Below, in pieces: positions 1 to 64,000 of a stretch of 64,000 nt of DNA. A program made the position numbers and the translations under genes. Below the pieces are notes generated by a model, which was not told the origin of the DNA, ran no database searches, and saw nothing but the letters and a program-made list of their open reading frames with translations. Numbering within the stretch: position 1 is the stretch's first letter; every line of letters starts with the position of its first letter. Source of the DNA: Terracoccus sp. 273MFTsu3.1 (GTDB lineage Bacteria; Actinomycetota; Actinomycetes; Actinomycetales; Dermatophilaceae); assembly GCF_000383675.1 (NCBI RefSeq), contig NZ_KB911824.1, positions 1-64,000 on the forward strand. The letters run 5' to 3'.

Positions 1-2
1 GC

Positions 3-503
3 CACGCCCGCGAGATCATCACCCGCCCCGGCTCGCTCTGGGCCACCCTGCCCGTCGACATCCGCACCGGACGAGCGATCTCCCGCCCGACCCGCAGCTA
101 CCGACCCACCCCCGCCATGGTCGAACACGTCCAGGCCGTCGACGGCATCTGCCGCGGACCCGGCTGCCACGTCCCCGCCACCCGCTGCGACCTCGACCAC
201 GAGACCCCCTGGCCCACCGGCCCCACCAGCATCGACAACCTCCACGCCAAGCACCGCCTCCACCACAACCTCAAGACCAACGGCACCTGGACCTGCGCCC
301 CCAGCACCGACGACGGCCTCACCTGGACCACCCTCACCGGCCGCACCTACACCACCCACCCCAAGAACTGGCGCGACGGCATCGACCCACCGGATCCTCC
401 CGATCCTCCCGATCCTCCCGATCCGCCCGGTCCACCGGAAGCGCCGGATCCACCGAGCCGGCCGAGCACGCTCGGGACCGAGGACGACCCACCCCCGTTC
501 TGA
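3..503 (+). CDS. DUF222/HNH endonuclease-like protein, C-terminal part
   Basis: The reading frame is open from base 3, so the 5' part lies outside the window; 166 residues are visible. The pattern CRGPGCHVPATRCDLDH followed by a downstream H..KH..HH stretch is the zinc-binding HNH module of DUF222 (13E12-repeat type) proteins, which are abundant in actinobacteria. This module has a nuclease fold, but the biological role of the family is unknown. The tail is low complexity, with Asp-Pro-Pro repeats encoded by a 9-bp tandem repeat. Family and HNH assignment are firm; function is not. Confidence 0.8.
   Translation, partial: HAREIITRPGSLWATLPVDIRTGRAISRPTRSYRPTPAMVEHVQAVDGICRGPGCHVPATRCDLDHETPWPTGPTSIDNLHAKHRLHHNLKTNGTWTCAPSTDDGLTWTTLTGRTYTTHPKNWRDGIDPPDPPDPPDPPDPPGPPEAPDPPSRPSTLGTEDDPPPF
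393..428 (+). repeat. 9-bp tandem repeat in the HNH gene tail
   Basis: The unit GATCCTCCC occurs three times in tandem (393, 402, 411), followed by a variant GATCCGCCC. It keeps the reading frame and encodes a Pro/Asp-rich spacer. It is probably prone to slippage copy-number change. Confidence 0.8.
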
Positions 504-554
504 CGCGGTCGACGCCGCCGTGGCGTGAATCACGAGGACGTCCTACTAATCCGA

Positions 555-569
555 ACTCGCGAGTAGGAT
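555..569 (+). promoter_or_regulatory. Leaderless promoter with overlapping palindrome, acyl-CoA dehydrogenase gene
   Basis: A -10 element TAGGAT (564-569) ends 8 nt before the GTG start, so transcription should begin at or next to the start codon. The perfect 10-bp palindrome ACTCGCGAGT (555-564) touches the -10, and a wider arm pair CCTACT (542-547) / AGTAGG (562-567) surrounds it. This geometry would suit a repressor. No regulator is identified. Confidence 0.55.
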
Positions 570-577
570 CACGCTTC

Positions 578-1741
578 GTGAGCACGAATGCCGACTTCGA
601 CCTGTTCCGGACCAGCGAGGACCACGAGGCCCTGAGGGAGGCCGTCCGCGCGGTCGCCGAGGACAAGATCGCCCCGTACGCCGCCGCCGTCGACGAGCAG
701 GCCCGCTATCCCCAGGAGGCGCACGACGCCCTCGTCGCCTCCGACTTCTTCGCTCCGCACGTGCCTGAGGAGTACGACGGCGTGGGTGCGGACGCTCTCG
801 CGACGTGCATCGTCATCGAGGAGGTCGCACGGGTCGACGCCTCGGCGTCCCTCATCCCGGCCGTCAACAAGCTGGGCTCCCTCCCGCTCATCCTCGCCGC
901 GAGCGACGACGTCAAGGCCCGCTACCTGCCGCCCCTCGCGAAGGGAGAGACGACCTTCTCGTACGGTCTGTCCGAGCGCGAGGCCGGCTCCGACACCGCG
1001 TCGATGAAGTGCCGGGCCCGCCAGGACGGCGACGGCTGGGTGCTCAGCGGCCAGAAGTCGTGGATCACGAACGCCGGTGTGTCGGAGTACTACACGGTGC
1101 TGGCCGTCACCGACCCCGACGGACCCCGCGGCGGCAACGTCACGGCGTTCGTCGTCGAGAAGTCCGACGAGGGCTTCACCTTCGGTGAGAAGGAGCGCAA
1201 GCTCGGCATCAAGGGCAGCCCCACGCGCGAGCTGATCTTCGACAACGTCCGGATCCCCGGCGACCGCGTCGTCGGTGAGGTCGGCGACGGCCTCAAGATC
1301 GCCCTGCGCACCCTCGACCACACGCGCGTCACCATCGGTGCCCAGGCCGTCGGCATCGCCCAGGGTGCACTCGACCAGGCGGTCGCCTACGTCAAGGACC
1401 GCAAGCAGTTCGGCACGCGCATCGCCGACTTCCAGGGCATCCAGTTCATGCTGGCGGACATGGCGATGGAGCTCGAGGCTGCCCGCCAGATGGTCTACGT
1501 CGCGGCCGCCAAGTCCGAGCGCGGCGACAAGGACCTCACCTTCTTCGGTGCGGCAGCCAAGTGCTACGCCTCCGACGTCGCGATGAAGATCACGACCGAC
1601 GCGGTGCAGCTGCTCGGCGGAGCTGGCTACACGAGCGACTTCCCGCTGGAGCGGATGATGCGTGACGCCAAGATCACCCAGATCTACGAGGGCACGAACC
1701 AGGTCCAGCGCGTGGTCATGGCCCGCCAGCTGCTGCGCTGA
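578..1741 (+). CDS. Acyl-CoA dehydrogenase
   Basis: A 387-residue flavoenzyme of normal length for the short/medium/branched-chain acyl-CoA dehydrogenase family. It should oxidise acyl-CoA to 2-enoyl-CoA and pass electrons to ETF. Visible family signatures are the FAD/substrate segment YGLSEREAGSDTASMK, the middle-domain SWITNAG, the helical-domain RKQFGTRIADFQ and the C-terminal QIYEGTNQVQR. Glu371 of the last motif sits where short- and medium-chain enzymes carry the catalytic base. The GTG at 578 is chosen because a -10 box lies 8 nt upstream and no Shine-Dalgarno sequence is present. The 3' end overlaps the convergent membrane-protein gene. Chain-length specificity cannot be read from sequence. 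Confidence 0.95.
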   Translation: MSTNADFDLFRTSEDHEALREAVRAVAEDKIAPYAAAVDEQARYPQEAHDALVASDFFAPHVPEEYDGVGADALATCIVIEEVARVDASASLIPAVNKLGSLPLILAASDDVKARYLPPLAKGETTFSYGLSEREAGSDTASMKCRARQDGDGWVLSGQKSWITNAGVSEYYTVLAVTDPDGPRGGNVTAFVVEKSDEGFTFGEKERKLGIKGSPTRELIFDNVRIPGDRVVGEVGDGLKIALRTLDHTRVTIGAQAVGIAQGALDQAVAYVKDRKQFGTRIADFQGIQFMLADMAMELEAARQMVYVAAAKSERGDKDLTFFGAAAKCYASDVAMKITTDAVQLLGGAGYTSDFPLERMMRDAKITQIYEGTNQVQRVVMARQLLR

Positions 1742-3734
1742 GCCCAGCGCAGGAGCTGCGCCGATAGAGGGTGTAGGGCCCCTCCGTGCGCACGGGGCGC
1801 CAAGCCGAGGAGCTGCGGATGCCGTCGACCCCGCGGTAGGCGGACAGGATCTTCGCTGTCACGGGGTGGGCGGGCTGGCCCCCGGTGATCGCCCACTCGA
1901 CGTGGTGACGGGCGGCTGCCGCGCAGACCGCCGAGTCCGTACCGACGTCGCGGAGCCGGAGCGACAGCAGAGCCACGTCGCCGGGGTAGTTCGTCTTCTC
2001 GGTCGGAACGAGCAGGCGGCGACCGCTGACGACGTAGAGATAGGTGGCGCCGTTCCACGGGTTCGCGGCGACGACGGCGTCGTCGGGCAACGAGGTCGAC
2101 AGCTCGCGAAGGGCGCGCAGCTCCCCGTCGGACACCCAGGACCGGGCCGCCGTCGGGTGGAAGTACGGCCTCAGAACCTGCTGGTGCGCGCTCACGTGGA
2201 CGAGCGTGACGAGACCCAGCACGAGGACCGCCGCACCGCTCGCCCATCCCTCGTGCTCCCGCAACCCGTGGGCGGGAAGGGACCGTCGAAGTACGGCGAT
2301 GACGAGGTCTGCGATCCAGAGCAGTGCAGCGGATGCGATGAGGACTGCAGGCAGCACCGCGATCGCCTGGATCCGCGGGGTGTCGTTGTACCAAGGCCAC
2401 GTGAGGGCGCGGACGGACCGGTCGTCGACGGCGATGTTGAACCAGAGGAACGTCAGGGAGACCCCGAGGGCGACGACGCACCAGGCTGCGTTCCGGTGAC
2501 GGAGCGCAACGGCTACACACCCGAGTCCCACTAGTGCTGCGAGCACCGGGAGCACAGCCACCCCGTCGGCGGCGAAGAGCAGGACGTACGACCAGACCCT
2601 GTCGGCACTGAGGCCCGGTCCGAGGCGCCCGATGTCGAACATCGACGGGCTCCGTAGGACGACGACGGCCCCGACCGCAAGCGCCGCGGCCACGAGACTG
2701 CCGACGACGAGGCCGACCGCCAGGCCGCGACGTGTCGTCCGAAGGCCCCAGGCGGTCGTGACGACCCACTGCCCGAGCGCGAGCCCGGCCAGGAGCCCGA
2801 ACGTGAGAAGGGCATTCGGGTGGGCGAGCGCGAGGGCTCCCACGGCGACGACGAGCAGGAGCGCGCACCGGCCTCGTCCGGCGACGACGTACGGGTGGCC
2901 GGTCGGGCCGTCCACCAGCCCCGCGACGACAGCCAAGGAGGCGGGGACGAGGGCCATCCCGAGCACGAGCGGCCACAGCACGCCGTAACCCATGAGGAGG
3001 TAGGGGTAGGCGCCGAACGCCACACTCGTCAGTCCGGTGGCGAGTGCCACGCCGGGCCGGTTGCCCAAGACGGTGAGGGCCAGGACGACGCAGCCCAGGG
3101 GCCAGACGACACCGACCACGACGAGGACGAAGGCCGTGCTCGCCACCGGCGCGGACGCGCCCGTGAGCAGCGACACGGTCGCCGTCAGGCCGTGGAAGGC
3201 AGCGGGGTAGAAGCCCGACCAGCTCGGGATCTGGAACTGTCCTGCCTGCAACGAGGAGATCGTGCCGTTCCGGAGCATCCACTGCACGTCGGCCAGGTGG
3301 AACACCGTGTCTGGGTTCTGCGGGAAGGACTCGGGGGAGCCCTGCTCAGGCAGCACGGAGACGAGCACGACGACGAAGGCGAGGAGCACGGCGCCGAGGG
3401 CGTACCGGGACACGTCGATGCCCGCGCCACGGGTCCTGTCACTGGTGGGGTCCGGTTGCAGGAGGGCCCGCAGGCCGGCGCAGACCAGCCACAGGACGGC
3501 GGTGGCGACCAGGAGCGGCCCCACCCCCCACCTGATGTCGACGAGAGGGAGCAGCACCCCGGTGGCGGCGACGAGCCCCGTGCTGACCACCGGGGCGACG
3601 GCAAGGGCCGCCAGGGGGCGGAGCCCGAGCAGGAACAGGGCGACGGCGCCGGGAACGAAGAGCAGCAGCATCGCCGCAAGAGAGGCGGGGAGGGTGTCGA
3701 ACCACGTCGACGATCCGGGGACGAGGACCCCCAC
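1716..3734 (-). CDS. Large polytopic membrane protein, DUF6541-like
   Basis: About 672 residues with many hydrophobic helices spread over the first 480 residues, followed by a soluble C-terminal region of about 190 residues. The organisation (N-terminal helices with LLLFVPGAVALFLLGLRPL, mid-protein HPNAL loop, C-terminal extracytoplasmic domain) resembles the actinobacterial DUF6541 family, whose members look like GT-C-type envelope glycosyltransferases; this is family resemblance only. The GTG at 3734 is preferred over the GTG at 3740 because the Shine-Dalgarno AAGGAG lies 5 nt before it but abuts the earlier codon. It is divergent from the teichoic-acid cluster, so an envelope role is plausible. 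The last nine codons overlap the acyl-CoA dehydrogenase gene. Confidence 0.7.
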   Translation of the reverse strand: MGVLVPGSSTWFDTLPASLAAMLLLFVPGAVALFLLGLRPLAALAVAPVVSTGLVAATGVLLPLVDIRWGVGPLLVATAVLWLVCAGLRALLQPDPTSDRTRGAGIDVSRYALGAVLLAFVVVLVSVLPEQGSPESFPQNPDTVFHLADVQWMLRNGTISSLQAGQFQIPSWSGFYPAAFHGLTATVSLLTGASAPVASTAFVLVVVGVVWPLGCVVLALTVLGNRPGVALATGLTSVAFGAYPYLLMGYGVLWPLVLGMALVPASLAVVAGLVDGPTGHPYVVAGRGRCALLLVVAVGALALAHPNALLTFGLLAGLALGQWVVTTAWGLRTTRRGLAVGLVVGSLVAAALAVGAVVVLRSPSMFDIGRLGPGLSADRVWSYVLLFAADGVAVLPVLAALVGLGCVAVALRHRNAAWCVVALGVSLTFLWFNIAVDDRSVRALTWPWYNDTPRIQAIAVLPAVLIASAALLWIADLVIAVLRRSLPAHGLREHEGWASGAAVLVLGLVTLVHVSAHQQVLRPYFHPTAARSWVSDGELRALRELSTSLPDDAVVAANPWNGATYLYVVSGRRLLVPTEKTNYPGDVALLSLRLRDVGTDSAVCAAAARHHVEWAITGGQPAHPVTAKILSAYRGVDGIRSSSAWRPVRTEGPYTLYRRSSCAGLSAAAGGP

Positions 3735-3790
3735 GTGCACTCCTTCCGGGGGCTCGGTCGACCCACGAGACCCACGTACGCTGGCGCCTC

Positions 3791-3836
3791 ACCTTAGCCC
3801 ACGGGTGCTCGGGCGCCTCCGACCTCACGTTAGGCT
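3791..3836. promoter_or_regulatory. Divergent -10 elements between the DUF6541-like gene and the teichoic cluster
   Basis: On the minus strand TAAGGT (complement of 3791-3796) could serve the membrane-protein gene. On the plus strand TAGGCT (3831-3836) could serve the GT2 gene, giving a leader of roughly 55 nt. Both match the actinobacterial TANNNT pattern. The -35 regions are not clear. Confidence 0.4.
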
Positions 3837-3897
3837 GACGAACCGCTCGAACGGGTTCGGGCTCCCTTTCCTGCCTGACGACGACAAGGACCTCTCA

Positions 3898-4878
3898 GTG
3901 GACGTCACCCCTGACCACGTGCTCCCGGTCAGCGTCATCATGCCGATCCTCAACGAGGAGAGGCACCTTCGCGACGCCGTCGCGATGATCCTTGCGCAGG
4001 ACTACTCCGGACCGCTCGAGGTCGTCCTCGCGCTCGGGCCCTCGACGGACCGCACCGACGAGGTCGCTGCCGAGCTTGCTGCCGCGGATGCCCGCGTGCA
4101 CGTCGTGGCCAACCCCAGTGGGCGAACGCCCGACGGGCTCAACGCCGCGATCGGCGCCAGCAGCGGCGAGGTCATCGTCCGCGTCGACGGTCACGCGGAG
4201 ATCCCCGACGACTACATCAGCGTCGCGGTTGCCGAGCTGCTCCGGGTCGGCGCCGACAACGTCGGCGGGATCATGGACGCCCAGGGCACGTCGGCCTTCG
4301 AGCGTGCGGTGGCCGCCGCGATGCGCAGCCCGCTCGGCGTCGGGAGCGCCCGCTTCCACACCGGCGGCGAAGCGGGCGATGCCGACACCGTCTACCTCGG
4401 TGTCTTCCGACGCGGGGCGCTCGAGCGGGTGGGCGGCTACGACCCGCACTTCTCCCGGGCGCAGGACTGGGAGATGAACCACCGCATCCGCGAGACGGGC
4501 GGCAAGGTGTGGTTCACGCCCGCCCTCAAGGTCACCTACCGTCCCCGCGCATCCGTCCAGGCCCTCGCCAAGCAGTACTTCCACTACGGGCGGTGGCGCC
4601 GTGTCGTCGCGCGACACCACGAGGGGACCATCAACCCGCGCTACCTCGCCCCGCCGACGATGGTCGGCGTCACGACCGTGGCCACGATCGCCGGCTTCGT
4701 GTGGCCGCCCGCCTGGATCGTCCCGGCGGCGTATGCCGTGGGCGTGACGGCCGGCGGGCTCGCGATCAGCAGGGGCGAGTCGGCGGCGACCCGGGCCGCG
4801 ACGCCCGTCGTCCTCGCGACGATGCACTGGTCGTGGGGCATAGGGTTCCTGACGAGCCCGAGCAGCCTCAAGCGCTGA
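3898..4878 (+). CDS. GT2-family glycosyltransferase, ExoA-like
   Basis: A 326-residue GT-A glycosyltransferase. The N-terminus SVIMPILNEERHL and the acidic motif VRVDGHAEIP (sugar-nucleotide/metal site) are characteristic, followed by a DWEMNHRIRETGG acceptor-region motif. The last 90 residues include membrane-associated hydrophobic segments, as in ExoA-type enzymes that build lipid-linked polymers. The GTG at 3898 has AAGGA 7 nt upstream; the longer upstream open frame has no ribosome site. It is the first gene of a plus-strand run leading to TagF-, TagG/TagH- and TagD-like genes, so it probably glycosylates the same envelope polymer. The sugar is unknown. Confidence 0.88.
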   Translation: MDVTPDHVLPVSVIMPILNEERHLRDAVAMILAQDYSGPLEVVLALGPSTDRTDEVAAELAAADARVHVVANPSGRTPDGLNAAIGASSGEVIVRVDGHAEIPDDYISVAVAELLRVGADNVGGIMDAQGTSAFERAVAAAMRSPLGVGSARFHTGGEAGDADTVYLGVFRRGALERVGGYDPHFSRAQDWEMNHRIRETGGKVWFTPALKVTYRPRASVQALAKQYFHYGRWRRVVARHHEGTINPRYLAPPTMVGVTTVATIAGFVWPPAWIVPAAYAVGVTAGGLAISRGESAATRAATPVVLATMHWSWGIGFLTSPSSLKR

Positions 4879-4940
4879 CTCGCGGGCGACACCGCCAGAC
4901 CTCTTCTCACACGACACCTCATCGGAAAGGGACGTCGATC

Positions 4941-6161
4941 GTGCTCGACAACGCGAAGCTGCTGGTGCAGCTGGGCCAGCAGGCCGTGCGCCGCCAGCTG
5001 GCCAAGCGCAGGCTCTCCGCGCGAATGGAGCGCTCGGGCCTCGAGCGCGGCACCGATGCCCCGTTCCGCTGCGCCGTCTACTTCTCCGACGACCCGGTCA
5101 ACCTCTACCAGATCCGGCAGTGGTACGCCCCCCTCCAGGAGCTGGCCAAGACGCAGCCCGTCGTCGTCATCTCGCGCATGCCCGAGACGACGAGCGTGCT
5201 CCTCGACGAGTGTCCGCTCCCCGTCATGCACGGACCTCGCGTCACCGACATCGAGGCGTTCATGGCGGCCCACGAGATCGGTCTCGTCCTCTACGTCAAC
5301 CAGAACGTCCGCAACTTCCAGATGCTGCGCTTCGCCGAGCCGGCCCACGTGTTCGTGAGCCACGGCGAGAGCGACAAGTCCTACATGGCCTCCAACCAGC
5401 TCAAGGCCTACGACCGCGTCTTCATCGCGGGACCGGCCGCCGCCGAGCGACTCCGTGGTGCACTCGTCGAGTTCGACGTCGACGCACGGGCCGTCGAGAT
5501 CGGTCGACCGCAGGCAGACGTCACCTACGAGGCGCCGCAGCTGCCCGACGACGGGCGCACCACGATCCTCTACGCCCCCACGTGGGAGGGCGACCGGCAG
5601 AGCATGGCCTACGGCTCCATCGCGACGCACGGCGCGGCGCTGCTGACGAGCCTGCTCGCCGACCGCAGGTTCCGGGTCGTCTACCGACCGCACCCACGTT
5701 CAGGGACGTTCGACCCGGCATACGGCACGGCGTCGACGCACCTGGCCCGCCTCGTCGCGGAGGCCAACCACACCGACCCCGCGGCCGGGCACCTCGTCGA
5801 CACGGAGACGGCGTTCGGCTGGCACCTGGCCCGGCTCGACGCGTGCATCACCGACATCTCGGCCGTGGCCCTCGACTGGCTCGCCACCGGCAAGCCACTC
5901 GTGCTGACGCGTCCGGCGAACCCGCGCGCCGACGTCGAGCCCACCCGGCTCAACACGAGCGTGCCGATGGTCGAGGTCGACCGTGCGCGCGAGATCATCG
6001 GCATCCTCGACGACGCGATGTCGGCGTCCGACGACTCCCGGACCGAGGTCGTGCGTCACTACTTCGGCGACACGAGCCCCGGTGCGGCGACGCAGCGGTT
6101 CGTGCGGGCCTCGACCGATCTCATCGAGGCACGGCTCACCCGGATGGTGCGCCAGACCTAG
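4941..6161 (+). CDS. CDP-glycerol glycerophosphotransferase family protein (TagF/TagB-like)
   Basis: A 406-residue protein. Its C-terminal half carries family marks of teichoic-acid glycerophosphotransferases: ILYAPTWEGD, YRPHPRSG and ACITDISAVALDWLATGKP (histidine plus Asp/Ser pocket). Such enzymes transfer glycerol phosphate (or another polyol phosphate) from a CDP donor onto a membrane-linked acceptor or growing chain, on the cytoplasmic face. The GTG at 4941 follows GGAAAGGGA with good spacing. TagD at the end of the cluster would supply CDP-glycerol. Whether it primes (TagB) or polymerises (TagF) cannot be decided; it is shorter than Bacillus TagF and lacks a large extra N-terminal domain. 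Confidence 0.85.
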   Translation: MLDNAKLLVQLGQQAVRRQLAKRRLSARMERSGLERGTDAPFRCAVYFSDDPVNLYQIRQWYAPLQELAKTQPVVVISRMPETTSVLLDECPLPVMHGPRVTDIEAFMAAHEIGLVLYVNQNVRNFQMLRFAEPAHVFVSHGESDKSYMASNQLKAYDRVFIAGPAAAERLRGALVEFDVDARAVEIGRPQADVTYEAPQLPDDGRTTILYAPTWEGDRQSMAYGSIATHGAALLTSLLADRRFRVVYRPHPRSGTFDPAYGTASTHLARLVAEANHTDPAAGHLVDTETAFGWHLARLDACITDISAVALDWLATGKPLVLTRPANPRADVEPTRLNTSVPMVEVDRAREIIGILDDAMSASDDSRTEVVRHYFGDTSPGAATQRFVRASTDLIEARLTRMVRQT

Positions 6162-6229
6162 ACCGACCCGAGAGAGTGCCCCGGCACGGACCCGACGCGG
6201 CCGTGGACGCGGCACATGGCGAGCACCCC

Positions 6230-6235
6230 TAGACT
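6230..6235 (+). promoter_or_regulatory. Candidate -10 for the exporter operon
   Basis: TAGACT lies about 90 nt before the permease start, within the only sizeable gap (161 bp) inside the teichoic-acid cluster. It suggests a second promoter for the exporter and downstream genes. No convincing -35 was seen. Confidence 0.4.
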
Positions 6236-6322
6236 TCGGCGAGGATCGGGTGGGGGACCGCCCAGCCCGGCCCCGGATGCAGAGGCCTCGAGACAGCACG
6301 AAGGAGAAGGTGGTCTGCGCGC

Positions 6323-7123
6323 ATGATCGGCGTGTCCCAGTTCCGTGGCCTCATGGCCAACCGTCAGGTGGTGCGCACCCTCGTGGAGCGCGACCTGCGC
6401 GTCCGGTACGCCGGCAGCGTGCTCGGCTGGGTGTGGACGGTGCTCGACCCGCTGCTGATGGCCCTCATCTACCTGGTCGTCTTCACCGTGATCTTCCAGG
6501 CACGACGAGGCGGCCACCAGCCCTACTTCCTGCACCTCGTCACCGGTCTGTTCCTGTGGCAGTGGTTCGCCCAGAACATGACGGAGACGTCCCGGGCGCT
6601 GCTGTCGGAGGCGCGCCTCGTGCGTTCGGCCAACCTCCCGCGTGAGCTGTGGGTCGTACGCGTCGTCCTCGCCAAGGGTGTCGAGTTCGTCCTGACCCTC
6701 CCCGTCATCGCCGCCTTCACGATCTTCTACATGATCACCGGGCAGACGAAGCTGCACTGGACCATCGTGCTCCTCCCGGTCTCGCTGGTGCTGACCTTCC
6801 TGCTGTCCGTGGGCATCGGCATGATCCTCGCGCCGGTCACCGTGCTCGTGAACGACATGGCTCGCGTCGTCCGCATCGTGCTGCGCCTCGGCTTCTACGC
6901 CACCCCCGTGCTCTACAGCGCCGACATGGCGCCGCCGGTGCTGCAGAAGCTGCTCCTGTTCAACCCGATGAGCGGCATCCTCGAGCTCTTCCGCTCCGGC
7001 TTCTTCAAGGGTGAGATGAACATCCTGTCGGTCAGCTCGGCCATCGTGCTGACGGTCATCCTGCTGTTCGTGGGGTCCATCGTGTTCAAGCGGCTCGAGC
7101 CGGCCGTGCTGAAGGAGATCTGA
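6323..7123 (+). CDS. Polysaccharide/teichoic acid ABC exporter permease (TagG/Wzm-like)
   Basis: A 266-residue ABC-2-type permease with about six membrane helices. The N-terminal RDLRVRYAGSVLGWVWTVLD and the later LVRSANLPRELW segment are typical of O-antigen, capsule and teichoic-acid exporters. It should form the membrane pore that flips or exports the lipid-linked polymer. The stop and the next gene's ATG share one base, so it is translationally coupled with the ATPase. The ATG at 6323 is the first start consistent with the helices. AAGGAGAAGG lies rather far upstream (12 nt), so translation may be weak. Confidence 0.93.
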   Translation: MIGVSQFRGLMANRQVVRTLVERDLRVRYAGSVLGWVWTVLDPLLMALIYLVVFTVIFQARRGGHQPYFLHLVTGLFLWQWFAQNMTETSRALLSEARLVRSANLPRELWVVRVVLAKGVEFVLTLPVIAAFTIFYMITGQTKLHWTIVLLPVSLVLTFLLSVGIGMILAPVTVLVNDMARVVRIVLRLGFYATPVLYSADMAPPVLQKLLLFNPMSGILELFRSGFFKGEMNILSVSSAIVLTVILLFVGSIVFKRLEPAVLKEI

Positions 7124-7878
7124 TGGCCAAGCCGGTGATCGAGGTGCGCAACCTCGGGATCGAGTTCTACCGCTCCCGTCGTCGGCGCATGTCGCTGCGC
7201 GAGATGGTGCTCAAGCGGCAGAACAGCGCGCCGAGCGAGACCTTCTGGGCACTGCGGAACATCTCCTTCGACGTGGCCCGGGGCGAGGCCGTCGGTCTCG
7301 TCGGCGGCAACGGCAGCGGCAAGAGCACGCTCCTGCGGATGATCGCCGGCGTCATGCTGCCCGACGAGGGCCACGCCAAGGTCCGGGGCAGGGTCGCCCC
7401 GCTCATCGAGCTCACCGGTGGCTTCCTCGGCGAGCTCACGGCGCGCGAGAACGTCTACCTCGCGGCGGGTCTGCACGGCCTGACCAAGGAGCAGATCGAC
7501 GCCCGCTTCGACGAGATCGTCGACTTCGCCGGCCCGCAGGTGCAGGCCGGCATGGACATGCCGTTCCGCCACTTCAGCTCCGGCATGCAGGTGCGCATCG
7601 CCTTCGCGCTCATCACCACCCTCGACCAGCCCGTCGTCCTCGTCGACGAGGTCCTCGCCGTCGGCGACCGGGCGTTCCGCGAGAAGTGCTACGAGCGGAT
7701 GGAGAACATGCTCTCGGGCGGCAAGACGCTCTTCCTCGTGTCGCACAGCGAGCACGACCTGCGTCGCTTCGCCGAGCGTGGCCTCTACCTCGCCTCGGGC
7801 CAGCTCAAGAGCGACGGTCCCATCGACGAGGTGATCGCCCAGTACAACGCCGACGCCGACGCGGACGCCGCTTCGTGA
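7123..7878 (+). CDS. Polysaccharide/teichoic acid ABC exporter ATPase (TagH/Wzt-like)
   Basis: A 251-residue ATPase of the polysaccharide-export class. Walker A is GGNGSGKST, the signature is FSSGMQVRIAFA (the SGM variant typical of KpsT/Wzt/TagH) and Walker B is VVLVDEVLAVGD. It pairs with the preceding permease, whose stop codon overlaps its ATG. It lacks a long C-terminal carbohydrate-binding domain, so substrate choice probably rests with the permease. Its stop overlaps the GTG of the following CDP-alcohol transferase by 4 bp (GTGA), tying export to polymer synthesis. Confidence 0.95.
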   Translation: MAKPVIEVRNLGIEFYRSRRRRMSLREMVLKRQNSAPSETFWALRNISFDVARGEAVGLVGGNGSGKSTLLRMIAGVMLPDEGHAKVRGRVAPLIELTGGFLGELTARENVYLAAGLHGLTKEQIDARFDEIVDFAGPQVQAGMDMPFRHFSSGMQVRIAFALITTLDQPVVLVDEVLAVGDRAFREKCYERMENMLSGGKTLFLVSHSEHDLRRFAERGLYLASGQLKSDGPIDEVIAQYNADADADAAS

Positions 7879-9794
7879 GGCTCGACGAGCGCCCGCTCGT
7901 CGGCGACGCTCGTGCCCGGGCCGTGCACGGCCGGTCCTCCGGGGGCGACCTCGTCGTGGTCGGCGGTGCCCCGGCCTCGGACCTGCTCGAGTCGCTCGAG
8001 CCCTTTGGCCTCGCCCGTCCCTCCGCGCCCGTCGAGGCACACACCACCTCGTCGGACCTGCTGGCCGCGGCAGATGCGGCCGCGCGGGCAGGCGACGTCC
8101 CGCTCGTCGTCGTCAGCCACGACGTGCGGATCAGCCCGGTCGCGCTCCTCGACCTGCTCGACGGACCCCGCGACGTGACGTCGACCGCGGTCGTCGACGG
8201 CCCGGTGACCGACCTGCGCGGCGACGCCCCCGACCTGACGCCGGGCGGCTTCGCCCCCGTGCGGGTCGACCCCGGGCCCCGCCGCGTCACCTCCGTCGGA
8301 ACGGTGCGCCACGTCGTGAGCGGACCGACGACGTATGCCGCCGGCATCCTCCGCGTCGCCGCCGCCGATCGCGCCCACGTGGGCGAGGTCCTTCGGGCGG
8401 CAGCGACGAGCGAGTCGGCGGGGGAGCCCGGCATGCAGGCCTTCGACCTGGCCCTGCTCTCCGTCGTCCGCGACGCCGTGGTCCCGGTCACGGCAACGCC
8501 CCTGGCTCACGTCACCGTCGAGCGCGGCCACGAGCAGCGGCCCGGCGTCGTCGGCTCGGCCTGGCAGCAGCGCCTGCGGGCCGCCTCGCGCGGCAACGAC
8601 GGCGTCTTCTCGACGCACGCGATCCGCCCGCTCTCACGGCGCCTCACGGCATACGGCCTCGGGCGCGGCTGGACGCCCAACGTCGTCACGATAGTCAGCC
8701 TCCTGCTCGGTCTGGCGGCGTGCGCCCTCGCCGCCGTGGACACGCGCTGGACGTGGGTGCTCGCCGCCGTCCTGCTCCAGGCCTCGCTCGTCGTCGACTG
8801 CGTGGACGGTGAGCTCGCCCGGTTCACGCGTCGCTACAGCCCGCTCGGCGGGTGGCTCGACGCCGTCAGCGACCGCATCAAGGAGTTCACGCTCGTGGCG
8901 GCGGTCGCGTGGGTGGCAGCGCGCCGGGGCGACGACCTGTGGTGGCTCGCGATCGTCGTGCTGGCCCTCCTCGCCATCCGTCACGCCGAGGACTTCGCCT
9001 ACGCGACGCGCCACCGTGCCCTCTCGGCCCGACCCGTCGTGCCACGCGCTCTCGACGTGCCCGGCGACGGGGGAGCGCAGGGCGCCCGCACCGACGTGCC
9101 GGCGGCCCCGACGGGCCGTGCTCGTCTCGTCCGCGACGTCAAGCAGGTGCTGCACCTGCCCATCGCCGAGCGCTACCTCGTCATGTCGATCGGGCTCCTC
9201 CTCTACAGCCCGGCCCTCCTGCTGTGGGCGCTCGGGGTCGCGTCGGCCATCGCGTTCGCGTGGACCCAGGTCGGGCGCCTCGGCAAGGCCCTGACCGGGC
9301 GGGACCACTTCCGCGCCGACCGGCCCGACCCCACGCTGCCGCACCTCGTCGACCTCGCCGTCGTGCCGCGGCCGACCGGTCGAGGACGGCTCGCCTGGCA
9401 GCTGCCCGGCCTGCTCATCGCCGTCGAGGCGGCGGCACTGCTCCTCGCCGCGGGCGCTGACCCGGTGGCCCGCGCCGCCGCGTACGCGTGGCTGGCGGCC
9501 GTGTGCTGGCACGTCTACGACAACGTCTATCGGCTGCGCGAGACCGGCCGCGGCACGCCGCACGCCCTCGTCCGCGCCACGCTCGGGGTCGAGGGCCGCG
9601 TCGTCGTCCTCGCGATCATCGGCGGCCTCACCGACCGGCCCGCCGTGCCGCTGCTCGTCGGCGCGGTCCTGCTCATCGTGGCGTATGCCGCCGAGTCCGC
9701 CCGCGCGTGGCGCGCGGTCATCGGGTCGGCCCCCTCCGGTGGGGCCACCGATGCGGCAGCGGACGGTTCGACACGGCAGGATGGCTCCTCGTGA
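7875..9794 (+). CDS. CDP-alcohol phosphatidyltransferase with N-terminal nucleotidyltransferase-like domain
   Basis: A 639-residue membrane protein. The full CDP-alcohol phosphotransferase motif is present: Asp308, Asp311-Gly312, Ala315-Arg316, Gly325, Asp329 and Asp333, inside a run of membrane helices. The N-terminal 230 or so residues are soluble and look like a worn-down nucleotidyltransferase fold (GGDLVVVGG, then PLVVVSHDVRI). The architecture recalls IPCT-DIPPS proteins, which fuse a cytidylyltransferase to this domain. It should couple a CDP-alcohol to a second alcohol or phosphate, releasing CMP. The GTG start overlaps the TagH-like stop by 4 bp. Substrates are unknown; phosphoglycerol, phosphoinositol or another polyol are possible. 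Confidence 0.85.
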   Translation: MRLDERPLVGDARARAVHGRSSGGDLVVVGGAPASDLLESLEPFGLARPSAPVEAHTTSSDLLAAADAAARAGDVPLVVVSHDVRISPVALLDLLDGPRDVTSTAVVDGPVTDLRGDAPDLTPGGFAPVRVDPGPRRVTSVGTVRHVVSGPTTYAAGILRVAAADRAHVGEVLRAAATSESAGEPGMQAFDLALLSVVRDAVVPVTATPLAHVTVERGHEQRPGVVGSAWQQRLRAASRGNDGVFSTHAIRPLSRRLTAYGLGRGWTPNVVTIVSLLLGLAACALAAVDTRWTWVLAAVLLQASLVVDCVDGELARFTRRYSPLGGWLDAVSDRIKEFTLVAAVAWVAARRGDDLWWLAIVVLALLAIRHAEDFAYATRHRALSARPVVPRALDVPGDGGAQGARTDVPAAPTGRARLVRDVKQVLHLPIAERYLVMSIGLLLYSPALLLWALGVASAIAFAWTQVGRLGKALTGRDHFRADRPDPTLPHLVDLAVVPRPTGRGRLAWQLPGLLIAVEAAALLLAAGADPVARAAAYAWLAAVCWHVYDNVYRLRETGRGTPHALVRATLGVEGRVVVLAIIGGLTDRPAVPLLVGAVLLIVAYAAESARAWRAVIGSAPSGGATDAAADGSTRQDGSS

Positions 9795-10597
9795 CGCACG
9801 ACCCGACGAACGACCGCCCGACCATCGCCGAGCTCAAGGCCGTCGCCCAGCCGCCCGAGCACATCGCCCGCTACAACGCGGAGCACTGGGCCGGCGCGCT
9901 CTACATCCGTCACCTCTCGATCTACGCGACGCGCGCCCTTTTGCCGACGCACATCTCGCCCAACGGCGTCACCTGGCTGATGATCCTCACCGGCCTCGTC
10001 GGTGCGCTCGCCATCCCGTTCGGCGGACTGGTCGGACCGATCGTCGCGGTCGTCGCCATGCAGCTGCAGATCCTGCTCGACTGCTCCGACGGTGAGGTCG
10101 CCCGGTGGCGCCAGCGGTTCTCGCCCGCCGGCATCTACCTCGACCGCATCGGGCACTACGTCACCGAGGGGGCGATCCCCGTCGCCATCGGGCTCCGCGC
10201 CGACGGGTGGAGCCTGTCGGCGCCCGGCGACGTCGGGGGCTGGACCGCGCTCGGCATGCTCGTGGCGCTCGGTGTCCTGCTCAACAAGGCCTTCACCGAT
10301 CTCGTCCACGTGGCCCGCGCCAAGACCGGACGTCCGCCGCTCGAGGACGTCGAGGGCACGGCCCGGCCCAAGGCGTCGGGCATGGCGCGGCTCCGACGCG
10401 CCTTCGACTACGTCCCGATCTTCCGGGCCTTCGTCGCCGTCGAGGCCTCGATCCTCGCGCTCGTCGCGGCGGTCGTCGACGCCGTGCGCGGTGACCTGCT
10501 CGGCACGCAGGTCCTCGTCGTCGCGATGGTGCCGCTCATCGTGGTCACCGCCGGGGGTCACCTGCTGGGCGTGCTGTCCAGCTCGAGGCTCGACTGA
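9791..10597 (+). CDS. CDP-alcohol phosphatidyltransferase family protein, Asp4-to-His variant
   Basis: A 268-residue membrane protein of the same superfamily as its upstream neighbour but without the extra N-terminal domain. The motif reads Asp97, Asp100-Gly101, Ala104-Arg105, Gly114, Asp118, and then His122 where the fourth aspartate is expected. That aspartate is the proposed catalytic base in the structurally studied family members, so His122 is either a substitute base or a sign of changed chemistry. The GTG start overlaps the previous stop (GTGA), and the stop overlaps the next ATG by one base. A role in polymer assembly is inferred from context. Confidence 0.83.
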   Translation: MTHDPTNDRPTIAELKAVAQPPEHIARYNAEHWAGALYIRHLSIYATRALLPTHISPNGVTWLMILTGLVGALAIPFGGLVGPIVAVVAMQLQILLDCSDGEVARWRQRFSPAGIYLDRIGHYVTEGAIPVAIGLRADGWSLSAPGDVGGWTALGMLVALGVLLNKAFTDLVHVARAKTGRPPLEDVEGTARPKASGMARLRRAFDYVPIFRAFVAVEASILALVAAVVDAVRGDLLGTQVLVVAMVPLIVVTAGGHLLGVLSSSRLD

Positions 10598-11571
10598 TGG
10601 CGGATGCGGTCGCGCCGCTGCCGGTGCTCCAGTGGGCCCAGGAGCACGGCGAGGTCGGCGGTGTGCGCACGAGCCATGCCCAGCTGACGTCCGTCCTCCG
10701 GGGCGAGGGCGTCCCCGTCTCCTACGTCGACACCGGATCGGCGCGGCGGGCCGCCGCGATGCTGCCGCGGCTGGCTCACCGGTCGCTCCACCTGCTGCAC
10801 CTGACCCGCCTGTGGCGGGCCATGCTCCTCGCACCGGCCTTCGCACTGCTGCCGGGGCGCACCGTGCTCGTGCTCCACTCCGGCTCGACCGGGGGGCAGG
10901 TCGCGCGGATGACGGCGTGGCGGCGCCGGGCGCTGGTGCTCGCGCTCTACGCGTACGACGAGATCTGGGCGGTCAACGACGAGATCGGGGCCATCCTCCC
11001 CGCCGCGCTGCGCGCGCGGATCACCGTCGTGACGCCCTTCGACTCGTCCGCGGCGCCGGTGCCGAGCCCGTACGAGCGGGAACCCCACGCACTCGCCCTC
11101 GCGACGAACGCCGGACTGGCGCACTACAACGCCCAGCTCGGCATCGACACGGTCCGTCGCGTGCGTCAGCGCTGGAGCGACGCGACGCTCACCGTCCTCG
11201 CCTACGGCCACGACTCCCCGGAGGTCGAGGCTCTGCGCCGTCTCGCCGACGTGGAGCCGTGGCTGACCGTGGCCTTCGACTCCAGCGCCGACGAGGTGTC
11301 GGCCGTCCTGTCGCGCGTCGGCACGTTCCTGCGCCCCACGAGCTGGGACGGGGACTCCGTCATCGTCCGGGAGGCGCAGGCGGCCGGCGCCACCGTCGTC
11401 GCGACTGACACGGCGCCACGGCCGGCCGGCGTCGTGCTCGCCCCTCTCGACGCCGACGCGCTCGCCGCAGCCGTCGTCGACGGAGGACCCGTCAGTGACG
11501 GCAGTGGCCTCGCCCAGACGACCCTGGCCGACGCGGTGCGATCCGCCGAGTCCGCGGCGACTCGTCGCTGA
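10597..11571 (+). CDS. Glycosyltransferase, GT-B/GT4-like
   Basis: A 324-residue protein. The N-terminus (VLQWAQEHGEVGGVRTSHAQ), the central HSGSTGG segment and the C-terminal LRPTSWDGDSVIVREAQAAG are consistent with the donor-site glutamate and loop of GT4-type glycosyltransferases. The fold assignment is moderate, as the N-terminal Rossmann part is divergent. ATG at 10597 overlaps the preceding stop by one base, so it belongs to the same transcript as the CDP-alcohol transferases. It probably decorates the envelope polymer or builds its linkage unit. The sugar donor is unknown. Confidence 0.72.
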   Translation: MADAVAPLPVLQWAQEHGEVGGVRTSHAQLTSVLRGEGVPVSYVDTGSARRAAAMLPRLAHRSLHLLHLTRLWRAMLLAPAFALLPGRTVLVLHSGSTGGQVARMTAWRRRALVLALYAYDEIWAVNDEIGAILPAALRARITVVTPFDSSAAPVPSPYEREPHALALATNAGLAHYNAQLGIDTVRRVRQRWSDATLTVLAYGHDSPEVEALRRLADVEPWLTVAFDSSADEVSAVLSRVGTFLRPTSWDGDSVIVREAQAAGATVVATDTAPRPAGVVLAPLDADALAAAVVDGGPVSDGSGLAQTTLADAVRSAESAATRR

Positions 11572-11584
11572 ACACGCGGACCGG

Positions 11585-11590
11585 TACCCT
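11585..11590 (+). promoter_or_regulatory. Candidate -10 for tagD
   Basis: TACCCT lies in the 70-bp gap before tagD and would give a leader of about 45 nt carrying the AGGAGA ribosome site. It may let tagD be expressed apart from the upstream operon. Confidence 0.4.
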
Positions 11591-11641
11591 CGCTGACGAC
11601 GCGGTGGGTCTCCCGCCCCGTCCACCTGCCCTAGGAGAAGA

Positions 11642-12043
11642 GTGACCCACCGGACCGTCATCACCTTCGGGACCTTCGACGTCTTCCACGTCGGGCACGT
11701 CAGAGTGCTCCAGCGAGCCGCCGAGCTCGGCGACCGCCTTGTCGTCGGCGTCTCCGCGGACGCGCTCAACATCGCGAAGAAGGGTCGCCCGCCGGTCTTC
11801 AACCAGGACGAGCGCCTCGAGATCATCTCGGCGCTCAAGGTCGTCGACGAGGTCTTCGTCGAGGAGTCCCTCGAGCTCAAGCGCGACTACATCGTCGAGC
11901 ACGGTGCCGACGTCCTCGTCATGGGCGACGACTGGGCCGGCAAGTTCGACTGGGTCGGCGACGTCTGCGAGGTCGTCTACCTGCCGCGCACGCCGTCGGT
12001 GTCGACGACCGGCCTCATCGAGCACATCGCCAGCCTCGGCTGA
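11642..12043 (+). CDS. tagD: Glycerol-3-phosphate cytidylyltransferase
   Basis: A 133-residue nucleotidyltransferase of the usual TagD length. It makes CDP-glycerol from CTP and sn-glycerol 3-phosphate. The N-terminal TFGTFDVFHVGHV supplies the HxGH motif (His16, His19), and the C-terminal RTPSVSTT corresponds to the RTxGISTT signature. KKGRPPVFN lies in the usual position. The GTG at 11642 follows AGGAGA. It is the last gene of the teichoic-like cluster and supplies the likely donor for the CDP-glycerol transferase at 4941. Some homologues accept other polyol phosphates, so CDP-glycerol is the best but not the only assignment. Confidence 0.93.
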   Translation: MTHRTVITFGTFDVFHVGHVRVLQRAAELGDRLVVGVSADALNIAKKGRPPVFNQDERLEIISALKVVDEVFVEESLELKRDYIVEHGADVLVMGDDWAGKFDWVGDVCEVVYLPRTPSVSTTGLIEHIASLG

Positions 12044-12065
12044 GGCGCGCGCCACCGGCACGGAA

Positions 12066-12100
12066 GGGGCCCGGGACCGACGCACCCGGTCCCGGGCCCC
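12066..12100. terminator. Bidirectional hairpin terminator between tagD and the amidase gene
   Basis: A perfect 14-bp GC-rich stem (12066-12079 with 12087-12100) with a 7-nt loop lies between two convergent genes. There is no U-tract, as is usual in actinobacteria. Confidence 0.8.
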
Positions 12101-12114
12101 CGCCGACGGCAGCC

Positions 12115-15100
12115 TTACTGCCCCCAGGCTGCCGTCGACGCGTAGGTCCCCGCCGACAGCGGCGCCGTGAGGCGAGCTGCTCCCTGGACGCGGTAGACGA
12201 GCAGCTTCCCGTCGCTCGCGCGCCGGGCCAGGATGTCGTCCCGGCCGTCACCGGTGATGTCACCGGTCCCGCGGACCGCGCTCATGCCGTTCCAGCCGGA
12301 CGCGCCGATGACGACGGCGGGGCGGAAGCCTCCGGTGCCGTTGCCCGGGTAGAGCACGAGCGCGCCGTCCTGGGCACGCACCGTGACGAGGTCGCGGCGC
12401 CCGTCACCGTCGTACTCGCCGGAGGTCACCTGGCTCAGACCGTTCCAGCCGCTGCCGATCGTCGTGCTCGACACGATGCGTCCCGTGCCGTCGCCGCGGT
12501 GCAGCACGAGCCGCCCGTCGGTCATCCGGGTGGCGATGTCGGTCTTGGCGTCGCCGTCCCAGTCGCCGACGGGGACGACGAGGTTGACCGACCCCCAGCC
12601 CGTCGCGAGCTGGTAGCGGCCGGCGTTGAGGCCGCTCTTGCCGAGCCCGGGGTAGTACCACGCGGTGCCGGCCCCGTCGATGGCGACGACGTCACCGAGG
12701 CTGTCCTGGCTCCACGGGCCGACGGCGGCCGCGGCCCGCATGCCGCTGAAGCCGCCCGACAGGATCTGCTTCGTCGTGAACCCCATCGACCCGGTGTAGC
12801 TGACGGTCTTGAGGGTCGAGCCCGAGGGCAGGATGACGTCGGGCAGGGTCTCGCCCGTCACGTCGCGGGGGGAGATCGGGACGGACCGGGCCGGGGCCGA
12901 CGTCACGGTCCACCACGTGCTGCGCAGGCCGAGCCGCGTGCGGAACGTGTCGCCACTCACGGTGCTCGTGCCCGCGGAACCGGTGACGGTCACCGAGGCG
13001 ACGCGGCCGCCCCACGTCCCCGTGCCACCGCCGCCCGTGCGGGAGACGACGGCGACGCTGCGCAGGGTGCCGACCGTCGGGAACGCCTTCTCGACCGAGG
13101 TGGCGGCCAGCGAGGCGGACCACGTGCTCGGGTTGGACGACGAGGCGACGACTCCGTCGTAGGGGTCGGTCCTGGCCGGCAGGTAGGCCGTGCCGCCACT
13201 GACCGTGCGCCCACCGTTCGACGCGGAGTACTGGGTGAATGCGGCCTTGCCGCCGTACGTGAGGACGGTCCCCGCCGTGGCGGTCGTGGCGTTCGTCGAG
13301 CGCGTGTCCTCGTAGCGGCGCACGAGGGTGCCTGCCGAGCTGTAGTCGGCGATGCCGTTGTACGCCTGGCACGACACGTCGCAGATGTCGTAGACGCGAG
13401 AGCCGGCCGCGGCACGCGAGTGGGCGGCATACGTGCGCGCGGCCACCGCCTGCGCCGACAAGGCTGCTGCGGGCCAGCTCGGCGACATCTCGACGGGCAC
13501 CACGGCGCGCGTGTAGCGCTCGGAGCCGACGAGGTTGACGGCATACGCCTTGCCCGAGACGGGCACGACGCGGACCGACCCGGCGTACTCACGCTGGGTG
13601 CCGCTCGGCAGCAGCACCCGGACCGCCGACGTCGAGGGACGGCTCACCGTGAGCGGCAGCGTCGAGCCCCGCCACGTCGTCACGGTGGACCAGCCCGCGC
13701 CCGAGTTCGCCTGCAGCGTCAGCGCCGAGCCCTCCGGGACGATGCGCCATCGGTAGGCGCTCGAGAGGGTGGACTGCCGCCTGCCGTCCGAGACGACCAT
13801 GCCGCTGACCTTCGAGAACTGGGTGCCCGATGTCCCGACGGCCGAGAGCCACACGCGCAGCGTGGGGTCGCCCTGGGCGGTGCGCGTCGTGCCGGGGTAG
13901 TAGAAGCCGACGATCTGCGGCCACGTCAGGGCCTTCGTGGCCGCGCCGTAGGCACCCCACTGGGAGAGGCCGACGCCGTGGCCGAAGCCGCGACCGGAGA
14001 GGGCGAACGTCGACGAGGCCGGGCGCGCGTACGTCTCGAGCGCGGGCACGGCCGGCTGGGGGTCCCACTGGCCGTCACGCCAGATGGCGCCGGCGTTGCT
14101 GCGGATCGTCGGCAGCTGCTTGGTGTATGCCGTGTCGCCCGGGCACCCGGTCAGGCTGAGGTCGCGGTGCCCGATGGTCCGCGGCAGGGTCACCTTCTGG
14201 CCCGGGTCGAACTTCGAGTTGCCGCTCGAGGTCAGCGTCACCGACGACGTCGGGTCGAAGAGGGACCGGTCGGCCTCCCAGGCGACGAGCTTGGTCACGG
14301 TGCTCTGGGTCGCGGCCGGGAAGGGGAACGACGTGAAGTCGCCGATGACCGAGATGCCCGTCGTCTCGGCGTTGAAGCCGCCGGCCTGGGCGCCCTGGAC
14401 GAAGCCGCTTGGGCTGCCCTTGCGGCCCTCGTAGGCACGGCCGAAGCGGTCGACGAGGATCTGGTAGCCGATGTCGCACCAGCCCTGGCTCTGCGTGTGG
14501 TACGCGTAGATCGAGCGGATGATGGCGGGCGCCTGGTCGGCGGTGTAGGTGTTCGAGTTGACCGTGTGGTGCACGACGACGGCCTTGAAGCCGGGGAGAC
14601 GCTCGGCGTCGCACGTGCGCAGGCTCTCGTCCGCGCCCCACTGCGCACGCGAGATGATCGTCGGGCGGGTCACGGCCGCGACGGCCGAACCGGCCGGGGC
14701 GGACAGAGCGGCGTCGGCGCTCGACCGGCCGCCGTCGACGAGGCTCGCCCGCAGGCCACGCGGGACGGTGCCGTCGGGGGTGGTGACCCGGATGTCGATG
14801 CCGTCCGAGCCCGCCGCGGCGACGGCCTCGGTGCCCGGGCGCGCGTGACGGGCGTCAGCGGATCCCGGGTCGGGTCCGTCGCCGTCGAGGCCCAGATCGG
14901 TCCAGCCCGACCACCCGCCCTCCCCGTGGGTGCGCACCTCGACGTGGGTGCCGGCGGGTGGCGTCGTGTCGAAGGTGACGCCGGCGAGGTCGAAGTCGAC
15001 GCCCTGGACCTGCTTCGTGGCCACGACGGGGTCGCCCGCGCCGTGTCGGTCACCGGCAGCGGCGGCGGTCCCGGAGGACGTCGCGGACCGTTTCGCGGTG

Positions 15101-15249
15101 CCCGTGCCGACGCCGGCGACGGCCGGGACGGCGACGTCGTGGACGACCGGTGAGACGGGGCGCGGCGTGGCACCGGACGTCACGGTGGGGACCACCATGA
15201 AGGTGGCGGTCAGCGCGACGACGGCGAGCGAGGTGGGGATGGGGCGCAC
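12115..15249 (-). CDS. Secreted peptidoglycan hydrolase: PGRP/amidase + SpoIID + FG-GAP repeats
   Basis: About 1044 residues with an N-terminal signal peptide (TSLAVVALTATFMVV). Residues about 190-390 are a PGRP/amidase_2 domain; likely zinc ligands are the His of VVVHHTVN, the His of TIGHRDLS and the Cys of GCPGD. Residues about 405-755 are SpoIID/LytB-like: GRGFGHGVGLSQWGAYG comes first, then VVPVEMSPSW with the catalytic glutamate and AQAVAARTYA. Residues from about 815 are FG-GAP/VCBS repeats (GDWDGDAKTDI and similar). The amidase would strip stem peptides and the SpoIID part would cleave the denuded glycan. GTG at 15249 is preferred to GTG 15258 because AGGAG lies 8 nt before it. An LCP protein and a second secreted hydrolase are encoded nearby. 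Confidence 0.88.
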   Translation of the reverse strand: MRPIPTSLAVVALTATFMVVPTVTSGATPRPVSPVVHDVAVPAVAGVGTGTAKRSATSSGTAAAAGDRHGAGDPVVATKQVQGVDFDLAGVTFDTTPPAGTHVEVRTHGEGGWSGWTDLGLDGDGPDPGSADARHARPGTEAVAAAGSDGIDIRVTTPDGTVPRGLRASLVDGGRSSADAALSAPAGSAVAAVTRPTIISRAQWGADESLRTCDAERLPGFKAVVVHHTVNSNTYTADQAPAIIRSIYAYHTQSQGWCDIGYQILVDRFGRAYEGRKGSPSGFVQGAQAGGFNAETTGISVIGDFTSFPFPAATQSTVTKLVAWEADRSLFDPTSSVTLTSSGNSKFDPGQKVTLPRTIGHRDLSLTGCPGDTAYTKQLPTIRSNAGAIWRDGQWDPQPAVPALETYARPASSTFALSGRGFGHGVGLSQWGAYGAATKALTWPQIVGFYYPGTTRTAQGDPTLRVWLSAVGTSGTQFSKVSGMVVSDGRRQSTLSSAYRWRIVPEGSALTLQANSGAGWSTVTTWRGSTLPLTVSRPSTSAVRVLLPSGTQREYAGSVRVVPVSGKAYAVNLVGSERYTRAVVPVEMSPSWPAAALSAQAVAARTYAAHSRAAAGSRVYDICDVSCQAYNGIADYSSAGTLVRRYEDTRSTNATTATAGTVLTYGGKAAFTQYSASNGGRTVSGGTAYLPARTDPYDGVVASSSNPSTWSASLAATSVEKAFPTVGTLRSVAVVSRTGGGGTGTWGGRVASVTVTGSAGTSTVSGDTFRTRLGLRSTWWTVTSAPARSVPISPRDVTGETLPDVILPSGSTLKTVSYTGSMGFTTKQILSGGFSGMRAAAAVGPWSQDSLGDVVAIDGAGTAWYYPGLGKSGLNAGRYQLATGWGSVNLVVPVGDWDGDAKTDIATRMTDGRLVLHRGDGTGRIVSSTTIGSGWNGLSQVTSGEYDGDGRRDLVTVRAQDGALVLYPGNGTGGFRPAVVIGASGWNGMSAVRGTGDITGDGRDDILARRASDGKLLVYRVQGAARLTAPLSAGTYASTAAWGQ

Positions 15250-15423
15250 GGGAGTCACTCCTGGGTCGGAAGACGCAATAGTCCCAAATGTCCCATTTAT
15301 TGCAGCGAACGCAAGGCCTGGGTGGCCAATTCGTGACCGTGCCAGCCGAATTCACAGGAAAAGCGCATCGCGGGCCCGGTGAATGACAGCGGACGGTAAA
15401 TTCCGGCTGCTCACCGCTGAATG

Positions 15424-15462
15424 GGAAAGGCGCGGTCACGACATTCGTGACCGCGCCTTTCC
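15424..15462 (-). terminator. Hairpin terminator of the CoA-transferase operon
   Basis: A perfect 17-bp stem (15424-15440 with 15446-15462) and a 5-nt loop lie just beyond the 3' end of the CoA-transferase B gene, on the downstream side of its transcription. The rest of the gap (15250-15423) is AT-richer and should hold the promoter of the amidase gene; TGGGAC/TTGGGAC direct repeats are seen there on the minus strand. Confidence 0.85.
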
Positions 15463-15482
15463 GGTGATCCGGAGGAGGGAGC

Positions 15483-16139
15483 TCAGCCGTGCGACGGCGC
15501 CGGCTGGAGGTCGACCGTGAGCTCGGGCTCGGTCTTCTCGCGCACCTCGGCCTCGGTGACCCCGGGCGCGAGCTCACGCAGCACGAGCCCGTTCTCCGTG
15601 ACGTCGAGGACGCAGAGGTCGGTGATGATGCGCTGGACGACGCCGCGCCCCGTGTAGGGCAGCGAGCACTCCTTGACGATCTTGTAGGACCCGTCCTTGG
15701 CGTTGTGCTCCATGAGCACGATGACCTTCTTGGCACCGTGCACGAGGTCCATCGCGCCGCCCATGCCCTTGACCATCTTGCCGGGGATCATCCAGTTGGC
15801 GATGTCGCCGCCCTGCGAGACCTGCATGGCGCCGAGGATGGCGGCGTCGACCTTGCCGCCGCGGATCATCCCGAAGCTCGTCGCCGAGTCGAAGAAGGCC
15901 GCGCCCTTGCGCAGGGTCACGGTCTCCTTGCCGGCGTTGATGAGGTCGGGGTCCTCCTCGCCGTCGATCGGGTAGGCGCCGACGCCGAGGATGCCGTTCT
16001 CGGACTGGAGCACGATCTCGACGTCGTCGGGGACGTAGTTGGGCACGAGGGTCGGCAGGCCGATGCCGAGGTTGACGTAGGCACCGTCGGCCAGCTCTGC
16101 GGCGGCGCGGGCCGCCATCTGCTCACGGGTCAGAGCCAT
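15483..16139 (-). CDS. scoB: 3-oxoacid CoA-transferase, subunit B
   Basis: A 218-residue family I CoA-transferase B subunit. The N-terminus [19 protein letters not shown] and the motif [10 protein letters not shown] with the catalytic glutamate (forms the glutamyl-CoA thioester) are clear. With subunit A it moves CoA between succinyl-CoA and a 3-oxoacid such as acetoacetate; 3-oxoadipate is an alternative substrate, so the symbol is a best guess. The ATG lies 1 nt after the subunit A stop, so the subunits are co-translated. Length is normal. Confidence 0.92.
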
Positions 16140-16140
16140 C

Positions 16141-16932
16141 TCAGGCCTCCTGCTCGGTGGTCGTGCGCGGGCGGACGGTGCGGCGCTCGATGCGCTTCTC
16201 GGAGGCCTGCTCGGCCGTGAGGGGGAGGACGCGCTGCACGAAGATGCCGGGAAGGTGGATCTCGTCGGGATCGAGCTGACCGGGCTCGACGAGCTCCTCG
16301 ACCTCGGCGACCGTGACGCGGCCGGCCATGGCACACAGCGGGTTGAAGTTGCGGGCGGACTGGTTGAAGACGAGGTTGCCGTGTCGGTCGCCCTTGGCGG
16401 CCCGCACGAGCCCGAAGTCGGTCGTGATGGCCTGCTCGAGGACGAAGGTCTTCGTCTCACCCATCCACTCGAAGTCCTGGGTCTGCTTCGGCGGGGACGC
16501 CACGGCGACGTTGCCGGAGTCGTCGTAGCGCCAGGGCAGTCCGCCGTCGGCGATCTGGGTGCCGACGCCCGTCATCGTGAAGAACGCGCCGATGCCGGAA
16601 CCGCCGGCGCGCAGGCGCTCGGCGAGGGTGCCCTGGGGCGTCAGCTCGACCTCGAGCTCGCCGGAGAGGTACTGCCGCTCGAACTCCTTGTTCTCGCCGA
16701 CGTAGGAGCTGACCATGCGGCGGATCCTCTTGTCGCGCAGCAGGATGCCGAGGCCCCAGTCGTCGACGCCACAGTTGTTCGAGACGGCCTCGAGGTCGGT
16801 GAGGCCGGCGTCGTGGATCGCCGCGATGAGGACGGAGGGGATGCCGCAGAGGCCGAAGCCGCCGACCGAGAGCGACATTCCGTCGCTGATCCCGGCGATG
16901 GCCTCCTGGGGGGTGGAGACGACTTTGTCCAT
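16141..16932 (-). CDS. scoA: 3-oxoacid CoA-transferase, subunit A
   Basis: A 263-residue family I CoA-transferase A subunit. [15 protein letters not shown] (glycine-rich CoA loop) and [15 protein letters not shown] are family-typical. It completes the heteromeric enzyme with the adjacent B subunit. The chosen ATG at 16932 has no Shine-Dalgarno sequence but a -10 TAGAGT 7 nt upstream, indicating a leaderless mRNA. Longer upstream frames lack support. ScoA is preferred over PcaI because no aromatic-degradation genes are near; this is inference. Confidence 0.92.
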
Positions 16933-16939
16933 GGGTCGG

Positions 16940-16945
16940 ACTCTA
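16940..16945 (-). promoter_or_regulatory. Leaderless promoter of scoAB
   Basis: The minus-strand hexamer TAGAGT ends 7 nt before the scoA ATG. This spacing places the transcript start at the start codon. Confidence 0.55.
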
Positions 16946-17179
16946 TCCGCGCCGACGCGACGCGGTGCCGTGGGGTCGCCCCACACGAGCGCGCCGACCT
17001 GTGGTCGCCGAGCACGTATGCCGTCGGGCGCGCGGCGAAGACGAATGACAGGCATGGCATTCGCGACGGCCGGCGAAGAACACCTCTGTAATTCGTCGGA
17101 CTGCCTTGTGATGGGTGTGACTGGAGTGCATAAATGGTGCGGGAGTAAACCCGTTCCCTCCCCTGACAAGAGGTTCACC

Positions 17180-19042
17180 ATGGCCTTGCGCCGACACCAG
17201 CTGGGCCTCGTCCTCGCTCTTCCCGCGCTGACCGTGCCCATGACGGCGAGCCCGGCCGCGGCGGTCCAGGCGCCCCCGACCCGGACGCTCCCGAGCACCC
17301 TCGACGTGTACGTGCCCTACCAGGAGCAGACGGTCTGCGACCCCGTGGCGCGACCCGGCGTGCTCGCGTTCGCCCGGCTCATGACCTCTCACTACGGGAT
17401 GGGCTCGACGGGCCTCATCGGTCGCGCCTGCGGCAGCGGTCCGTCGGAGCACTACGACGGGCGCGCCTGGGACTGGATGCTCAACGTCGACAACCCCTCG
17501 CAGGAGGCCGTCGCCCAGTCGGTGCTGGCCTGGCTGACCGCCCCCGACAAGAACGGCGTCAAGGGCGCCATGGCCCGTCGCTTCGGGATCATGTACATCA
17601 TCCACGACCGCAAGATGTGGCGCTCCTACGCGACGGAGCGGGGCTGGGCGCCGTACTACGGCTCCTCGCCCCACACGGACCACGTGCACTTCAGCTTCAA
17701 CTACGACGGGGCGGCCGGCCGCACGTCGTGGTGGACCGGGGCCGCGACCCGCAGCTACCTCACCGCACTCCCACGGGCGGCAACGACGCTGCCGACGACC
17801 CCGCCGAGCACCCCGACGACGCCGTCCCCGCCCGTGACGACGAAGCCCGCGGTGCTCTCCCACGGCATGCGCTCCGAGGCCGTGCGCCAGCTGCAGGTCC
17901 GGCTCGGCAACCTGCCCACGACCGGCTACTTCGGCGACCAGACGAAGGCCCGTGTCGTCGCCTACCAGACCTTCGTCGGGCTGCCGCGGACCGGTGTCGC
18001 CGACCTGCGCACGCAGGAGATCCTCGCGGCCCGCGGGTGGCGGAGCGTGACCGCCGCCTACCCGACGTTGACGTCAGGGACGACCTCGGCCGCCGTCAGG
18101 ACCCTCCAGGGCAAGCTCGGCTCGCTGCCGACGACCGGCTACTACGGCAGCCTGACCCGGGCCCGGGTGACGGCGTACCAGAAGTTCGTCGGCCTGCCGC
18201 AGACCGGAGTCGCCGACCCCGTGACGCAGGCCCGGCTGTGGGTCCGCGGCTGGACCGGGACCGCGGCGGCGTCCGGCACGACGACGAAGGCCTACCCGAC
18301 CCTGCGGTTCGGGATGACGTCGGCGGCCGTCAAGACGCTCCAGGCCAGGCTCGGCTCGCTGCCGACGACCGGCTACTACGGCACGCTGACCCGCGCCCGG
18401 GTGACGGCCTACCAGCGCTTCGTCGGGCTGCCGCAGACCGGCGTCGCCGACTCGGCCACGCAGCAGCGGCTCTACACGAGGGGCTGGTCGGCGACGACGA
18501 GCACCGTCGCGCTCGTCACCAGCAGCACCACGACCGGGAGGGACCTCGCCATGACCGCCTACGCCAGCACGTCGTCACGCAGCAGCGCCGGGGTCGCCAG
18601 CGTCGACATCGGCACGACCTACACGGCATACAAGAGCCTGACGCTCGCGAACGGGTCGCGTGGCGCCGCGGTGCGCGTCCTCCAGCGGGCGCTCGGCGGG
18701 CTCGCCGTCGACGGCGTCTACGGCTCCGTGACGCGCGACAAGGTCGTCTCGTTGCAGCGATCTCTCGCTCTGCCGCAGACGGGGGTCATGACCCCCGAGC
18801 TCTGGGACGTCCTCGAGGCCCGCGACTTCCCCTTCGTGGCCGACCGTTCGACGGTGCTGCGGGCGGGTGACACGGGCCCCCAGGTCGTCGCCGTGCAGCG
18901 ACTGCTCGGCGTCCGTCAGACCGGTGTCTTCGACCTGGCGACGCGCGAGGCCGTCAAGTCGGCGCAGGCGCGGGCAGGCCTCGCCAGCACCGGGGTCGTC
19001 GCGTCCCGGACGTGGTCGCTCTTCGACCGGTTGTCGGCGTAG
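17180..19042 (+). CDS. Secreted peptidase-like protein with five peptidoglycan-binding repeats
   Basis: A 620-residue protein with an N-terminal signal peptide (residues 1-30). Residues about 50-200 contain SEHYDGRAWDW and HTDHVHFSF, the His/Asp and His pattern of the ARB-07466/VanY-like zinc carboxypeptidase group. Five PG_binding_1 repeats follow at about 227-287, 294-357, 371-435, 484-550 and 557-617, separated by Thr/Pro-rich linkers. Repeats 2 and 3 are nearly identical in DNA, 234 bp apart, so they arose by recent duplication. It should bind and trim cell-wall peptides outside the membrane. ATG 17180 has AAGAGG 6 nt upstream. Enzymatic activity is inferred from the metal-site pattern only. 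Confidence 0.83.
   Translation: MALRRHQLGLVLALPALTVPMTASPAAAVQAPPTRTLPSTLDVYVPYQEQTVCDPVARPGVLAFARLMTSHYGMGSTGLIGRACGSGPSEHYDGRAWDWMLNVDNPSQEAVAQSVLAWLTAPDKNGVKGAMARRFGIMYIIHDRKMWRSYATERGWAPYYGSSPHTDHVHFSFNYDGAAGRTSWWTGAATRSYLTALPRAATTLPTTPPSTPTTPSPPVTTKPAVLSHGMRSEAVRQLQVRLGNLPTTGYFGDQTKARVVAYQTFVGLPRTGVADLRTQEILAARGWRSVTAAYPTLTSGTTSAAVRTLQGKLGSLPTTGYYGSLTRARVTAYQKFVGLPQTGVADPVTQARLWVRGWTGTAAASGTTTKAYPTLRFGMTSAAVKTLQARLGSLPTTGYYGTLTRARVTAYQRFVGLPQTGVADSATQQRLYTRGWSATTSTVALVTSSTTTGRDLAMTAYASTSSRSSAGVASVDIGTTYTAYKSLTLANGSRGAAVRVLQRALGGLAVDGVYGSVTRDKVVSLQRSLALPQTGVMTPELWDVLEARDFPFVADRSTVLRAGDTGPQVVAVQRLLGVRQTGVFDLATREAVKSAQARAGLASTGVVASRTWSLFDRLSA
18104..18440 (+). repeat. Internal direct repeats of the peptidoglycan-binding module
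   Basis: Two roughly 105-bp stretches starting at 18104 and 18338 are almost identical and encode the core of binding repeats 2 and 3. The 234-bp period equals 78 codons, so unequal crossing-over would change repeat number in frame. Confidence 0.75.
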
Positions 19043-19053
19043 CGCCTTGCCGC

Positions 19054-19782
19054 TCAGGCGTTCTCGCGGGCGTCGACGGTGACACCCTCCGAGGCGAAGC
19101 GGTCCGCGAGGTCGTCGCGCTGACCGCGCACGAGTACGACCGACCCGTCGACCGCCCAGGCGGCGAGCGCTCGGCGCAGCACCGGCTCGAGGGTCCCGGC
19201 GATCACGACCCGCGGCGACGAGCCCCAGCGCTCGTCGGGCACGACGACGGCGCCGTATGCCGTGTCGACGCCGTCCGCGGCCAGGGCGACGTCGCCCGGC
19301 TCGGGGTCGGACATCGGCGAGAAGAGGTCGCCGTGGGTGGCGAGCTCACGGGCCTCGTCGACGGCGCCACCCGCGTCGTCGGCCTCGGGGTGTCGGCGGG
19401 CCAGGGCCGGCAGCGAGACGAGCACCGCGTCGCCTCCGTGGCCGGCGGCGGCAGCGGGGGATCCGGTGACGAGCACGTCGGCCCCGGTGGCCGCATCGCC
19501 GACGACGACCGTCGCACCGACCGACCACGTCGCGAGGGCCCAGTAGAGCGAGCGCCAGTGCGCCGGGAGGTCGATGCCGACCGTGGTGCCGGGCCCCGCC
19601 GCTGCGTCGTCCTGGAGGAGGTTCGCCGCCTTGGCGACCCAGTTGGCCAGGACGCGGGCGCTGAGCTCGATGCGCTCGCCCGCGGTCGGTCCCGGCTCGT
19701 CGTCGTACCACGTCAGGCGCGGCCGACCCGGGTCCGAGGCGACCATCCGCGCGAGCACGTCGGCCGGCAGCAGGTCGCCCAT
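19054..19782 (-). CDS. TIGR03089 family protein
   Basis: A 242-residue protein matching the actinobacterial TIGR03089 family, which resembles the N-terminal part of AMP-binding (acyl-CoA synthetase-like) enzymes but lacks most of the adenylation core. Recognisable segments are RLTWYDDEPG, ELSARVLANWVAKAANLL and DLPAHWRSLYWALATWSVGA. It probably does not catalyse adenylation alone; its function is unknown. Its ATG shares one base with the stop of the LCP gene, as is common for this family, so a link to LCP-dependent wall assembly is suggested. It converges with the peptidase gene across an 11-bp gap. Confidence 0.85.
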   Translation of the reverse strand: MGDLLPADVLARMVASDPGRPRLTWYDDEPGPTAGERIELSARVLANWVAKAANLLQDDAAAGPGTTVGIDLPAHWRSLYWALATWSVGATVVVGDAATGADVLVTGSPAAAAGHGGDAVLVSLPALARRHPEADDAGGAVDEARELATHGDLFSPMSDPEPGDVALAADGVDTAYGAVVVPDERWGSSPRVVIAGTLEPVLRRALAAWAVDGSVVLVRGQRDDLADRFASEGVTVDARENA

Positions 19783-20936
19783 CAGCTGTTCTTCGCTCCT
19801 TCGACCGTGGTGCCGGCCGGCGGCTCGGTCAGCGGCTCGTCGTCCTTGAGGGCCTTGAAGAGGGCCTTGGCGCGCTCGGTGTCCCACTTGACGGCGAGGG
19901 CTCCGGCGCTCGTGCGGTACGCGAGGTCGGAGGTCGGCACGGACAGGGAGAGGCCCTCGTCGTTGCTGACGGCACGCATGGCCTGGAGCACCCGGACGGC
20001 GTCCATGATGCCCGTCTCCTGGCCGACGGCGAGGCCTGCGGCGGAGGCGTCGGCGAAGCTCTTGTAGCGCCACGGGATGAGCACGGTCGAGGGCGTCGCA
20101 GCCTTCTTCATGAGCGCCCCGAGGAACTGGCGCTGCCGGGCCGCGCGCCCGATGTCGCCGAGCGGGTCCTCGTAGCGGGAGCGGACGTAGCCGAGGGCGT
20201 TGCCACCGTCGAGCGTCTGGCAGCCTTTCTGGAGGTCGATGCCGGCCTTCTTGTCCTTCATGTTGCGCGGCACGCAGAGGTCGACCCCGCCGACGCTGTC
20301 GACGACGGCGGCGAAGCCACCCAGGCCGATCTCGATGTAGCCGTCGACGTGGATGCCGGTGACCTGCTCGACGGTGTCGGTCAACAGCTTGGGTCCGCCG
20401 ATGGAGTACGCGGCGTTGATCTTGTTGGAGCCGTGGCCCGGGATGGGCACGTAGGAGTCGCGGGGCAGCGAGACCATGACCGGCTTGCCGCCGCTCTCGG
20501 AGACGTGGACGAGCATGATCGTGTCGGTGCGGTTGCCGGCCGCGTTGCCCGTCGCGTACTTCTTGCGCTGCTCCTTGGTCAGGCCCTCACGGCTGTCGGA
20601 GCCCACGAGGAGGTAGTTGTAGCCCGACGTGTCGGTGGGCCGCTCGCCGTCGGGGATGTTGTCGACCTTGTTGACGGCCCCCCACGCCTGCATCGGCACC
20701 CAGACCATGAAGCCGATCCACGCCAGGAGCAGCACGAGGAGCACGACGAGCGTGATGCGTCCGCGGCGCCAGCGGTAGCGAGGCTCCGGCGTCGGGGTGC
20801 CCGGTCCGGCGTCCCTCTCGTCGGCGCGCGAGGGGGCGACGCCCACGCCTCCGGCTCGCTTGGGGCGACGCCGGGTGTCGACGACGTAGGCGTCGTCGTG
20901 GCCGGGACGACGCGGAGTGCTCGGATCAGTCGGCAT
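19782..20936 (-). CDS. LytR-CpsA-Psr (LCP) family wall-polymer ligase
   Basis: A 384-residue protein: basic N-terminal cytoplasmic tail, one membrane helix at about 61-80, then the extracytoplasmic LCP domain. Family residues are seen in GSDSRE, GNRTDTIMLV, SLPRDSYV, KINAAY and VRSRYEDPLGDIGRAARQR (acidic and arginine residues for pyrophosphate and polyprenyl-phosphate binding). LCP proteins attach teichoic acid or similar polymers from the lipid carrier to peptidoglycan. With the teichoic-like cluster in the same window it is a good candidate for that attachment step. It overlaps the DUF2304 gene upstream by 11 bp and the TIGR03089 gene downstream by 1 bp. Confidence 0.94.
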   Translation of the reverse strand: MPTDPSTPRRPGHDDAYVVDTRRRPKRAGGVGVAPSRADERDAGPGTPTPEPRYRWRRGRITLVVLLVLLLAWIGFMVWVPMQAWGAVNKVDNIPDGERPTDTSGYNYLLVGSDSREGLTKEQRKKYATGNAAGNRTDTIMLVHVSESGGKPVMVSLPRDSYVPIPGHGSNKINAAYSIGGPKLLTDTVEQVTGIHVDGYIEIGLGGFAAVVDSVGGVDLCVPRNMKDKKAGIDLQKGCQTLDGGNALGYVRSRYEDPLGDIGRAARQRQFLGALMKKAATPSTVLIPWRYKSFADASAAGLAVGQETGIMDAVRVLQAMRAVSNDEGLSLSVPTSDLAYRTSAGALAVKWDTERAKALFKALKDDEPLTEPPAGTTVEGAKNS

Positions 20937-21354
20937 CGGCTGCCTTCACGCTCGGGGACGGGGGAACTTCGCCGGACAGTGTGACAGCCGTTCCTGTCGA
21001 CTTCACGTGCTCGGCCGCGGACCCCGCCTCGTCGAGCGCGATGCGGCGTGCGAGTCGGGTGTAGCGCGTCTCCATCGCGCGGAAGCGCTTGTACGTCGTG
21101 ACGACGAAGCCGAGGAAGGCCACGACCAGGCCGTAGAGGATGAGGTCGGCGCCACGTCCGATCCCCAGCGCCTTGGCGAGGTTGGTCCACGTCTTGCTCG
21201 GGTCGATGATCGAGTAGATGACGATGCCGAGGAGGAAGAGCAGCCCCAGTCGGCGCAGGGCCTGGGTGCGCTGGCCCGACCCGATGAGCAGTCGCCACGC
21301 GATGGCGAGGACGGCTGCGATGAGCAGGATCTGGATGACACTCTGTCGACTCAT
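20926..21354 (-). CDS. DUF2304 family membrane protein
   Basis: A 142-residue protein with three predicted membrane helices (starting near residues 6, 35 and 70) and a charged C-terminus, matching DUF2304. Such proteins commonly sit next to DPM1-like GT2 glycosyltransferases, as here, where ATGA couples it to the GT2 gene. A role as membrane partner of that transferase is inferred. Biochemical function is unknown. Confidence 0.82.
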   Translation of the reverse strand: MSRQSVIQILLIAAVLAIAWRLLIGSGQRTQALRRLGLLFLLGIVIYSIIDPSKTWTNLAKALGIGRGADLILYGLVVAFLGFVVTTYKRFRAMETRYTRLARRIALDEAGSAAEHVKSTGTAVTLSGEVPPSPSVKAADAD

Positions 21355-22037
21355 CGCCAGATCAGCTCCGCGAGGATGTTGACGGCGTTCCAGAGCGACT
21401 GGCCCTTGGCCTTGGAGTAGTCGGTGTAGAGGATGTGCACGGGCTCCTCCGTGTAGGCGACCTTCGCGCCGTCGAAGCGCATCGAGCCGATCTGGGAGAC
21501 GATCTCGGAGGCGTGCGCCATCCGGTTCTGGGTGATGTCGAGGCGCTCCACGACGTCACGGTGCAGGACGCGCAGGCCGTTGTGCGCGTCGGTCAGTCGG
21601 GTGCCCGTCGTGAAGTTCGTGTAGGCGACCGCGGCCCGCAGGACGAGCCGCTTCGAGGCCGAGGCCTCGGTGCGCTCGTCGAGGAAGCGTGAGCCGAAGA
21701 CGACACGCACGTCGCCCTGCCGGATGCGGTCCACCATGACCTCGACGTCGTGGACCTGGTGCTGGCCGTCGGCGTCGTAGGTGACGACGTAGCGCATGGC
21801 CGGGTCGCCGAGGGCGTAGTCGAAGCCGGTCTGCAGGGCCGCGCCCTGCCCGAGGTTGACCGGGTGGCGCACGACGGCCGCACCAGCCTGCTCGGCACGG
21901 TCGGCCGACGCGTCGTGCGACCCGTCGTCGACGCACACGATGTTGGGGAAGACGGCGCGGGCCTCTCGCACGACGTCGCCGATGACGGCTGCCTCGTCGT
22001 AGAGCGGCACGACCAGCCACACGTCCTCGTTCTGCAT
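21351..22037 (-). CDS. GT2 glycosyltransferase, polyprenyl-phosphate type (DPM1-like)
   Basis: A 228-residue GT-A enzyme. VVPLYDEAAVIGDVV at the N-terminus, CVDDGSHDAS and VTYDADGQHQ (the DxD-like metal site) define the dolichol-phosphate-mannose-synthase-like branch. It lacks C-terminal helices, so the adjacent DUF2304 protein may provide membrane association. It probably loads a sugar on polyprenyl phosphate for envelope glycosylation. ATG 22037 is used because TACGCT lies 6 nt upstream and the first codons fit the family; it is probably leaderless. It is the first gene of the minus-strand operon GT2-DUF2304-LCP-TIGR03089. Confidence 0.9.
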   Translation of the reverse strand: MQNEDVWLVVPLYDEAAVIGDVVREARAVFPNIVCVDDGSHDASADRAEQAGAAVVRHPVNLGQGAALQTGFDYALGDPAMRYVVTYDADGQHQVHDVEVMVDRIRQGDVRVVFGSRFLDERTEASASKRLVLRAAVAYTNFTTGTRLTDAHNGLRVLHRDVVERLDITQNRMAHASEIVSQIGSMRFDGAKVAYTEEPVHILYTDYSKAKGQSLWNAVNILAELIWR

Positions 22038-22043
22038 GCGCCC

Positions 22044-22126
22044 AGCGTAGAGCGCCTCCGGTGCCCTGACCGACACGCGAGGGGCGAGCGGCAGCACGCC
22101 CGGGAGCAGGGGCCGGGAACTAGAGT
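22044..22126. promoter_or_regulatory. Divergent leaderless promoters
   Basis: A minus-strand TACGCT (complement of 22044-22049) lies 6 nt before the GT2 ATG. A plus-strand TAGAGT (22121-22126) lies 9 nt before the GT4-fusion ATG. The 98-bp region between the two starts must hold all control of both operons. Confidence 0.5.
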
Positions 22127-22135
22127 CGGGGCACC

Positions 22136-24151
22136 ATGACGGACGACTCGACGGGCTCGGCCGCGCTCCGCATCGCGATCGTCGGCCCGACGCACCCGCA
22201 CAAGGGCGGCGTCGCGGCGCACACGACGATGCTCGCCCACCACCTCGCGGACGCCGGGCACGACGTCACCCTCGTGTCGTGGGCCCACCTCTACCCCTCG
22301 AAGCTGCACCACGCCGATGCGTCCGTCCCCGACGGGGTGCCCGAGGTGCCTCCCTTCCCGCGGACGATCCGGGCGCTCAGCTGGGCCCGGCCCGACACGT
22401 GGGTGCGGGCCGGTCGGCGGCTGCGCGACGTCGACGCGATCCTCGTCGTCCACGTCATGCCTGCCGTCGTCCCGGCGCACCTGGCGCTGCTGCGGGCCGC
22501 CGGCGCCGTGCCGGGTGGCGCCGCGCCGCGCCCGCAGTCGGTCGTCGTCTGCCACAACGTCCTGCCGCACGAGCCGCACCCGGGGGACGCCCGGCTCATG
22601 TCGGTGCTCTTCTCGCGCGTCGACTCCGTGCTCGTGCACGGCGCGGAGCAGGCCACCGTGGCCCACGAGCTGGGTGCCCGGCGCGTCTCCGTGGCCGACC
22701 TCCCGCCCCACCTCCCCGGGGGCGACCCGATCCACCGCGGACCGCGGCCCGGGCCCACCCGGCTGCTCGCCCTCGGCCTGATCCGCGAGTACAAGGGCAT
22801 CGACGTGCTCCTGCGCGCCATGCGGACGGTGCCCGAGGTGACCCTCACGATCGCCGGTGAGATCTGGGGCACGAACCGGGGCGTCATCACCCGCCTCGCC
22901 TCGGACCCGGCGCTCGCCGGACGGGTCGAGATCCGCGACGGCTACGTCCCCGCCGACGCGCTCGCCTCGCTCCTCGCCGACCACGACGTCCTCGCGCTGC
23001 CCTATCGCTCGGCGACGGCCTCGCAGAACGTCATCCTCGGCCACGCCCACGGGCTCCCCGTCCTCGCCTCCGACATCGCCCCCTTCTCCCAGCAGGTGGC
23101 CGACGGCGTCAACGGGATCCTCGTCCCGCCGGAGGACGAGCGGGCGCTCGCCGGTGCCCTGCGTCGTCTCGGCGACCCCGAGCTCCGCCGCCGCCTCGCC
23201 GAGGGCGTGCAGACCCCCGACCTGTCGGGACCGTGGGCGCACTACCTCGGAACCCTCGAGGCGCTCTCCGTCGACGAGAGCGTGCTCCTCGGCGACCCGG
23301 ACGTCCCCGCCGACGAGCCCGGCGTGCCCGCTCACGACGGCGACGACCCCGACGGCGTCGACGACCCCGATCCCACGGCGGAGGACCGGCCGGCGGGGCA
23401 GGGCCTGCTCCCGCACGCCCGCCGCGTCCTGGGCAGCGGGGCTCGCCGTGTCGCCAGCCGGGCCCGTCGCACCGCGACCCGGGCCGTCGCGGCGCGCCGT
23501 CCCCTCGTCTCCCTGCGCCCCGACGACCTGCCCGAGTGGGTGCTCGCGACCGACGTGCTGGGCGAGCCCGACGAGGCCGACGACGCCCGCCGGCTCTCAC
23601 GCATCCTCGGTCTGCCCCGCTCGCTCGACAGCGTCTCCGCGTGGGCGGCGCTCGGCAGCCTGGCGGCGGTCCTGCGCGTGCGCGACGACGGTCGTCGCAG
23701 CGCGGTCATCGTCGACGAGGGCGGTACGCGCTCCCTGCTGTCCCGGTGGGCCCGCGCCGTCGGCTTCGCCCCCGTCGAGATCGACTTCACGGGTTCGCAC
23801 CCGAGCGTCGCGGCGCTCGACGTCGACACCGGCTCCCTCGACGTCATCGTCCGCATCCACCCCCATGGCTGCGACGCCGACGACGTCGACCACGTGCTCG
23901 AGCAGGCCTCGTGGGCGCTCCGCTCGGGCGGCCTCCTCGTCGTCACCGTCCCGATCGGCCCGCGGGCGGCCCAGGGGGCCGTCGGACCCGCCGACGTGCG
24001 TGGCATCCTGGCCCGCGCCCACGACCTCGGGTTCGTGCTCATCGGCGACCTCGACGGCGACGTCAACGCCCGGATGCGGGAGGCGGCGTCACGCGCCCGG
24101 GCCGACGACGCGGCATACGGCCTCGTGCGTCTCACGCTGAGACGGCGCTGA
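22136..24151 (+). CDS. GT4 glycosyltransferase fused to a methyltransferase-like domain
   Basis: A 671-residue two-domain protein. Residues 1 to about 385 are a GT-B glycosyltransferase: VGPTHPHKGGVAAHTTML at the nucleotide-facing N-terminus and LPYRSATASQNVILGHAHG near the donor site. A linker rich in Asp, Pro and later Arg follows (about 385-465). Residues about 470-671 look like a Rossmann methyltransferase with AVIVDEGGTRSLL in place of the glycine-rich SAM loop and GGLLVVTVPIG as a later strand; the SAM site looks degenerate. It probably builds an envelope glycan, with the second domain modifying or recognising it. ATG 22136 appears leaderless. Confidence 0.75.
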   Translation: MTDDSTGSAALRIAIVGPTHPHKGGVAAHTTMLAHHLADAGHDVTLVSWAHLYPSKLHHADASVPDGVPEVPPFPRTIRALSWARPDTWVRAGRRLRDVDAILVVHVMPAVVPAHLALLRAAGAVPGGAAPRPQSVVVCHNVLPHEPHPGDARLMSVLFSRVDSVLVHGAEQATVAHELGARRVSVADLPPHLPGGDPIHRGPRPGPTRLLALGLIREYKGIDVLLRAMRTVPEVTLTIAGEIWGTNRGVITRLASDPALAGRVEIRDGYVPADALASLLADHDVLALPYRSATASQNVILGHAHGLPVLASDIAPFSQQVADGVNGILVPPEDERALAGALRRLGDPELRRRLAEGVQTPDLSGPWAHYLGTLEALSVDESVLLGDPDVPADEPGVPAHDGDDPDGVDDPDPTAEDRPAGQGLLPHARRVLGSGARRVASRARRTATRAVAARRPLVSLRPDDLPEWVLATDVLGEPDEADDARRLSRILGLPRSLDSVSAWAALGSLAAVLRVRDDGRRSAVIVDEGGTRSLLSRWARAVGFAPVEIDFTGSHPSVAALDVDTGSLDVIVRIHPHGCDADDVDHVLEQASWALRSGGLLVVTVPIGPRAAQGAVGPADVRGILARAHDLGFVLIGDLDGDVNARMREAASRARADDAAYGLVRLTLRRR

Positions 24152-24184
24152 GCACCCGGATGACACTGCGATGATGGGTGCGAC

Positions 24185-25147
24185 ATGACCCGTAAGAAGA
24201 TCCTCACCGTCCTGCGCGTGGCCATCGCGCTCATCACCCTCGCAGCCGTGGTCTACGCCGTCGTCCACAACTGGGCCGACGTGTCCGTGCACCTCGACAA
24301 GATCTCGTGGACGACGTTCCTGTGGTCGACCCTCGCGGCGGGCATCGGCACGTGGCTGACGATGATCGGCTGGAAGACGCTGCTGCGCGACCTCGGCTCC
24401 GACCTGCACCTCGCGCCCGCGTCCGGGGTCTACTTCGTCGGCCAGCTCGGCAAGTACCTCCCCGGCTCGCTCTGGTCGGTGCTCGTCCAGGCCGACATCG
24501 CGAGCCACCTCAAGGTGCCTCGTCGGCGCACCGCCGTGACCGGCCTGCTCGCGCTCGGACTGGCCCTGCTCACGGGGCTGCTCGTCGGGCTCCCGGCGGC
24601 GTCGTTCCTGATCACGAGCACCTCGTCGGGCTTCGACTGGTGGCTGCTCCTCGGCATCCCGATCCTCGTCGTGCTCTGCGTGCCCAGGCTGCTCAACGCG
24701 ATCATCGACAAGATGCTGCGCACCATCAAGCGCGAGCCCCTCGAGCACAGCCTCTCGGCAGGTGCCGTCCTGCGCGCGGTCGTCATCTTCGTCCTCGTGT
24801 GGGTCGCCTTCGGCGTGCACACGCTGCTGCTCGCCCGGGCGGTCGCCGGCGACGCCTCCCCGCACCCCGACCTCACGACCGCGGCGATGACGGGCTACGC
24901 CCTGTCGGTGTCGCTCGGCATGCTGACGATCGTCCTGCCCGCCGGTCTGGGTGCCCGCGAGGGACTGCTCACCCTCATCCTGTCCACCGCCATGCCGACG
25001 CCGGCGGCGGCTGCCGTCGCGATCATGTCGCGCTTCATCGTCACGATCGTCGACGTCGTCGCAGCGCTCGGCGGCTGGCTCTACGCCCGCTCGCACCACC
25101 TCATTACCGAGCGGCACGCCGCCGCCGAGAGCGACGTCAGCGTCTGA
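24185..25147 (+). CDS. Lysylphosphatidylglycerol synthase TM-region/UPF0104-type membrane protein
   Basis: A 320-residue polytopic protein with about eight helices. The GQLGKYLPGSLW motif and the late LPAGLGAREG motif mark the LPG_synthase_TM (UPF0104, flippase-like) family. In enzymes such as MprF this region flips lipids; stand-alone versions often sit beside glycosyltransferases and may help transport lipid-linked sugars. It follows the GT4 fusion by 33 bp on the same strand. The ATG is preceded by GATGAT 9 nt upstream, and no ribosome site is clear. Confidence 0.85.
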   Translation: MTRKKILTVLRVAIALITLAAVVYAVVHNWADVSVHLDKISWTTFLWSTLAAGIGTWLTMIGWKTLLRDLGSDLHLAPASGVYFVGQLGKYLPGSLWSVLVQADIASHLKVPRRRTAVTGLLALGLALLTGLLVGLPAASFLITSTSSGFDWWLLLGIPILVVLCVPRLLNAIIDKMLRTIKREPLEHSLSAGAVLRAVVIFVLVWVAFGVHTLLLARAVAGDASPHPDLTTAAMTGYALSVSLGMLTIVLPAGLGAREGLLTLILSTAMPTPAAAAVAIMSRFIVTIVDVVAALGGWLYARSHHLITERHAAAESDVSV

Positions 25148-25180
25148 CCCCTCGCGGTCCGACCCTGCGCGCGCCGACGC

Positions 25181-25615
25181 TCAGCGGCGCTCGAGCACGA
25201 AGACGGGGATGAGACGGTCGGTCTTCGTCTGGTACTCCGCGTAGGGCGGGTAGGCCGCGACGCACCGCTGCCACCACTGCTCGCGCTCCTCGCCCTCGAG
25301 CTCGCGCGCGTGCACGGGGAACGTCTCGGTGCCGGCCTGGAGGTCGATGTCGGGGTGGGCGAGGAGGTTGTGGTACCACTTCGGGTGCGTCGGGGCCCCA
25401 CCCTGGCTCGCCACCGCAGCGAACGACCCGTCGTGCTCGACGCGCATGAGCGGCACCTTGCGGATCGCCGCGGTCTTCGCGCCGCGCATCGTCAGCATGA
25501 CCACGGGCAGGCCCATGATGTCGACCGATTCGGTGGTGCCCGTGCGCTCGATCGTCTCGACCTGCTTGCGGACCCACTCGCTGGGGCTGGGGACGTACTC
25601 GCCGGTGATCGCCAT
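25181..25615 (-). CDS. Ddn-like deazaflavin (F420)-dependent nitroreductase family protein
   Basis: A 144-residue protein of the split-beta-barrel Ddn family. MGLPVVMLTMRGAKTAAIRK and ASQGGAPTHPKWYHNLLAHP are the family's core motifs (F420 phosphate and deazaflavin contacts). Members reduce quinones, nitro compounds or other electrophiles using F420H2. It therefore implies that the host makes coenzyme F420. The ATG at 25615 has TACCCT 6 nt upstream and no ribosome site, so it is probably leaderless. The physiological substrate is unknown. Confidence 0.92.
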   Translation of the reverse strand: MAITGEYVPSPSEWVRKQVETIERTGTTESVDIMGLPVVMLTMRGAKTAAIRKVPLMRVEHDGSFAAVASQGGAPTHPKWYHNLLAHPDIDLQAGTETFPVHARELEGEEREQWWQRCVAAYPPYAEYQTKTDRLIPVFVLERR

Positions 25616-25621
25616 GACGGC

Positions 25622-25627
25622 AGGGTA
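25622..25627 (-). promoter_or_regulatory. Leaderless promoter of the Ddn-like gene
   Basis: Minus-strand TACCCT ends 6 nt before the ATG, matching the TANNNT pattern of other leaderless genes in this window. Confidence 0.5.
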
Positions 25628-25644
25628 ACCCGCGCCACACGCGA

Positions 25645-25672
25645 CCAGCCCCCGGTGGTCACCGGGGGCTGG
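25645..25672 (-). terminator. Hairpin terminator of the DUF3105 gene
   Basis: A perfect 12-bp stem (25645-25656 with 25661-25672) with loop GGTC lies 20 bp beyond the DUF3105 stop and before the Ddn-like promoter. Confidence 0.82.
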
Positions 25673-25692
25673 GAGGCGAAACGGGGGAGGGC

Positions 25693-26436
25693 TCAGGCGG
25701 CGCCGGGCTCCGGGGCGGAGCTCCACGGGTACTTCTTGACGAAGTCCTCGACGACGGCCGTGTTGAGGCCTCCGCACAGCTGGCGGTGACCCATCTGGGT
25801 GCCGACCTTGCCGGTGGCCTGGTCGACGTCGGCGGACCAGTGCGACAGGGCGTACTTCTTGCCCGCGGGGAACGCGCCGTAGGCCGGGTCCCACGGGCTG
25901 ATGAGGAACTTGTTGGCCGACTCCTTCATGGCGTTGACCTTGGTCGACAGGGCCTGGAACGTGGCCGCCTGGTCCTTCTCGACGGAGCGGTCGTACCAGA
26001 GGATCGTGTAGCCGTGCTCGAGGTTGTGCACCAGCGTCTCGATCTGCGGGGCGTCCGCGACGGTGTAGACGCGACGCCCGTCGACGGCCGGGACGGCGAA
26101 GTGCTTGCCGCTCGACGGCGGGATCGTGGAGTACGTGATCTTCGTGACGTCCGGCTGGTTGGTGCCCGGGCCGACGTGGTCGCTCGAGCCGCTCGCGGGG
26201 TCGTTGGTGACGGGGTCGCACGAGGCGGCGGCGACGTCGCCGCTGATGTTCTGGAGCGCCTCGTCCTTCTTGTTCTGCTCACCGATGATCGCCCACGCGA
26301 CAGCCGCGCCGATGATGGCGATGACGGCCACGCAGGCGCCGATCACGACGAAGAGGCGACGGCGCTCGGCCTTCTTCTGTGCGGCCTGCATCTCGGCGAC
26401 GCGCTCGCGGCGGTCTCGGCTCGTCTCGCGGGCCAT
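25693..26436 (-). CDS. DUF3105 domain membrane-anchored protein
   Basis: A 247-residue protein: charged N-terminus with a short coiled segment, a membrane helix at about 28-52, then an extracytoplasmic DUF3105 domain. The domain hallmarks are PPSSGKHFAVPA and VHNLEHGYTILWYD, whose conserved His/Glu residues suggest a metal or catalytic site. Two cysteines (CDPV, LCGG) could form a disulfide. Function is unknown. The ATG at 26436 has GAGGAACG just upstream. It is divergent from the DNA glycosylase gene. Confidence 0.88.
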   Translation of the reverse strand: MARETSRDRRERVAEMQAAQKKAERRRLFVVIGACVAVIAIIGAAVAWAIIGEQNKKDEALQNISGDVAAASCDPVTNDPASGSSDHVGPGTNQPDVTKITYSTIPPSSGKHFAVPAVDGRRVYTVADAPQIETLVHNLEHGYTILWYDRSVEKDQAATFQALSTKVNAMKESANKFLISPWDPAYGAFPAGKKYALSHWSADVDQATGKVGTQMGHRQLCGGLNTAVVEDFVKKYPWSSAPEPGAA

Positions 26437-26561
26437 CGTTCCTCGTTCCTGTCGGTCTGTCGGCGGCGGCCGGTGGGGCCGGTGGGGCGGGGGGTGTGAG
26501 TCGCTCGTCGACGGACGGGGCGTCCCGTGCGGCGACGGTGCCGAGTGTAGGCGAGGATGAT

Positions 26562-27488
26562 GTGGTGCCCGAAGCCCCGACCCGCCTGTGGCGCAGCGAC
26601 CGCGAGATCGCGCTGCGTGCCCAGCTCGGTGTCTTCCGTCGGGGCTCGGGTGACCCCACCTCACGCTTCGGACGCGACGGCACGGTGACGCGGGCCGCGC
26701 AGACGCCCGAGGGGGTCGGCACCCTCCACCTCGTGTGCCGTCCGGGGGACGCCGAGGTGCAGGCCCAGGCCTGGGGCCCGGGGGCGGCGTGGCTGCTCGA
26801 CGCCGTGCCGGGTCTCCTCGGCGACGACGACGACCCCTCCGGCTTCGTGCCCCACCACGACCTCGTCGCCGAGGCCTGGCGGCGGTTCTCCCACTGGCGG
26901 GTCCCGCGCTCGGGCCTCGTCTTCGACGCGCTCGCACCGGCGGTCATCGAGCAGAAGGTGACCGGCCAGGAGGCGTTCTCGGGCTATCGCGTGCTCGTCC
27001 GTCGCTTCGGAGAGCCGGCCCCCGGCCCCTTCCCGGGGCTCATGGCCCCACCGACCGCAGCCGGGTGGGCGGCGGTCCCGTCGTGGGCGTGGTTGCAGGC
27101 CTCCGTCGACGGCGCGCGCTCGCGGACCGTCGTGCGGGCAGCGGGGTATGCCGGCCGGCTCGAGCAGGGGGCGACCGTGTCCGTCGCGGAGGCGCACCGT
27201 CGCCTGCGGGCCCTGCCGGGGGTCGGGGTGTGGACGGCCGCCGAGGTCGCGCAGCGAGCGCTCGGCGACCCCGACTCGGTGTCCTTCGGCGACTACCACG
27301 TGGCCAAGGACATCGGGTGGGCGCTGACCGGGACCCCGGTGGACGACGACGGCCTCGCCGAGCTGCTCGAGCCCTACCGCGGGCACCGGTACCGGGTGCA
27401 GCACCTGCTCGGTCTCGCCGGGCACCACCGGCCGCGGCGCGGGCCGCGGATGGCGCCGCGCACGCACCTGCCCACGCGCACCCGCTGA
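26562..27488 (+). CDS. DNA-3-methyladenine glycosylase-like (AlkA/HhH-GPD) protein
   Basis: A 308-residue base-excision repair glycosylase. The helix-hairpin-helix LPGVGVWTAAEVAQRALG and the following VSFGDYHVAKD place the catalytic aspartate at Asp244. IEQKVTGQEAFSGYR corresponds to the conserved helix before the HhH in AlkA relatives. It should excise alkylated purines. GTG at 26562 follows GAGG by 5 nt; a second GTG immediately follows. It is divergent from DUF3105, with 125 bp between starts. Substrate range cannot be read from sequence. Confidence 0.88.
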   Translation: MVPEAPTRLWRSDREIALRAQLGVFRRGSGDPTSRFGRDGTVTRAAQTPEGVGTLHLVCRPGDAEVQAQAWGPGAAWLLDAVPGLLGDDDDPSGFVPHHDLVAEAWRRFSHWRVPRSGLVFDALAPAVIEQKVTGQEAFSGYRVLVRRFGEPAPGPFPGLMAPPTAAGWAAVPSWAWLQASVDGARSRTVVRAAGYAGRLEQGATVSVAEAHRRLRALPGVGVWTAAEVAQRALGDPDSVSFGDYHVAKDIGWALTGTPVDDDGLAELLEPYRGHRYRVQHLLGLAGHHRPRRGPRMAPRTHLPTRTR

Positions 27489-27587
27489 GCGACGCCGGAC
27501 GGCATACGCAGGCTCGGCCGGGCGGGAGCGGGGTGCAGGTTCGTGCAGACATGGGCCCCCAAGCCACCACATGTCGCCCGTGTCGCC

Positions 27588-27593
27588 TATGCT
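27588..27593 (+). promoter_or_regulatory. Candidate -10 for the PD40/FG-GAP gene
   Basis: TATGCT lies about 53 nt before the GTG start, leaving a short leader that carries GAAAGG. Confidence 0.4.
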
Positions 27594-27645
27594 CCGGTCG
27601 GCCGCTCGGGGACGCGGCCTCCCACAACTCACGAAAGGCAGCCAC

Positions 27646-29868
27646 GTGGCTCGTCATCACCTGGGGGCACGCGCCCTCACCATCGGGGCCGCGGCGGCGT
27701 TGCTCGGCCCCATCGCCCTCGCCGTCCCGGCGGGTGCGGGGCAGACGCAGGGCTCGCACGGTCTCGACCTGCGCGGACGCACCGGTCTCGTCATCGCCGG
27801 CGGCGCCAAGGCGCCGTCCGGCACGGTCGCTCCGAGCGCCCGGAAGGCCGCCGACTCCGTCCAGCGCCGCACGACGGCCCCGCGCTCGGCCGTCTCCGGC
27901 CGCGCCGCCGCGAGGACGCTCGGCTCGCTGTCCCTGTCGTCGGCCACCGCCGACGGCGGCTCTCCCTCGCTGTCCACCCAGGCGGCGCCGCAGGCCGTCG
28001 CGGGCACGTGCGCCGACGGCACCATCGACGTCAACCCGATGGTCGACCGCACCGTCGTGCGTGCCACGTCGCCGATCAGTGGCGCCCTGACGCTCCAGCG
28101 CCTGCGCGAGTACGGCTCGTGGCGCACCATCGCCTCCGGTTCCGGCACGACGCTCAAGGTCAACGACACGACGGTCAACGAGAACGTCTCCTACCAGTAC
28201 CGCCTGCTGGCCAAGAACGGCACCGACCCCGACTTCGACTGCACGACCGAGTTCATGTACGGCATGTGGACCCGTGACGGTGCGGGCGACCCCGACGCCG
28301 TCGTCGCGGGCACGACCGGCATCTTCCAGCAGGGGATGTTCAGCGTCGGCAGCCGCGCGGTCGCCAACGAGTACCAGAGCCCGCGCTACTCGACGGACGG
28401 GCGTCTCTACGCCGCCACCAGGGTCATCGACGACGCCGCCGGGCGAGCCGTGCTGGAGGTGCGCCGCTCGTCGAACTCGGCGCTCGTCTTCACGGTCGAC
28501 CTCGGCACGAGCGCGTTCCCGGCGGACCCCGACTTCTCGCCCGACGGGCAGACGATCGCCTACACCCGCTACGCCGCTGCCACGGGGCAGTCGCTCGGAC
28601 TCGGTTTCGTCGACGTCTTCGGTGCGCACACCCAGACCGTGCTCAGCCCGTCCACGCGCGTCGGTGAGCCCTCGTGGCGTCCCGACGGCACCAGCCTCGT
28701 CGTGTCGACCTTCGGCGTGCCGACGCCGGGACTCGCGGTCGTGACGAAGGCGACGGGCGCCGTCACGCCCCTCAGCGGTACCGCCGGCGGCTACACCGCC
28801 GACGTCGCCCCGGACGGCACGATCCTCTTCGCCTGGACCGCGAGCGACGACTCGTCGAGCGCGCTGCGCCGCAAGGCCACGAGCGGCGCGGTCTCGGACG
28901 TGCGCACGTCGACGACGGACTTCTTCATCTCCCCGCGACTGACGTCGGACGGCACGCTCTACGTCGAGCGGGACACGCCCGACGTCGCCGACCCGACGAG
29001 CTACTCGATGGCGGTCCACTACGTCGACCCCGCCAACGCGATCGACGACGAGGTCACGGCCGTCGGCCTCGAGTTCGAGGACACGCTCATCAACGGCTGG
29101 GACCTGCGCCAGCCGCAGAGCAAGGGCACGTCGGACTTCACCGCCGAGGCGCACCACGACGTGGTCGCCCGCGACGCGAGCGGCAACCTCTTCGCCTACC
29201 GCAACACCGGCAACGAGCTGAGCGGACGCGTCCAGATCGGGTCCGGCTGGAAGAGCTACACGGCGGTCCTCGCCGCCGGTGACCTCACCGGCGACGACCA
29301 GGCCGACCTCGTCGGTCGCGACGCCAACGGCGCGCTGTGGCTCTACCGGGGCAAGCCGACCGGTGGCTTCCTCGCGCGGACCGCCCTCGGGACCGGCTGG
29401 AACAGCTACACGCTCGTGGCCCCCGGCGACTGGAACGGTGACGGCCGCGCCGACATCGTCGCGCGCGACGGTGCCGGCACCCTCTGGCTCTACCCGGGGA
29501 CGGGCCGCGGCACCCTCGCTGCCCGCGTCAAGCTCGGAACCGGCTGGGGTGGCCTCACCATCATCGGCCCCGGCGACGTCGACTTCGACAACCGCGCCGA
29601 CCTCATGACGCGCGACTCGGCCGGCCGACTGTTCGTCTACCCGGGCAACGGCACGGGCGGCTTCCTCGCCCGTCGCCAGATCGGCTCCGGGTTCGGCCAG
29701 TTCAACGCGATGACGATGACCGAGGTCACGTGGCACCGCCCGATGCTGTGGGTGCGCACCACGGCCGGCGAGCTCGTCAGCTTCGAGATGCGCGGCGACG
29801 GCGTCTTCTCTCCCGGTGACGTCTACAGCGTCGGCACCGGCTGGGGATCGTTCACGCTGACGTCCTGA
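27646..29868 (+). CDS. Secreted PD40 (TolB-like) and FG-GAP repeat protein
   Basis: A 740-residue exported protein with a signal peptide (ALTIGAAAALLGPIALAVP). Residues about 245-385 carry PD40/WD40-like beta-propeller strands (RYSTDGRLYAA, PDFSPDGQTIAYTR, SWRPDGTSLVVS). The C-terminal 240 residues are FG-GAP/VCBS repeats (GDWNGDGRADIVARDGAG and relatives) closely resembling the end of the amidase-SpoIID protein at 12115. It is probably a cell-surface binding protein; no enzymatic motif is seen. GTG 27646 follows AAAGG by 7 nt. Confidence 0.82.
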   Translation: MARHHLGARALTIGAAAALLGPIALAVPAGAGQTQGSHGLDLRGRTGLVIAGGAKAPSGTVAPSARKAADSVQRRTTAPRSAVSGRAAARTLGSLSLSSATADGGSPSLSTQAAPQAVAGTCADGTIDVNPMVDRTVVRATSPISGALTLQRLREYGSWRTIASGSGTTLKVNDTTVNENVSYQYRLLAKNGTDPDFDCTTEFMYGMWTRDGAGDPDAVVAGTTGIFQQGMFSVGSRAVANEYQSPRYSTDGRLYAATRVIDDAAGRAVLEVRRSSNSALVFTVDLGTSAFPADPDFSPDGQTIAYTRYAAATGQSLGLGFVDVFGAHTQTVLSPSTRVGEPSWRPDGTSLVVSTFGVPTPGLAVVTKATGAVTPLSGTAGGYTADVAPDGTILFAWTASDDSSSALRRKATSGAVSDVRTSTTDFFISPRLTSDGTLYVERDTPDVADPTSYSMAVHYVDPANAIDDEVTAVGLEFEDTLINGWDLRQPQSKGTSDFTAEAHHDVVARDASGNLFAYRNTGNELSGRVQIGSGWKSYTAVLAAGDLTGDDQADLVGRDANGALWLYRGKPTGGFLARTALGTGWNSYTLVAPGDWNGDGRADIVARDGAGTLWLYPGTGRGTLAARVKLGTGWGGLTIIGPGDVDFDNRADLMTRDSAGRLFVYPGNGTGGFLARRQIGSGFGQFNAMTMTEVTWHRPMLWVRTTAGELVSFEMRGDGVFSPGDVYSVGTGWGSFTLTS

Positions 29869-29886
29869 CCGGCATACGCCCCTCGG

Positions 29887-29935
29887 GACGCACGACGGCC
29901 CGGCACCCCCTGACGGTGCCGGGCCTTCGTGCGTC
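29887..29935. terminator. Bidirectional hairpin terminator
   Basis: A 21-bp stem with one mismatch (29887-29907 with 29915-29935) and a 7-nt loop separates the convergent FG-GAP and PhoX genes. Confidence 0.85.
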
Positions 29936-29946
29936 GTGACGCGCGG

Positions 29947-32001
29947 TCAGCGGCGGTAGGAGACGACCACGCTGGGGCGCGGGAAGCCGTCGGTGTGCGG
30001 CCAGGTGCTCGACGGCGTCTCGAAGGTCGCGCCGTCGGTCTCGCCGGGGTGCTGCACGGCGACGAAGACCGAGCGCTGGTCCTCCGTGACGAGCGGGCCG
30101 CACGTCTCGGCGCCGAACGGCACGGTGAGGAACTGCTCGACGCGGCCGCGGTCCGGTCCGGCGACCGGCACCCGGAAGAGGCCGTCGTTGGAGCCGAGGA
30201 CGTTGCCGTCCGTCGAGATCCACAGGTTGCCGACGGCGTCGAAGGCGACGTTGTCGGGGCAGCTGATCGGGCTGACCCTGGACTTGTCGTAGCCCGCGAA
30301 GTACGTCTCCGGCGCCTCGGGGTCACCGCACACGAGGAAGAGGTCCCACGTGAACGTCGTTGCGGTGTGGTCGTTCCCGAGCTCAGTGAGCTCGAGGACG
30401 TAGCCGTTGCGGTTGCCCGACTTGCTCGTGAGCGGGGCGCCGAGGCTGGCGCGGACCATGCTCGAGGCGAGCGGGTTCGTCTCGTCGGTCGGGTACTTCA
30501 CGCCGCGGTCGGAGTTGTTCGTCAGGGCGGCGTAGATCTTGCCGTTGACGGGGTTGGGCTCGACGTCCTCGGGGCGGTCCATCTTCGTCGGGCCGACGGT
30601 GTCGGCAGCGAGCCGGGTGTTGACGAGCACCTCGGCGACGCTCATGCCCGGGACGTAGGAGCGGGTGTCCGACGTGAGCGCGACCCACGTGCCCGCGCCG
30701 TCGAACTCGCCGTCGCCGGTGCCGTCACCGACGAACTTCGCGACGTAGAGCGTGCCCTTGGTCAGGAGGGTCTTGTTGTGCGCGCGCGCAGCGCGCGACC
30801 CGCCCTTGCGGAAGCGGTCCGTCGAGACGAACTTGTAGAGGTAGTCGCCGCGCTCGTCGTCACCCATGTAGGCGACGGCGTGCCCGGACTCGGAGATCGT
30901 GACGTTGGCGCCCTCGTGCTTGAAGCGGCCGAGCATCGTCTGCTTGACCGGCGTCGAGCCGGGCTCGAAGGGGTCCACCTCGACGACCCAGCCGAAGCGG
31001 TAGGCCTCGTGCGGGTGCTTGCTGAGGTCGAAGCGCTCGTCGACGGTCGACCAGCCGCGGTTCGTCACCGGTGCGGTCGCGAGGCCGTAGCGCTTGAACG
31101 ACGTGGCGTTCGCCGGGTCGACGGCGCCGCTCGCGTCGAAGTAGCCGTTGAAGTTCTCCTCGCCGGACAGCACGGTGCCCCACGGGGTCGTGCCGCCGGC
31201 GCAGTTGCCGAAGGTGCCGTTGACCCGGGTCCCCGTCGGGTCGGCTGCGGTGCGGAGCAGCTCGTGGCCGGCGGCCGGGCCGTGGAAGGCGAACTCGGTG
31301 TGCACGGTGATGCGGCGGTTGTGGTGGGCGTGCCGGTGGTCGGCGCGGATCCAGGATCCCTGGGCGCGACCGCGCTCGATCGTGACGACGGCCATGCCGT
31401 GCGCGGCCATCGCGATCTTCTTGATCGTGGCGTCGTCGTACTCGCCGGTCGGGAACATGAGGTTCTCGTCCGTGTACTCGTGGTTCGTGACGAGCAGCGC
31501 GCGTCGGCCGTCGAGGGGCAGGACGCCGACGTAGTCGTTGTTGTAGCCGAACTGCTGGGCCTGAGCGTCCGGCGTCTGGGCGTGTGCGTCGAAGCGGGGG
31601 GCGCCGGCCTCGACCGGGTCGCCCCAGCGGATGACGACGTTGTGGGTGAACTCCGGGGCGTTCGTCACGGCGTCAGCACGGTTGGGTGCGACGGGCGTGA
31701 AGGCGGCGTGGCCGACGTCCGCGGTGGTGCGGCTCCGGCCGGCTGAGGCGCTGGTGTCAGCGGCCGCGGCGGGTGTGGCGGTGGCGAGGCCGCCGACGAC
31801 GAGTGCGCCGGCGCCGATGGCGCCGCCCTTGAGGACCGAGCGGCGAGCGAGAGCGCCCTCGACGAGGTCGCGCATCGCTGGGTTGGCGCTCTCGTTGGGG
31901 ACCGGGGCGTCGCAGGCGTTGTTGCAGCGGTAGTGACACGTCATGCGGCTGCGCGAGCCGTGACGTGGCGTGGCGATCAGGGGGAGAAGCTTGGGGGTCA
32001 C
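29947..32001 (-). CDS. PhoX-family alkaline phosphatase (DUF839), Tat-exported
   Basis: A 684-residue protein. The unusual long PhoX leader TCHYRCNNAC comes first, followed by the Tat signal LARRSVLKGG (Arg53-Arg54) and an Ala-rich h-region. The mature part contains VIRWGDPVEAGAPRFD, NHEYTDENLMFP and SGEENFNGYFDASGAVD, typical of the calcium/iron beta-propeller phosphatase. It would release phosphate from organic esters outside the membrane. GTG 32001 is chosen because AAGGAG lies 8 nt upstream and the first residues match PhoX starts. Two GTTCACC-like units 11 bp apart lie upstream, suggesting PhoP control. Confidence 0.92.
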   Translation of the reverse strand: MTPKLLPLIATPRHGSRSRMTCHYRCNNACDAPVPNESANPAMRDLVEGALARRSVLKGGAIGAGALVVGGLATATPAAAADTSASAGRSRTTADVGHAAFTPVAPNRADAVTNAPEFTHNVVIRWGDPVEAGAPRFDAHAQTPDAQAQQFGYNNDYVGVLPLDGRRALLVTNHEYTDENLMFPTGEYDDATIKKIAMAAHGMAVVTIERGRAQGSWIRADHRHAHHNRRITVHTEFAFHGPAAGHELLRTAADPTGTRVNGTFGNCAGGTTPWGTVLSGEENFNGYFDASGAVDPANATSFKRYGLATAPVTNRGWSTVDERFDLSKHPHEAYRFGWVVEVDPFEPGSTPVKQTMLGRFKHEGANVTISESGHAVAYMGDDERGDYLYKFVSTDRFRKGGSRAARAHNKTLLTKGTLYVAKFVGDGTGDGEFDGAGTWVALTSDTRSYVPGMSVAEVLVNTRLAADTVGPTKMDRPEDVEPNPVNGKIYAALTNNSDRGVKYPTDETNPLASSMVRASLGAPLTSKSGNRNGYVLELTELGNDHTATTFTWDLFLVCGDPEAPETYFAGYDKSRVSPISCPDNVAFDAVGNLWISTDGNVLGSNDGLFRVPVAGPDRGRVEQFLTVPFGAETCGPLVTEDQRSVFVAVQHPGETDGATFETPSSTWPHTDGFPRPSVVVSYRR

Positions 32002-32068
32002 GCGGGTGCTCCTTCGGCGAGTGAGTCCGCCGCGCCCCTCTGGTCGGCGCGGCTGGGAACCGTCTGTG

Positions 32069-32124
32069 ACGTTAGGAGCGCTGGGGGAGCGGCCGGGTGC
32101 TGCTTCGGTGGCCATCCGGTGAAC
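32069..32124 (-). promoter_or_regulatory. Candidate PHO box and -10 of the phoX-like gene
   Basis: Reading the minus strand, GTTCACC (complement of 32118-32124) and GGCCACC (complement of 32107-32113) are spaced exactly 11 bp, as in actinobacterial PHO boxes. A -10 TAACGT (complement of 32069-32074) follows 32 bp further down. The position suits activation by PhoP. Confidence 0.45.
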
Positions 32125-32204
32125 TCCGCGTGTCCCCTTCGTCAGAGGCGTATGCCGTCCCAAACCACTCGTCGCGCGTTGCCGTGGGTGGCACGCTGGT
32201 CGCC

Positions 32205-33410
32205 ATGCGGATGCTCTTCGCGACGACGGCGGGGACAGGGCACTTCGGCCCCATGGTCCCCGTGGCCCGGGCGTGCGCCGAGGCGGGGCACGAGGTGCGG
32301 GTCGCAGCCCCGCAGTCGTTTGCGAGCCACGTGGCCCGGGCCGGTCTCGAGCACGTGCCGTTCGACGACGTGCCACCGGAGGTCATGGGCCCGGTCTTCG
32401 CGCGGCTGCCGTCGATGACCCCGAAGGAGGCCAACGCGACGGTGGTCCGGGACGTCTTCGGTCGCCTCGACGCGCAGGCCGCGTGGCCGCGGGTGCAGGA
32501 GCTCGTCGACGCGTGGGCGCCGGACGTCGTCCTGCGTGAGCCGTGCGAGTTCGGGTCCCTGGCGGCCGCGGTTCGGTCCGGTGTGCCGCACGTCGAGGTG
32601 GCGATCGGGCTGGGGACCCTCCAGCGGTGGGCCGGGCCCGCGCTCGTCGACCCGTTGGCCGAGCTCGACGCCATCGCCGGCCTGGACGGCGGGTCGTGCG
32701 CCTCGGCGATGGCATCGGCGCCCGTCCTGTCACAGGTCCCGCCGAGTCTCGACGTCACGGACCATGTGACGGGCGCGAACGGCATTGGCGCGCAGGGCGT
32801 CCCGAGGGTCACCCGCTATCGCGACGCTGCGGCCCGGTCCGGCTCGGGGACGGTACCGACCGGATGGGGCGACCCCGACCTCCCTCTCGTCTACGTGACG
32901 TTCGGGTCGGTGACAGCAGGCTTCGACGCGCTGAGCTCGGTCTTCGGGCTCTCGCTCGACGCGCTCGCCGACCTGCCGGTGAGGGTGCTCCTCACGACCG
33001 GGCAGGCGGGCGACCCCGAGACCCTGCGGCCGTGGCCCGACAACGCGCACGTCGAGCGGTGGTGGCCACAGGACGACGTCATGCCGCTCGCGTCGGCGGT
33101 GGTCGGTCACGGTGGGTTCGGCACGATGATGTCCGCCCTCGTCGCCGGGGTGCCGCAGGTGCTCGTGCCGCTCTTCGCCTTCGACCAGGAGGTCAACGCG
33201 CGGCGCATCGAGGAGGTCGGGGCCGGCCTTCGCCTCGGCGGTCGCCACGGCGCGATTCCCGAGCTGGCCGGCGCCCTCACCAGGGTCCTCGGCGACGCCG
33301 CCATCCGCTCCAGGGCGGCCGCGTTGGCCGACGAGGTCGCGGCGCTCCCCGATGCGTCGGAGATCGTGACCTCCATCGAAGGAATCGTCTCGAGCGGACT
33401 CACAGGCTGA
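32205..33410 (+). CDS. GT1-family (UGT-like) glycosyltransferase
   Basis: A 401-residue GT-B glycosyltransferase. The N-terminus FATTAGTGHFGPMVPVARAC and the C-terminal donor-site stretch SAVVGHGGFGTMMSALVAGVP (written here across the HGG motif) are typical of enzymes that glycosylate natural products, sterols or lipids. It stands alone between the phoX-like gene and an unknown gene, so its acceptor is open. ATG 32205 is used; an ATG two codons later is equally possible. The promoter is not clear. Confidence 0.85.
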   Translation: MRMLFATTAGTGHFGPMVPVARACAEAGHEVRVAAPQSFASHVARAGLEHVPFDDVPPEVMGPVFARLPSMTPKEANATVVRDVFGRLDAQAAWPRVQELVDAWAPDVVLREPCEFGSLAAAVRSGVPHVEVAIGLGTLQRWAGPALVDPLAELDAIAGLDGGSCASAMASAPVLSQVPPSLDVTDHVTGANGIGAQGVPRVTRYRDAAARSGSGTVPTGWGDPDLPLVYVTFGSVTAGFDALSSVFGLSLDALADLPVRVLLTTGQAGDPETLRPWPDNAHVERWWPQDDVMPLASAVVGHGGFGTMMSALVAGVPQVLVPLFAFDQEVNARRIEEVGAGLRLGGRHGAIPELAGALTRVLGDAAIRSRAAALADEVAALPDASEIVTSIEGIVSSGLTG

Positions 33411-33447
33411 CGAGCCGGGCTTCAGAGTCCGAAAGCTCTTGAGTCGC

Positions 33448-34320
33448 CTAGTTTGTTCGTGGGGCCACGCGCACGCCCGGAGGCGCTCCCAGCCAGTCGA
33501 TCTGGTACTCGCTGCCCGAGGGGAGCTTCGCACTCATCTTCACCTCGAGGCTCGACTCGCGGGTCACCGAGAGCGTGGCATCCATGCCGAAGGCCTTGAA
33601 GCCGAGGCTGAACCCGCCACTTGCCTCGATGCTCACGTCACGCTCGAAGCTCGTCGGCTTCGTGCCCGCATCCCGGAGGTCGACGACGAAGGACTTCTGG
33701 ATGACCAAGACGGGCGCCTGGTCGACGACACGCACCGCGAGCTCCAAGGGACCTTCGACCCGTCGAGGCCAGACCACGAGCTGACGGGTGGCCTCGTACT
33801 GCCCTTCGTGCGTCACGAGACGCGCCTCCCACGCGACCGGTAGCGAGACGAACAAGACCTGGGTCTCGCCGTCGCCGGCCGTGATCTCGGACGTGTCCGT
33901 GATCGTGACCTTCGCGTCAGCCGACAGCCCGTTGCCCGCGATCTTGAACTCGAGACCACCGCCGTGTGCGTCAGAGCGGCTGAACGACGTGGCCACCTCA
34001 GCGTCCGCGCCGGGTGGTGAGGCCGCCACGAGCGCAGGTACGTCCACATGACCTTCACCGGATCCAAGCACCTCGTACCGGTCCCGGTCGCCCCACCAAT
34101 GACCCAGATCGCGCGCCGCGGAGCGCGCGGCTGTCTCGTCGCGAGCTCCGGCGGCCTCGTCGAGCTCGCGGAGGCGTCGCTCCACGGTCGAGGGCATCGG
34201 CGACCCGTCGCTCATGCTGGGTCTGAACCGGTCGACGCCGAAGTCGAACGGCCTCTCCAGCGGGTCTACGTACGTCACGGTCGCGCGCCCCTGCGGACGC
34301 AGGGTCCCCTGTGCGGTCAT
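33448..34320 (-). CDS. Uncharacterised soluble protein
   Basis: A 290-residue protein that I do not recognise. It has no signal peptide, membrane helix or catalytic motif. A charged helical segment (about 45-75, VERRLRELDEAAGARDETAA) is followed by a beta-rich part of alternating hydrophobic strands (AKVTITDTSEI, TQVLFVSLPVAWEARL, APVLVIQKSFVVDL). ATG 34320 has AAGGAG 8 nt upstream, so translation is well supported. Its codon use looks less GC3-biased than its neighbours, which may indicate later acquisition. Confidence 0.75.
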   Translation of the reverse strand: MTAQGTLRPQGRATVTYVDPLERPFDFGVDRFRPSMSDGSPMPSTVERRLRELDEAAGARDETAARSAARDLGHWWGDRDRYEVLGSGEGHVDVPALVAASPPGADAEVATSFSRSDAHGGGLEFKIAGNGLSADAKVTITDTSEITAGDGETQVLFVSLPVAWEARLVTHEGQYEATRQLVVWPRRVEGPLELAVRVVDQAPVLVIQKSFVVDLRDAGTKPTSFERDVSIEASGGFSLGFKAFGMDATLSVTRESSLEVKMSAKLPSGSEYQIDWLGAPPGVRVAPRTN

Positions 34321-34413
34321 GGGTCTGACTCCTTGTGCGCTGGGAGTGATCCATCGACGGTACCCATGATGACGTGAGTTCATGGGCGAACGGTGGTTCC
34401 CACTGACGGCGGC

Positions 34414-35364
34414 TCAGGGGATGTGGCGCTCGGCGTCTACCTCGTTGCGCATCTCGACGAGGGCTTGCGCGTGGTCGCGCAGCGCGACGTCCTCAGCGCT
34501 GACGGGCACCCACGGGCGCGCGGCGATGGCGGTGCCGCCGACGCCGAGCGGCACGAAGACGATGAGCGAGTGGGTCGTCAGGTCGAGGTCGCCGGTCGAG
34601 GGATCACCCGAGCGGACGTGGACGCTGATGTGCATGCTGGAGGTGCCGGTGAGCAGCAGCCGCGCCTCCACCTCCACGAGGTGTCCGATCCGGAGCGGTC
34701 GGTAGAAGCGGACCCCGCCAGCGTAGACGGCGACGTTGGACGCCGAGCCGGTCCACTGCGTGGCGAGCACGTGCGCAGCCTCGTCGATCCAGCGCATGAC
34801 GATCCCGCCGTGCACCTTGCCGCCCCAGTTGACGTCGGTCGGGGCTGCGAGGAAGCGCAGGACGACGCGGGGTGCCGTGCCGGCGTCGCTGTAGGTCTGA
34901 GCGGCCATGGCTGCGGCGATCTCGTTGCGCAGACCGATCCGGGTGACCGCGCTCTCCTGCCACTCGCGGTCGTGCTCGTCCTCGGGGACGAGCTGGGCGA
35001 CCGGGGTCGGGCGGCCCCGCTCGTCGACGGCGACGAAGACCATGATGCAGTCGGTCGTCGGCCGCAGCTCGCCGTCCCTGGGGTTGCCCGCCGAGACGGT
35101 GACGAGGATGTGCATGCTCGTCGTGCCGGAGTGGATGATGCGTGCCGTGGCCTCGACGAGGTCGCCGACCTGGACGGGCCGGGTGAAGCGCACGTTGCCG
35201 ACGTATGCCGTGACGCTGTAGGTCCCGCTCCATCCCGCGGCCGCGGCGTAGCCCGCCTTGTCGATCCACTCGAGGACGCGTCCGCCGCCGACCGTGCCGG
35301 AGTAGCCCGCGTCGGTGGGTGCGGCGAGGAAGCGCAGGGTGATCTCTCGGGCGCCGCGCGGCAT
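34414..35364 (-). CDS. Acyl-CoA thioesterase, tandem hotdog domains
   Basis: A 316-residue protein with two 4HBT hotdog domains (about 8-130 and 165-290). The second has the full active-site helix signature VNWGGKVHGGIVMRWIDEAA. The first reads GYSGTVGGGRVLEWIDKAGY and lacks the His before the GG pair. Hydrolysis of acyl-CoA is expected; similar two-domain ACOT-type enzymes use residues from both halves. ATG 35364 has AGGAGG 4 nt upstream. The gene lies 28 bp downstream of the FHA-FtsK gene on the same strand and may share its transcript. Confidence 0.9.
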   Translation of the reverse strand: MPRGAREITLRFLAAPTDAGYSGTVGGGRVLEWIDKAGYAAAAGWSGTYSVTAYVGNVRFTRPVQVGDLVEATARIIHSGTTSMHILVTVSAGNPRDGELRPTTDCIMVFVAVDERGRPTPVAQLVPEDEHDREWQESAVTRIGLRNEIAAAMAAQTYSDAGTAPRVVLRFLAAPTDVNWGGKVHGGIVMRWIDEAAHVLATQWTGSASNVAVYAGGVRFYRPLRIGHLVEVEARLLLTGTSSMHISVHVRSGDPSTGDLDLTTHSLIVFVPLGVGGTAIAARPWVPVSAEDVALRDHAQALVEMRNEVDAERHIP

Positions 35365-35392
35365 GGGGTCCTCCTGGGGCCGGGGGTGTGCG

Positions 35393-38300
35393 TCACGAGA
35401 GTGGCAGAGCGGGCCCGATCGTGCGTGGCGAGTCCGACGTCCGGCCTGTCGTCGGATCGACCAGCGCCACCTGGACCGGTGTCGAGCCGCCGTGGACCAC
35501 GAGGTGGCCGCGACCAGGGCGGCGCGTGCCCTCGATCTCGAGACGGACGCCCAGCACGTCGCCGTCTCCCGGTGACGTCGCGCCGAGCAGGATCCCGACG
35601 CCGTCGCGTGACACCTCGGGGAGGAGTCCCCGGAAGGCGCCGTTCGCGCGGGTCAGCTCCGCTGCGACCACGAGGATGCCCTCCGTGCCGTCGACGAGGC
35701 GAGCGGCCTCGAGCAGCGCCGCCTCGACCCCGCTGCCGTCCACGAGCTCGGCGTCGTCGACGAGCAGGCACAGATCCGGATCGCCACGCCGAACGCCGAT
35801 GAGCTCCGTGGCGTCGTGTGGTGTCAGGATCGGGCACGCGCGGCCGTCCGCCCACAGGGACAGGACGGAGCGGCGTGGACTGACGACGAGAACGCGTCGT
35901 CCCAGCCGGACCAGCTGCTCGCCGAGGGTCACCAGGGTGGTCGAGCGTCCGGACCGGTTCGGTCCCGCGACGACGACGCGGCGGAGACCGTCCCCGAACG
36001 GCAGGGCCAGGGGTGCGGCGTCGTCACCGCCGACACCGACCCACAGGTCGTCGTGGGCCGGCGGAAGGTCCTCGAGCCGCGCCTGCTCCGGCAGCGCCGC
36101 GATGCGCCAGGGAACGCGATCGCGTCGCTCCCGAGAGCGGCCACGGTGGACGTCCACGACCTTTGCCACGGCCTGCGCGACGTCTGAGGTCGCGGCCAGC
36201 TGCACCTCGTGGCCGCTCACGAGGTCGATCGCCCGTCCTGGCGTCCTCGTCGTGGTGGCGAGCTCGGGGGAAACGCCGGCCAGGGTGAGGTCCAGCGGGT
36301 CGGGCAGGTGGAGGGCCAGCCGGTGGTCGAGCAGACCCGGCAGGCGGCCGGAGAGGATGGCCCGCCCACCCGTCACGGCGAACCTCACTCCCGCACGGGG
36401 GCCGTCCCGGAGCAGGCGGTGCAGCTCGTCGACGGCAGCGCCGTGGTCGACGCCGCACAGGGCCTCTTCGAGCGACTCCCAGCCGTCGACGAGCACGACG
36501 GTGCGGGGAGCCGCGGGCTCGGCGCCGTCGACCATCCGGAGGAGGCGGGTGACGACGCGTCGGGTGCGAGTCGGGTCTGCGCCGTCGGTCACGGTCCCGA
36601 CGTGTGGGAGCGACGCGAGCGCAGCGCACGGCCCGGCGACGCCCTGGAGCACGTGCACGTGCAGGTCGTCGGGTGAGGCGCTCGCGGCAAGGCCGAGGGC
36701 GAGGGTGACGAGCGCGGTGGAGCGCCCCGAGCGTGGCCCACCGGCGATGCCGAGGTGGCCCCGGTCGCCCGCGCGCCACCAGAGGGTGCCCCGGCGCTGT
36801 TCGTCGGGCACGTCCACGAGCCCCATCGGCACGTCGAGCGCCGACGGCGACCCCGACGAGCGCCCAGCGGCCATCACGTCGGCCGGGGTCAGCTCGGTCG
36901 GCAGTGGCGGCAGCCAGGGAGAGGGCTGGGACGGGATTGCGGCGCGGCGAGCAGCGTCGCGCGCTGCGTCGACGACGGCGAGGAGCTCGGTGGGGTGAGG
37001 CTGGTCGTCCGCGACGTCCGTGGGAGGTTCGACCGGGGACAGCAGGTCGCGCAGGACGACGCGGGTCCGATCCGTCGTGCCGGGGTCTACGGCCAGCGGG
37101 TCCCCGAGGTAGGCGGTCTGCACGGTCGTGAGGGTCCGGTCGCCCGAGCGCAGGCAGGCTCGTCCGGGCGCTCGCGGGTCGAGCGAGGCGGCGTCTACGG
37201 CGTCGACCACGTCCTCGCTGTCTGCGCGGTCACGGACCCGGAGCGCGATGCGCAGGGCGACGTTGGCCCGCATGTCGGCCGAGACGATGCCCGCGGGGCG
37301 CTGGGTCGCCAGCACGAGATGGAGACCGAGCGACCGACCGAGGGCCGCGACGCGCACGAGGCCCGCGATGAAGTCGGGGAACTCGTCGGCGAGGGCCTTG
37401 AACTCGTCCACGACGATGACGAGACGGGACAGCGGAGGGAGCTCACGGCATACGCCCGCGGAGCGCCGGTAGTGGTCGAGGTCACGCGCGGACGCCCGCG
37501 CTAGCAGCCGCTCACGGCGCTTCATCTCGGCATCGAGCGACGTGAGAGCCCGCGCCGTCAGGTGCGCGTCGAGGTCGGTGACGATGCCGACCGTGTGCGG
37601 TAGTCGGGCGCAGTCGCCGAAGGCCGATCCACCCTTGTAGTCCACGAGCAGGAGGCCCAGCTCGTCCGGCCGGTTGCTCACGGCGAGGCCGGTGACGAGG
37701 GACTGGAGGAGCTCCGACTTGCCCGACCCCGTGGTCCCGCCGACGAGCACGTGCGGCCCGTCCGTCGCCAGGTCGACCGTGAGGTTGCCCTCGGTCGACC
37801 GCCCGAGGAGTGCGACGGGACGACCGGTGCTGCGTGCCCACGACCGCAGCAGGCCCTCGCCGGTCGTGGGGTCGACGCCCGCCTCCCGGTGCAGCTCGAC
37901 GAACGACACGTGCCGGGGCAGCGCTGCCGATCCTGACTCCGGTGTGGCGTCGACGTACGGCGCCAGGACCCGGCTGACGCTCTCGAGCCAGCCGATCGAC
38001 GGCAGGTCCGGGGCCACCTCCGTGAGGGCGCGCCCGTCCGCTCGCACCGTGGCCGACGGTGCGGAGCCGTCCAGCTCCACCGTGGCGCGCGTCTCGGCCG
38101 GAAGGGCGGACACGTCCCTGTCCACGCAGACGAGGACGATCCCGGACTCGGGTCCCGCGCGCAGCAGGTCGGCGACTCCCGGACGGGCCCGGAGCCCGCT
38201 GGCTCCGTCGAGGAGGACGACGACGTCGGGAGCGGGACGCCGTGAACCCGTCGAGCGACCGTCGACCGCCGCACCTCGGCTGTCTACGAGCTCGCGGAGG

Positions 38301-39673
38301 GCCGAGACGTGGCGTGCCACGTCTGCCGCTCGGCCGGCGACGCGCGCCGGCGACCCGTCGTCGTCCCGGACGTGGGGCAGGTGCGCGGCCCACTCCCAGT
38401 CGAGCGCGTGATCATGCGTGTCGGCGAGGACGTGGACCTGGACGGTGCGGGGCGTGTGCCACGTCGCCACCTGCAGGAGCAGGCCGCCGACGAGCGAGAG
38501 CGTGTGGTCCCGGGGGCCTGCGACGCCGACGACACCTGAGGTCGCGAGATCCAGCAGGGCGGGGAGCCCGTTCACGTGGGGTACGCCGTCGGGTGCCGGA
38601 CCACGCACGTCGACCCGGGTCGGCTGGGTGGCGGTCCCGAGGCGGAGCACCAGGTGGTCGTCGTCCGAGGGCCGTCGCTCCCACAGCCGGGTCCCGCGTC
38701 GGCGGGCGACGGCCTCGAGGTGGCCCAGGTCGGGATGGCCCTCGCGCCGTCGGGTCACGTCCGCCGCGACGGCCTCTGCGAGGTCGTTGCGGGCCTCGGC
38801 GAGCTGTACGGCGTGCTCACGGACCTGCCGGCGGTACGACACCCGACCTGCGCGTCGGTCGCTCCACCACTGTCCGATGAGGAGGACCGGCGACATGAGG
38901 GCGAAGAGGAGGAGGGCGGGGGAGGAGAGTGTTACGGCGAGCACGGCCGACAGGGCCACCGGAGCCAGCGACGTCAGGAGCGGTGCGCGGTGTCGGTCCG
39001 GGCGGCACGGGACCTCGGGAAAGGTCACCGACGACGTGACGCCCGCGTCGCGGAAGCGCGGCTGGCGGTGGATCCGGACCTCGCCGTCCACGACCTCGTG
39101 ATGGCCGCCGCGGACGTCCACGCCGCCCAGGATGAGCGTCGTCGACCCCACGGTCAGCAGCTGACCGGGCTCGAGACGCGCCCCGTGGCTCGGCAGCAGC
39201 GTCCCGTCGATGCGTGACCCGTTGGTCGGGTGGTGATCGACGACGCTGACGTGGTCGGGAGTCACGGTGACGACCGCGTGAGCGCGGGAGACGCCCGGGT
39301 CGTCGAGGCGCACGTCCGCGGACGCAGCGCGCCCGACCACGTGCTCGCCCCGACCGAGGCGCACGAGCCGTCCTGCGCCGATCCCACCGGCGAGCCGCAG
39401 CTCCACCGCGCCGCGACCCGCCGCGATCACGGCGGGATCGTCCGGACGAGTGATGGTCAGCAGAGCGCCCCGCAGGAGGGGCGGTGCCCCGACGAGGGCG
39501 TCGTCGGTGACGAGGTGGCCGTCGGTGCGGAAGCCGCAGCTCGGGACGCCGGAGATCTCGGTGAGCTCGCGACGGATCTCCCCGAAGCGTGTGCCTGACG
39601 GGGCCTCGATCGTCACGTGTCGCGGACGCGCGCCGGGCACACGGGTGTCGACGACGGTCATGGTCAGGCGCAC
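35393..39673 (-). CDS. FHA-FtsK/SpoIIIE ATPase, EccC/EssC-like
   Basis: A 1426-residue membrane ATPase. Order: an N-terminal region possibly ubiquitin-like (1-80), an FHA domain (about 90-184, with VVGRAASADVRLDDPGVSRA and the NGSRIDG loop), two membrane helices (about 233-268), then three FtsK/SpoIIIE ATPase modules. The first has a canonical Walker A, GGTTGSGKSELL (Lys near 652), plus VVDEFKALADEFPDF. The second (about 978) and third (about 1241) have PRSGRST and NRSGRST with Arg replacing the Walker lysine, as in EccC motors. Such proteins drive type VII secretion of WXG100-type substrates, but none is encoded nearby. GTG 39673 follows AAGGAGG by 5 nt. Confidence 0.9.
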   Translation of the reverse strand: MRLTMTVVDTRVPGARPRHVTIEAPSGTRFGEIRRELTEISGVPSCGFRTDGHLVTDDALVGAPPLLRGALLTITRPDDPAVIAAGRGAVELRLAGGIGAGRLVRLGRGEHVVGRAASADVRLDDPGVSRAHAVVTVTPDHVSVVDHHPTNGSRIDGTLLPSHGARLEPGQLLTVGSTTLILGGVDVRGGHHEVVDGEVRIHRQPRFRDAGVTSSVTFPEVPCRPDRHRAPLLTSLAPVALSAVLAVTLSSPALLLFALMSPVLLIGQWWSDRRAGRVSYRRQVREHAVQLAEARNDLAEAVAADVTRRREGHPDLGHLEAVARRRGTRLWERRPSDDDHLVLRLGTATQPTRVDVRGPAPDGVPHVNGLPALLDLATSGVVGVAGPRDHTLSLVGGLLLQVATWHTPRTVQVHVLADTHDHALDWEWAAHLPHVRDDDGSPARVAGRAADVARHVSALRELVDSRGAAVDGRSTGSRRPAPDVVVLLDGASGLRARPGVADLLRAGPESGIVLVCVDRDVSALPAETRATVELDGSAPSATVRADGRALTEVAPDLPSIGWLESVSRVLAPYVDATPESGSAALPRHVSFVELHREAGVDPTTGEGLLRSWARSTGRPVALLGRSTEGNLTVDLATDGPHVLVGGTTGSGKSELLQSLVTGLAVSNRPDELGLLLVDYKGGSAFGDCARLPHTVGIVTDLDAHLTARALTSLDAEMKRRERLLARASARDLDHYRRSAGVCRELPPLSRLVIVVDEFKALADEFPDFIAGLVRVAALGRSLGLHLVLATQRPAGIVSADMRANVALRIALRVRDRADSEDVVDAVDAASLDPRAPGRACLRSGDRTLTTVQTAYLGDPLAVDPGTTDRTRVVLRDLLSPVEPPTDVADDQPHPTELLAVVDAARDAARRAAIPSQPSPWLPPLPTELTPADVMAAGRSSGSPSALDVPMGLVDVPDEQRRGTLWWRAGDRGHLGIAGGPRSGRSTALVTLALGLAASASPDDLHVHVLQGVAGPCAALASLPHVGTVTDGADPTRTRRVVTRLLRMVDGAEPAAPRTVVLVDGWESLEEALCGVDHGAAVDELHRLLRDGPRAGVRFAVTGGRAILSGRLPGLLDHRLALHLPDPLDLTLAGVSPELATTTRTPGRAIDLVSGHEVQLAATSDVAQAVAKVVDVHRGRSRERRDRVPWRIAALPEQARLEDLPPAHDDLWVGVGGDDAAPLALPFGDGLRRVVVAGPNRSGRSTTLVTLGEQLVRLGRRVLVVSPRRSVLSLWADGRACPILTPHDATELIGVRRGDPDLCLLVDDAELVDGSGVEAALLEAARLVDGTEGILVVAAELTRANGAFRGLLPEVSRDGVGILLGATSPGDGDVLGVRLEIEGTRRPGRGHLVVHGGSTPVQVALVDPTTGRTSDSPRTIGPALPLS

Positions 39674-39832
39674 CAGGTCCTCCTTCTCGTCCCCCCATGA
39701 GACAGCCCCCGTGCCGCCCGCCCTCCGTCGTGTGCACAGGTGTGGACGATGGCGGCGGGGGGATCATGCAGCTCGCTACGGTGCCCCGCGCTCGCACCGA
39801 CCGACGGCGGCCCTGTGGAGGAAGATCCCGCG

Positions 39833-39855
39833 TTTGATCGCATTTGACCTAGCTT
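39833..39855 (+). promoter_or_regulatory. Candidate promoter region of the Tad operon
   Basis: TTTGATC (39833) and TTTGACC (39843) form a direct repeat with one-helical-turn (10 bp) phasing, immediately before a -10-like TAGCTT (39850-39855). This resembles an activator site. The rest of the 251-bp gap shows nothing else clear. Confidence 0.3.
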
Positions 39856-39924
39856 GGACGCGCCAGATCGGGGCAGTCCGGGCAGGATGTCGGGCGTAGC
39901 AACTCACAGGGTTCAGGGGAACGC

Positions 39925-41163
39925 ATGTCCACACAGGAAGCGGTGCGCCACGTCGAGGGCGAGGTCCGTGAGCTGATCCGTCGCTCGGGTCTCGACCCCG
40001 CACGTGACTCCAAAGCCGTACGCCGTCTAGTCCAGGACGCCGTGCAGGACTACGACGAGCGCTCCCTCCACGGAGGTCTGCCGACGCTCGGAGACCAGCG
40101 AATCGCCGTTCACTCGATCCTTGCCGTCGTCGCCGGATACGGTCCGCTCCAGCAGTACTTCGACGACCCCGCGGTCGAGGAGATCTGGATCAACGAGCCC
40201 TCGCGCGTCTTCGTGGCGCGCGGTGGCATCGCCGAGCTGACCCCCACGATCCTCACGGCCGACGACGTGCGCGACCTCGTGGAACGGATGCTCAAGAGCA
40301 GCGGCCGGCGCGTCGACCTCAGCAGCCCCTTCGTCGACGCGACGCTCGCCGACGGCTCACGGCTCCATGTCGTCATCCCCGACATCAGCAGAGCCCACTG
40401 GCAGGTCAACATCCGCAAGTTCGTCGTCAAGGCCGACCACCTCGACGACCTCGTCCGTCTCGGCACGATGCCACGACAGGCGGCCACGTTCCTCGAGGCC
40501 GCCGTCGCCAGCGGTCTCAACGTCCTCGTGGCCGGTGGCACGCAGGCAGGCAAGACGACGCTCCTCAACTGCCTCGCCGCCGCGATCCCGCCGCGCGAGC
40601 GCATCGTGACCTGCGAGGAGGTCTTCGAGCTGAAGATCCCGCAGCGCGACGTGGCCGCCATGCAGTGCCGCCAGCCCAGCCTCGAGGGCACGGGCGAGGT
40701 CCCGCTGCGGCGCCTCGTCAAGGAGGCACTGCGCATGCGTCCGTCGCGCATCATCGTCGGCGAGGTGCGCCAGGAGGAGAGTCTCGACCTGCTCATCGCC
40801 CTGAACAGCGGGGTACCGGGCATGTGCACCGTGCACGCCAACAGCGCCCGCGAGGCCGTCACGAAGATGTGCACGCTGCCGCTCCTCGCCGGCGAGAACG
40901 TCTCGAGCCGCTTCGTCGTGCCGACGGTGGCGGCAGCGGTCGACGTCGTCGTCCACGTCGCCCTCGAGCGCGACGGTGTTCGTAGGGTCCGGGAGATCGT
41001 CGCCGTCCCCGGACGGGCCGAGGGGGACGTCATCGAGATCGCGGACCTCTTCGTCACGCGCGACGGTGCCCTGCAACGGGCCGACGGGTTCCCGCCCCAT
41101 CGGGAGGCCTTCGAGCGGGCCGGATACGACGTGGCGGCCCTTCTCGGTCAGGCGAACTCATGA
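39925..41163 (+). CDS. cpaF: Tad/Flp pilus assembly ATPase CpaF (TadA)
   Basis: A 412-residue type II/IV secretion ATPase. Walker A is GGTQAGKTTLLN and the Asp/Glu-box segment is RIIVGEVRQEESLDLLIALN, followed by the His-box MCTVHANSAREAV. It should power assembly of Flp-type pili at the cytoplasmic face. ATG 39925 has AGGGGA just upstream. It is the first gene of an operon in which each following gene but one overlaps its predecessor by 4 bp. Confidence 0.95.
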   Translation: MSTQEAVRHVEGEVRELIRRSGLDPARDSKAVRRLVQDAVQDYDERSLHGGLPTLGDQRIAVHSILAVVAGYGPLQQYFDDPAVEEIWINEPSRVFVARGGIAELTPTILTADDVRDLVERMLKSSGRRVDLSSPFVDATLADGSRLHVVIPDISRAHWQVNIRKFVVKADHLDDLVRLGTMPRQAATFLEAAVASGLNVLVAGGTQAGKTTLLNCLAAAIPPRERIVTCEEVFELKIPQRDVAAMQCRQPSLEGTGEVPLRRLVKEALRMRPSRIIVGEVRQEESLDLLIALNSGVPGMCTVHANSAREAVTKMCTLPLLAGENVSSRFVVPTVAAAVDVVVHVALERDGVRRVREIVAVPGRAEGDVIEIADLFVTRDGALQRADGFPPHREAFERAGYDVAALLGQANS

Positions 41164-42029
41164 TCTCGCCTCTCGCGATCGGCCTGGTGCTAGGCGTCGG
41201 CGTCTTCTTCGTCTACTGGTCGTTCTGGCCCCAGGAGCCCGCTCGCGAGAAGGCCGACCGGGGCGGTTTCATGGTCGAGCTGCGTGACCACCTCACCCAG
41301 GCCGGATACTCGTCGGTCACGCCCGGCAACGTCGTCGCCGGGTCGGTGGTGCTCTTCGTCGTCGCCTTCATCCTGGTCCTCGCCCTGACGCGCGTCGTCC
41401 CGATCTCCTTGTGCTTCAGCCTCATGGCCGGCGCGATCCCGCTCTCGCTCGTGCGGATGCGGGCACGCAAGCGCCGCAACAAGCTTCGCGACCTGTGGCC
41501 CGACGTCGTCGACAACATCACGTCGGGCGTGCGCGCGGGCCTGGCGCTCCCCGAGGCACTGTCGCAGCTCGCCGTCCGCGGTCCGGCCGAGCTGCGTCCC
41601 GCCTTCGCCGCGTTCGCGGAGGACTACCGGACGACAGGACGTTTCCACGACTGTCTCGACCGGCTCAAGGACCGCCTCAGCGACCCGGTCGGCGACCGCA
41701 TCGTCGAGTCGCTCCGGATCGCGCGCGAGGTCGGTGGCAGTGACCTCGGGAAGCTGCTCCGCACGCTGTCGTCGTTCCTGCGTGAGGACGCCCGCACTCG
41801 CTCCGAGCTCGAGACCCGGCAGAGCTGGACGGTCAACGCGGCCCGTCTCGCGGCCGGTGCCCCGTGGGTCGTCCTCGGGCTGCTCGCCCTGAACGGCAGC
41901 TCGCTCGCGGCCTACTCGTCACCCACGGGTTGGGCCGTCCTCGCGGTCGGCGCCGCCCTGTGCGTCGTGGCCTACCGGGCCATGGTGTGGATCGGGCGAC
42001 TTCCCGAGGAAGAGCGGGTGCTCCGGTGA
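41160..42029 (+). CDS. Tad pilus assembly membrane protein, TadB-like (T2SSF)
   Basis: A 289-residue inner-membrane platform protein. It has two N-terminal helices, a cytoplasmic T2SSF domain (DLWPDVVDNITSGVRAGLAL, ALSQLAVRGP) and two C-terminal helices. ATGA couples it to cpaF. The following T2SSF protein is its likely partner. Confidence 0.9.
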   Translation: MISPLAIGLVLGVGVFFVYWSFWPQEPAREKADRGGFMVELRDHLTQAGYSSVTPGNVVAGSVVLFVVAFILVLALTRVVPISLCFSLMAGAIPLSLVRMRARKRRNKLRDLWPDVVDNITSGVRAGLALPEALSQLAVRGPAELRPAFAAFAEDYRTTGRFHDCLDRLKDRLSDPVGDRIVESLRIAREVGGSDLGKLLRTLSSFLREDARTRSELETRQSWTVNAARLAAGAPWVVLGLLALNGSSLAAYSSPTGWAVLAVGAALCVVAYRAMVWIGRLPEEERVLR

Positions 42030-43003
42030 ACGGGTTGGCGGGTCGACTCGGCCAGCTCGTCACCGACGGGTGGTCGTGGGTCGGCGCGAGCGCGGGCGTA
42101 CTCCTTGTCGCGGGGGTCGCTCTCGTCGTCGCGGGCCTGCCCGCGAGCCGCCGTCCGACCCTCGACGACCGCCTCGAGCCCTACCTGCGCGACACGCCCC
42201 GCCCGTCGACGCTGCTCTCCCGGCCGGCCCCGCCACGTGGGCCGTTCGGCTTCGGCGAGCTGCTCGCGCCCTACGTGGCCAGGCTGGGATCAGGGGTGGG
42301 CTCGCTCGTCGGGGGTGCCCCGTCCGTAGCGCGCCGCCAGCTCCGTGCGGGGCAGCCGGCGGACGTCGAACGGTTTCGCGCCGAGCAGGTCATGGCCGGG
42401 GCAGCCGGGGGACTGGCTGGTCTCGCCTTCACTGCCCTCGTCGCCGTCGCGCAGCGGCGTTTCCCCGTGCCGGTCCTCGTGTCGATGGTGATCGTCGGAG
42501 TGCTCGGCGGGATCGCCGGTCGCGACTACCTTCTCAGCCGTGCCGCGAGCCGCCGCGAGGCTCGGATGCTCACCGAGTTTCCCACCGTGGCAGAGCTGCT
42601 CGCCCTGGCCGTGAGCGCAGGGGAAGGAGCGGTCGGCGCCCTCGAACGCGTCTGCCGTCTGTCCCGAGGAGAGCTGTCCGACGAGCTGCGCCGGTGCCTG
42701 GCGGACGCTCGCGCGGGAGCCAACCTGCCCACGGCGCTCCAGGGCCTCGCAGACCGCACCGGGCTGATGAGCCTGAGCCGTTTCGTCGACGGCATCGTCG
42801 TCGCCGTCGAGCGCGGGACGCCGCTTGCCGACGTGCTCCGGGCCCAGGCGCAGGACGTCCGCGAGGACGGGCGACGCACCCTCATGGAGGAGGGCGGGAA
42901 GAAGGAGATCTACATGATGGTGCCCATCGTGTTCCTCACCCTGCCAGTGACGGTGCTCTTCGCGCTCTACCCGGGCCTCAGCTTCCTCCATCTCAAGCTC
43001 TGA
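42026..43003 (+). CDS. Tad pilus assembly membrane protein, TadC-like (T2SSF)
   Basis: A 325-residue second platform protein with an N-terminal helix, paired mid-protein helices and a T2SSF domain (EFPTVAELLALAVSAGEGAV, YMMVPIVFLTLPVTVLFALY at the C-terminus). The GTG start overlaps the previous stop (GTGA). The C-terminal EGGKKEIYMM motif is typical of TadC. Confidence 0.9.
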   Translation: MNGLAGRLGQLVTDGWSWVGASAGVLLVAGVALVVAGLPASRRPTLDDRLEPYLRDTPRPSTLLSRPAPPRGPFGFGELLAPYVARLGSGVGSLVGGAPSVARRQLRAGQPADVERFRAEQVMAGAAGGLAGLAFTALVAVAQRRFPVPVLVSMVIVGVLGGIAGRDYLLSRAASRREARMLTEFPTVAELLALAVSAGEGAVGALERVCRLSRGELSDELRRCLADARAGANLPTALQGLADRTGLMSLSRFVDGIVVAVERGTPLADVLRAQAQDVREDGRRTLMEEGGKKEIYMMVPIVFLTLPVTVLFALYPGLSFLHLKL

Positions 43004-43056
43004 CACCCGGCCCACCGAATGTCCTTTCACCGCAATCAAACACAGGGAGAAAGAGA

Positions 43057-43272
43057 ATGAACCGCATCATCACGGCACACGCCCGAGCCCGTGCGGCAGT
43101 CACGACCGCCGTGTCGCGCCGGATCGCCGGCTCTCGTGACCGCGGCGACGTCCCCGGCTGGGTCCTCATCACGATCATGACCGCTGGCCTCGTCACCGCC
43201 CTGTGGGCCCTCGCCGGCCCCCAGCTCGGGCAGCTCTTCAGCGACGCCATCTCGGACGTCAAGGGCCCGTGA
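43057..43272 (+). CDS. Small Tad-locus membrane peptide, candidate pilin
   Basis: A 71-residue protein with a basic N-terminus (25-30 residues) and one hydrophobic helix beginning at DVPGWVLITIMTAG. Its place between TadC and the TadE-like genes is where actinobacterial loci encode their Flp-like pilin. The GDVPGW junction could be the prepilin-peptidase site, but the usual Glu at +5 is missing. AGGGAGAAAGAGA precedes ATG 43057, a strong ribosome site fitting a highly made subunit. Its stop overlaps the next GTG. Confidence 0.7.
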   Translation: MNRIITAHARARAAVTTAVSRRIAGSRDRGDVPGWVLITIMTAGLVTALWALAGPQLGQLFSDAISDVKGP

Positions 43273-43742
43273 GGTCCGCCGACCCGGCCGCGGTGAGCCC
43301 CGGGTCGATCCTGACCCGTCTGGCGAACCGAGCGACCAAGGCAGCCGATCGCGAGCAAGGTTCTGCCGTAGCGGAGTTCGTCATGGTGGCTGCACTCCTT
43401 CTGGTCGTGGCGATGGGTGTCTTCCAGCTCGGCCTGGCCCTCTACGTGCGCAACACGCTGATCTCGGCCGCGTCCGAGGGCGCCCGCTACGGCGCTCGGG
43501 CCGATGCGGAGCCGGGTGACGGCGTCGCACGCACCGAGGCGCTCATCACCTCGGCGTTGAGTGCGACGTTCGCCCAGGACGTGAGCGCCACCCGATCTGT
43601 CACCGCCTCGGGGGTACGCGTCGTGGAGGTCCGCGTGACGGCGCCGCTGCCGGTCATCGGTCCGATCGGACCAGCGGGCGCGCTCACGGCGTCCGGTCGC
43701 GCCTTCAGCGAGGAACAGGTCGTGGCCGGAGCGAGCCGATGA
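43269..43742 (+). CDS. TadE-family pseudopilin-like protein
   Basis: A 157-residue protein with the TadE N-terminal signature GSAVAEFVMVAALLLVV, one helix and an extracytoplasmic domain with SAASEGARYGAR. The GTG overlaps the previous stop by 4 bp. It is probably a minor pilin or assembly factor of the Tad system. Confidence 0.9.
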   Translation: MRSADPAAVSPGSILTRLANRATKAADREQGSAVAEFVMVAALLLVVAMGVFQLGLALYVRNTLISAASEGARYGARADAEPGDGVARTEALITSALSATFAQDVSATRSVTASGVRVVEVRVTAPLPVIGPIGPAGALTASGRAFSEEQVVAGASR

Positions 43743-44227
43743 TCCGGCCGCAGGACGTGGTGGCCCGGGCCGCCGGCCGCGGTGGCAGCGGCGGTGACGG
43801 TCGCGGCGACGGGGAGACGGGTCGCGCCATCCTCGAGTTCATCTTCCTCGGCATCCTGCTCCTGATCCCGCTCACCTACCTCGTGCTCACGGCGGCCCGC
43901 CTCCAGGCCGCCTCGTTCTCGGCGTCGCTGGCCGGGCGGGAGGCCGGTCGTGCCTTCGTCACGGCGCCGTCCGACGACGACGCCTACGCCCGTGCCCGAG
44001 CGGCGGCTCAGCTGGCCTTCACCGACTTCTCCTTCGAGGACAACGCAGCGGTCGCCGTCGCCTGCGACGGCTCGCCCTGCCTGCGACCCGATGGAACGGT
44101 GACCTCCACGGCGACGATCGAGGTCCGGCTCCCGCTCGTGCCCGACTTCATCGCGGCCCACGTGCCGGCCTCCGTCACCATCTCGTCGACGCACGTCGCC
44201 TCCGTCGACCGGTTCGTGGCGCGATGA
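43739..44227 (+). CDS. TadE/TadG-like membrane protein
   Basis: A 162-residue protein with a TadE-like start (GETGRAILEFIFLGILLLIP) and a periplasmic-side domain containing a Cys pair (ACDGSPC). ATGA couples it to its upstream neighbour. It is probably another minor pilin. Confidence 0.85.
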   Translation: MIRPQDVVARAAGRGGSGGDGRGDGETGRAILEFIFLGILLLIPLTYLVLTAARLQAASFSASLAGREAGRAFVTAPSDDDAYARARAAAQLAFTDFSFEDNAAVAVACDGSPCLRPDGTVTSTATIEVRLPLVPDFIAAHVPASVTISSTHVASVDRFVAR

Positions 44228-44745
44228 CGAGCACGTATGCCGTCCGCTCCCAGGCCGTCGCCCGCCGGCTCCGAGTCCGGCTCGCCCGCCGGCTCCGCGT
44301 CCGGCGAGCCCGCGACGAGGGCCAGATCGGCGTCCTCGCCCTCGGCCTGTTCGTCCTCGCGACCCTCCTGGTCCTGGGCGCGGTCGACGTCACCGCGGCC
44401 CAGCTGGCGCGGATGCGCCTGCTCGACGCCGCGGACTCGGCGGCTCTCGACGCCGCCGACACGCTGGACGAGCGAGCCGCCTACGAGGGTGGCGTCCTCG
44501 ACCAGCTAGCCATCACCGACGCGTCCGTGGCCAGCGCCGCCACCGCACACCTGGCGCGCACGCCGCTGCCGTCCGGTATCACCTCGTGGTCCGTCCTCCC
44601 CGACACCGGCACGAGCGACGGCGCCACGGCCGTCGTGACCATCCAGGGGACGGCGACGCTGCCGATGAGCGGCTGGGTCCTCGAGTCCCTCGGTGGCAGC
44701 GTCACCATCACCGTGACGTCACGGGCCCGCGCGCCGCTGGGGTGA
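44224..44745 (+). CDS. TadG-like/Rv3654c-type pilus-locus protein
   Basis: A 173-residue protein with a strongly basic N-terminus (repeat RRLRVRLARRLRVRRA, from a short duplicated DNA segment near 44260-44310), one helix (IGVLALGLFVLATLLVLGAV) and an Ala/Asp-rich outer domain (DAADSAALDAADTL). This resembles actinobacterial helicase/secretion-neighbourhood TadE-like proteins. ATGA couples it to the previous gene; it is the last gene of the operon. Confidence 0.82.
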   Translation: MTSTYAVRSQAVARRLRVRLARRLRVRRARDEGQIGVLALGLFVLATLLVLGAVDVTAAQLARMRLLDAADSAALDAADTLDERAAYEGGVLDQLAITDASVASAATAHLARTPLPSGITSWSVLPDTGTSDGATAVVTIQGTATLPMSGWVLESLGGSVTITVTSRARAPLG

Positions 44746-44861
44746 TCGGGGCTGCGACGCGGCGAGCGAACCACGTGGCGTGATCACCGACCCGTAGGGA
44801 GGTGCGAGGGACATACTTGGCGCAACCGCCTGATCCGCGTCGCCGATCGTCAGGAGCCGCC

Positions 44862-46370
44862 GTGCCCGACCCCGATCCGTACGAGCACCTTCCGGCTGAC
44901 CTGCGGCGCGAGGCCCAGCAAGCAGCCGTAGACAAGGCACGGGCCGAGGCGGACAAGGCCACGGCCGACGCCGCCAAGGCCCGGGCCGACGCCGACCAGG
45001 CACGGGCCACCGCCGACAAGACCACGGCGGACAACGAGGCGGCCCAGCGCTCGACGGCCGTCGCTGCCACTGACGCGACGAACCTCAAGACAGCGGCCGA
45101 GGCAGAGCGCGACGCGGCCGCGGCCCGGACGGCGACGGCCACGGCGCTCGTGCCTGACCTCAGCAAGCTCGAGAAGAGCGCCCTGACCGTGACCGGCGAC
45201 CCGGTGCGGGGCGTGGCCGTGAGCACCTTCGCTCTGGGCGCGGCGGCGACCGAGGCCGCGAAGCAGGTCACGGACGTTCTTCCCGACGATCTCTCCACGC
45301 CGGCGCTGCTCGTCACCACCGACCCCGAGCTCGCTGCGGGGGACGCCGTCTACTGGCAGGTGCTCTCCACGCTCGCCGAGCTCCGCGGTCGGGTCCGCAC
45401 GGTCCTCGACGCGGAGCTGTCGCTGCAGGAGCCCGGGGCGCAGGAGGCGCCCGGCCCCGGCACGACCCGGGGAGGGGACGAGCTCGGCCCGGGGGGTGTC
45501 ACCGCTCCCGGTCTCGACGTGACCGGCGTCGGCGCGGCGGTGGCAGCCGTCGCGAAGCTGGTCCCGGGCGTGCTCAACCTCTTCGTGGCGGACCGCACCG
45601 TCGCGACGTCCGCCGTGACGCACGAGGACTCCACGTGTGCGGTCGCGGTCGTCGGCGCACTCGCCGCTGCCGGATGCACGGTGTCCCTCGACACCTTCCG
45701 GACCTTGGGTCGCAGTCCGCTGCAGAAGCGGCTCGGCCGCCTCGCGGCACGGCGGGAGGACCTCGCAGCCGCGCTGCTCCGACTCGCGACGGCCAAGGCG
45801 GAGGCAGCCACAGCCGTGGCCGAGGCGGACCGCGCGGTGGCGTCGGCCAGGTCCGACCTCGCCGAGCTCGTCGCCCGCCCTCCCGTCCAGGACTCGGAGA
45901 AGTCCGTCCTCGAGGACGCGGTCGAGACGGCGCGCCTCGCCCTCGCTGCCGCTCAGGAGCACCTGGCCGCCGTGACGCTCGTGGCCGACAAGGGGACGCT
46001 CGTGCTCGCCCAGGTCGATGCGTTCCTCGTCTCGGTCGCGGCCACGCCGGCCCCCGGCCGTTCGGCGTGGGCGACGGCGCGCATGCTCGAGTGGCTCCAC
46101 CTCCCGCCCCGAGCTGGTGCGTCGTCCGTCCCCGAGGGGCGGCCCATCACCCACGTCGTGCTCGTCCGCGCCGGCAAGGGCGACGTCACGATGACGACAT
46201 CCAACCGGGCACTCTGGCTCGCCGACCGCTTCTCGACCGACGGCACCCAGTCGCTGTCCTACCTGTGCCTCGACGTGTCCTCCAACACCGTCCTCGCGGC
46301 AGGGGTGGTGGCCCGCACCGGCGTGGTCGGGGGGAAGCTGGGCCGCACCCAGGACGTCGCCAACCCCTGA
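44862..46370 (+). CDS. Uncharacterised coiled-coil protein
   Basis: A 502-residue protein that I do not recognise. Residues about 10-110 form an Ala/Lys/Asp-rich coiled coil (KARAEADKATADAAKARADA). The middle holds Ala-rich hydrophobic helices without an obvious signal peptide, and a second coiled segment lies at about 290-375. The last 110 residues form a compact domain (ITHVVLVRAGKGDVTMTT, SYLCLDVSSNTVLAAGVV). GTG 44862 is preferred because AGGAG lies 5 nt upstream; a GTG at 44802 is less likely. It lies after the Tad operon but separated by 116 bp, so a link is unproven. Confidence 0.7.
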   Translation: MPDPDPYEHLPADLRREAQQAAVDKARAEADKATADAAKARADADQARATADKTTADNEAAQRSTAVAATDATNLKTAAEAERDAAAARTATATALVPDLSKLEKSALTVTGDPVRGVAVSTFALGAAATEAAKQVTDVLPDDLSTPALLVTTDPELAAGDAVYWQVLSTLAELRGRVRTVLDAELSLQEPGAQEAPGPGTTRGGDELGPGGVTAPGLDVTGVGAAVAAVAKLVPGVLNLFVADRTVATSAVTHEDSTCAVAVVGALAAAGCTVSLDTFRTLGRSPLQKRLGRLAARREDLAAALLRLATAKAEAATAVAEADRAVASARSDLAELVARPPVQDSEKSVLEDAVETARLALAAAQEHLAAVTLVADKGTLVLAQVDAFLVSVAATPAPGRSAWATARMLEWLHLPPRAGASSVPEGRPITHVVLVRAGKGDVTMTTSNRALWLADRFSTDGTQSLSYLCLDVSSNTVLAAGVVARTGVVGGKLGRTQDVANP

Positions 46371-46427
46371 TCCCCAGCTCAACGACGCAAATCCTCCAAA
46401 ACGCCCACGGGTCAGACCGATCCGCAC

Positions 46428-46433
46428 TAGCGT
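46428..46433 (+). promoter_or_regulatory. Candidate -10 of the lamin-tail gene
   Basis: TAGCGT lies about 140 nt upstream of the ATG and 58 bp after the preceding stop, so the hairpin at 46502-46530 would lie inside the transcript leader. Confidence 0.3.
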
Positions 46434-46501
46434 CCGTCGACGACGCCCACACCGCCCAGCACGTCCAAGGCCTGGCGGCGTGGCGCGTCGAGACAGGGAG
46501 T

Positions 46502-46530
46502 GATGGCGCCGCCCGACGGGCGGCGCCATC
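46502..46530 (+). terminator. Strong hairpin, terminator or leader element
   Basis: A perfect 13-bp stem (46502-46514 with 46518-46530) with loop GAC stands 132 bp after the coiled-coil gene and 45 bp before the next ATG. It may end the upstream transcript or, if transcription starts near 46440, act in the leader of the lamin-tail gene. Confidence 0.6.
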
Positions 46531-46574
46531 CGCACGTCCCGCGGCCACGGGGCCGCGACGACAGACAGGGAAGC

Positions 46575-47033
46575 ATGCGCACGTTCATCACCAAGGCCCT
46601 CGTGGCCACCGCCGGTCTCGGCCTCGCCGTGGCCGCACCCATCTCCGCCGCGACCTCGGCCCAGGCGCTGCCGGCGATCATGATCTACAAGGTCCAGTAC
46701 GACTCGCCCGGCTCCGACACCGGCAGCAACACGAGCCTCAACGCCGAGTACGTCGTCATCAAGAACACGACGCGCAGCAACCGCGTCCTCACCGGCTGGA
46801 CCCTGCGCGACAAGACCGGCTACACCTACCGGTTCCCGACCTTCACCCTCAAGGCGGGCGCCACCGTGACGGTCCACACCGGCCGCGGGTCCGCGACGTC
46901 GACGCATCGCTACTACAACAAGACCTGGTACCTCTGGAACAACTCGGGCGACACGGCATACCTCAAGAACGCCTCGGGCACGACGGTCGACACGTGCGCG
47001 TGGAGCGGTGGCGGCACCGCGAAGTACTGCTGA
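46575..47033 (+). CDS. Secreted lamin-tail-domain (LTD) protein
   Basis: A 152-residue protein: signal peptide ending near Ala-Gln-Ala (residue about 31), then one lamin-tail beta-sandwich (YVVIKNTTRSNRVLTGWTLR, YRFPTFTLKAGATVTVHTGR). Two cysteines near the end (TCAWSGGGTAKYC) could pair. LTD proteins outside nuclei are often cell-surface or nuclease-associated, but this one has no catalytic domain. AGGGAAG precedes ATG 46575. Function is unknown. Confidence 0.88.
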   Translation: MRTFITKALVATAGLGLAVAAPISAATSAQALPAIMIYKVQYDSPGSDTGSNTSLNAEYVVIKNTTRSNRVLTGWTLRDKTGYTYRFPTFTLKAGATVTVHTGRGSATSTHRYYNKTWYLWNNSGDTAYLKNASGTTVDTCAWSGGGTAKYC

Positions 47034-47060
47034 GTCTCGAGCTCCGCACGCCGCACGTCG

Positions 47061-47091
47061 AAGGCCCGTCCCGCACCCCGGGGCGGGCCTT
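47061..47091 (+). terminator. Hairpin terminator of the LTD gene
   Basis: A 12-bp stem with one G-U pair (47061-47072 with 47080-47091), loop of 7 nt, 27 bp after the stop codon. Confidence 0.8.
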
Positions 47092-47181
47092 TCGTCGCGC
47101 CCCCATATCTGGGAGTTGTCCCAACAAAGCGCCAGTAATGGTCAAGAGATCGTCAAAAGGGCCGCATTACGTCACGAAATC

Positions 47182-47240
47182 GATAATTTGGACAAACAGC
47201 GCCATTCCCCTCGAGACCACCTACCCCACGGGTGGTCTCG
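47182..47240 (+). promoter_or_regulatory. Candidate promoter and leader hairpin of the metzincin gene
   Basis: GATAAT (47182-47187), in an unusually AT-rich patch, is a good -10 candidate. Downstream, a 10-bp stem (47212-47221 with 47231-47240; 9-nt loop) would form near the transcript 5' end, 76 bp before the ATG. It could stabilise the mRNA or regulate it. No known riboswitch was recognised. Confidence 0.4.
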
Positions 47241-47316
47241 GCGTCTGTCCGAGCACACGCATGGAGCCCTATCAGTCCTGAGCCCCCAGCACGTCCCCCA
47301 CAGCAGGAGAAGGCAC

Positions 47317-47835
47317 ATGAAGCGGATCATCTTCGTCGTCCTCGCAGCCGTCGGTCTCGCCGTCGGCGCGGCCGCACCCTCGCAGGCCGCCAAGCCCACC
47401 CCCACGGTCAACCCGGCCTACTGGGGCCACTGGAGCAGCCCGGCCCTCGTCTACGACGCGACCGGCGCCAACACGAGGTTCAAGGTCGCCGAGGCCGTCT
47501 CGGAGTGGCGCAAGTCGGGCTGGAACGTCAGCATGACGACCGACGCCACCAAGGCCAACATCAAGGTGCTCCCGGAGCAGCCGGCGAGCGGCGCGATCGG
47601 CGAGGCCTCGCTCGTCACGAGCGGCGCGGTCATCACCGGTTGCACGGTCAAGCTCGGCCCGGCCTTCGCCAACGAGCTCTACTCCGAGCACATGGCCATC
47701 CACGAGCTCGGCCACTGCGGTGGACTGCCCCACTCGCCCAACCTCAAGAGCGTCATGTACGCCGCCACCAGCTCCGCGACGGCGATGACCCGCCCCAGCG
47801 GCGCGGACATCCAGTGGATGGCCGGCGACTACTGA
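47317..47835 (+). CDS. Small secreted metzincin-type metalloprotease
   Basis: A 172-residue protein with a signal peptide (residues 1-25). The zinc motif HELGHCGGLPH matches HExxHxxGxxH exactly, and SVMYA downstream is a Met-turn; together they define a metzincin resembling matrixins or snapalysins. It is short even for that group and has no propeptide with a clear cysteine switch, although cysteines are present (GCTVKLG, HCGG). It should cleave extracellular proteins. AGGAGAAGG precedes ATG 47317. The target is unknown. Confidence 0.88.
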   Translation: MKRIIFVVLAAVGLAVGAAAPSQAAKPTPTVNPAYWGHWSSPALVYDATGANTRFKVAEAVSEWRKSGWNVSMTTDATKANIKVLPEQPASGAIGEASLVTSGAVITGCTVKLGPAFANELYSEHMAIHELGHCGGLPHSPNLKSVMYAATSSATAMTRPSGADIQWMAGDY

Positions 47836-47876
47836 CCGACCTGCACCACTGCTCGGGGGAGCTTGCACCGCAACCA

Positions 47877-47910
47877 CATCGGGCCCATGGCGTATGCCGT
47901 GGGCCCGATG
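47877..47910 (+). terminator. Hairpin terminator of the metzincin gene
   Basis: An 11-bp perfect stem (47877-47887 with 47900-47910) extends by four more pairs, one of them a wobble, to a GTAT loop. The top of the hairpin contains the heptamer GTATGCC that recurs in this window. Confidence 0.75.
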
Positions 47911-47993
47911 CGCGTCCCGGCGGCCCTCATGACGGGTCGGGAAGCGTCGCCCAGCACGGCGCCCGGCGTGCGCGGGGCGGCTCGCCGCTGCCG

Positions 47994-47999
47994 TAGGCT
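47994..47999 (+). promoter_or_regulatory. Leaderless promoter of prfB
   Basis: TAGGCT ends 8 nt before the GTG of prfB, and no ribosome-binding sequence is present between them. Confidence 0.55.
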
Positions 48000-48007
48000 G
48001 CTGCCTC

Positions 48008-49120
48008 GTGGCTGTTGACTTCACGCAAGAGATCAAGGACCTGCGCGCGACGATGGACTCCGTGCGCGGGGTCACGAACCTCGACGAGCTCGCCCGGACC
48101 ATCGACGAGCTCGAGCAGCAGGCCTCCGCCCCGGACCTCTGGGACGACCCCGACGCGGCGCAGCAGGTCACGAGCGCCCTGTCCCGCGCGAACTCCGAGC
48201 GTGACCGCATCCTCGGGATGGACGCGCGCATCGAGGACCTCGAGACCCTCGTCGAGATGGGCCAGGAGGAGAGCGACGCCGCCACCCTCGAGGAGGCCGA
48301 GCGCGACCTCGCGACGCTCAAGAAGGACGTCGGCGAGCTCGAGGTGCGCACCCTGCTGTCGGGGGAGTACGACGAGCGCGAGGCCGTCGTCACGATCCGC
48401 TCCGGCGCCGGTGGCGTCGACGCCGCCGACTTCGCCGAGATGCTCATGCGGATGTACCTCCGCTGGGCCGAGCGCCACGGCTACCCGACGAAGGTCATGG
48501 ACACCTCCTACGCCGAGGAGGCGGGCCTCAAGTCCGCCACCTTCGAGGTCAACGTGCCGTATGCCTTCGGCCACCTCTCCGTCGAGGCCGGCACGCACCG
48601 CCTGGTCCGGATCAGCCCGTTCGACAACCAGGGCCGTCGCCAGACGAGCTTCGCCGCAGTCGAGGTCATCCCGCTCATCGAGAGCGACGACTCGGTCGAC
48701 ATCCCCGAGAACGAGCTCAAGGTCGACGTCTTCCGCTCGAGCGGCCCCGGCGGCCAGAGCGTCAACACCACCGACTCGGCGGTGCGCATGACGCACATCC
48801 CGACCGGCATCGTCGTCTCGATGCAGAACGAGAAGAGCCAGATCCAGAACCGCGCCGCCGCCCTGCGCGTCCTCCAGTCGCGCCTGCTCCTGCAGCGCAA
48901 GGCCGAGGAGGCCGCGGTGAAGAAGGAGATGGCAGGCGACGTCAAGGCCAGCTGGGGCGACCAGATGCGCTCCTACGTGCTCAACCCGTACCAGATGGTC
49001 AAGGACCTGCGCACGGAGTACGAGACCGGCAACCCGAGCGCGGTCTTCGACGGCGACATCGACGGCTTCATCGAGGCCGGCATCCGGTGGCAGATCGGCG
49101 AGAACCGCCGCGAGGACTGA
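48008..49120 (+). CDS. prfB: Peptide chain release factor 2
   Basis: A 370-residue class I release factor. The stop-reading tripeptide SPF (RISPFDNQG) shows it is RF2, reading UGA and UAA. The catalytic GGQ is in [17 protein letters not shown]. The frame is continuous from the GTG, so the programmed +1 frameshift used by many bacteria is absent. The gene begins the conserved block prfB-ftsE-ftsX-M23-smpB, here with a small secreted protein inserted. Length is normal. Confidence 0.97.
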
Positions 49121-49169
49121 CATTTCGGGCGATCTCGTCGTTCGGCGGGCGCGACGGCCTCTGCGCTCG

Positions 49170-49175
49170 TAGGGT
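49170..49175 (+). promoter_or_regulatory. Candidate -10 for the small secreted protein
   Basis: TAGGGT lies 79 bp before the ATG in the gap after prfB. Confidence 0.35.
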
Positions 49176-49254
49176 CACGTCGTCGGCTCCACCCGACGGC
49201 CCCCGCCCACGGTGGGTCGGCGCAGCTCACGCTCCCGCCTGAGAGGTTCCGCCC

Positions 49255-49725
49255 ATGTCACCCCTCCACCGCGTCGTCACGACCCTCGCCGCCCTGCTCG
49301 CCGCCGCCACCATCGCCGTCGGGCTGGCGCCCTCCGCGTCCGCCGCCACCACCAGCACTTCTCCACCGTGCAGCAGCGTCCGCCAGATCGGCGACCGGAA
49401 GGTCGTGTCCGACCTCGGCATGTCCGCCTTCACGGTCCGCCAGTACATCGGCTGGTGCCACGACGCCCGTGGGTCGGCGTGGATGAACTTCGCTTCCGTC
49501 TACGTCTGGGACCAGTACCACGTGCGCGGCTTCGCCTACCGCTCGCTCGCCGGCGTCGCCGTCCGCGGCGAGCCCGAGACGCGCGGCTTCACGACGAGCG
49601 CCAACCGCCAGCAGCTGAGCTACTCGACCCCGGTGCGCACGACCTCGTTCTGCACGCAGGGCTGGGGCAAGCTCTCCCGCGCCGGCTCGGAGTCGGCCCA
49701 GGGCCTCACGACCCTCGTCTGCTGA
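49255..49725 (+). CDS. Small secreted protein of unknown function
   Basis: A 156-residue protein with a clear signal peptide (LAALLAAATIAVGLAPSASA) and four cysteines in the mature part (PPCSS, GWCHD, SFCTQ, LVC), probably two disulfides. Aromatic-rich segments (MNFASVYVWDQYHVRGFAY) suggest a compact beta fold. I do not recognise the family. ATG 49255 has GAGAGG upstream. It sits between prfB and ftsE but has its own promoter candidate, so membership of the division operon is doubtful. Confidence 0.8.
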   Translation: MSPLHRVVTTLAALLAAATIAVGLAPSASAATTSTSPPCSSVRQIGDRKVVSDLGMSAFTVRQYIGWCHDARGSAWMNFASVYVWDQYHVRGFAYRSLAGVAVRGEPETRGFTTSANRQQLSYSTPVRTTSFCTQGWGKLSRAGSESAQGLTTLVC

Positions 49726-49906
49726 GCCCTGCCGGGCACCGCGGGCCGCCACGCCGGGGCCGGCCGTTTTCCGGGGGTTTCGCCCGTCGGCCCGTAGCCT
49801 CGGAGCCGGTCCTGTTCACACCGGCGTATGCCGTCACGTGCCACCGGGGCCAGCCGCCGTCCCGCTGATGCCCAGCTGATGTCCAGTACGAGTCGAGGCC
49901 CGTCGC

Positions 49907-50806
49907 ATGATCCTCTTCGAGAACGTCACGAAGACCTACCCGCGGACGACTCGTCCGGCCCTCGACGCCGTCAGCCTCGAGATCCCGCGCGGTGAGTTCG
50001 CCTTCGTCGTCGGCACTTCCGGGTCCGGCAAGTCGACGATGATGCAGCTCGTCATGAAGGAGCAGGACGTCTCCCGGGGGCGCATCCTCGTCGCGGGTCG
50101 CGACCTCGACCGGCTGCCGGAGCGCAAGGTGCCGGCGCTGCGGCGCGAGATCGGCTGCGTCTTCCAGGACTTCCGCCTGCTGCCCAACAAGACGGTGTTC
50201 CAGAACGTCGCCTACGCCCTCCAGGTCCTCGGCAGCAGCCGGGCCCGCATCCGCCAGACGGTGCCGGAGACGCTCGAGCTCGTCGGTCTCGCCGGCATGG
50301 AGAAGCGCCTGCCGCACCAGCTCTCGGGCGGTGAGCAGCAGCGCGTCGCCATCGCCCGGGCCTTCGTCAACCGGCCGCCGATCCTGCTCGCCGACGAGCC
50401 CACCGGCAACCTCGACCCCGACACGAGCCTCGGCATCGTCCAGCTGCTCGACCGCATCAACCGCACCGGTACGACCGTCGTCATGGCCACCCACGACACC
50501 GTCACGGTCAACGCCATGCGCAAGCGCGTCATCCGCCTCGACCGGGGCGTTCTCGTCAGCGACATGGAAGGTGGCGACTACACGACCGGCTCCATCCCGC
50601 GCATCCGGCTCGACGAGGAGGCCGAGGCGCCGCGCCGCGCGGCCGAGCCCGAGGTGTCCGACGGCTACGACGACGGGGACCCTGCGGCATACGAGACGGA
50701 CGACGAGCCGGAGGGGCTGCCGCCCATCGGGCGCGACGCCGACGCGCCACGCAGCAAGGGCGGAATGTTCCGGCGGCACAAGGCCGTCCAGACGAGCGAC
50801 CGCTGA
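49907..50806 (+). CDS. ftsE: Cell division ATP-binding protein FtsE
   Basis: A 299-residue ABC ATPase. Walker A GTSGSGKST is at 36-44, the signature is LSGGEQQRVAIARAF and Walker B is ILLADEPTGNLDP. With FtsX it forms the complex that switches on septal peptidoglycan hydrolases. The core ends near residue 225. An acidic, disordered 70-residue tail follows, making it much longer than the usual FtsE of about 230 residues. It is 24 bp upstream of ftsX. Confidence 0.96.
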   Translation: MILFENVTKTYPRTTRPALDAVSLEIPRGEFAFVVGTSGSGKSTMMQLVMKEQDVSRGRILVAGRDLDRLPERKVPALRREIGCVFQDFRLLPNKTVFQNVAYALQVLGSSRARIRQTVPETLELVGLAGMEKRLPHQLSGGEQQRVAIARAFVNRPPILLADEPTGNLDPDTSLGIVQLLDRINRTGTTVVMATHDTVTVNAMRKRVIRLDRGVLVSDMEGGDYTTGSIPRIRLDEEAEAPRRAAEPEVSDGYDDGDPAAYETDDEPEGLPPIGRDADAPRSKGGMFRRHKAVQTSDR

Positions 50807-50830
50807 GCGCGAGACGAAGCGAGACACGAC

Positions 50831-51736
50831 ATGCGATTCCAGTTCCTCCTCGGCGAGATCGGCAACGGCCTCCGGCGCAACCTCTCGATGGCCGTCTCGG
50901 TCGTCATCGTCACGATGATCTCGATGTACCTCCTCGGCCTCGGCCTCATGGGCCAGCGGCAGGTCGACACCATGAAGGACTACTGGTACGACCGCGTCCA
51001 GGTCACGGTGATGCTCTGCGCCGAGAAGACCCGCTTCACCAACTGCGCGGGCGAGGCCACCACCGACGCCCAGCGCACGGCGATCAAGGCCGAGCTCGAG
51101 GCGCTGAAGCCGACGGTCAAGGAGGTCTACTACGAGTCGCGCGACGAGGCGTACGAGCGATTCAAGCAGACCTACAAGAACTCCCCGCTCGCGCGGGCGG
51201 GGGAGTCCTACTTCGCCGACTCCTACCGGGTCAACCTCAACGACGCCGGGAAGTTCGACGTCGTCGCGAGCTCGATCAAGGGCATGCCCGGGGTCGCCGA
51301 CGTCCAGGACCAGAAGAAGCTCCTCGAGAAGTTCTTCACCTTCATGAACACCGTGTCGTGGGCGGCGATCGCGCTCTCGTCGCTCATGGTCCTCGCGGCC
51401 GTCATGCTCATCTCGACGACGATCCGCCAGACCGCCTTCAGCCGCCGGCGCGAGACCGGCATCATGCGCCTCGTCGGCGCCTCGAACTTCACGATCCGCT
51501 TCCCGTTCGTCATGGAGACCGTCCTGTCGAGCGTGTTCGGCGCGGTCCTGGCGATGGGCATGCTCTGGGCCACGGTGCGCTACGGCGTCGTCGGCTTCCT
51601 GAGCCAGACCCTGACGGACACCGCCTTCATCGGGGTCGCGGACGTCTACTACGTCGCGCCGTTCGTCGTCGTCGGCGTCATCGTGCTCTCGAGCCTCACC
51701 TCCTGGGTGACGCTGCGCCGTTACCTGCGCGTCTGA
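50831..51736 (+). CDS. ftsX: Cell division protein FtsX
   Basis: A 301-residue FtsX: N-terminal cytoplasmic segment and first helix (MAVSVVIVTMISMYLLGLGL), a large outside loop (about 45-165) with a Cys pair (LCAEKTRFTNC), then three C-terminal helices with RRRETGIMRLVGASNF. It passes the FtsE ATPase cycle to the outside. The coiled-coil M23 protein encoded next is its likely partner. Length is normal. Confidence 0.96.
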   Translation: MRFQFLLGEIGNGLRRNLSMAVSVVIVTMISMYLLGLGLMGQRQVDTMKDYWYDRVQVTVMLCAEKTRFTNCAGEATTDAQRTAIKAELEALKPTVKEVYYESRDEAYERFKQTYKNSPLARAGESYFADSYRVNLNDAGKFDVVASSIKGMPGVADVQDQKKLLEKFFTFMNTVSWAAIALSSLMVLAAVMLISTTIRQTAFSRRRETGIMRLVGASNFTIRFPFVMETVLSSVFGAVLAMGMLWATVRYGVVGFLSQTLTDTAFIGVADVYYVAPFVVVGVIVLSSLTSWVTLRRYLRV

Positions 51737-51898
51737 CGCGCGCCCGAACTGCAAGATTTCCCGAATTCGCTCCCGGGCGCCGGAGCGGCGTCGCATGCTG
51801 TCCCCGCCGGTCGACGGCTTCTCGATCCACATCGACGCGATGGCGCGATCGTGACGATTTCTCCCCAACGCGAGTGACGTGTGGTACCAATGGAGCAT

Positions 51899-53410
51899 AT
51901 GTGGCTCATGAGGCGTTCTGAGAAGAGCGGGCCCGCGACCAGACTGACGGCCGCCGGGCTCGTCATCACGTGTTCCGTCTCCCTGGGATCGGCGCTCGTC
52001 GCGCGTGCTGACTCGGTGTCGGACCAGAAGAAGCGCAACGACAAGAAGATCGCGGCGCTCGGTCAGCAGCTCGAGGGCACCAACGCCGCGCTCGCGCGCG
52101 CCTACGTCAACCTCCAGCGCACCAACGCGGCGCTCCCGATCGCCCAGCAGCGCGTCACCTCCGCGCAGGCGGCCCAGGTGCGCGCCCAGGCCGCCCAGGT
52201 CGCGGCCGAGGCCACCGAGGCCCGCGCGATCGCCGCCGAGGCGAAGGCCCGCGCCCACAACGAGGCCGTGGCCCAGAAGCTCGCCGTGGCCCGGGCCAAC
52301 GAGCAGCGCGCCAAGGAGCAGCTCGCCAAGAGCGGCGCCGACCTCGTCAGCAGCCAGGACGCCCTCGACTCGTATGCCGCCGAGGTCTTCCAGGGGTCGG
52401 GCCAGGAGTCCCAGCTCGGCATGGTCTTCGGATCCACCTCGCCGGAGGACTTCGCCAACCGGCTCGTCATGGCCGACACCGCGAGCGCGGTTGCCAGCGA
52501 CACCATCGACAAGCTCGCCGCGATGACGGCCGACAACACCTCGACCCGCTCGTACCTCACCTCGGTGCGCGGCGAGATCGCCGAGCTCAAGCGTCAGGCC
52601 GAGGCCGCGCTGCGCGGGGCCGAGGCAGCTGCCGCGGCCGCCACCCAGGCCAAGAACCAGGCGATCGTCGCCAAGAACAACGCCGTCACCGCTGCCCAGA
52701 ACGCCGCCGCGGCCAAGACGCAGCTCGACCAGCTGAAGTCCAAGCAGTCGGCCTACACCGCCGACCTCGCGGTGCAGAAGCAGAGTGAGGCCGCAGACCT
52801 CGCCTCCGCCCGCGCCGAGTCGGCCCGCCTGCAGGCCGTCCTCGTCGAGCGGGCCCGCAAGGCCAGGATCGCCGAGCAGAAGCGCCAGGCCAGGCTGCGG
52901 GCCGAGCGCGCCGCCAAGATCCGCGCCGAGCGGGCCAAGGCCGCCGCCGCCAAAAGGCGTGGACAGGTCTACATCCCCAAGACGCCGCCGCCGGTGCAGA
53001 GCGACCCGACGCCGTCGAACTACCTCAGCTATCCCGCCGTCGGCCCGACGACCTCCGGCTTCGGCATGCGGTGGCACCCCGTGCTCCAGAAGTGGATGCT
53101 CCACGACGGTCTCGACTGGGGCATCCCGTGCGGCACCCCGGTGTACGCCGCGGCGCCGGGCGAGGTCATCCGCGCGGGCTGGCGGGCGAGCGGCTGGGGC
53201 AACCAGATCCTCATCGACCACGGCATCCACCGCGGCGTCGACCTCGTCACGAGCTACAACCACCTGTCGAGCATCGTGAAGTTCGGCGGCAGCGTGAACC
53301 GCGGCCAGCTCATCGGCTACTCCGGCACGACGGGCTACTCGACGGGCTGCCACCTGCACTTCGGCACCTACGAGGACGGCACGCCGGTCAACCCCCGCAA
53401 GTGGCTCTGA
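51899..53410 (+). CDS. Secreted coiled-coil M23 peptidase, FtsEX partner
   Basis: About 503 residues. A signal peptide ([22 protein letters not shown]) is followed by a very long Ala-rich coiled coil (about 35-345) and a LytM/M23 domain from about 385. Zinc motifs HDGLDWG and CHLHFG are intact, so it should be an active peptidoglycan endopeptidase. The architecture matches EnvC, PcsB and RipC, which FtsEX controls through the coiled coil; the gene follows ftsX directly. ATG 51899 (GGAG 3 nt upstream) is used; GTG 51881 or ATG 51908 are alternatives, and all keep the signal peptide. Confidence 0.93.
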
Positions 53411-53452
53411 CCCCCGGACAAAACCGACTCTGAGCCGAGGGCTCCGTCGGGG

Positions 53453-53458
53453 TAGCGT
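53453..53458 (+). promoter_or_regulatory. Candidate -10 of smpB
   Basis: TAGCGT lies 43 bp before the smpB GTG in the 91-bp gap after the M23 gene, leaving a leader with GGAAGGA. Confidence 0.4.
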
Positions 53459-53501
53459 TGGTGCGCTGACCACACACCCTCAAAGGCGGAAGGACGGTCC
53501 G

Positions 53502-53975
53502 GTGCCGAAGGAGAAGGGGCGGTCGCTCATCGCGAGCAACCGCAAGGCCCGACACGACTACCTCATCGACGACACCTTCGAGGCGGGCATCGTCCTCTCC
53601 GGCACCGAGGTCAAGGCGCTGCGGATGGGGCGTGCGTCCCTCGTCGACGGCTTCGCCATGTTCACCGGTGACGAGCTCTACCTCGAGAACGTCCACATCC
53701 CCGAGTACCACAACGGCACGTGGAACAATCACGCCCCGCGTCGCAAGCGCAAGCTGCTCCTGCACCGCGCCGAGCTGACGAAGATCGCGCACAAGACCCG
53801 TGAGAGCGGGCGCACCATCGTGCCGCTGTCCCTCTACTTCAAGGACGGCCGCGCCAAGGTCGAGATCGCCATCGCGACCGGCAAGAAGGAGTACGACAAG
53901 CGTCATGCGCTCCGCGAGCGCCAGGACAACCGTGAGGCCGACCGGGCGATGAGCGCGGCCAACCGCCGCCGCTGA
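53502..53975 (+). CDS. smpB: SsrA-binding protein SmpB
   Basis: A 157-residue Smp[41 protein letters not shown] and the basic C-terminal tail are diagnostic. It binds tmRNA and delivers it to stalled ribosomes. The cognate ssrA gene is in the same window at 62836. GTG 53502 follows GGAAGGACG. Length is normal. Confidence 0.97.
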
Positions 53976-54053
53976 CCCTTCCGCCGGAACCGCGCGACCC
54001 GACGCTGCGTCCGGTGTCAGGATGCAAGGGACCAACGACGTGGAGGCACTCCG

Positions 54054-56030
54054 ATGGCTGGACCGACCGGACCGACCCGATCGAGCGTGACGCGCGGACG
54101 CCGACTCGGCGTGCTGGGTCTGCTCCTGGCGGTCGCCCTCTTCGTGCTCGCCCCGGCTGCCGGCGCCCGAGCCGCGGGCGACGAGGGGATGGACGCCTTC
54201 GCGGCGGTCTACGACGTGCAGCCCGACGGCAGCATGAAGGTCACCGAGACCATCACGTGGCGCTTCCCGAGCGGCGAGCAGAAGCACGGCATCTTCCGCG
54301 ACGTCGTCGTGCGGATGGGCTGGAACGGCGAGGAGAACCGCTACCGCTACTACGACCTGACGGACGTTGCGGTGTCGAGCCCGAGCGGCGCCCCCGACGC
54401 CTTCCGCGTCACGGACAACGGTGCGGCCAAGGAGATCCGGATCGGCTCCGCCGACGAGTACACCAGCGGCACGCAGGTCTACACGGTCAGCTACACCTTG
54501 CACGACGTGCTCAACCCGATCACCGCCGACGGCAAGCCGGCCGCCGACTCGAGCAAGGCCGACACCGTCGAGCTCTACTACAACGTCTTCGGGACCAACG
54601 AGACGACCGTGCGTGACCGCGTCTCGATCACCGTCAAGGCGCCCGCGCCGCCGACCCAGGTGGCCTGCTACCAGGGCGTCGACCGCTCGGCCACCCCCTG
54701 TCAGGCGACGTCGGGTGACCCGGCCCGTTTCTCGGCCACCGGGCTCACCGCGGGCGATGCCATGTCGGTGCTCGCCTCCTATCCCGCCTCGGCCTTCGGC
54801 GACGTGCGGCCCGACGTCCGACAGGGTGACTCGACATCGTCGATCGGCTCCGACGCGGCCCCGGCAGCCAACGCCGCCGCGTGGGCGGGCGCGATCGGCG
54901 CCCCGGTGCTGGCGTTGGCCGTGATGGGTGCCCTCGTGTGGACCCGCGGTCGCGACGAGCGCTACGCCGACCTCACGCCGGGCCTCTCGCCCGCCTACGG
55001 CACCGGTGCGACGGGCGACGGCACGCCGGGCGCGGCCACGGTCCGCGGTGGTTCGGGCACCGTCGCGGTCCAGTTCCAGCCGCCGAAGGGTGTGCAGCCG
55101 GGCATGGTCGGCACCATCATCGACGAGACCGCCAACCCGATCGACGTGTCGGCCACGGTCATCGACCTCGCGGTGCGCGGCTTCATCCGGATCGAGGAGA
55201 GCGACGGCGGGGGAGTCTTCAGCCGCACCGACTGGACGCTGACCCGGCTCGCGCCCCCGGCCGACGAGCGGCTGCTGCCCTACGAGCGCCAGCTGCTCGA
55301 CGGCATCTTCTCGAGCCGGGGCGACGTCGTGCGCCTCTCGGAGCTGAAGAACACCTTCGCGAGCACCCTCAAGCGCATCCAGGCGGGGATGTACGAGGAG
55401 GTCGTGACGCGGGGCTGGTTCCGTTCCTCGCCCCAGACCCAGCGCGGCGCGTGGCAGGGCCTCGGGCTCGTCATCGCCGTGCTCGGCGGCCTCATGCTCT
55501 TCTACGGCCGACCCGCGATCAGCGCGATCCTCGGCGGGAGCTTCGGTGGCGGGGTCGCCCTCGGCATCGGTCTCGTCGTCGCCGGCCTCATCGTCTGGTT
55601 CCTCGGCGGGCGGATGGCCGCCAAGACGGCCGAGGGCTCGGCCGTGCTCGCCCAGTCCCTCGGCTTCAAGGAGTACCTCACGACCGCCGAGGCCGGGCAG
55701 ATCGAGTTCGAGGAGGCGTCCAACATCTTCAGCCGCTACCTGCCGTATGCCGTCGTCTTCGGTGTCGCGGACCGGTGGGCCAGCACGTTCGCCGACGTCG
55801 CGAAGGCGGCCGAGGCCGCCAACCAGCCGCTCGTGATGCCGACGTGGTACGTCTGGAGCGGCAACGCCTTCCCGGACTTCACGAGCATCGCCGACGGCGT
55901 CGACTCCTTCTCGACGACGTCGACCGGCACCTTCACCTCGACGCCGGGCTCGTCGGGATCGTCCGGCTTCTCCGGCGGTGGTGGCTTCTCAGGCGGCGGT
56001 GGCGGCGGGTCGTCCTCCGGCTCCTGGTAG
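54054..56030 (+). CDS. DUF2207 domain membrane protein
   Basis: A 658-residue protein. Signal/anchor helix at about 17-40, then the extracytoplasmic DUF2207 domain (VQPDGSMKVTETITWRFP, KHGIFRDV), a helix near 280, a cytoplasmic winged-helix-like region (ERLLPYERQLLDGIFSS), two more helices near 470-525, and a Gly/Ser-rich tail (GGGFSGGGGGGSSSGSW). The glycine-rich end resembles TPM-type proteins. GGAGG lies 8 nt before ATG 54054. Function is unknown. Confidence 0.88.
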   Translation: MAGPTGPTRSSVTRGRRLGVLGLLLAVALFVLAPAAGARAAGDEGMDAFAAVYDVQPDGSMKVTETITWRFPSGEQKHGIFRDVVVRMGWNGEENRYRYYDLTDVAVSSPSGAPDAFRVTDNGAAKEIRIGSADEYTSGTQVYTVSYTLHDVLNPITADGKPAADSSKADTVELYYNVFGTNETTVRDRVSITVKAPAPPTQVACYQGVDRSATPCQATSGDPARFSATGLTAGDAMSVLASYPASAFGDVRPDVRQGDSTSSIGSDAAPAANAAAWAGAIGAPVLALAVMGALVWTRGRDERYADLTPGLSPAYGTGATGDGTPGAATVRGGSGTVAVQFQPPKGVQPGMVGTIIDETANPIDVSATVIDLAVRGFIRIEESDGGGVFSRTDWTLTRLAPPADERLLPYERQLLDGIFSSRGDVVRLSELKNTFASTLKRIQAGMYEEVVTRGWFRSSPQTQRGAWQGLGLVIAVLGGLMLFYGRPAISAILGGSFGGGVALGIGLVVAGLIVWFLGGRMAAKTAEGSAVLAQSLGFKEYLTTAEAGQIEFEEASNIFSRYLPYAVVFGVADRWASTFADVAKAAEAANQPLVMPTWYVWSGNAFPDFTSIADGVDSFSTTSTGTFTSTPGSSGSSGFSGGGGFSGGGGGGSSSGSW

Positions 56031-56042
56031 CCGTACTCACGA

Positions 56043-56084
56043 GACGCGACGAGTCCGGCGGAGATCCGCCGGACTCGTCGCGTC
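56043..56084. terminator. Bidirectional hairpin terminator
   Basis: A perfect 18-bp stem (56043-56060 with 56067-56084) with a 6-nt loop separates the convergent DUF2207 and secreted-protein genes. Confidence 0.85.
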
Positions 56085-56106
56085 CCTCGTGCGTACCGCC
56101 GCCGTG

Positions 56107-56149
56107 GTGACGGCTCACAGGTGACGGCTCACAGGTGACGGCTCAGCAG
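56107..56149. repeat. 14-bp tandem repeat at a gene 3' end
   Basis: GTGACGGCTCACAG occurs at 56107 and 56121, and a variant at 56135 runs into the stop codon of the minus-strand gene. The three copies look like slippage duplication of the gene end. Confidence 0.7.
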
Positions 56150-56964
56150 GTGACGCTCAGGGTGAAGCGGATGTTGGTCGGCGTGCCGTTGAGGGCATAG
56201 GTGTAGACGGTCACCGTGCTGCCCGAGGGGACGGCGCTGGAGATGTAGCCGCCGGACCCGTCAGGGTCGGCGTGCGCGGCGCAGGTGGAGACGTTGCGTG
56301 CGGTCGTCACCTGGTAGACGCCGGTGGTGCTCCGCAGGGCACTCACGACGAGCGGGGTGCCGGAGGTGAGCGTGCCGTCGAGCTCGACGTGTCCCTGGAT
56401 CTGGGGTGAGAAGTAGCCGTTGACGTCGATCGCGAGGTGCGACGGGCCCTGCACGTTCTTGACCGTGACCTTGCCGGCGGTGCCGATCTGCAGGTTCGAG
56501 CCGGTCGTCACGTTGACGCCCTTGGCGTAGTAGAGGGTGCCCTGGCCGACGGGGGTGCCGGTGGGATAGGCGATGAACGCACCGTTGGCGTCCGAGGCCG
56601 TCGAGGTGACGCGTGCGCTGACGGCCGTGGCGTAGGCCGGGATGCCGCAGCCGCCCGAGGTGCCGCCCTGGGTGGTGAAGCCCGTCGTGCCCGTGACCTG
56701 GAAGTCGCGCGTCGCGCCGTTGGGGATCTTCCCGCCTGCCGTGGCCGTGGCGACGACCCGGCAGTTCTTGAGCGGCACGTAGACGGCCATGGGGTTCGGC
56801 TCGATCGTGGCCGCCAGCGCGGTCTGCTCCGCGACGACCTGGTTGGCCGACGGGTTCGGCGGGGGAGTCGGGGCGTTGGGCCCCGCGTTGGCGATGCCGA
56901 TGCCGGCGGCGACGGTGCCGAGAGTGGTCGCCGCGACGACGGCGAGAGTGCTGATGAAGCGCAT
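56143..56964 (-). CDS. Secreted protein with actinobacterial GYF-end beta repeat
   Basis: A 273-residue exported protein with a signal peptide (LAVVAATTLGTVAAG). After a Pro/Asn linker, residues about 55-185 match the beta-domain common in actinobacterial wall hydrolases and surface proteins: AVSARVTSTASDANGAFIAY, then SHLAIDVNGYFSP at its end. No enzyme domain is attached. The C-terminus has a Cys near each end (STCAAHAD, SVTC). GGAGG precedes ATG 56964. It is probably a surface adhesion or wall-binding module; function is unknown. Confidence 0.8.
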   Translation of the reverse strand: MRFISTLAVVAATTLGTVAAGIGIANAGPNAPTPPPNPSANQVVAEQTALAATIEPNPMAVYVPLKNCRVVATATAGGKIPNGATRDFQVTGTTGFTTQGGTSGGCGIPAYATAVSARVTSTASDANGAFIAYPTGTPVGQGTLYYAKGVNVTTGSNLQIGTAGKVTVKNVQGPSHLAIDVNGYFSPQIQGHVELDGTLTSGTPLVVSALRSTTGVYQVTTARNVSTCAAHADPDGSGGYISSAVPSGSTVTVYTYALNGTPTNIRFTLSVTC

Positions 56965-57158
56965 GGGTGCCTCCGTGGAGTGGTGGAGACCCGGCAGGAC
57001 GGCGAACGGCTCGCCGTCCTTCCCCCGGGACCTGGTGTCCATCGCCGTCTCCGGGTGCGGCCGGCACGCTCGGCTGAGGGGGAGGGCGTCACCAGGTCCG
57101 GAGGCACGATCGATGTGACCTTCGGTGCCGGGCCGGGTCCCGGTGATACACGCCCTCG

Positions 57159-58340
57159 CTACGACGCCGCCGGCTCGGCGTCTCGTGAGGGTCCTCGCGA
57201 CGCGAGGGCGAGGAGGGCTCCCGCGCCGGCCACGACGCCACAGAGCGGCCACAGCAGACCCGGCGCGGCGGCATACACCATCCCGCCCAGCGGGGCGGAG
57301 AGCATCGTCCCGCTCGTGGCGGCGCCGGTGTAGAGGCCCTGGTACTGGCCGACGAGGTGGGCGGGCGCCGCGTCCAGGACGTGCGCGGTGGCCGTCGTCT
57401 TGTAGAGGATCTCGCCGGCGGTGAGCACCACCATGGCGACGACGGCTGAGGCCGCGACGCCCATCCACGTCAGCCCGAAGATGACGAAACCGACTGCCAC
57501 GAGGGCGTATCCGGTCGCGATGATGGGGATGGCCGGTCGGTCCCGGAGCCAGAGGGCGACGGGGATCTCGAGGGCGAGGATGAGGCCGGAGCCGATCGCC
57601 ACGAGGAGGGTGTAGAGCGCGAGTGGCTGCCCGTGGTCGCGCAGGTGCAGGGGGAGGGTCGAGTAGAGCTGACGGTAGACGAGGTCGACGAGCACGACAC
57701 CGGGCAGGAGCAGCAGGAGGGACCGGTCCGCCCGGAGGGATCGCCAGAGCCCGGCCGGGGCATCGGTCTCAGGGCCGGTGGGCGCCTCCTCGGGCAGGAA
57801 GCGCGACGTGACGTGGCGCAGCACGAGGGTGAGGACGCCGTCGACGACGAAGAGCGTGTCGTAGCCGCGCGTGGCGAGCAGGGCGCCGACGGGAGGCCCG
57901 ATGACGAAGCCCGCGTTGGAGGCGGCGCGACTCACGGCGACCGCCGACCGGCGTGACCCGACCGGCACGGCGAGTGCCGCGAGCGCACCCTGCCCGAGCG
58001 ACGCGACGGCGCCCAGGTAGCCCGTCACCGGCATCGTCACGGCGAGCAGCCACGCCGGCTGCCACGGGATGAGGATCGTGAGGACCCCGACGAGGCTGGC
58101 GGTCAGGAGCAGGACCCGACGGTGGCCGTAGCGGTCGCCGAACCGGCCGCCCGTGACGTTTCCGAGCAGCGCTCCGACACCGTTCGAGCCGGCGATGATG
58201 CCCGCGGGCACGACACCCAGCCCCCGCGGTCCGGTGAGGTAGAGCACGAGGAAGAGCATGAGGAAGGCGCTGGCCGAGCTGACGAAGCGCCCTGCGGCCA
58301 GCACCCAGACGACGCTCGGGAGGTCTCGGAGGTCGCGCAC
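57159..58340 (-). CDS. MFS transporter
   Basis: A 393-residue major-facilitator protein with about 12 helices. GRFGDRYGHRRVLL is the loop 2-3 motif A and GFVIGPPVGALLA is the helix-5 motif C of drug-proton antiporters, so efflux is more likely than uptake. The GTG at 58340 is 53 bp from the divergent HxlR-peroxiredoxin gene, and the shared promoter region suggests control by that protein. Substrate is unknown. Confidence 0.9.
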   Translation of the reverse strand: MRDLRDLPSVVWVLAAGRFVSSASAFLMLFLVLYLTGPRGLGVVPAGIIAGSNGVGALLGNVTGGRFGDRYGHRRVLLLTASLVGVLTILIPWQPAWLLAVTMPVTGYLGAVASLGQGALAALAVPVGSRRSAVAVSRAASNAGFVIGPPVGALLATRGYDTLFVVDGVLTLVLRHVTSRFLPEEAPTGPETDAPAGLWRSLRADRSLLLLLPGVVLVDLVYRQLYSTLPLHLRDHGQPLALYTLLVAIGSGLILALEIPVALWLRDRPAIPIIATGYALVAVGFVIFGLTWMGVAASAVVAMVVLTAGEILYKTTATAHVLDAAPAHLVGQYQGLYTGAATSGTMLSAPLGGMVYAAAPGLLWPLCGVVAGAGALLALASRGPSRDAEPAAS

Positions 58341-58375
58341 CCGGACATCAGACCACAGTGAGTCTCTTTTGGGAA

Positions 58376-58387
58376 CTAAGTTAGGAT
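58376..58387 (+). promoter_or_regulatory. Promoter and possible operator of the HxlR-peroxiredoxin gene
   Basis: TAGGAT (58382-58387) ends 6 nt before GTG 58394. The palindrome CTAAGTTAG (58376-58384) overlaps it, and the whole 53-bp intergenic region is AT-richer than its surroundings. This is a plausible autoregulatory site that could also control the divergent MFS gene. Confidence 0.45.
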
Positions 58388-58393
58388 GAGGAC

Positions 58394-59236
58394 GTGACGA
58401 GGCGACATGCGAGCGCCGTCGACCCGTGCGGCATCGCCCACGCGGTCGGCGTCCTCGGCGACCCGTGGAGCCTGCTCGTCCTGCGTGACGTCGCCGGCGG
58501 ATGCACTCGTTTCGACCAGCTCGTCACCGAGACGGGGATCTCGCGCAAGGTCCTCGCGCAGCGTCTCGACGCCCTCGTCTCCGACGGCGTCCTCGAGCGC
58601 CGCGCCTACTCCGACCGTCCGCCCCGGCACGAGTACGTCCTCAGCGCCCTCGGCCGCGGTGCGCTCCCCGTCCTCGCTGCCCTGCAGGACTTCGGCGACA
58701 CGTGGCTGCTCGGCGACGGGCGCCCGGACGCGGGTGCCGCCGCGGACTCCAACGAGGCCACCCGGGTGAGCAGCCTCGTCGGACAGGCGATCCCGCGACT
58801 GCACACCCTGGATCCCGTCACCGACGAGCCGTTCACGGTGGTCTACTGCTACCCCGGCAACGCGTTCCCCGGGGCCGACGAGATCCCGGGTGGCATCGGC
58901 TGCACGCTCGAGTCGTGCACGTACCGCGACCGTCTCGGCGAGTTCGCGGACCTCGGGGCCTCGGTCGTCGGGGTCTCGACCCAGCGACCGAGGGAGCAGA
59001 CCGAGTTCGCCGCGGCGAACGGCATTCGCTTTCCGCTGCTGTCGGACGCCGACCTCGAGCTGACGACCGCGCTGCGCCTCCCGACCTTCCGCGCGGGCGG
59101 CACGACCCGCCTCAAGCGGCAGACGCTCGTCGTCGACCGCGACCGCGTCGTGCGCGCCACCCTCTTCCCGATCCCGGACGTCACGGGTTCGGTCGAGGAC
59201 GCACTGAGCCTCGTGCGTGGGCTCGGACGCGGCTGA
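58394..59236 (+). CDS. HxlR-type regulator fused to a peroxiredoxin-like domain
   Basis: A 280-residue two-domain protein. Residues 1 to about 110 are a HxlR winged helix (AVGVLGDPWSLLVLRDVAGG, TGISRKVLAQRLDALVSDGV, RHEYVLSALG) with Cys12 and Cys37. Residues about 125-280 are thioredoxin-fold, AhpC/TSA-like (TVVYCYPG, LGASVVGVSTQRPREQTEFA, FPLLSDADLELTTAL). Cys170 and Cys175 in GCTLESCTYRD have the five-residue spacing of the peroxidatic and resolving cysteines of PrxQ/BCP. The usual Thr before the first Cys is missing, and a loop insertion precedes it. A peroxide- or thiol-sensing regulator is inferred. Confidence 0.85.
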   Translation: MTRRHASAVDPCGIAHAVGVLGDPWSLLVLRDVAGGCTRFDQLVTETGISRKVLAQRLDALVSDGVLERRAYSDRPPRHEYVLSALGRGALPVLAALQDFGDTWLLGDGRPDAGAAADSNEATRVSSLVGQAIPRLHTLDPVTDEPFTVVYCYPGNAFPGADEIPGGIGCTLESCTYRDRLGEFADLGASVVGVSTQRPREQTEFAAANGIRFPLLSDADLELTTALRLPTFRAGGTTRLKRQTLVVDRDRVVRATLFPIPDVTGSVEDALSLVRGLGRG

Positions 59237-59247
59237 GGCGCCCGGCG

Positions 59248-62200
59248 TCAGCCGATGACGACGAGCAGGTCGCCACCCTCGACCTGCTGGTGCGCGCCGA
59301 TGGCGACCCGCGAGACGGTGCCACCGGTGGGGCTCGTGATGTTGGCCTCCATCTTCATGGCCTCGATCGTCGCGACGACGCCGCCGGCCTCGACGGTGTC
59401 GCCCTCGGACACCGCGAGGGTGACGACGCCGGCGAAGGGCGCTGCGACCTGGCCCGCGACCCCCACGTCGGCCTTCTCGGCGGACTTGACGTCGGCCTCG
59501 ACGGAGCGGTCGCGGACGGTGATCGGTCGGAACTGCCCGTTGAGGGTGCACATGACGGTGCGCATGCCCTTGGAGTCGGCCTCGCCGATCGACTGGACCC
59601 CGAGGATGAGGCGCTTGCCCGGCTCGATCTCGACCTCGTACTCCTCACCCGCCTCGAGGCCGTGGAGGAACTCGACGGTGCCGAGCACCGAGAGGTCGCC
59701 GTAGGACTCGCGGGAGGTCTCGAACTCCTTCGTCGGTCCGGGGAAGAGCAGCTCGTTGAGCGTGCGTCGCGGGGCGTCGACGAGCGCCTGCTCCTGCTCC
59801 GGCGTCAGCTCGGTGAGCCGCGGCTTGGACTGGCGGCCGGCGAGCGCCTTGGTGCGGAAGGGCTCCGGCCACCCCCCGGGCGGGTCGCCGAGCTCGCCGT
59901 TGAGGAAGCCGATGACGGAGTCGGGGATGTCGTAGCGCTGCGGGTCGTCCTCGAAGTCCTTCGGGTCTGCGCCGGCGCCGACGAGCGCGAGCGCGAGGTC
60001 GCCGACGACCTTGGAGCTCGGCGTCACCTTGACGACGTTGCCGAGGATCCGGTTCGCCGCGGCATACATGTCCTCGATCGCCTCGAAGCGGTCGCCGAGA
60101 CCGAGGGCGATCGCCTGCTGCCGGAGGTTGCTCAGCTGGCCGCCGGGGATCTCGTGGAAGTAGACGCGGCCGGTGGGGGAGTCGAGACCCGACTCGAAGG
60201 GCCGGTAGAGATGACGCACGGCCTCCCAGTAGGGCTCGAGCGCGAAGACGTTCTCGATGTCGAGCCCCGTCGGACGGTCGGTGTCGTCGGTCGCCGCGAC
60301 GAGGGCCGAGAGCGAGGGCTGGCTCGTCGTGCCGGCCATCGTCGCCGTGGCGGCGTCGACGGCGTCGACCCCGGCGTCGATGGCGGCGAGGAGCGTGCCG
60401 ATCTGGCCCCCCGCGGTGTCGTGCGTGTGCAGGTGCACCGGCAGGTCGAAGCGCTCGCGCAGCGCCCGGACCAGCCGGGCGGCAGCCGGCGCGCGGAGGA
60501 GGCCGGCCATGTCCTTGATGGCGAGCACGTGGGCGCCGGTGTCGACGATCTGCTCGGCGAGGTGGAGGTAGTAGTCGAGCGTGTAGAGCTTCTCGCCGGG
60601 GCTCATCAGGTTGCCCGTGTAGCAGAGCGCCACCTCGGCGACCGCGGTGTTCGTCTCGAGCACGGCCTCGACCGCGGGGCGCATCTGGGACACGTCGTTG
60701 AGCGAGTCGAAGATGCGGAAGATGTCGAGGCCCGTCGACGCAGCCTCGCGCACGAAGGCGTCGGTCACGGCCGTGGGGTAGGGGGTGTAGCCGACCGTGT
60801 TGCGCCCGCGCAGCAGCATCTGCAGAGGGATGTTCGGCATCGCCTCACGCAGGGCGGCGAGTCGTTCCCACGGGTCCTCGGCGAGGAAGCGCAGCGCGAC
60901 GTCGTAGGTCGCGCCGCCCCAGGCCTCCATCGAGAGCAGCTGCGGCGTCAGGTGCGAGACGTGCGCGGCGACGTGGAGCAGGTCGCGGGTGCGCATGCGG
61001 GTCGCGAGGAGAGACTGGTGTGCGTCGCGGAAGGTCGTGTCGGTGACGGCGACGTCGTTCGCCTCGCGCAGCGCTCGCGCGAAGGCCGCCGGCCCGTCGG
61101 CGACGAGCCGGTCCCGGGCCCCGCGCGGCAGCGGTGCGTCCGGGAGCCGGGGGAGCTTGGTGCGCGGGCGGACCCGCGTCGTGACCGGGCCGTTGGGCTG
61201 GTTGACCGTGACGTCGGCGAGGTAGGTGAGCAGCTTCGTCGCCCGGTCGGCGCTGACGCGGGCCGAGAGCAGCTCGGGGCGCTCGTCGATGAACGACGTC
61301 GTGGCCAGGCCCTCCTGGAAGACCGGGTCGCCGAGGACCGCCTCGAGGAAGGGGATGTTGGTCGAGACGCCGCGGATGCGGAACTCCGCCAGTGCGCGCT
61401 GGGCCCGGCGCACGGCGATCGGGAAGGTCATCCCCCGGCACGTGAGCTTGACGAGCATCGAGTCGAAGTGGGCGCTGATCTCGGCACCGACGAAGACGGT
61501 CCCACCGTCGAGGCGCACGCCGCTGCCGCCGGCCGAGCGGTAGACGGTGATGGTGCCGGCGTCCGGACGGAAGCCGTTAGCCGGGTCCTCCGTCGTGATC
61601 CGGCACTGCATGGCGAAGCCCTTGGTGCGGATGTCGTCCTGACGCAGGCCCATCGACGCGAAGGTGTCGCCCGACGCGATCTGCATCTGCATGACGACGA
61701 GGTCGATGTCGGTGACCTCCTCGGTCACCGTGTGCTCGACCTGGATGCGGGGGTTCATCTCGATGAAGACGTAGCGCCCGTCCTCACCGAGGAGGAACTC
61801 GACCGTCCCGGCGTTGACGTAGCCGATCGAGCGCGCGAACTCGACGGCGTCGGCGCACATGCTCTCGCGCGTCGCCGCGTCGAGGTTGGGCGCCGGCGCG
61901 ATCTCGACGACCTTCTGGTGGCGGCGCTGGAGCGAGCAGTCACGCTCGTAGAGGTGGACGACCTCGCCCGTGCTGTCGGCGAGCACCTGGACCTCGATGT
62001 GGCGCGGGTTGACCACCGCCTCCTCGAGGTAGAGCGTCGGGTCGCCGAACGCCGACTCGGCCTCGCGCTGGGCGGCCTCGAGCGCGTCGCGCAGGCCCTC
62101 TCGGGCCTCGACGCGGCGCATGCCCCGACCGCCGCCACCGCTGACCGCCTTGACGAAGACGGGAAAGCCGATCTCCTCGGCCGCGGCCTCGAGGGCGTCG

Positions 62201-62622
62201 AGGTCGGTGCCGGGCTCGGAGCCGCGCAGCGTCGGCAGGCCGGCCTCGCGGGCGGCGGCGATGGCGCGGGCCTTGTTGCCCGTGAGGTGCAGCACGGAGG
62301 CCGGGGGGCCGATGAAGGTGATGCCGGCGGCGTCGCACGCCTCGGCGAGAAGGGGGTTCTCCGACAGGAAGCCGTAGCCGGGATAGATCGCGTCGGCGCC
62401 GGCCTCGACGGCCTGGGCGACGATGGCCTCGTGGTCGAGGTAGGCGCGGACCGGGTGTCCCTCGTCGCCGATCTGGTAGGCCTCGTCGGCCTTGAGCCGG
62501 TGCTCGCTCTTGCGGTCCTCGTAGGGGAAGACGGCGACCGTGCGGGCGCCGAGCTCGGTGGCGGCCCGGAAGGCTCTGACGGCGATCTCGCCTCGGTTGG
62601 CGACGAGAACCTTGCGGAACAT
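59248..62622 (-). CDS. pyc: Pyruvate carboxylase
   Basis: A 1124-residue single-chain biotin enzyme that makes oxaloacetate from pyruvate, bicarbonate and ATP. Order: biotin carboxylase (FRKVLVANRGEIAVRAFRAA, KAVSGGGGRGMR, FIEMNPRIQVEHTVTEEVTD), carboxyltransferase (TFRDAHQSLLATRMRT, metal site later with HLHTHDTAGG), and a C-terminal biotinyl domain with EAMKMEA, where Lys1090 carries biotin. GGAGG lies just before ATG 62622. Length is normal. The gene converges with the HxlR-peroxiredoxin gene at an 11-bp gap. Confidence 0.97.
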   Translation of the reverse strand: MFRKVLVANRGEIAVRAFRAATELGARTVAVFPYEDRKSEHRLKADEAYQIGDEGHPVRAYLDHEAIVAQAVEAGADAIYPGYGFLSENPLLAEACDAAGITFIGPPASVLHLTGNKARAIAAAREAGLPTLRGSEPGTDLDALEAAAEEIGFPVFVKAVSGGGGRGMRRVEAREGLRDALEAAQREAESAFGDPTLYLEEAVVNPRHIEVQVLADSTGEVVHLYERDCSLQRRHQKVVEIAPAPNLDAATRESMCADAVEFARSIGYVNAGTVEFLLGEDGRYVFIEMNPRIQVEHTVTEEVTDIDLVVMQMQIASGDTFASMGLRQDDIRTKGFAMQCRITTEDPANGFRPDAGTITVYRSAGGSGVRLDGGTVFVGAEISAHFDSMLVKLTCRGMTFPIAVRRAQRALAEFRIRGVSTNIPFLEAVLGDPVFQEGLATTSFIDERPELLSARVSADRATKLLTYLADVTVNQPNGPVTTRVRPRTKLPRLPDAPLPRGARDRLVADGPAAFARALREANDVAVTDTTFRDAHQSLLATRMRTRDLLHVAAHVSHLTPQLLSMEAWGGATYDVALRFLAEDPWERLAALREAMPNIPLQMLLRGRNTVGYTPYPTAVTDAFVREAASTGLDIFRIFDSLNDVSQMRPAVEAVLETNTAVAEVALCYTGNLMSPGEKLYTLDYYLHLAEQIVDTGAHVLAIKDMAGLLRAPAAARLVRALRERFDLPVHLHTHDTAGGQIGTLLAAIDAGVDAVDAATATMAGTTSQPSLSALVAATDDTDRPTGLDIENVFALEPYWEAVRHLYRPFESGLDSPTGRVYFHEIPGGQLSNLRQQAIALGLGDRFEAIEDMYAAANRILGNVVKVTPSSKVVGDLALALVGAGADPKDFEDDPQRYDIPDSVIGFLNGELGDPPGGWPEPFRTKALAGRQSKPRLTELTPEQEQALVDAPRRTLNELLFPGPTKEFETSRESYGDLSVLGTVEFLHGLEAGEEYEVEIEPGKRLILGVQSIGEADSKGMRTVMCTLNGQFRPITVRDRSVEADVKSAEKADVGVAGQVAAPFAGVVTLAVSEGDTVEAGGVVATIEAMKMEANITSPTGGTVSRVAIGAHQQVEGGDLLVVIG

Positions 62623-62798
62623 CGGACCTCCAGGGTGCCGGGGGCGACGGGTGTGGTCCGCGTCGACCACGGTCGGCAGCCTAGTGGCGGGCCCGTCGCT
62701 CCCGAGAGGGGTGTTCCCATCCGAGACGGGAATGGCTTGGACCGCCCGAGCGTTCCTCCTGCATACTGTGGACTCCACCTCGGTGGGACGCAGAGCAG

Positions 62799-62827
62799 CT
62801 TGACAAGTGAACAGCGTGACGTGGACA
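62799..62827 (+). promoter_or_regulatory. Candidate ssrA promoter
   Basis: A perfect -35 TTGACA (62799-62804) is followed 17 bp later by TGGACA (62822-62827), a poor -10, 8 nt before the mature tmRNA 5' end. An upstream TACTGT (62764-62769) is an alternative. The rest of the gap to pyc (62623-62798) shows nothing clear. Confidence 0.45.
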
Positions 62828-62835
62828 CCCCTCAT

Positions 62836-63202
62836 GGGGGTGATCGGTTTCGACGGTGGTCGACATGCCAGGGGAAGCGGGTCGAGGATGCAGGGTTATC
62901 TCGTAAACGCTCCTTGCAAAACCATAGGTGCCAATTCCAAGCGCACCGACTTCGCCCTCGCCGCCTGAGCGAGCCTCGAAGTCTGTCAGCCTGAGCTAGT
63001 TTCCGACTCAGTGTCTGGCATCAGCTAGGAAACTTGCTGCGCAGTCATGTTGGGGGGCTGCGCGGGACTCTTACTCAACTGGGCCTGTCAGGGGACGTGT
63101 GCGTGCGAGCCCTGGGGCCGAGAAAAGCCATAGCGCACTGCACCCGGAGAAGCCCTGGTTTCTCGTCATCGGACGCGGGTTCAATTCCCGCCACCTCCAC
63201 CA
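62836..63202 (+). ncRNA. ssrA: Transfer-messenger RNA (tmRNA)
   Basis: About 367 nt. The 5' end GGGGGTGATCGGTTTCGACG and the 3' T-arm/acceptor GCGGGTTCAATTCCCGC then CACCTCCACCA form the tRNA-Ala-like domain; the 7-bp acceptor stem pairs with one G-U, and CCA is encoded. The tag frame starts at GCC 62930 and ends at TGA 62966-62968, giving ANSKRTDFALAA. It rescues stalled ribosomes with SmpB (53502). A hairpin follows at 63241. Confidence 0.97.
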
Positions 63203-63240
63203 CTCACGTGGTGGCCACGTCACGCTGTCGCTGACAAGCG

Positions 63241-63276
63241 CGAGGAGGGCGTCCCGTTCGCGGGACGCCCTCCTCG
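63241..63276. terminator. ssrA/trxA bidirectional terminator with TTCG loop
   Basis: A perfect 16-bp stem (63241-63256 with 63261-63276) closed by the stable tetraloop TTCG lies 38 bp after the tmRNA and 30 bp beyond the end of the convergent thioredoxin gene. Confidence 0.9.
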
Positions 63277-63306
63277 TCTGTGCCGTATGCCGTGTGGCCG
63301 GCCTCG

Positions 63307-63708
63307 TCAGGCCTGCTCGGTCTGGCCGCTCGGAGCGGCGCCGGCCGCCTCGGCCGCCATCTGCTCCTTGATCGGGGCCATGTCAAGGTTCTTGACCTGC
63401 TCGATGACGTCCTGGAGCGCGGACTGCGGCAGCGCACCGGGCTGGGCGAAGACGAGCACGCCTTCCTTGAAGGCCATCAGGGTCGGGATGGAGGTGATGT
63501 TCGCCGCCGACGCGAGGGACTGCTCGGCCTCGGTGTCGACCTTGCCGAACACGATGCCCTCGTTGTCACCGCTCTGCGAGGCGGCGTCGTAGACCGGGGC
63601 GAACTGTCGACACGGGCCGCACCAGGACGCCCAGAAGTCGACCAGGACGATGTCGTTGTCGAGAACGGTCTTCTCGAAGGACTGCGCGGTCAGGTCAGTG
63701 GTAGCCAT
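63307..63708 (-). CDS. trxA: Thioredoxin
   Basis: A 133-residue thioredoxin with the active site FWASWCGPC (Cys30, Cys33) and the cis-proline segment SIPTLMAF. The C-terminal 25 residues are an extra Ala/Gln-rich tail, so it is longer than E. coli Trx. It is a general cytoplasmic disulfide reductant and could reduce peroxiredoxin-like domains such as the one at 58394. GGGAGAG precedes ATG 63708. Confidence 0.95.
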   Translation of the reverse strand: MATTDLTAQSFEKTVLDNDIVLVDFWASWCGPCRQFAPVYDAASQSGDNEGIVFGKVDTEAEQSLASAANITSIPTLMAFKEGVLVFAQPGALPQSALQDVIEQVKNLDMAPIKEQMAAEAAGAAPSGQTEQA

Positions 63709-63747
63709 GTCTCTCCCAACGATCGGCGTGTGACGGGTATTCCGCCC

Positions 63748-64000
63748 TCAGCGCAGTGCCCAGGTGACAGTGACGGAGGCCCCGAGGTCGAGGTCACCCC
63801 CCTCGACGGGCATGCCGCCGGCGTCCATCGACGCCGCCATGAGCTTCATCTCGCGGCGCTGGACCGGGATGGCGCCCGCCTCGGCCACCCCGAGGACGGC
63901 GCCGAGCTCGGCGCCGGAGAGGGCGGCATACTGCTGCGCCTTGTCGCGGGCGTCGGCGAAGGCGGCGTCCCTGGCGCGCCGCAGCCCCTCGCTGCGGTCG
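63748..64000 (-). CDS. SIMPL (DUF541) domain protein, C-terminal part
   Basis: The 5' end lies beyond the window; 83 residues are visible. ARDAAFADARDKAQQYAALS, GAELGAVLGVAEAG and the end ASVTVTWALR are typical of the C-terminal half of SIMPL-domain proteins, which are usually exported or periplasm-facing and of uncertain function. The stop is 39 bp upstream of trxA on the same strand, so the two may be co-transcribed. Confidence 0.85.
   Translation of the reverse strand, partial: DRSEGLRRARDAAFADARDKAQQYAALSGAELGAVLGVAEAGAIPVQRREMKLMAASMDAGGMPVEGGDLDLGASVTVTWALR

Follow-up and report, generated by a model that had tools for sequence, protein, structure and literature searches.

The window (the whole 64,000-nucleotide stretch of DNA analysed, from Terracoccus sp. 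273MFTsu3.1) contains an open reading frame at 58394..59236 on the forward strand that starts with GTG and encodes 280 residues, in which an HxlR winged-helix domain is followed by a peroxiredoxin (Prx) domain; the assignment draws on the frame, Pfam, the relatives, their alignment and a structure model. Divergent from it, on the reverse strand at 57159..58340, lies an MFS transporter gene, also with a GTG start, whose 393-residue product matches Pfam MFS_1 (E = 1.4e-34) and defines the kind of partner that we call type A. The earlier note had placed the two genes back to back across 53 bp (58341..58393), which is what the reading frames give, and the gap has the same length in all seven genomes compared (six Terrabacter and one Intrasporangium). 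Within it is a putative operator, AGTGAGTCTCTTTTGGGAACTAAGT (58357..58381), which reads as AGTNNGTTCC-N5-GGAACNNACT in the degenerate form that Terrabacter has. Downstream of the fusion, an ORF at 59248-62835 was named by eye as pyruvate carboxylase-like, and a tmRNA gene (62836-63202, tag ANSKRTDFALAA) sits between it and a thioredoxin gene at 63307-63708. The thioredoxin had been proposed as the partner that resets the regulator; the gene is real (TIGR01068, 102.5 bits against a cut-off of 96.8), but a dedicated partnership finds no support. In Terrabacter the gene is 4 kb distant from the fusion.

Pfam places the HxlR domain at residues 20-105 (58451..58708; E = 7.1e-20), and its score for PF01638, 71.1 bits against a cut-off of 20.8, makes the protein a member of that family. 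The AhpC-TSA match covers residues 169-255 (58898..59158; E = 4.3e-15, 56.2 bits against a cut-off of 26). By sequence, the HxlR half is closest in the PDB to 4gcv, and the Prx half to 5epf and 5enu. An AlphaFold2 model of the window protein, made with 53 fusion sequences as input, has a mean pLDDT of 84.4, and its residues 124-279 are predicted to adopt a Prx fold that superposes on 5epf with a Z score of 18.8 and an r.m.s.d. of 2.5 over 145 aligned residues. PrxQ structures in several states rank among the folds nearest to the model, and an AhpE structure after mycothiol exposure (5id2, a 1-Cys Prx) is also found, with a Z score of 16.7, a level at which many Prx families score alike. The fold-search matches shown all fall on the Prx domain, and the HxlR half rests on Pfam and the PDB sequence matches. 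The pLDDT is below 50 for residues 1-16, which include Cys12, and for the linker, residues 104-112. We call the Prx part PrxQ-like only, because the NCBIfam equivalog cut-offs for PrxQ are not reached (NF053650, 40.6 against 260 bits; PRK09437, 32.4 against 140 bits).

The fusion of the two domains is real and no artefact. Two sets of relatives were compiled. Set 1 holds 80 of 94 confirmed named actinobacterial fusion loci, to which the window protein was added to give 81, and one of the two search patterns behind it contained Cys12, a source of bias in this set. Set 2 holds 23 fusions including the window protein (22 without it) that were found by plain similarity without sequence patterns; the two sets share a few genomes, seen as two identical pairs on the tree. 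The search for the same domain pair in other genomes that the earlier note had proposed found it widely, and the genera of set 1 include Terrabacter, Intrasporangium, Janibacter, Knoellia, Micromonospora, Actinoplanes, Nonomuraea, Planotetraspora, Nocardioides, Promicromonospora, Isoptericola and others. Among the matches listed, the closest named relative is that of Terrabacter sp. Root85 (94% identity). In a sample of the class the fusion was found in 20 of 394 genomes, one of them (locus L155) with a disrupted N-terminal part, and in a sample of the phylum the full-length fusion was found in three of 396, all three from the class of the window. Five of 72,556 plasmid records, four from Streptomyces and one from Nonomuraea, match the protein over at least 80% of its length, and the two plasmid records examined for annotation label it only ‘winged helix-turn-helix transcriptional regulator’. 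No description of a fusion of HxlR and peroxiredoxin was found in the open PMC literature, with subscription journals and preprints outside the scope of the search, and the accessible portions of PMC4508579 and PMC6943732 describe none.

Within the genus, six of nine genomes carry the full fusion and the MFS gene 53 bp apart, and two carry neither (one of these genomes is 74% complete). The ninth, G007, has only remnants, residues 263-311 of the MFS protein and, side by side with them, residues 157-226 of the fusion (L009, C3:124090-127299), a pattern that looks as if one deletion took the shared promoter, the MFS start and the HxlR domain. Orthologues with 83-94% identity and an open frame are present in five of the eight other genus genomes, and two genomes of the family have orthologues with 77% and 52% identity. 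An accident that joined two neighbouring genes, by frameshift or by misassembly, had been named in the earlier note as something that would refute its reading. It is refuted by the relatives and is left with practically no probability: the frame is open through both domains in 80 of 80 set 1 loci, as it is in 19 of the 20 genomes with the fusion from the class sample, and the fused proteins form one clade on the tree.

The window protein has five cysteines, among them Cys12 (codon 58427-58429, just N-terminal of the Pfam HxlR domain), Cys37 and, in the AhpC-TSA part, the peroxidatic Cys170 (codon 58901-58903) and the resolving-type Cys175 (codon 58916-58918); these positions are as given earlier. 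The five-residue step from Cys170 to Cys175 is the PrxQ/BCP spacing. PrxQ/BCP proteins carry the motif PxxxTxxC, with a Thr or Ser three residues ahead of the peroxidatic cysteine. In the window protein this residue is Gly167, and the Thr is absent as reported. The absence had been read, with a loop insertion, as a sign of sensing, which does not hold up. Across the 81 fusions of set 1 the residue is Ala in 61, Thr in 14 and Gly in six, and it is Ala in 12 of 14 stand-alone Prx relatives as well, namely in all of those with the extended loop; the loop, too, is shared with these 12 proteins.

Cys12 and Cys170 are each present in 81 of 81 proteins in set 1, and 53 of the 81, as extracted, have exactly two cysteines. 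Cys175 is found in only six and Cys152 in 13. Set 2 agrees, with Cys170 in 23 of 23, Cys12 in all 22 that are readable at that position and Cys175 in eight of 23. Among the fusions that do have Cys175 are those of the window species and its relatives, and both Prx cysteines are kept in all 14 stand-alone Prx relatives, among them the locus L172 and two proteins of ordinary PrxQ type. Cys12 by itself is, on these alignments, a trait of the HxlR family and no proof of a relay, because the stand-alone HxlR relatives, 46 of 46, likewise have a cysteine in this column. What appears peculiar to the fusions is that the resolving cysteine became dispensable, whereas loss of Cys12 or Cys170 was never seen. 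Since these are the sole two cysteines kept throughout the fusions, a relay of oxidation from Cys170 to Cys12 gains in plausibility, and we put it at slightly below even odds. The simplest reading is that Cys12 may be able to take over as the resolving thiol, with mycothiol as the chief alternative in that role. The relay had been drawn earlier to Cys12 or Cys37, and of the two only Cys12 stands. Cys37 is a cysteine in the window species only, the other seven rows of an eight-row alignment having Arg or Ala, and the 81-row alignment of set 1 has no second cysteine in this column; Cys37 was rejected as a general relay partner.

For actinobacterial 1-Cys peroxiredoxins, a mixed disulfide with mycothiol has been proposed. 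The fusion might likewise be a one-cysteine sensor, in which oxidized Cys170 would form a mixed disulfide with mycothiol that alters DNA binding by its shape, with Cys12 as a separate electrophile sensor, so that two signals would be read. The absence of Cys175 from 75 of the 81 set 1 fusions (five of the 75 carry a cysteine at the neighbouring position 174) favours this reading, as do the appearance of AhpE among the fold matches, at a score shared by many Prx families, and the status of Cys12 as a general HxlR residue, seen in the stand-alone relatives and in the accessible text of PMC6943732. It nevertheless leaves unexplained why a Prx should be joined covalently to a domain that itself offers a free sensor thiol, and Cys175 is retained in the window protein; we regard it as unlikely, though with an appreciable chance. 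Signalling could also be allosteric, without any relay: oxidation of Cys170 (with Cys175 where present) would unfold the active-site helix, and the change would pass through the linker to the HxlR dimer, for which Cys12 is unneeded. The several PrxQ states among the folds nearest to the model and the retention of Cys175 in the window species and its relatives are consistent with such a mechanism, but most fusions are without Cys175 and yet were never seen to lose Cys12, and the linker that would carry the change is a low-confidence segment of the model. This we consider quite unlikely.

The history of the domain, as read from the Prx-domain tree (77 rows, 65 fused and 12 stand-alone only), bears on the Cys12 relay. 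The fused Prx domains form one clade (support 100/91), inside which the unfused L172 falls, and the fused or unfused state changes at least twice over the 77 rows. Most simply, this would be one fusion and one later separation, and the tree points to a single origin of the fusion within the sample. The Cys175 column requires a minimum of three changes. L172 (1480-3454, Streptomyces-like) encodes a Prx without HxlR that keeps both Prx cysteines, and it adjoins a divergent type A MFS gene whose product is 46% identical to that of the window. By eye, a same-strand frame downstream in L172 resembles a piece of a MarR protein. The loss of Cys175 after the fusion, together with an unfused protein within the fused clade that has Cys175, would be the trace of a takeover by Cys12. 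We tentatively propose, as a possibility that we hold to be somewhat short of an even chance, a single-chain relay in which the sensor cysteine of the regulator replaced the resolving cysteine of the peroxidase, each reaction with peroxide then switching one promoter.

A palindrome recurs upstream of the fusions; its fullest form is AGTNNGTTCCANNNTGGAACNNACT and its general form GTTCC-N5-GGAAC. With at most one mismatch the general form is found in 72 of 81 set 1 regions, against 0.46 per mononucleotide-shuffled set, and in 17 of the 22 regions of set 2 without the window, against 0.10 per shuffled set. The form GTTCCA-N3-TGGAAC, again with at most one mismatch, is found in 70 of 81 regions, and 20 mononucleotide-shuffled sets gave none so good. 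When whole genomes were searched (nine with the fusion, 3.6-13.6 Mb), the 25-bp form with at most two mismatches occurred at exactly one place in eight of the nine, against none for the reversed control, and in all eight the letters of the match are those beside the fusion; the consensus at this threshold is absent from the ninth, the genome of the window. The left arm has drifted in the Terrabacter form, AGTGAGTCTC-TTTTG-GGAACTAAGT. The first 20 bp of this form, with at most three mismatches, occur once in each of the six genus genomes with the fusion and nowhere in the three without it, and in the alignment of the intergenic regions of seven genomes 16 of 21 site columns are invariant, against 11 of 32 other columns. 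The site in the window is a weak palindrome, with four mismatches to GTTCCA-N3-TGGAAC, and the 53-bp gap contains no perfect inverted repeat of at least 6 bp. A scan of 58250-58480 found no sigma-70-like promoter; in many relatives, as judged by eye, the site is followed by TATAGT or TATACT, spaced from the start as a promoter might be. The palindrome was seen by eye in two tandem copies upstream of the fusion in some Streptomyces (L164, L165, L166 and L183).

The shared promoter region had been named as the likely target of the regulator, and the conserved palindrome found there speaks for it; we infer that the protein binds this site, and it is very probably a local regulator of the adjoining transporter. 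One site per genome also bears on whether the protein could simply have two jobs, as an HxlR electrophile regulator and a working peroxidase with no signal between the halves. Pro154, Thr171 and Arg242 are invariant together with Cys170 (81 of 81 in set 1), the Arg presumably having a catalytic role, and the active site thus looks competent. With a single site per genome, however, the protein would be a dedicated and probably scarce regulator, poorly suited to the bulk removal of peroxide, and we consider two unconnected functions very unlikely.

The transporter on the other side of the site is not always the same. In set 1, 65 of 80 loci have a divergent MFS gene, five of type A and 60 of type B, the latter including L085, whose frame is broken; 13 have no adjacent MFS match and two have remnants only. 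The latter, L081 and L111 (Micromonospora), keep remnants of the start of a type B gene beside an intact fusion and site. The two type B representatives scanned match Pfam MFS_3 and MFS_1, and BLAST detected no similarity between the type A and type B proteins compared (E = 0.079). Set 2 without the window has six loci of type A, seven of type B and, in L171, a type A match at the contig edge, and in eight of the 22 no MFS gene was found within the flank (L157, L161, L162, L165, L166, L168, L169 and L184). In place of it are ABC-2 transporter genes in L165 and L166, a dapD-like gene in L157, L161 and L162 (in the last two by reading only), an O-methyltransferase gene in L168 and an enolase gene in L169; for L184 no partner gene was identified in the flank. 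In the Streptomyces-like loci L157, L161 and L162 the palindrome lies between the fusion and the divergent dapD-like gene. The whole-protein tree falls into two sides: in one, of 23 rows, type A, type B, ABC and other partners are intermingled, and in the other, of 42 rows, the partners are only type B or remnants, or there is no MFS. As judged from these neighbourhoods, one transporter has been exchanged for another next to a regulator and site that stayed the same, which would imply control of export in general and not of the substrate of one transporter.

Taken as a whole, the best explanation, to which we assign a probability of roughly 0.55, is that the fusion acts as a self-contained redox switch on a single local target. 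The HxlR-domain dimer would bind the palindrome at 58357-58381 in the 53-bp gap, and the reduced protein would most likely repress its own gene as well as the divergent transporter gene. In the Prx domain, Cys170 would react with peroxide or a similar oxidant; sensing of thiol redox state through this domain is probable, and we infer that the redox idea of the earlier note was right. Oxidized Cys170 would then be resolved by Cys12, either in the same chain or in that of the partner, directly in the two-cysteine members and by way of Cys175 in Terrabacter. The disulfide would shift the reading heads off the operator, so that the presumed exporter and the regulator are expressed, and thioredoxin or mycothiol/mycoredoxin would reset the protein. 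On this view, an export pump in many soil actinobacteria would be under a compact switch that peroxide operates. A relay within one chain, which in many members has only two cysteines, with a single DNA site and a single target next to it, would offer a minimal model for testing how a peroxide signal reaches DNA, and for a widespread actinobacterial regulator an operator and a transporter target can now be predicted. New here are the conservation of Cys12 and Cys170 only, the GTTCC-N5-GGAAC palindrome and an MFS partner of two dissimilar types.

The fusion resembles the MarR/DUF24 (HxlR) regulators HypR, YodB, CatR and QsrR in its HxlR winged helix, its conserved N-terminal cysteine and its palindromic site, which is putative here. 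HypR, CatR and QsrR are single-domain proteins. According to the accessible text of PMC6943732, HypR, YodB and CatR use the conserved N-terminal cysteine to detect HOCl, quinones and diamide. YodB, as described in the available part of PMC8063818, has 112 residues, prefers the site TACT-7-AGTA and can form an intersubunit disulfide between Cys6 and Cys101'; its second reactive cysteine lies in the same small protein, whereas the second conserved thiol of the fusion is the peroxidatic cysteine of the joined peroxiredoxin. With PrxQ/BCP (M. tuberculosis BcpB, 5epf; the Burkholderia protein, 5enu; Xanthomonas PrxQ) the fusion shares the Prx fold of residues 124-279, the GCT motif at the peroxidatic cysteine, the invariant Arg and, in the window protein, the CxxxxC pair. 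It differs in having a DNA-binding domain and an extended active-site loop, no Thr three residues before the cysteine (in the window protein) and mostly no resolving cysteine. The stand-alone extended-loop peroxiredoxins (for example, Thalassospira WP_101286760 and Agrobacterium WP_174012933; 12 were examined, the best matches with 34-50% identity) have the same loop and GCT motif but no HxlR domain, and keep both Prx cysteines in 12 of 12, as do the two ordinary PrxQ-type proteins.

The closest functional parallels are the relays from yeast Orp1 to Yap1 and from human Prx2 to STAT3, in which, as would be the case here, a thiol peroxidase oxidizes a transcription factor. In the accessible text of PMC7481202, peroxiredoxin relays are argued to need templating: these two operate between separate proteins and need a scaffold (Ybp1 and annexin A2, respectively), and attempts to rebuild the Prx2-STAT3 and Prx2-CRMP2 relays from pure proteins failed. 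The fusion, by contrast, is bacterial and a single chain, and in the putative relay it would carry its own scaffold.
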